From: a candidate division WOR-3 bacterium
GTDB taxonomy: Bacteria > SDB-A
Assembly: GCA_016926475.1 (NCBI GenBank)
Contig: JAFGON010000062.1
Coordinates: forward strand, 1 to 11,860
Direction: 5' to 3'
Length of the DNA: 11,860 bases
A program made the translations under genes and the position numbers. The notes beneath the pieces were generated by a model that saw only the letters and a list, made by a program, of their open reading frames with translations, searched no databases and was not told the origin of the DNA. Below are positions 1 to 11,860 of this stretch, one piece after another (the first letter of the stretch is position 1; each line of letters begins with the position of its first letter).

Positions 1-1173
1 TATCGCCGTCGAATCATCGTCTGTCCAGTATTGTGTCGCTATACCGACGAACTGGTCGCTCGTGCCGTATCTCGTGCAGGCTACAAAAGGCATTACTGTG
101 TGGACGTCTCCAAGCAAAAAGAATCCCGCGCCTGACCAGTTTTGTCCTCCGTCGGAAGAAGTGTATTCCATGGATCTCGTTGTCGGATCGTCTATCGCGC
201 CAGACTGATATACAACATGAATAAAGTTTGTCGGCCATGCATTGTATCTTGCTGATGATATTACCGGATAGTTGAAGTAGGCATCGGTGCCTATTGATAA
301 AAATCCCTGAGAAGTGGTGAAATAATTGGTGTACCTGAAAACTCTTATTACATCGCCTGTCACGAAATTATATACGAGGTGAGCGTAAGGTCCGGGTCCA
401 GCGCAGATATCGTATCCTCTCTCTGTTTTCTGAGTGCTTGTAATACTGCCGGTGGTCCAGTTGGCGCCTCCGTCTGCTGAAGCGGCTCTTCTAAGGCCGA
501 AAGGTGAAGCGGCGATGTTGAAGACTACATAAATATGCGGGTTAGCCTCATCTGTTATATCCATTTCAACCCATTTGATGTCGTTGTAGGAAGTGAAATC
601 ATACCAATCAGATGTAGAGTTGTCGGCTTTTACTCTTCTGTAAGTTGCGTATGTGTCGCCTGAATGAGCATAGACGGTAACTTGATATATATAGGGATTT
701 GCGTCGTTTGCCTGAATCCTCATGTCGTAGCTTATGACATCCACATCGGTAGGATAAAACCACAGCTCCCAGCCCCTTACCCATGTATAACCCATGTCAG
801 TCGAGAGGTATGTCCAAATTGTATCGCTTGTCCCATGATCAGCGAGAAGAGAGACATAGACATATCCGTTGACATCATAATCGAAAGCCAGTTTTGTGTT
901 GACATAGTTGATTGGGCAGGTGTTTGTGACTAAAAGATCGTCGCTCCACAAAGGGGCATAGGCTACAGGAGGTTGTGAAGAGCTGGTAATGGTTTCAATA
1001 ACAGTGGAACGGACCCCGGGATTCTGGAGGTATATTTGATTGTCAATAGACCCGTCGTCAACTGAAAAGTTTTCGTTAATAACGGCTGGTTTTGAGTATG
1101 CTTGAACGATCTGAGCCTGTATAGCCACGGCAATAAAAATCGCAAAAGTAAAAAAGAACACAACTTTCTTCAT
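1..1173 (-). CDS. Secreted Asp-box (BNR/sialidase-like) beta-propeller protein, 3' end beyond window
   Basis: An uninterrupted reading frame of 391 codons runs from an ATG at 1173-1171 to the left edge, so the C-terminus is missing. The start is fixed by AGGAGG at 1185-1180, six bases upstream. The N-terminus is a classic signal peptide: MKK, a hydrophobic core to about residue 18, and possible cleavage after Ala20 or Ala25. Three Asp-boxes (S-x-D-x-G-x-x-W) are visible: residues 124-131 (STDMGYTW), 232-239 (SADGGANW) and 339-346 (SSDGGQNW). Such boxes mark beta-propeller folds of sialidase/BNR type. They are structural, so they do not show sialidase activity, and I see no catalytic signature. 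The boxes are 108 and 107 residues apart, with a box-less blade-like segment between each pair. The protein is probably exported or surface-attached. Its substrate is unknown. Confidence 0.85.
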   Translation of the reverse strand, partial: MKKVVFFFTFAIFIAVAIQAQIVQAYSKPAVINENFSVDDGSIDNQIYLQNPGVRSTVIETITSSSQPPVAYAPLWSDDLLVTNTCPINYVNTKLAFDYDVNGYVYVSLLADHGTSDTIWTYLSTDMGYTWVRGWELWFYPTDVDVISYDMRIQANDANPYIYQVTVYAHSGDTYATYRRVKADNSTSDWYDFTSYNDIKWVEMDITDEANPHIYVVFNIAASPFGLRRAASADGGANWTTGSITSTQKTERGYDICAGPGPYAHLVYNFVTGDVIRVFRYTNYFTTSQGFLSIGTDAYFNYPVISSARYNAWPTNFIHVVYQSGAIDDPTTRSMEYTSSDGGQNWSGAGFFLLGDVHTVMPFVACTRYGTSDQFVGIATQYWTDDDSTAI

Positions 1174-1213
1174 GCTTTTCCTCCTTTTTAGTGCTATTTT
1201 TCCACCCATAGTA

Positions 1214-1241
1214 ATTGTAAAACTAAATTCTTCAAAAACAA
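1214..1241 (-). promoter_or_regulatory. Putative promoter of the Asp-box protein gene
   Basis: Reading the minus strand, TTGTTT (1241-1236) and TACAAT (1219-1214) are separated by 16 bases, about 40 bases upstream of the ATG. The -10 matches five of six consensus positions and the -35 only three. The region is AT-rich, so chance matches are likely. Confidence 0.35.
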
Positions 1242-1325
1242 TAAGTATCTTTTAAAACTTATATCATAGTGCCTTTTCATTATTTGGAGAAAATTAAAAT
1301 TTTTTGAATCTAAATCGGGTTGAAC

Positions 1326-1354
1326 TTGAAATTCAGCTGGATTTCGTGCAGAAT
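1326..1354 (+). promoter_or_regulatory. Putative promoter of the dapF operon
   Basis: TTGAAA (1326-1331) and CAGAAT (1349-1354) are separated by 17 bases and lie about 40 bases before the dapF GTG. The -10 is a weak match (four of six). It is the best-spaced pair I found in the divergent intergenic region. No operator was recognised. Confidence 0.25.
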
Positions 1355-1367
1355 GATTCTATGGGCT

Positions 1368-1390
1368 AAAACTCTACAATGGGGAGTTTT
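1368..1390 (+). promoter_or_regulatory. Hairpin overlapping the dapF ribosome binding site
   Basis: AAAACTC (1368-1374) and GAGTTTT (1384-1390) form a perfect 7-bp stem with a 9-base loop. The only plausible Shine-Dalgarno for dapF, GGGGAG at 1381-1386, lies partly in the loop and partly in the 3' arm. The stem therefore buries its GAG, and the GTG start follows the arm by two bases. The TTTTTT after the stem also gives it a terminator-like look, but no plus-strand gene ends upstream. The stem is AT-rich and only moderately stable, so a role in limiting dapF translation is inference. Confidence 0.4.
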
Positions 1391-1392
1391 TT

Positions 1393-2211
1393 GTGATTTT
1401 TTTCAAATACCAGGCTGCCGGCAACGACTACATACTAATCGACCTTCAGGGGCAAAATGCCGATGGAATGGTGCTTGACGAGACCGCAAGAAAATTTTGC
1501 GAGAGAAAAAAAGGAATTGGAGCCGACGGTCTGCTTGTTCTAAAAAGCTATCAAGAGTGTGATTTTTTTCTGAGCATCTACAACAGCGACGGGTCATTGG
1601 CACAGATGTGCGGCAACGGCTTGCGCTCAGCGGTTCTTTATTTCTACAAGAGAATAAAAAGAAGAAATAGCTTAAAGGTCCTCACCGATTCAGGTGTTAA
1701 AAATTGCAACGTCATTGACTTTGACGGTAAAAACTCAGCGCTTGTAAAGGTCTCTATAGCAAAACCCGATTTTGATTTCTTTGAAAGAGAAAGATTTTTT
1801 CCTCTGATGTTGAATTGCCCGGAAAAAAAACTCTTTTACTGCGTGTCCGTGGGAAATCCTCACGCTGTAGCTTTGGTCGAAAATGCAGAAAAGGCGGACC
1901 TCATCTCGCTTCACGACTGTGTCATGGAAAAAAAATATTTTCCGGACGGAATAAATGTTTCAGTTGTACAAACCATTGACAAAAATCTTTTTTTTCAGAG
2001 GGTTTTTGAGAGAGGAGCAGGCGAGACGCTTTCATGCGGAACCGGAGCGGCGGCTGCATACGCAGTTCTCAGAAAACTTGGGAAAATTGAAAAGAAAACA
2101 ACAGCGCGTCAAAAAGGCGGAGAGATTGCGCTTTCAGAAGAAGAAGACGGGGAAATAACCATAGAAGGCGTTGTACAGGAAGTCTTTCAAGGAGAAAGAG
2201 ATGAAATATAA
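1393..2211 (+). CDS. dapF: Diaminopimelate epimerase
   Basis: This 272-residue cytoplasmic enzyme interconverts LL- and meso-diaminopimelate. It is a PLP-independent racemase that acts in lysine synthesis and supplies the peptidoglycan cross-linking residue. The N-terminus FFKYQAAGNDYILID is the family opening. The two catalytic cysteines are present: Cys73 in SDGSLAQMCGNG and Cys215 in GAGETLSCGTG. GNPHAV precedes the second half. Length is typical. The start is GTG, which aligns with family N-termini and has GGGGAG six bases upstream. The last 11 bases overlap the next gene's start, so it heads a four-gene operon. No other lysine-pathway gene is nearby, so its co-expression with an ion-transport and signalling pair is unusual. 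Confidence 0.96.
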   Translation: MIFFKYQAAGNDYILIDLQGQNADGMVLDETARKFCERKKGIGADGLLVLKSYQECDFFLSIYNSDGSLAQMCGNGLRSAVLYFYKRIKRRNSLKVLTDSGVKNCNVIDFDGKNSALVKVSIAKPDFDFFERERFFPLMLNCPEKKLFYCVSVGNPHAVALVENAEKADLISLHDCVMEKKYFPDGINVSVVQTIDKNLFFQRVFERGAGETLSCGTGAAAAYAVLRKLGKIEKKTTARQKGGEIALSEEEDGEITIEGVVQEVFQGERDEI

Positions 2212-2938
2212 AATATTGGATCTAATTGTTTTTTTGGCGCTTTTTATTTCTTGCTCAAAAAAAGCAGATTTCAACGAACTCATAGATTCCGCAGGTTTTC
2301 ATCTTGAGAGGGTAAACAGGTTGAAGACAGGTTACGAAGATTCACAAGAGGTGAGAGAGCTTCTGGATAAAGCTCTCAAGGAAAGCGAAAAAGCGGTGGA
2401 GTTAAGACCCGAATCTCCTGAGGCAAACGGGCTTTACGCGAGAGCTCTTTACGCGTCGGGAAGAATTCAAGAAGCCTACGGGGCGTCTGTTGTCTGTCTT
2501 AGAGCTGATTCTCTCAACTCAAACGGTAACCTGGCGATGGGCAACGTCTTCAGAAGAACGGGAGACCTGGAAAAGGCAGAGTTCTATATTGAAAGGGCTG
2601 TACTCTCGGACTCGTCCGATCTCTATTTAAAATATTCCCTTGCCCTTTTGTACCAGGAGAGAAGAAAATTTTTCGACGCCGAAAGCATACTTGAAAACCT
2701 TCTTGATAAAGAACCCGATAATATTCGGTTTCTTTACTCTCTCGCGGCTGTAAACGAAGAACAAAGGGACCTCGTGAAAGCCGAAAGGCTTTTCAGAGAA
2801 CTCACGGAGAAGGAGCCGGAAAACCCTGACCTTTGGAGGTCCTACGCAATGCTGCTGGAAAAGGGCGGGGACACTGCAGGATCGAAAATACTTTATTTTA
2901 AAGCGGATTCCATTGAGTATTCATTGAACAATGAATAG
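2201..2938 (+). CDS. TPR-repeat lipoprotein
   Basis: This is a predicted 245-residue lipoprotein. The N-terminus MKYKILDLIVFLALFISC is a type II signal peptide with Cys18 as the lipidation site; Phe at -3 is slightly atypical. The rest is helical, with about five tetratricopeptide repeats of 34 residues from roughly residue 72 to 240. For example, the segments starting near 107, 141 and 175 share the A-x-x-Y/L and G-D/R-x-x-x-A pattern and end in PDN- or PEN-like turns. TPR lipoproteins usually act as envelope scaffolds, but no specific partner is evident. I chose the ATG at 2201 because AAGGAG ends six bases before it and it starts the signal peptide directly; a TTG thirty bases upstream would place charged residues before it. 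It overlaps dapF by 11 bases and the antiporter gene by 8. Confidence 0.85.
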   Translation: MKYKILDLIVFLALFISCSKKADFNELIDSAGFHLERVNRLKTGYEDSQEVRELLDKALKESEKAVELRPESPEANGLYARALYASGRIQEAYGASVVCLRADSLNSNGNLAMGNVFRRTGDLEKAEFYIERAVLSDSSDLYLKYSLALLYQERRKFFDAESILENLLDKEPDNIRFLYSLAAVNEEQRDLVKAERLFRELTEKEPENPDLWRSYAMLLEKGGDTAGSKILYFKADSIEYSLNNE

Positions 2939-4694
2939 TTACGGGCTTCACATACTGACGATCGGTCTTTTAATTCTCGCCGGCAACCTCGGGGGCAGAA
3001 TCGCAAGAAGGCTCAGAATAAGCGAGATAATTGGACAGATCATGGGTGGTATCGTGATCGGGCCCCTGGCGATTCTCGTTTTGAGGAACATTTCAGACGA
3101 TGTCGCGATAATTTATTCAAGGGAGTTTATCTCTTTTCAATTCGTAATTTTCGCCTTTCTTTCTCTAATAGCCTTTGGAATCGGAGAGGAACTCCACTTC
3201 ACGAGGCTGAAAAAGATTTTTAAGAGGGTTTTTTGGGTCTCTATAGCAAATGTGGCGCTCACATTCACTTTGGTTTTTCTGGCTTTTCTCTTCTACGGAA
3301 AAATCGTTCAAGAGTCGGGAATAGACCTTTTATTGTCTTTACTGATAGCGTCAATAGCGATCGCGCAGTCTCCGGCAATAATATTCGCAATAATGAACAG
3401 GTATGAAATAGAAGGAGATATAAGAAACATAATCGGAAACATCATGGCTATAGTTGACCTTTTCGCCATTTTTATATTTTCCGTTCTTATCCAAATCAAA
3501 ACTCAGACGGGAACCGATATCTCTGTTTTAAAAACGACCAAGGATATCGGTTTGGCTTTTTTGATTGGAATGGCAGCTTTCGTCTTTCTCTGGATTCTGA
3601 TACACGGCATAAGCAAAGATGAAAAAAAGAGAAAAGCGGATTTTTTCATGCTGAAACTTCTGACAGAACATCCTGCTCCGTCCATGGAAATGTTTCTTAC
3701 TGTCGCCGGAATCGTCACGGTGATAACAGGAATATCCATTTTACTGCATCTGCCTTTTCTCATCGCCGTCCTCGTAGCCGGAGCCTTGATAGCAAATTTT
3801 TCCGGTTCGCTTATTTTTGATTCAATGAAGATTGAAAACATAATGCCCGCTTTTAATCTGCTCTTTTTCGCTTTGATAGGAGCGGAAATAGATTTTAGCA
3901 AATTCAGCACTCCGATTCTTGTCCCGATTATGATATATGTTATCATAAGAGCTTTGAGTCAATACACAAGCGTAAAAATTGTTTTGAAAATTATGAAAAA
4001 TGAACCGAAAATTGTAAATTGCGTTCCTCCTCTAATGATCCCTCAAGATGGAGTAGCCGCTGTGGAAGCGGCTTTTCTTGTGAGTGTTCTCGGAAGCCCG
4101 GGACAGACAGTCGCGGACATTGTCATTCCGTCGCTCGTGATATTTTCCGTATTCGGAGTTTTTCTGACCGAAAGGTACATAAAAAAATGGCAGAACTGGG
4201 TAATCGGAGAAGCTGAGGTGGTCAAAGGAGAAAAAATTCTGCCGAAAAGACACCGTTTCAACAGGGACGATATAGCATACGTTGACCTAGAAGATGAAAA
4301 CGACAGAAAGGGAACGATAGAAGCCCTCGCGATAGAAGGCGAAAAAAGAGGCTTTTTCCCGGATAAAAACGCGGTGATAGACGCGTCCAACATAAGGGAG
4401 ACCCTGCAAGAGACAATCCTGATGGAAGGAATCGTTTTGCCTCACTGCAGACTGAGAGCCATGAAAAAACCCAAAATAGTTTTCGGGATTTCTTCAAAAG
4501 GCGTGATGTGGGGTAAAAAAGCCCACAGAGCAAACATCATCATTCTTTTGATTTCGCCCACCGTAATGCCTGAACTTCATTTGGGAGCCCTATCCTATAT
4601 AGCTTTCACTTGCAAAGAGACAATGGGATTCAAAGGAATGGGGCCGGAAGAAATCAAAAACGCTATGACCTCTCTTCCCGCGGTGGCAACATGA
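2931..4694 (+). CDS. CPA2-type cation:proton antiporter with C-terminal PTS EIIA-like domain
   Basis: This 587-residue inner-membrane protein has two parts. Residues about 5-420 are very hydrophobic, with roughly a dozen membrane segments, and match the Na+/H+ or K+/H+ exchanger (CPA2, Kef/NapA-like) fold. The family's S-P-A signature is at 146-149 (QSPA). A buried acidic residue, Asp176 in AIVDLF, sits where CPA proteins carry the ion-binding Asp; a single Asp rather than an Asn-Asp pair suggests electroneutral exchange (inference). After a charged linker, residues about 461-585 resemble the type-2 EIIA domain (fructose/mannitol/PtsN class): RETLQETIL, then GIVLPHCRL with His505 at the phospho-histidine position, then the HLGAL segment. 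No TrkA-N or TrkA-C domain is present. The start has no strong Shine-Dalgarno and overlaps the lipoprotein stop by 8 bases, implying translational coupling. The ion transported is not determinable here. Confidence 0.88.
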   Translation: MNSYGLHILTIGLLILAGNLGGRIARRLRISEIIGQIMGGIVIGPLAILVLRNISDDVAIIYSREFISFQFVIFAFLSLIAFGIGEELHFTRLKKIFKRVFWVSIANVALTFTLVFLAFLFYGKIVQESGIDLLLSLLIASIAIAQSPAIIFAIMNRYEIEGDIRNIIGNIMAIVDLFAIFIFSVLIQIKTQTGTDISVLKTTKDIGLAFLIGMAAFVFLWILIHGISKDEKKRKADFFMLKLLTEHPAPSMEMFLTVAGIVTVITGISILLHLPFLIAVLVAGALIANFSGSLIFDSMKIENIMPAFNLLFFALIGAEIDFSKFSTPILVPIMIYVIIRALSQYTSVKIVLKIMKNEPKIVNCVPPLMIPQDGVAAVEAAFLVSVLGSPGQTVADIVIPSLVIFSVFGVFLTERYIKKWQNWVIGEAEVVKGEKILPKRHRFNRDDIAYVDLEDENDRKGTIEALAIEGEKRGFFPDKNAVIDASNIRETLQETILMEGIVLPHCRLRAMKKPKIVFGISSKGVMWGKKAHRANIIILLISPTVMPELHLGALSYIAFTCKETMGFKGMGPEEIKNAMTSLPAVAT

Positions 4695-7600
4695 ACAATT
4701 TTTTACCAGTTTTCATTTCTGAAAAGTTCTCGAAAAACGAATTGAATGGGAAGACGAGAGGCTCGGCTCTTTTTGTAGACCTCGGCGGCTTCACTAAGAT
4801 GACTGAAATGTTCTTCAGAAAAGGGGATAAAGGCGCCGAGGAAATTTCAAAACAGCTCTTGTGGATTTTCGATTTGCCGGTAAAAGCTGTTCATGGCTAC
4901 AGAGGCCACATAACGACTTTTGCTGGAGATGCCTTCACGGCAATATTCCCTGAGGACGACGGATCCAGAGCGTATTCGGCGGCGTCTATTTTGACGGATT
5001 TTTTTCAAAGGGAAGGCAGAAGAAACACTGAAATCGGAGAACTGACATTCACATGTAAAAGCGGAGTGGGGCAGGGGGAAATCGAGTGGGAAATAATTGA
5101 ACTTGACAAAAAATTGAACACATACATTTTCACAGGATCCGCTATTGAAAACGCTCTGAAAGAAATCGAAGATACCGGAACTGGAAAAATTGGCTGGAGT
5201 GGTAAACGAGAAGTGGATGCAGGTGAACCTTTTCAAGATGCCTGGTCTATTCCCGATGATGTCGTTTTGAAATTTATACCTCAATCAATTCTGAACGCGT
5301 GGAATAAAAGCGAATTGAGACACGCGACGACTGTGTTTGTAAACCTGGTAAGACCTGAGAGGGGCAATACCAGCGAAGTCATCAGAAGTATATATAATAC
5401 CGCAGATGAATTCGGAGGGTATTTAAACAAAGTTGATTTCGGAGACAAAGGGACTCTCGCTCTGGTTCTTTTCGGGGCTCCTGAAGCGAGAGAGAACCCG
5501 GAGGATCTCGCTCTAAGGTTTTGCGTAAAATTGAAAAAACAGATTTCTTCTTTAAAAATCGGAGTCGACAGCGGTCTTGTTTACGCCGGCAGAACAGGCG
5601 GGTCGGAGAGGTTTGAGTGGACTTGTTTGGGAAACGTGGTCAACACTTCGGCGAGAATAATGAGTTCCTGTAAAGAAAACGAAATCCTCGTTTCGGATAG
5701 CGTAAAAAAAAGAGTTGAAAAAACCGCTGTATTTGTTCAAAGGGGAGAAGTGAAATTCAAGGGCAGATCGGAACCCGAAAAAATTTACGAAATCACGGGA
5801 TTGAAAAACGCCAAAATACTTTCTTTCAAATACAAAATGGTCGGAAGAAGAGATGAACTTAAAAAGCTCGAAGATTTCACAAACAAAATAACGGTTGAAA
5901 AGTCAAACGCGGGTGTCTGCTATATTTACGGAGACGCCGGAATAGGGAAGAGCAGACTTGTCTGGGAGCTTATCGAGAATTATAAAGCTCAGGGAGTCGA
6001 CATTTCTGTTATGCACCTTCAGTGCGATGAGACGGCAAGGTATCCATGGTTCCCTGTCTCGACTTGGCTTATCGATTTTTTGAATCCTGACAGGAGAGAT
6101 TTAACAACTAAAAATATTGCGCAAGAACTCGAAGGGCTTGGCATTTCAGGAGCGGCGAAAAAAGCATGGGCTATTTCCGATATAATTGGCGTTTCTCCGG
6201 GCGACAAAACCTACGAAGAACAGAACGAAGAAAGGAAAAAAGAAAGCCAGATATTTTCACTTAAGGAATTCGTGAAAGTCCTTTCAAAAAAATCACCCTT
6301 AATTGTATTTGTCGACGATCTTCACAGTATCGACGAGCTGACTCTCGAATGGCTTTCTGCGCTGACTAGAAATGTCCCGGATTATCCATTCGCAGTTGTC
6401 TGCACTTCCAGATTTGACGAAAAAGGAGGGAAACCGAGAATAAATCTCGACCGGAGAGTCAAAGAAATGGAAATTGTCCTCGGCTCTTTTGAGACGCCAG
6501 AACTGATTACGGACATGTTCAAAGGAATAACTGGGGAAGAACCTTCCAAACCGACAACAAATTATCTTCTCGACAACACCGGGGGTAATCCTTTTTTCCT
6601 CGAGCAGACAATAATTTTTTTGAAAGAAAGAGAGATGCTCACTGGTTCACCGATGACGATTGACGGTAAAATCGAAAGACTTCCGGATTCACTCAACGAC
6701 TTGCTGACGGCGAGACTTGATTCAATGGATTACGAATTGAGAGAGATAATAAAAAAAGCGGCGGTGATAGGAGAACGGTTCCTAGTTGAAATACTGCGCT
6801 GTATCATTGAGGAGAGTGTCAAAGACGAACTTGAATTTTTTCTCGACAAAGGCGAGCAAGGGCAAATCATCGCGAGAGAACTAAACTACGAAAATATATA
6901 TATGTTCAGACACGCCATGCTCAGAGAAGCGGCTTACCAGCTTTATCTGCCTTCAGAAAGAATGATTTTGCACGGTCAAATATTCGAGATAGCTCAAAAA
7001 ATTCTTTCGAGAGAAATTGAAATACACACAAAACTTCTTCTCGAGCAAGCAGAGAAAGCCGAACAGTGGTCTAAATGGGAAGAATACGCGAAAGACTACG
7101 TCAATATCATGCTTAAAAAAAACGCGAACAAAGAATCGCTGAGGATATGCGGAAAACTCGCCAAGTATTACGTGAAAATAGGTGACTATTTAAAATGGGC
7201 TGAAAACGAACTGATGACCGGAAAAATACTCAAAAAAACAGGACAGCTCAAGGAAGCCCACGATAAAATAGTAGGGGCTATAGAAAAATTCGGCAAGAAT
7301 CCAGACATTCTCGCTGAAGCCTACAATGAACTTGGCACGGTTTTTCTCAAAGACGGAGAATTCGACAAAGCACTCGCCAGTTTTGAAAGAGCGCTTGAGT
7401 ATTCAAAAATTATCGCGGGTCAAAAATTAGAAAGCAGAACTTTCGGAAATTTCGGAGTTCTTTACGCCACAAAAAAGAATTTCGAAAAAGCTCTTGAAAG
7501 CTATGAAAAAGCGAAGGAAATAGCCGTTGCAACAGGAGACAAAACTTCTGAAGCTCTCGCTATGTCGAACATCGGAGCGATATTGGCTCAGCAGAACAAA

Positions 7601-8293
7601 TACAAAGAAGCCGAGAAACACTTCGACAAGAGTTTTGAAATCGCCAGTGAAAACGGTTTAAGCGAAGAAAAAGCAGCCGCTCACATAAACCTGGGAAATC
7701 TTCAGGCGATAAAGGGAAGAATAGCGGATGCTGAAAAACACTTTGACGAAGCACTGAAAATATTCAGAGAATCCGGCACAAGAGAAGGTGAAGTTTATTG
7801 TCTTTACAACATAAGCGAGATGAAAAAACACGAGGACAAATTCAACGAAGCTCTGAAATACACCGTTGAGGCCATGGAAATCGCGAAGGAAATCGGAAGC
7901 ATAAGATGGGAAATAAAAGTCTTGGCTCAAACCGGGGATTTGAAATACAGAATGTCCGAACCCGAGGAAGCCTTGGAGTCTTTTATCGAGGCTCTGAAAC
8001 TTTGTGAATTAAGAGAAGATTTGGAGACGGAGACTGAAATATTGTTTGAAATCGCAAAACTCTACAAAAGGATAAACGATTTTTCTAAAAGTCACGACTA
8101 CCTAGAAAAAGCATTTACTCTCTCTGAGAGAATCCAGAATCCGGCTCTGAGAAGCGACATAGCTTATAACATAGCCTGCCTCTTCGCCGACTGCGGTTCT
8201 TTCAACAAAGCAGCCAAGTATCTCGATGTCGTGATGAAACTCGGAGATAAAGAAGGCAAAGTCAAACTTTTCAGGGAAAAATACGGTTATTAA
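4691..8293 (+). CDS. Soluble adenylyl cyclase-like protein: two cyclase domains, P-loop NTPase, TPRs
   Basis: This 1200-residue cytoplasmic protein has the domain order of mammalian sAC (ADCY10). Cyclase domain 1 (about 22-165) has the metal aspartates Asp30 (FVDLGGF) and Asp80 (TFAGDAF). Domain 2 (about 210-395) has Asn218 in place of a metal Asp. It keeps Lys247 (LNKVDF), Thr311 (EWTCLG), Asn318 and Arg322 (VNTSAR), which match the adenine-recognition and transition-state residues of class III cyclases. One composite ATP-to-cAMP site is therefore predicted. An AAA_16/STAND-like NTPase follows, with Walker A GDAGIGKS (414-421) and Walker B IVFVDD (538-543); FRHAMLREAAY near 740 is typical of cyclase-linked NTPases. 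Eight TPRs fill 875-1194. I chose the ATG at 4691 because it shares ATGA with the antiporter stop and leads straight into the cyclase fold; the open frame upstream lies inside the antiporter gene. GTP specificity or a purely regulatory role cannot be excluded. Confidence 0.9.
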   Translation: MNNFLPVFISEKFSKNELNGKTRGSALFVDLGGFTKMTEMFFRKGDKGAEEISKQLLWIFDLPVKAVHGYRGHITTFAGDAFTAIFPEDDGSRAYSAASILTDFFQREGRRNTEIGELTFTCKSGVGQGEIEWEIIELDKKLNTYIFTGSAIENALKEIEDTGTGKIGWSGKREVDAGEPFQDAWSIPDDVVLKFIPQSILNAWNKSELRHATTVFVNLVRPERGNTSEVIRSIYNTADEFGGYLNKVDFGDKGTLALVLFGAPEARENPEDLALRFCVKLKKQISSLKIGVDSGLVYAGRTGGSERFEWTCLGNVVNTSARIMSSCKENEILVSDSVKKRVEKTAVFVQRGEVKFKGRSEPEKIYEITGLKNAKILSFKYKMVGRRDELKKLEDFTNKITVEKSNAGVCYIYGDAGIGKSRLVWELIENYKAQGVDISVMHLQCDETARYPWFPVSTWLIDFLNPDRRDLTTKNIAQELEGLGISGAAKKAWAISDIIGVSPGDKTYEEQNEERKKESQIFSLKEFVKVLSKKSPLIVFVDDLHSIDELTLEWLSALTRNVPDYPFAVVCTSRFDEKGGKPRINLDRRVKEMEIVLGSFETPELITDMFKGITGEEPSKPTTNYLLDNTGGNPFFLEQTIIFLKEREMLTGSPMTIDGKIERLPDSLNDLLTARLDSMDYELREIIKKAAVIGERFLVEILRCIIEESVKDELEFFLDKGEQGQIIARELNYENIYMFRHAMLREAAYQLYLPSERMILHGQIFEIAQKILSREIEIHTKLLLEQAEKAEQWSKWEEYAKDYVNIMLKKNANKESLRICGKLAKYYVKIGDYLKWAENELMTGKILKKTGQLKEAHDKIVGAIEKFGKNPDILAEAYNELGTVFLKDGEFDKALASFERALEYSKIIAGQKLESRTFGNFGVLYATKKNFEKALESYEKAKEIAVATGDKTSEALAMSNIGAILAQQNKYKEAEKHFDKSFEIASENGLSEEKAAAHINLGNLQAIKGRIADAEKHFDEALKIFRESGTREGEVYCLYNISEMKKHEDKFNEALKYTVEAMEIAKEIGSIRWEIKVLAQTGDLKYRMSEPEEALESFIEALKLCELREDLETETEILFEIAKLYKRINDFSKSHDYLEKAFTLSERIQNPALRSDIAYNIACLFADCGSFNKAAKYLDVVMKLGDKEGKVKLFREKYGY
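7313..8272 (+). repeat. Eight tandem 40-residue TPRs (120-base period) in the cyclase gene
   Basis: Residues 875-1194 of the cyclase-like protein split into eight consecutive blocks of exactly 40 residues, with no insertion or deletion. Repeat openings include AEAYNELGTVF, ALAMSNIGAIL, AAAHINLGNLQ and SDIAYNIACLF. In each, a small residue (Ala or Ser) falls at position 20, followed by an aromatic-rich second helix. The 40-residue period is that of the TPR_12/LGN-like subclass, which usually forms superhelical protein-binding surfaces. Nucleotide identity between units is low, so this is an old protein repeat rather than recent DNA duplication. Confidence 0.85.
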
Positions 8294-8318
8294 CCATATT
8301 TGACAGGGTCAAATATGG
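8294..8318 (+). terminator. Perfect 11-bp hairpin abutting the cyclase stop codon
   Basis: CCATATTTGAC (8294-8304) is perfectly complementary to GTCAAATATGG (8308-8318), with a 3-base AGG loop. The left arm begins at the base after the TAA. No T-tract follows (AGACCGG), so it is not a standard intrinsic terminator. It may mark the transcript 3' end, protect it from exonucleases, or belong to a small dispersed repeat. Confidence 0.5.
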
Positions 8319-8379
8319 AGACCGGAGCAAACAATCTATACAACTGATCTTATACAAAACACCAAATAAACTTATTTAG

Positions 8380-8398
8380 CAGGTTCAAATATGAGGTC
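8380..8398 (+). repeat. Imperfect copy of the hairpin right arm
   Basis: CAGGTTCAAATATGAG (8380-8395) repeats CAGGGTCAAATATGGAG (8304-8320) with one substitution and one deleted base, 76 bases downstream. It lacks the left arm. The surrounding gene-free stretch 8319-8489 shows no coding potential, only AT-rich sequence with short inverted repeats. Confidence 0.4.
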
Positions 8399-8466
8399 GC
8401 AGTTTAAGAATTTGTGAACATTAGATTTATAAAGTTTAGAAAATTTGTTTACTTTCGCTCAATCAA

Positions 8467-8508
8467 AATCTTTTAATTCAAAAAAGATTGAAAGAAACCA
8501 GTTCTTTC
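8467..8508 (-). terminator. Possible terminator of the acetyltransferase gene
   Basis: On the minus strand, downstream of the GNAT stop, GAAAGAA (8508-8502) pairs with TTCTTTC (8496-8490) around a 5-base loop and is followed by AATCTTTTTT. That tail lies within a second weak hairpin: AATCTTTT at 8467-8474 pairs with AAAAGATT at 8482-8489. The stems are AT-rich, so this is tentative. It could also act on plus-strand readthrough. Confidence 0.35.
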
Positions 8509-8535
8509 TTTGAGATTATACCTCAAAAGACAAAG

Positions 8536-9018
8536 TCAATATTTTAACTCGTTGCCGAAGAGGTTTATCTTTGTGGAAGTCTGAGGTTTTGTCTTTTTTA
8601 CCTCGATGAGGTTCAACACGTCGTATCCTTTTTTCTTTAGGAACCTCAGCATTTGACGGTTGTCGGGGTGTACCCATATATAGAGCTGATCCGCTCCATG
8701 TTCTTTGGCGTAATTCTCCGTGAAGTCGAAGAGCATTGACGCGTTTTCGAAACCTCTGAATTTTCTGTCTACGAATAGCCATTCAAGCCAGTGGGTTTCG
8801 GCCTCGGACTTCAGAACCGAAAAACCCATGAGCATTTCATCGTCGTAAAGACCGAAGACTGTCCTGTTTTCCGTGAAATACTGCGCGGTTTCATCGTAAG
8901 CGTCTTTGATGGTGTATTCGACAGGTGATTTGTTCAGTTTTGCCAGGATCTGCCTGAATTCATAGACCATGAGGACGAGTTCGGATCCGGGAGTTTCAAG
9001 ACAGCGGATTTCTTTCAT
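8536..9018 (-). CDS. GNAT-family N-acetyltransferase
   Basis: This 160-residue protein is predicted to transfer an acetyl group from acetyl-CoA to an amine; the substrate is unknown. The core runs over residues about 54-132: the beta strand MGFSVLKS, the central strand and acetyl-CoA loop WLFVDRKFRGFENASMLF (80-97, where R-x-x-R-G-x-x-N-A replaces the usual R/Q-x-x-G-x-G/A), and the motif B-like HPDNRQMLRFLKKKGY (117-132). Length is normal for a single-domain GNAT. The ATG at 9018 is supported by GAGG at 9030-9027, eight bases upstream. The gene is convergent with the cyclase operon and seems to be transcribed alone. The divergence in the pyrophosphate loop lowers certainty about activity, not about fold. 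Confidence 0.82.
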   Translation of the reverse strand: MKEIRCLETPGSELVLMVYEFRQILAKLNKSPVEYTIKDAYDETAQYFTENRTVFGLYDDEMLMGFSVLKSEAETHWLEWLFVDRKFRGFENASMLFDFTENYAKEHGADQLYIWVHPDNRQMLRFLKKKGYDVLNLIEVKKTKPQTSTKINLFGNELKY

Positions 9019-9155
9019 AATAACAGCCTCGCATCGAATAATTCCAATTATATTTTATAACCAAGAATAAAAAAACAAAACGATTTTTTACTGATATAAA
9101 CTCGTTTCTGGTGTGCGCAGTCGTATTAAAATCCACGCATTGTGATCAATATTTA

Positions 9156-9173
9156 TTCGAATGCCCATTCGAA
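9156..9173. repeat. 18-base palindrome, 8-bp arms
   Basis: TTCGAATG (9156-9163) is the exact reverse complement of CATTCGAA (9166-9173), with CC between. It lies in decayed intergenic DNA upstream of the GNAT gene and past the end of the M1-like remnant. It could be an operator or a chance palindrome; no second copy was seen in the window. Confidence 0.4.
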
Positions 9174-9203
9174 GATTCCGTTTATATGGTCCATCCGTAA
9201 AAA

Positions 9204-9440
9204 TTAAAGGCAGAAAAAAATTGAATCGAGGTTATATATGCGGCTTTCAAATACAATTTCCGTGCTTTCAGAGAAAAAACTTCTATTCGGAAATAATTCC
9301 AAGTTTACATTATAGTGAATATAATCAATGTCATGGACATCTATAAGTGCTGGAGTCATTTGATTTTTGATTTCATTTGGATTGTTGTAGGCATGATATT
9401 CGTTAAACAAAGATAGAGAAATTACAATCAAAGGAATAAT
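9204..9440 (-). pseudogene. Remnant of an M1-family metallopeptidase N-terminus
   Basis: A minus-strand frame opens after a stop at 9446-9444 and ends at a TAA at 9206-9204. It translates to a hydrophobic, signal-peptide-like start (PLIVISLSLF), a spacer, and then IDYIHYNVNLELFPN followed by FFSESTEIVFES. That order and spacing resemble the first beta strands of the M1 aminopeptidase N-terminal domain (hYdlxlxl ... GxxxIxFxx). It has only a TTG or ATT as possible start. Beyond the TAA the same frame continues for 18 codons (FLRMDHINGIFEWAFE) to another stop. The catalytic HExxH domain is absent. I read it as a decayed or truncated gene copy. The family call rests on pattern recognition alone. 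Confidence 0.4.
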
Positions 9441-9525
9441 GTTTTATATATCGCTTGACGAATTATTCCCGACTGCGGAAGAGTACAGTGAACATCATCT
9501 TGCGACAGAAGGATTCATAGCGTGA
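9439..9525 (+). CDS. Possible 28-codon small ORF upstream of the GrpB gene
   Basis: ATG at 9439 to TGA at 9523-9525 encodes a 28-residue acidic peptide beginning MFYISLDELFPTAEEY. An AAAGGA precedes it by only three bases, which is too close for good initiation. An ATG directly after the stop opens a 12-residue hydrophobic peptide (MVVLAVSLLLFV). Composition is protein-like, but it could be a gene remnant or chance. The remainder of 9019-9603 holds no supported gene beyond the M1-like remnant and the palindrome. Confidence 0.15.
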   Translation: MFYISLDELFPTAEEYSEHHLATEGFIA

Positions 9526-9603
9526 ATGGTCGTCCTGGCCGTCAGTCTTCTGTTGTTTGTCTGAAATAATCTTAAAACTGAAAAAAATTGAAAGGACTTG
9601 TTT

Positions 9604-10143
9604 ATGGTTATTATCGAATACTCCCGGAATTGGCCAAAACAGTTCAGCCTGATAAGAGTCGAACTTGAAAAGCATTTAAGCAACTTTGTAAGGATTGAGC
9701 ATATAGGAAGCACTTCGATTCCAGGGATGAAGGCAAAACCTGTTATCGATATCGATATCGAGATACGGGACATGAATATTTTTGAATTGACAAATAGCGA
9801 ACTCGGAAAAATCGGTTATTATCACAACGGGGATCAGGGAATACCCGGCAGGGAAGCATTCAAAAGAACAGGTGACGACAATCACCAGATTTTCGACAAT
9901 ATAGAGCATCACCTTTACATCTGCCCTTCAGATTCAGTTGAACTGAGCAATCATCTTCTGTTCAGGGATTATTTAAAAAAACACAGGGAATACGCGGACA
10001 GATACAACAGCATCAAACTTGAAATACTTTCAAAACATGGCGAAAAAAACCTTGAAAAGTACATCGAAGTGAAAGAAAACGAATACAGATGGTTTTTCAC
10101 GGAGGTCATCGAATTGAGTAGAAAGGGAAAAAAGAAAGCATGA
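9604..10143 (+). CDS. GrpB family protein (UPF0157, nucleotidyltransferase fold)
   Basis: This is a 179-residue cytoplasmic protein. The family signature is clear: HIGSTSIPGMKAKPVIDI (33-50), with Asp49 and Asp51 where nucleotidyltransferase-fold proteins carry metal-binding acids. It is followed by the G-x-x-G-x-x-G-R-E and HHLYICP segments typical of this group. Some GrpB proteins are fused to dephospho-CoA kinase, but this one stands alone at normal length. Its biochemical role is not established. I chose the ATG at 9604, seven bases after AAAGGA (9591-9596); an in-frame TTG at 9598 is too close to it. The stop shares ATGA with the next gene, so the two are probably co-translated. Confidence 0.88.
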   Translation: MVIIEYSRNWPKQFSLIRVELEKHLSNFVRIEHIGSTSIPGMKAKPVIDIDIEIRDMNIFELTNSELGKIGYYHNGDQGIPGREAFKRTGDDNHQIFDNIEHHLYICPSDSVELSNHLLFRDYLKKHREYADRYNSIKLEILSKHGEKNLEKYIEVKENEYRWFFTEVIELSRKGKKKA

Positions 10144-10664
10144 AATTATTTTATCCAATTATTTTGATCTTTACCGTCTCGGCATCGGTTTTTGCCTGCG
10201 GCAGAATTGGCCGTAATGTTAAGAAGGGCTTCAAATCCATAAAAGAGTATGCATCGGGAAGAATTGACCAAGTCGCCGAAAAGGTGTTTCCGGTGTTTGA
10301 CTCAGACACGCCTGACACCGAGAACAACAGACGCAGATTTATAGAATTCATAGGGGTCGATCTGACCCCGGACATAAGAAGCATATACTGTTTTGACGAC
10401 GCGATTGGAGCCGATAGGGACTACATGTTCGCCTTTGACTGTTTACCCTCGACTTCGGAGAAGATAATCATTAGGCATAGATTGACCATTGACACCGTGA
10501 ATTCCGACAACGGCTTTTTCATGCAGGACGATTTTGAATGGTGGGACAAGGAGAAGATTGCGGAACTCGATAAATACTCCTGGACCGACGGAGCCCGTAA
10601 CCACAAGTATTACTGGTACGACAATTTAAACGGAAAAGCGTACTTCTTCGAGTTTGACATGTAA
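10140..10664 (+). CDS. Predicted lipoprotein of unknown function
   Basis: I do not recognise this 174-residue protein. The N-terminus has a lysine, a hydrophobic stretch and the lipobox VFAC, giving Cys20 as the lipidation site, so it should be membrane-anchored on the periplasmic side. A basic segment follows (about 21-50), then an acidic and aromatic-rich C-terminal half with WW, YSW and YYWYDN clusters. Nearly all of its beta-prone hydrophobic stretches are short, so there is no further membrane segment. The ATG overlaps the GrpB stop by four bases and has only a poor Shine-Dalgarno, which implies coupling. A VOC gene follows 13 bases after the stop. Confidence 0.75.
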   Translation: MKLFYPIILIFTVSASVFACGRIGRNVKKGFKSIKEYASGRIDQVAEKVFPVFDSDTPDTENNRRRFIEFIGVDLTPDIRSIYCFDDAIGADRDYMFAFDCLPSTSEKIIIRHRLTIDTVNSDNGFFMQDDFEWWDKEKIAELDKYSWTDGARNHKYYWYDNLNGKAYFFEFDM

Positions 10665-10677
10665 CAGGGAGGTTTTA

Positions 10678-11046
10678 ATGGCTGATCTTATCAACTGGTT
10701 CGAGATTCCGGTGAATGATTTCGACAGGGCTGCGGAATTCTACGGAAGAATATTGAATGGTGAAGTGATAAAAGAGGATTTTGCGGGGACAATGATGGGT
10801 TTTCTTCCCATGGAAGGCGACGGAATCGGAGGAGCCATTTCAAAAGCAGAGGGTTTTGAACCTTCTGATGAGGGTACGCTGGTCTACTTCAACTGCGGGG
10901 AAGACCTCGCACCTACACTGGAAAGAATTGAATCTGCCGGTGGAAAAGTTGTTGTTCCCAAAACATTGATATCCCCTGAAATAGGTTATTTCGCGATATT
11001 TATAGACACCGAAGGAAATAAATTAGCCCTGCATTCTAAGAAATAG
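10678..11046 (+). CDS. VOC-superfamily (glyoxalase/dioxygenase-like) protein
   Basis: This 122-residue protein has a single vicinal-oxygen-chelate domain made of two beta-alpha-beta-beta-beta modules. Module 1 opens with INWFEIPVNDFDRAAEFYG (5-23), the usual start of the family. The C-terminus GYFAIFIDTEGNKLALHS (103-120) carries the D-x-x-G-N turn. Members include glyoxalases, fosfomycin-type resistance proteins and dioxygenases. Many small single-domain members like this one have no known reaction, and I cannot confirm that all metal ligands are retained. AGGGAGG at 10666-10672, five bases before the ATG, is the strongest ribosome binding site in this cluster and fixes the start; an ATG at 10654 lies inside the lipoprotein gene. 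No intrinsic terminator is visible after the stop. Confidence 0.85.
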   Translation: MADLINWFEIPVNDFDRAAEFYGRILNGEVIKEDFAGTMMGFLPMEGDGIGGAISKAEGFEPSDEGTLVYFNCGEDLAPTLERIESAGGKVVVPKTLISPEIGYFAIFIDTEGNKLALHSKK

Positions 11047-11052
11047 CTAAGA

Positions 11053-11494
11053 TAATTGCACACGAAAATCATTACATATTTTTTTAAGTATTTATCTCAA
11101 TTCATTTCATCAAAGTTTCCGCACTTGCATCTCTAACAATAATTGTTCTTACTCTTCTATTCCGCTCTAAAATACCATTTACTATTTATTTACTCCCTGC
11201 ACCCATACCACGATTTGCTTTCCTTTTTCCTCCAAAATAACTCTCATCCAATTCAATTTCTCCTTTGAATCTCCTTATATTCTTCATACAAATTTCAGCA
11301 ATTTTCAATCTTATCATTTTATAAAATTTGTTGGCCGTATTTCCATGAACCTTTGCATAATCTTCTGCTTGTAACGCTGGTTTTCAAAGTGAAAATGCAC
11401 GGAACAAATCATTTATCTGCTTATTTGTTTCTTCGAGTATTTCACTTTCATGCACTAAAATCATTTCAGTTTTCAATAATTGCATGTGCAATTA
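11053..11494. mobile_element. Possible internally deleted IS with 10-bp inverted ends
   Basis: TAATTGCACA at 11053-11062 is repeated in inverted orientation at 11494-11485, bracketing the transposase remnant in a unit of about 440 bases. One mismatch further out, G at 11051 also matches the base complementary to 11496. The adjoining eight bases (ATAGCTAA and ATAGATCT) agree at five positions, which is weak support for the 8-bp target duplication typical of IS1595 elements. The right arm is also part of a local palindrome (AATTGCA, TG, TGCAATT at 11478-11493), so chance is possible. Confidence 0.3.
11102..11485 (-). pseudogene. Degenerate IS1595-family (IS1016-like) transposase
   Basis: In one minus-strand frame the protein has an N-terminal helical part (NKQINDLFRAFSL), then GNTANKFYKMIRLKIAEI, and then GEIELDESYFGGKRKANRGM. 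That last segment is the hallmark first catalytic Asp region of IS1595-family DDE transposases (usually G-E-V-E-x-D-E-S-Y-F-G-G-x-R-K-G-x-R-G-R-G). It continues after a stop with IVNGILERNRRV and VRDASAETL, again as in the family. The frame is broken by TGA at 11386-11384 and TAA at 11188-11186 and ends at TGA 11104-11102. The C-terminal half, with the second Asp and the final catalytic acid, is missing. It cannot be active. Confidence 0.8.
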
Positions 11495-11496
11495 CC

Positions 11497-11773
11497 ATAG
11501 ATCTTTGCATGTTTGTTTTCAAGTAGTTGCCACTGCGTCAGGTTTGTTACAGAGTTATTGATTGAACGTCGAATATAGATTGGAATATGCGGAATTTTGG
11601 TTTTGATAGCTCTAAAACAAAAATGTCTATGGCCATGAAAATTAGAGCTGACAGAAGCTATAAAATTGCAGACAATCCAAGAATTCGGAAAATCAACTTA
11701 TTTCATATATCTGTAATTTTTCTGCCATGGATAAGGGGGGGCTATAAGCCCCCTATTGTTAAATCATCTTGTA
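11497..11773. other. Stretch with no supported gene
   Basis: This AT-rich stretch holds no convincing gene. A minus-strand frame is open for about 74 codons (11697-11476) but has no ATG or GTG start. An opposing plus-strand frame from 11587 runs through the GC hairpin and over the end of the right-edge gene. Neither resembles a family I know. An 8-bp inverted repeat (AGCTCTAA at 11608-11615, TTAGAGCT at 11642-11649) is present. The region may be decayed sequence beside the IS remnant. Confidence 0.4.
11737..11753 (-). terminator. GC-rich hairpin downstream of the right-edge gene
   Basis: GGGGGCT (11737-11743) and AGCCCCC (11747-11753) form a 7-bp stem with a 3-base loop, 20 bases past the stop of the minus-strand gene. 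On the minus strand the tail is CCTTATCC, not a T-tract, so termination would be imperfect. Position and strength still make a 3'-end role likely. Confidence 0.55.
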
Positions 11774-11860
11774 TCAGTTTACTATCGAGAACTTCTCAGA
11801 AACCGTTTTTCCAGGAACAGTCAGCAGCATTATGTAGTTGCCGGAAGTAACTCCGTCAGA
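11774..11860 (-). CDS. C-terminus of an exported protein with sorting/FlgD-like end, start beyond window
   Basis: The last 28 codons before a TGA at 11776-11774 are visible, and the gene continues past the right edge. The visible peptide contains SGNYIMLLTVPGKTVSEKF and ends IVN. The pattern S-G-x-Y-x-x-x-L ... K-x-x-x-K/E-K-hydrophobic at the extreme C-terminus is typical of type IX secretion-type sorting domains and FlgD-like Ig modules that end many secreted proteins in Bacteroidota, Fibrobacterota and WOR-3-like genomes. The final residues are not the usual Lys/Arg. The catalytic or main part of the protein cannot be seen, so no function is proposed. Confidence 0.6.
   Translation of the reverse strand, partial: SDGVTSGNYIMLLTVPGKTVSEKFSIVN

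Follow-up and report, generated by a model that had tools for sequence, protein, structure and literature searches.

Two probably separate regulators, a CPA2 antiporter with a PTS EIIA tail and a soluble adenylyl cyclase-type protein, encoded at the end of a dapF gene run in a candidate division WOR-3 bacterium

The stretch of DNA analyzed here (the window, 11,860 bases) is the entire contig C62 of a 2.15 Mb metagenome-assembled genome (G000), and its plus strand carries, in this order, dapF, a TPR lipoprotein gene, a CPA2 antiporter gene and a gene for a soluble adenylyl cyclase (sAC)-type protein, with an overlap at every junction (Table 1). The open reading frames and the ATGA shared by the antiporter stop and the cyclase start, from which the first-pass annotation had argued, were confirmed in the sequence. 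Comparison within the phylum covered four genomes, namely G000, two of the same genus (G001 and G002) and an outgroup of the same family (G003, record LKUE01, filed as Desulfuromonas sp. SDB), while genome-wide counts for G000 were drawn from searches and sequence stretches. Four-base start/stop overlaps were found in 18 of 91 same-strand neighbor pairs (about 20%, in 192 kb of G000), mostly between unrelated genes, and the ATGA overlap is an ordinary junction type in this genome. A further ATGA junction, at 10140-10143 of the window, joins a GrpB-family gene to the gene for a small putative lipoprotein. Promoter and terminator scans gave internal signals not clearly above those of shuffled sequence, no RNA families or tRNAs were found in the window, and the plasmid search returned no match.

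Table 1. Features of the locus, with their positions in the window and the basis of each assignment.
Feature	Position	Strand	Basis and remarks
Diaminopimelate epimerase gene dapF, at the head of the run	1393..2211	+	Pfam DAP_epimerase 6.5e-46; same position in 4/4 phylum genomes
TPR lipoprotein gene, start ATG 2201	2201..2938	+	11-base overlap with dapF, 8-base overlap with antiporter gene
CPA2 cation:proton antiporter with C-terminal PTS EIIA, 587 aa	2931..4694	+	Pfam; AlphaFold; Foldseek
EIIA_2 domain, antiporter residues 455-563	4293..4619	+	Pfam PTS_EIIA_2 6e-14
His505, predicted phosphorylated histidine, motif GIVLPHCRL	4443..4445	+	Aligned to PtsN active-site motif
ATGA junction	4691..4694	+	Cyclase ATG 4691-4693 overlaps antiporter TGA 4692-4694; retained in G001
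sAC/ADCY10-type cyclase, 1200 aa from ATG 4691 (C1, C2, NTPase, TPR array)	4691..8293	+	Pfam Guanylate_cyc, AAA_16 and many TPRs; sequence; fold
C1 domain: metal aspartates D30, D80 (sAC D47, D99), K123 (K144)	4745..5170	+	Profile alignment to 4cm2, paralogue alignment
C2 domain: K247, T311, N318, R322 (sAC K334, T405, N412, R416)	5303..5803	+	Profile and paralogue alignments
AAA/STAND-type NTPase, Walker A GDAGIGKS	5837..6610	+	Pfam AAA_16 2.7e-18, ATPase_2 2.4e-8
TPR array	7178..8260	+	Pfam TPR_12 3.5e-49, 6 stretches

The first 375 residues of the cyclase found human ADCY10 as their best PDB match by single sequence, and a profile of the C1-C2 region matched the same protein at 2.6e-50 across both domains. 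AlphaFold modeled C1-C2 with a pLDDT of 89.5, and the best 24 PDB fold matches were all human sAC (TM about 0.8). Together with the Pfam matches, these results bear out the C1-C2-NTPase-TPR order of ADCY10 that had been read from the translation. With human ADCY10 and the bacterial sAC-like cyclases the window protein shares the C1-C2 order and a single catalytic site; as in sAC, both metal aspartates lie in C1 and the Thr, Asn and Arg in C2, and a P-loop NTPase follows C2 together with a large C-terminal repeat region. Its core is about 20% identical to human sAC. Bacterial sAC-like cyclases bearing an NTPase were described earlier (Kobayashi, Buck and Levin, 2004, as cited in PMC6660944). 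With residue roles taken from PMC12867704 and PMC12250328, all seven sAC catalytic residues that were checked are conserved (Table 1), while in the profile and paralogue alignments both members of the bicarbonate-binding pair are replaced (sAC K95 by T76, R176 by L156). This pair is not universal in sAC, as the non-mammalian ApsAC and SssAC each differ from the human enzyme at one position. The idea that a change of Lys95 to Thr abolishes adenine binding was rejected, since Lys95 binds bicarbonate and Lys334 the ATP base (PMC12867704), and Lys334 is kept as K247. Judging from these residues, the protein is expected to be an adenylyl cyclase active without the human bicarbonate switch.

Residues 20-351 of the antiporter matched Na_H_Exchanger (Pfam, 1e-22). 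In the AlphaFold model of the protein (pLDDT 74.6), Foldseek returned NapA (4bwz) as best match, followed by other CPA antiporters, and the tail matched EIIA-Ntr structures (2a0j), which agrees with the Pfam domain and upholds the EIIA-like ending recognized in the first-pass annotation. The protein has the predicted fold, the Na_H_Exchanger domain and the invariant ion-site aspartate (Asp176) of the CPA2 members NapA and KefC, but its C-terminus is an EIIA domain, whereas NapA has none and KefC ends in an RCK domain; moreover, Val175 replaces the first residue of their DD/ND pair. Among 16 aligned CPA2-EIIA fusions, Asp176 is invariant and His505 nearly so, and the residue before Asp176 (DD/ND/QD motif) is Val or Ile in the clade of the window antiporter and Asp in most of the others. 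Transport activity is therefore not assured in this clade. The window protein shares the EIIA fold, the phospho-histidine motif and, presumably, the regulation of a transporter by a PTS domain with EIIA-Ntr (PtsN) and with transporters that carry a IIA tail, LacS among them; unlike these, it has its EIIA fused to a cation:proton antiporter. LacS is a sugar symporter bearing a glucose-type IIA. In other bacteria EIIA-Ntr is established as a regulator of K+ transport (PMC9239096; Lee et al., 2007, as cited there). In G003, a single in-frame TAA (L065 1243-1245) stands between the membrane part and the EIIA domain of the antiporter and reflects either a gene split in two or an error in the sequence.

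Outside the phylum, an alignment-based scan of 84,980 species genomes recovered 14 more CPA2-EIIA fusions, one of them truncated by a contig end; the scan relies on two conserved peptides, and some members will be missed. A single-sequence scan of genome contigs gave no matches. The fusions (L072-L084, L086) are about 600 aa long and come from many candidate phyla, in records named Auribacterota, Omnitrophota, KSB1, Sumerlaeota, Zixibacteria, Spirochaetota and others. Their neighbors are mostly unrelated, and none of the 14 has a cyclase nearby within the available flanks (at most 8 kb, shorter at contig ends). EIIA domains were also found on a CitMHS transporter, a second antiporter-like protein and a permease-like protein. 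Our literature search found no description of an EIIA-antiporter fusion, nor, in titles and abstracts, of an antiporter-cyclase operon. EIIA-tailed CPA2 antiporters form a widespread and apparently undescribed family, in which the idea of a cation antiporter carrying its own PTS control can be tested.

HPr and EI, which would have to supply phosphate to such a tail, are present in G001, G002 and G003 within a conserved and intact tldD-HPr-EI-metK block ending in metK. Neither was found in the G000 assembly, which is rated 100% complete, and on this ground the fused EIIA could be a relic or scaffold without phosphotransfer in an organism having no EI or HPr. We consider this very unlikely: the same assembly also lacks metK and one other block gene, so that a gap in the assembly most likely accounts for the missing HPr and EI; the three relatives have the block intact; and His505 is conserved. 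The lack of these two further genes was also the reason for rejecting a loss of the PTS in G000. G001 holds two diverged copies of the block (L102 and L105, on contigs C57 and C23), possibly from a second strain in the bin. A search restricted to the glucose/fructose-type EIIC family PF02378 detected no member in any of the four phylum genomes, its controls having worked; since HPr and EI occur in three of them, the PTS looks regulatory, and the EIIA tails look like natural endpoints for it. With the histidine kept and the two phosphotransfer proteins encoded in the relatives, EIIA-type regulation of the antiporter is plausible.

The antiporter and cyclase genes are adjacent in two of the four phylum genomes, G000 and G001, whose cyclases are 68% identical, and in these two species they likely belong to one operon. 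The order in G001 is dapF, TPR gene, antiporter and cyclase, with an identical ATGA. In G002 it is dapF, TPR gene and cyclase, 56 bases between the latter two replacing the antiporter, no close copy of which was found elsewhere in that genome; because the G001 and G002 cyclases form the closest pair (75%), loss of the antiporter in G002 is the simplest account. In G003, dapF, the TPR gene and the antiporter are followed by a metal-dependent hydrolase gene and then by the contig end, and a fragment of the cyclase orthologue, with an identity of about 43%, was located on a different contig next to a thyX-like gene. The distance between the thyX-like gene and the cyclase is about 7 kb in G001 and 5 kb in G002; the G003 contigs end early, and its cyclase could lie slightly further on past the hydrolase. 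An N-terminal cyclase fragment of G003 (C318) was considered as the other part of this orthologue and rejected, being closer to other paralogues. From the gene orders of G002 and G003, the cyclase is therefore retained without the antiporter, and the antiporter has its older neighbors in dapF and the TPR gene. In all four genomes, the TPR gene follows dapF and precedes the antiporter or the cyclase. Conservation of the ATGA pairing thus extends to G001 but is broken by the missing antiporter in G002 and by the hydrolase in G003.

The first-pass annotation had proposed that antiporter and cyclase may form one module, possibly one complex, joining PTS phosphorylation, cation/pH homeostasis and cAMP output, a bacterial analogue of the sperm exchanger SLC9C1 working with sAC, and had named rare adjacency of the homologues as an observation that would speak against it. 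The retention of the overlap in two species, the sAC-type catalytic core and the histidine kept in the EIIA domain are all in its favor, and EIIA-Glc controls adenylate cyclase in enterics. Rare adjacency was nonetheless largely borne out: the antiporter is missing from the G002 locus, in G003 the cyclase is not next to it, and none of the 14 fusions recovered outside the phylum has a cyclase in its available flanks. Both systems pair an exchanger-type protein with an sAC-type cyclase in the same cells, but SLC9C1 possesses a voltage sensor and a cyclic-nucleotide-binding domain (CNBD), neither of which was detected in the window antiporter by the Pfam scan (only Na_H_Exchanger and PTS_EIIA_2 matched); the cyclase has lost the bicarbonate residues; and, unlike SLC9C1 and sAC, the two genes are separate in G002 and non-adjacent in G003. 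The analogy is consequently weak, the comparative evidence does not support a joint module, and a single complex appears unlikely. If the two proteins do cooperate, they would represent a bacterial equivalent of the way in which sperm couple proton exchange to cAMP, although the comparative evidence makes a general rule unlikely.

G000 encodes at least 11 further cyclase paralogues, about 12 cyclases overall, and none of the 10 paralogues examined with their neighbors lies beside an antiporter, the neighbors being unrelated. The adjacency and the ATGA carry little weight in view of the 14 cyclase-free fusions, the many paralogues, the other EIIA-tailed transporters and the frequency of such overlaps, and since the relatives carry each gene without the other alongside, we see two ordinary regulators sharing an operon and not one signaling machine. 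The locus is thus probably best explained as two separate regulators at the end of the dapF operon, a presumably PTS-gated CPA2 antiporter and one member of a paralogous set of about a dozen sAC-type cyclases. This reading is based on the domains found in the two proteins, on the retention of their catalytic and phosphate-accepting residues, on the predicted folds and on the order of the genes in relatives. The membrane part of the antiporter would exchange a monovalent cation for H+, phosphate would pass from EI through HPr to His505, and the fused EIIA, reporting phosphorylation of the regulatory PTS, may open or close the transporter through the charge state of the tail, by analogy with the action of EIIA-Ntr on potassium transporters or of the IIA tail on LacS. 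In the cyclase, the C1 and C2 halves would form a single ATP site, and the NTPase and TPR part is probably a sensor switching the putative cAMP synthesis on and off in response to a presumed ligand. CRP-like proteins would read the cAMP; five matches to cNMP-binding domains were found per genome, and these proteins are possible cAMP readers. Co-translation in the window species would give co-expression of antiporter and cyclase. Against two separate regulators stand the adjacency in two species, a second EIIA gene, which in congeners precedes another cyclase paralogue by two genes, the absence of HPr and EI from the window assembly, and the Val/Ile at the DD motif.

At that second locus, a standalone EIIA gene, a SPOR-domain gene and an sAC-type cyclase gene lie in series in G000 (L104 4291-6203, contig C39) and G002 (L115 4609-10017, contig C69), and very likely also in G001 (L114/L119), where one contig ends after the SPOR-domain gene and another starts with the cyclase. 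With about 7 EIIA domains, 12 cyclases and some 2,000 genes, the chance of two EIIA/cyclase neighborhoods within two genes is about 0.01, a rough and post hoc estimate based on approximate gene counts, for loci inherited together within one genus. The EIIA domains of this genus could regulate nearby sAC-type cyclases directly, in a class III parallel to the pairing of EIIA-Glc with CyaA, the transporter being incidental. The two independent neighborhoods speak for such a role, which we nevertheless hold improbable, as other EIIA domains sit on transporters with no cyclase nearby, most cyclase paralogues have no EIIA nearby, and the G002 locus retains its cyclase and has no EIIA. Equally doubtful is a broader scheme in which the EIIA domains of the phylum, one fused to the antiporter and one free, would act on neighboring sAC-type cyclases so that phosphotransfer sets class III cAMP output, ion exchange being controlled in the same step. 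The CPA2-EIIA fusions of many phyla, the regulatory PTS and the genus-conserved second EIIA/cyclase neighborhood are of continuing interest, in a small phylum whose genomes have each accumulated a dozen or more sAC-type cyclases. Two of these paralogues (L098 4027-8145 and L099 4795-8985) carry Glu at the position of sAC Lys95 and Ser at that of Thr405, unlike the window cyclase.
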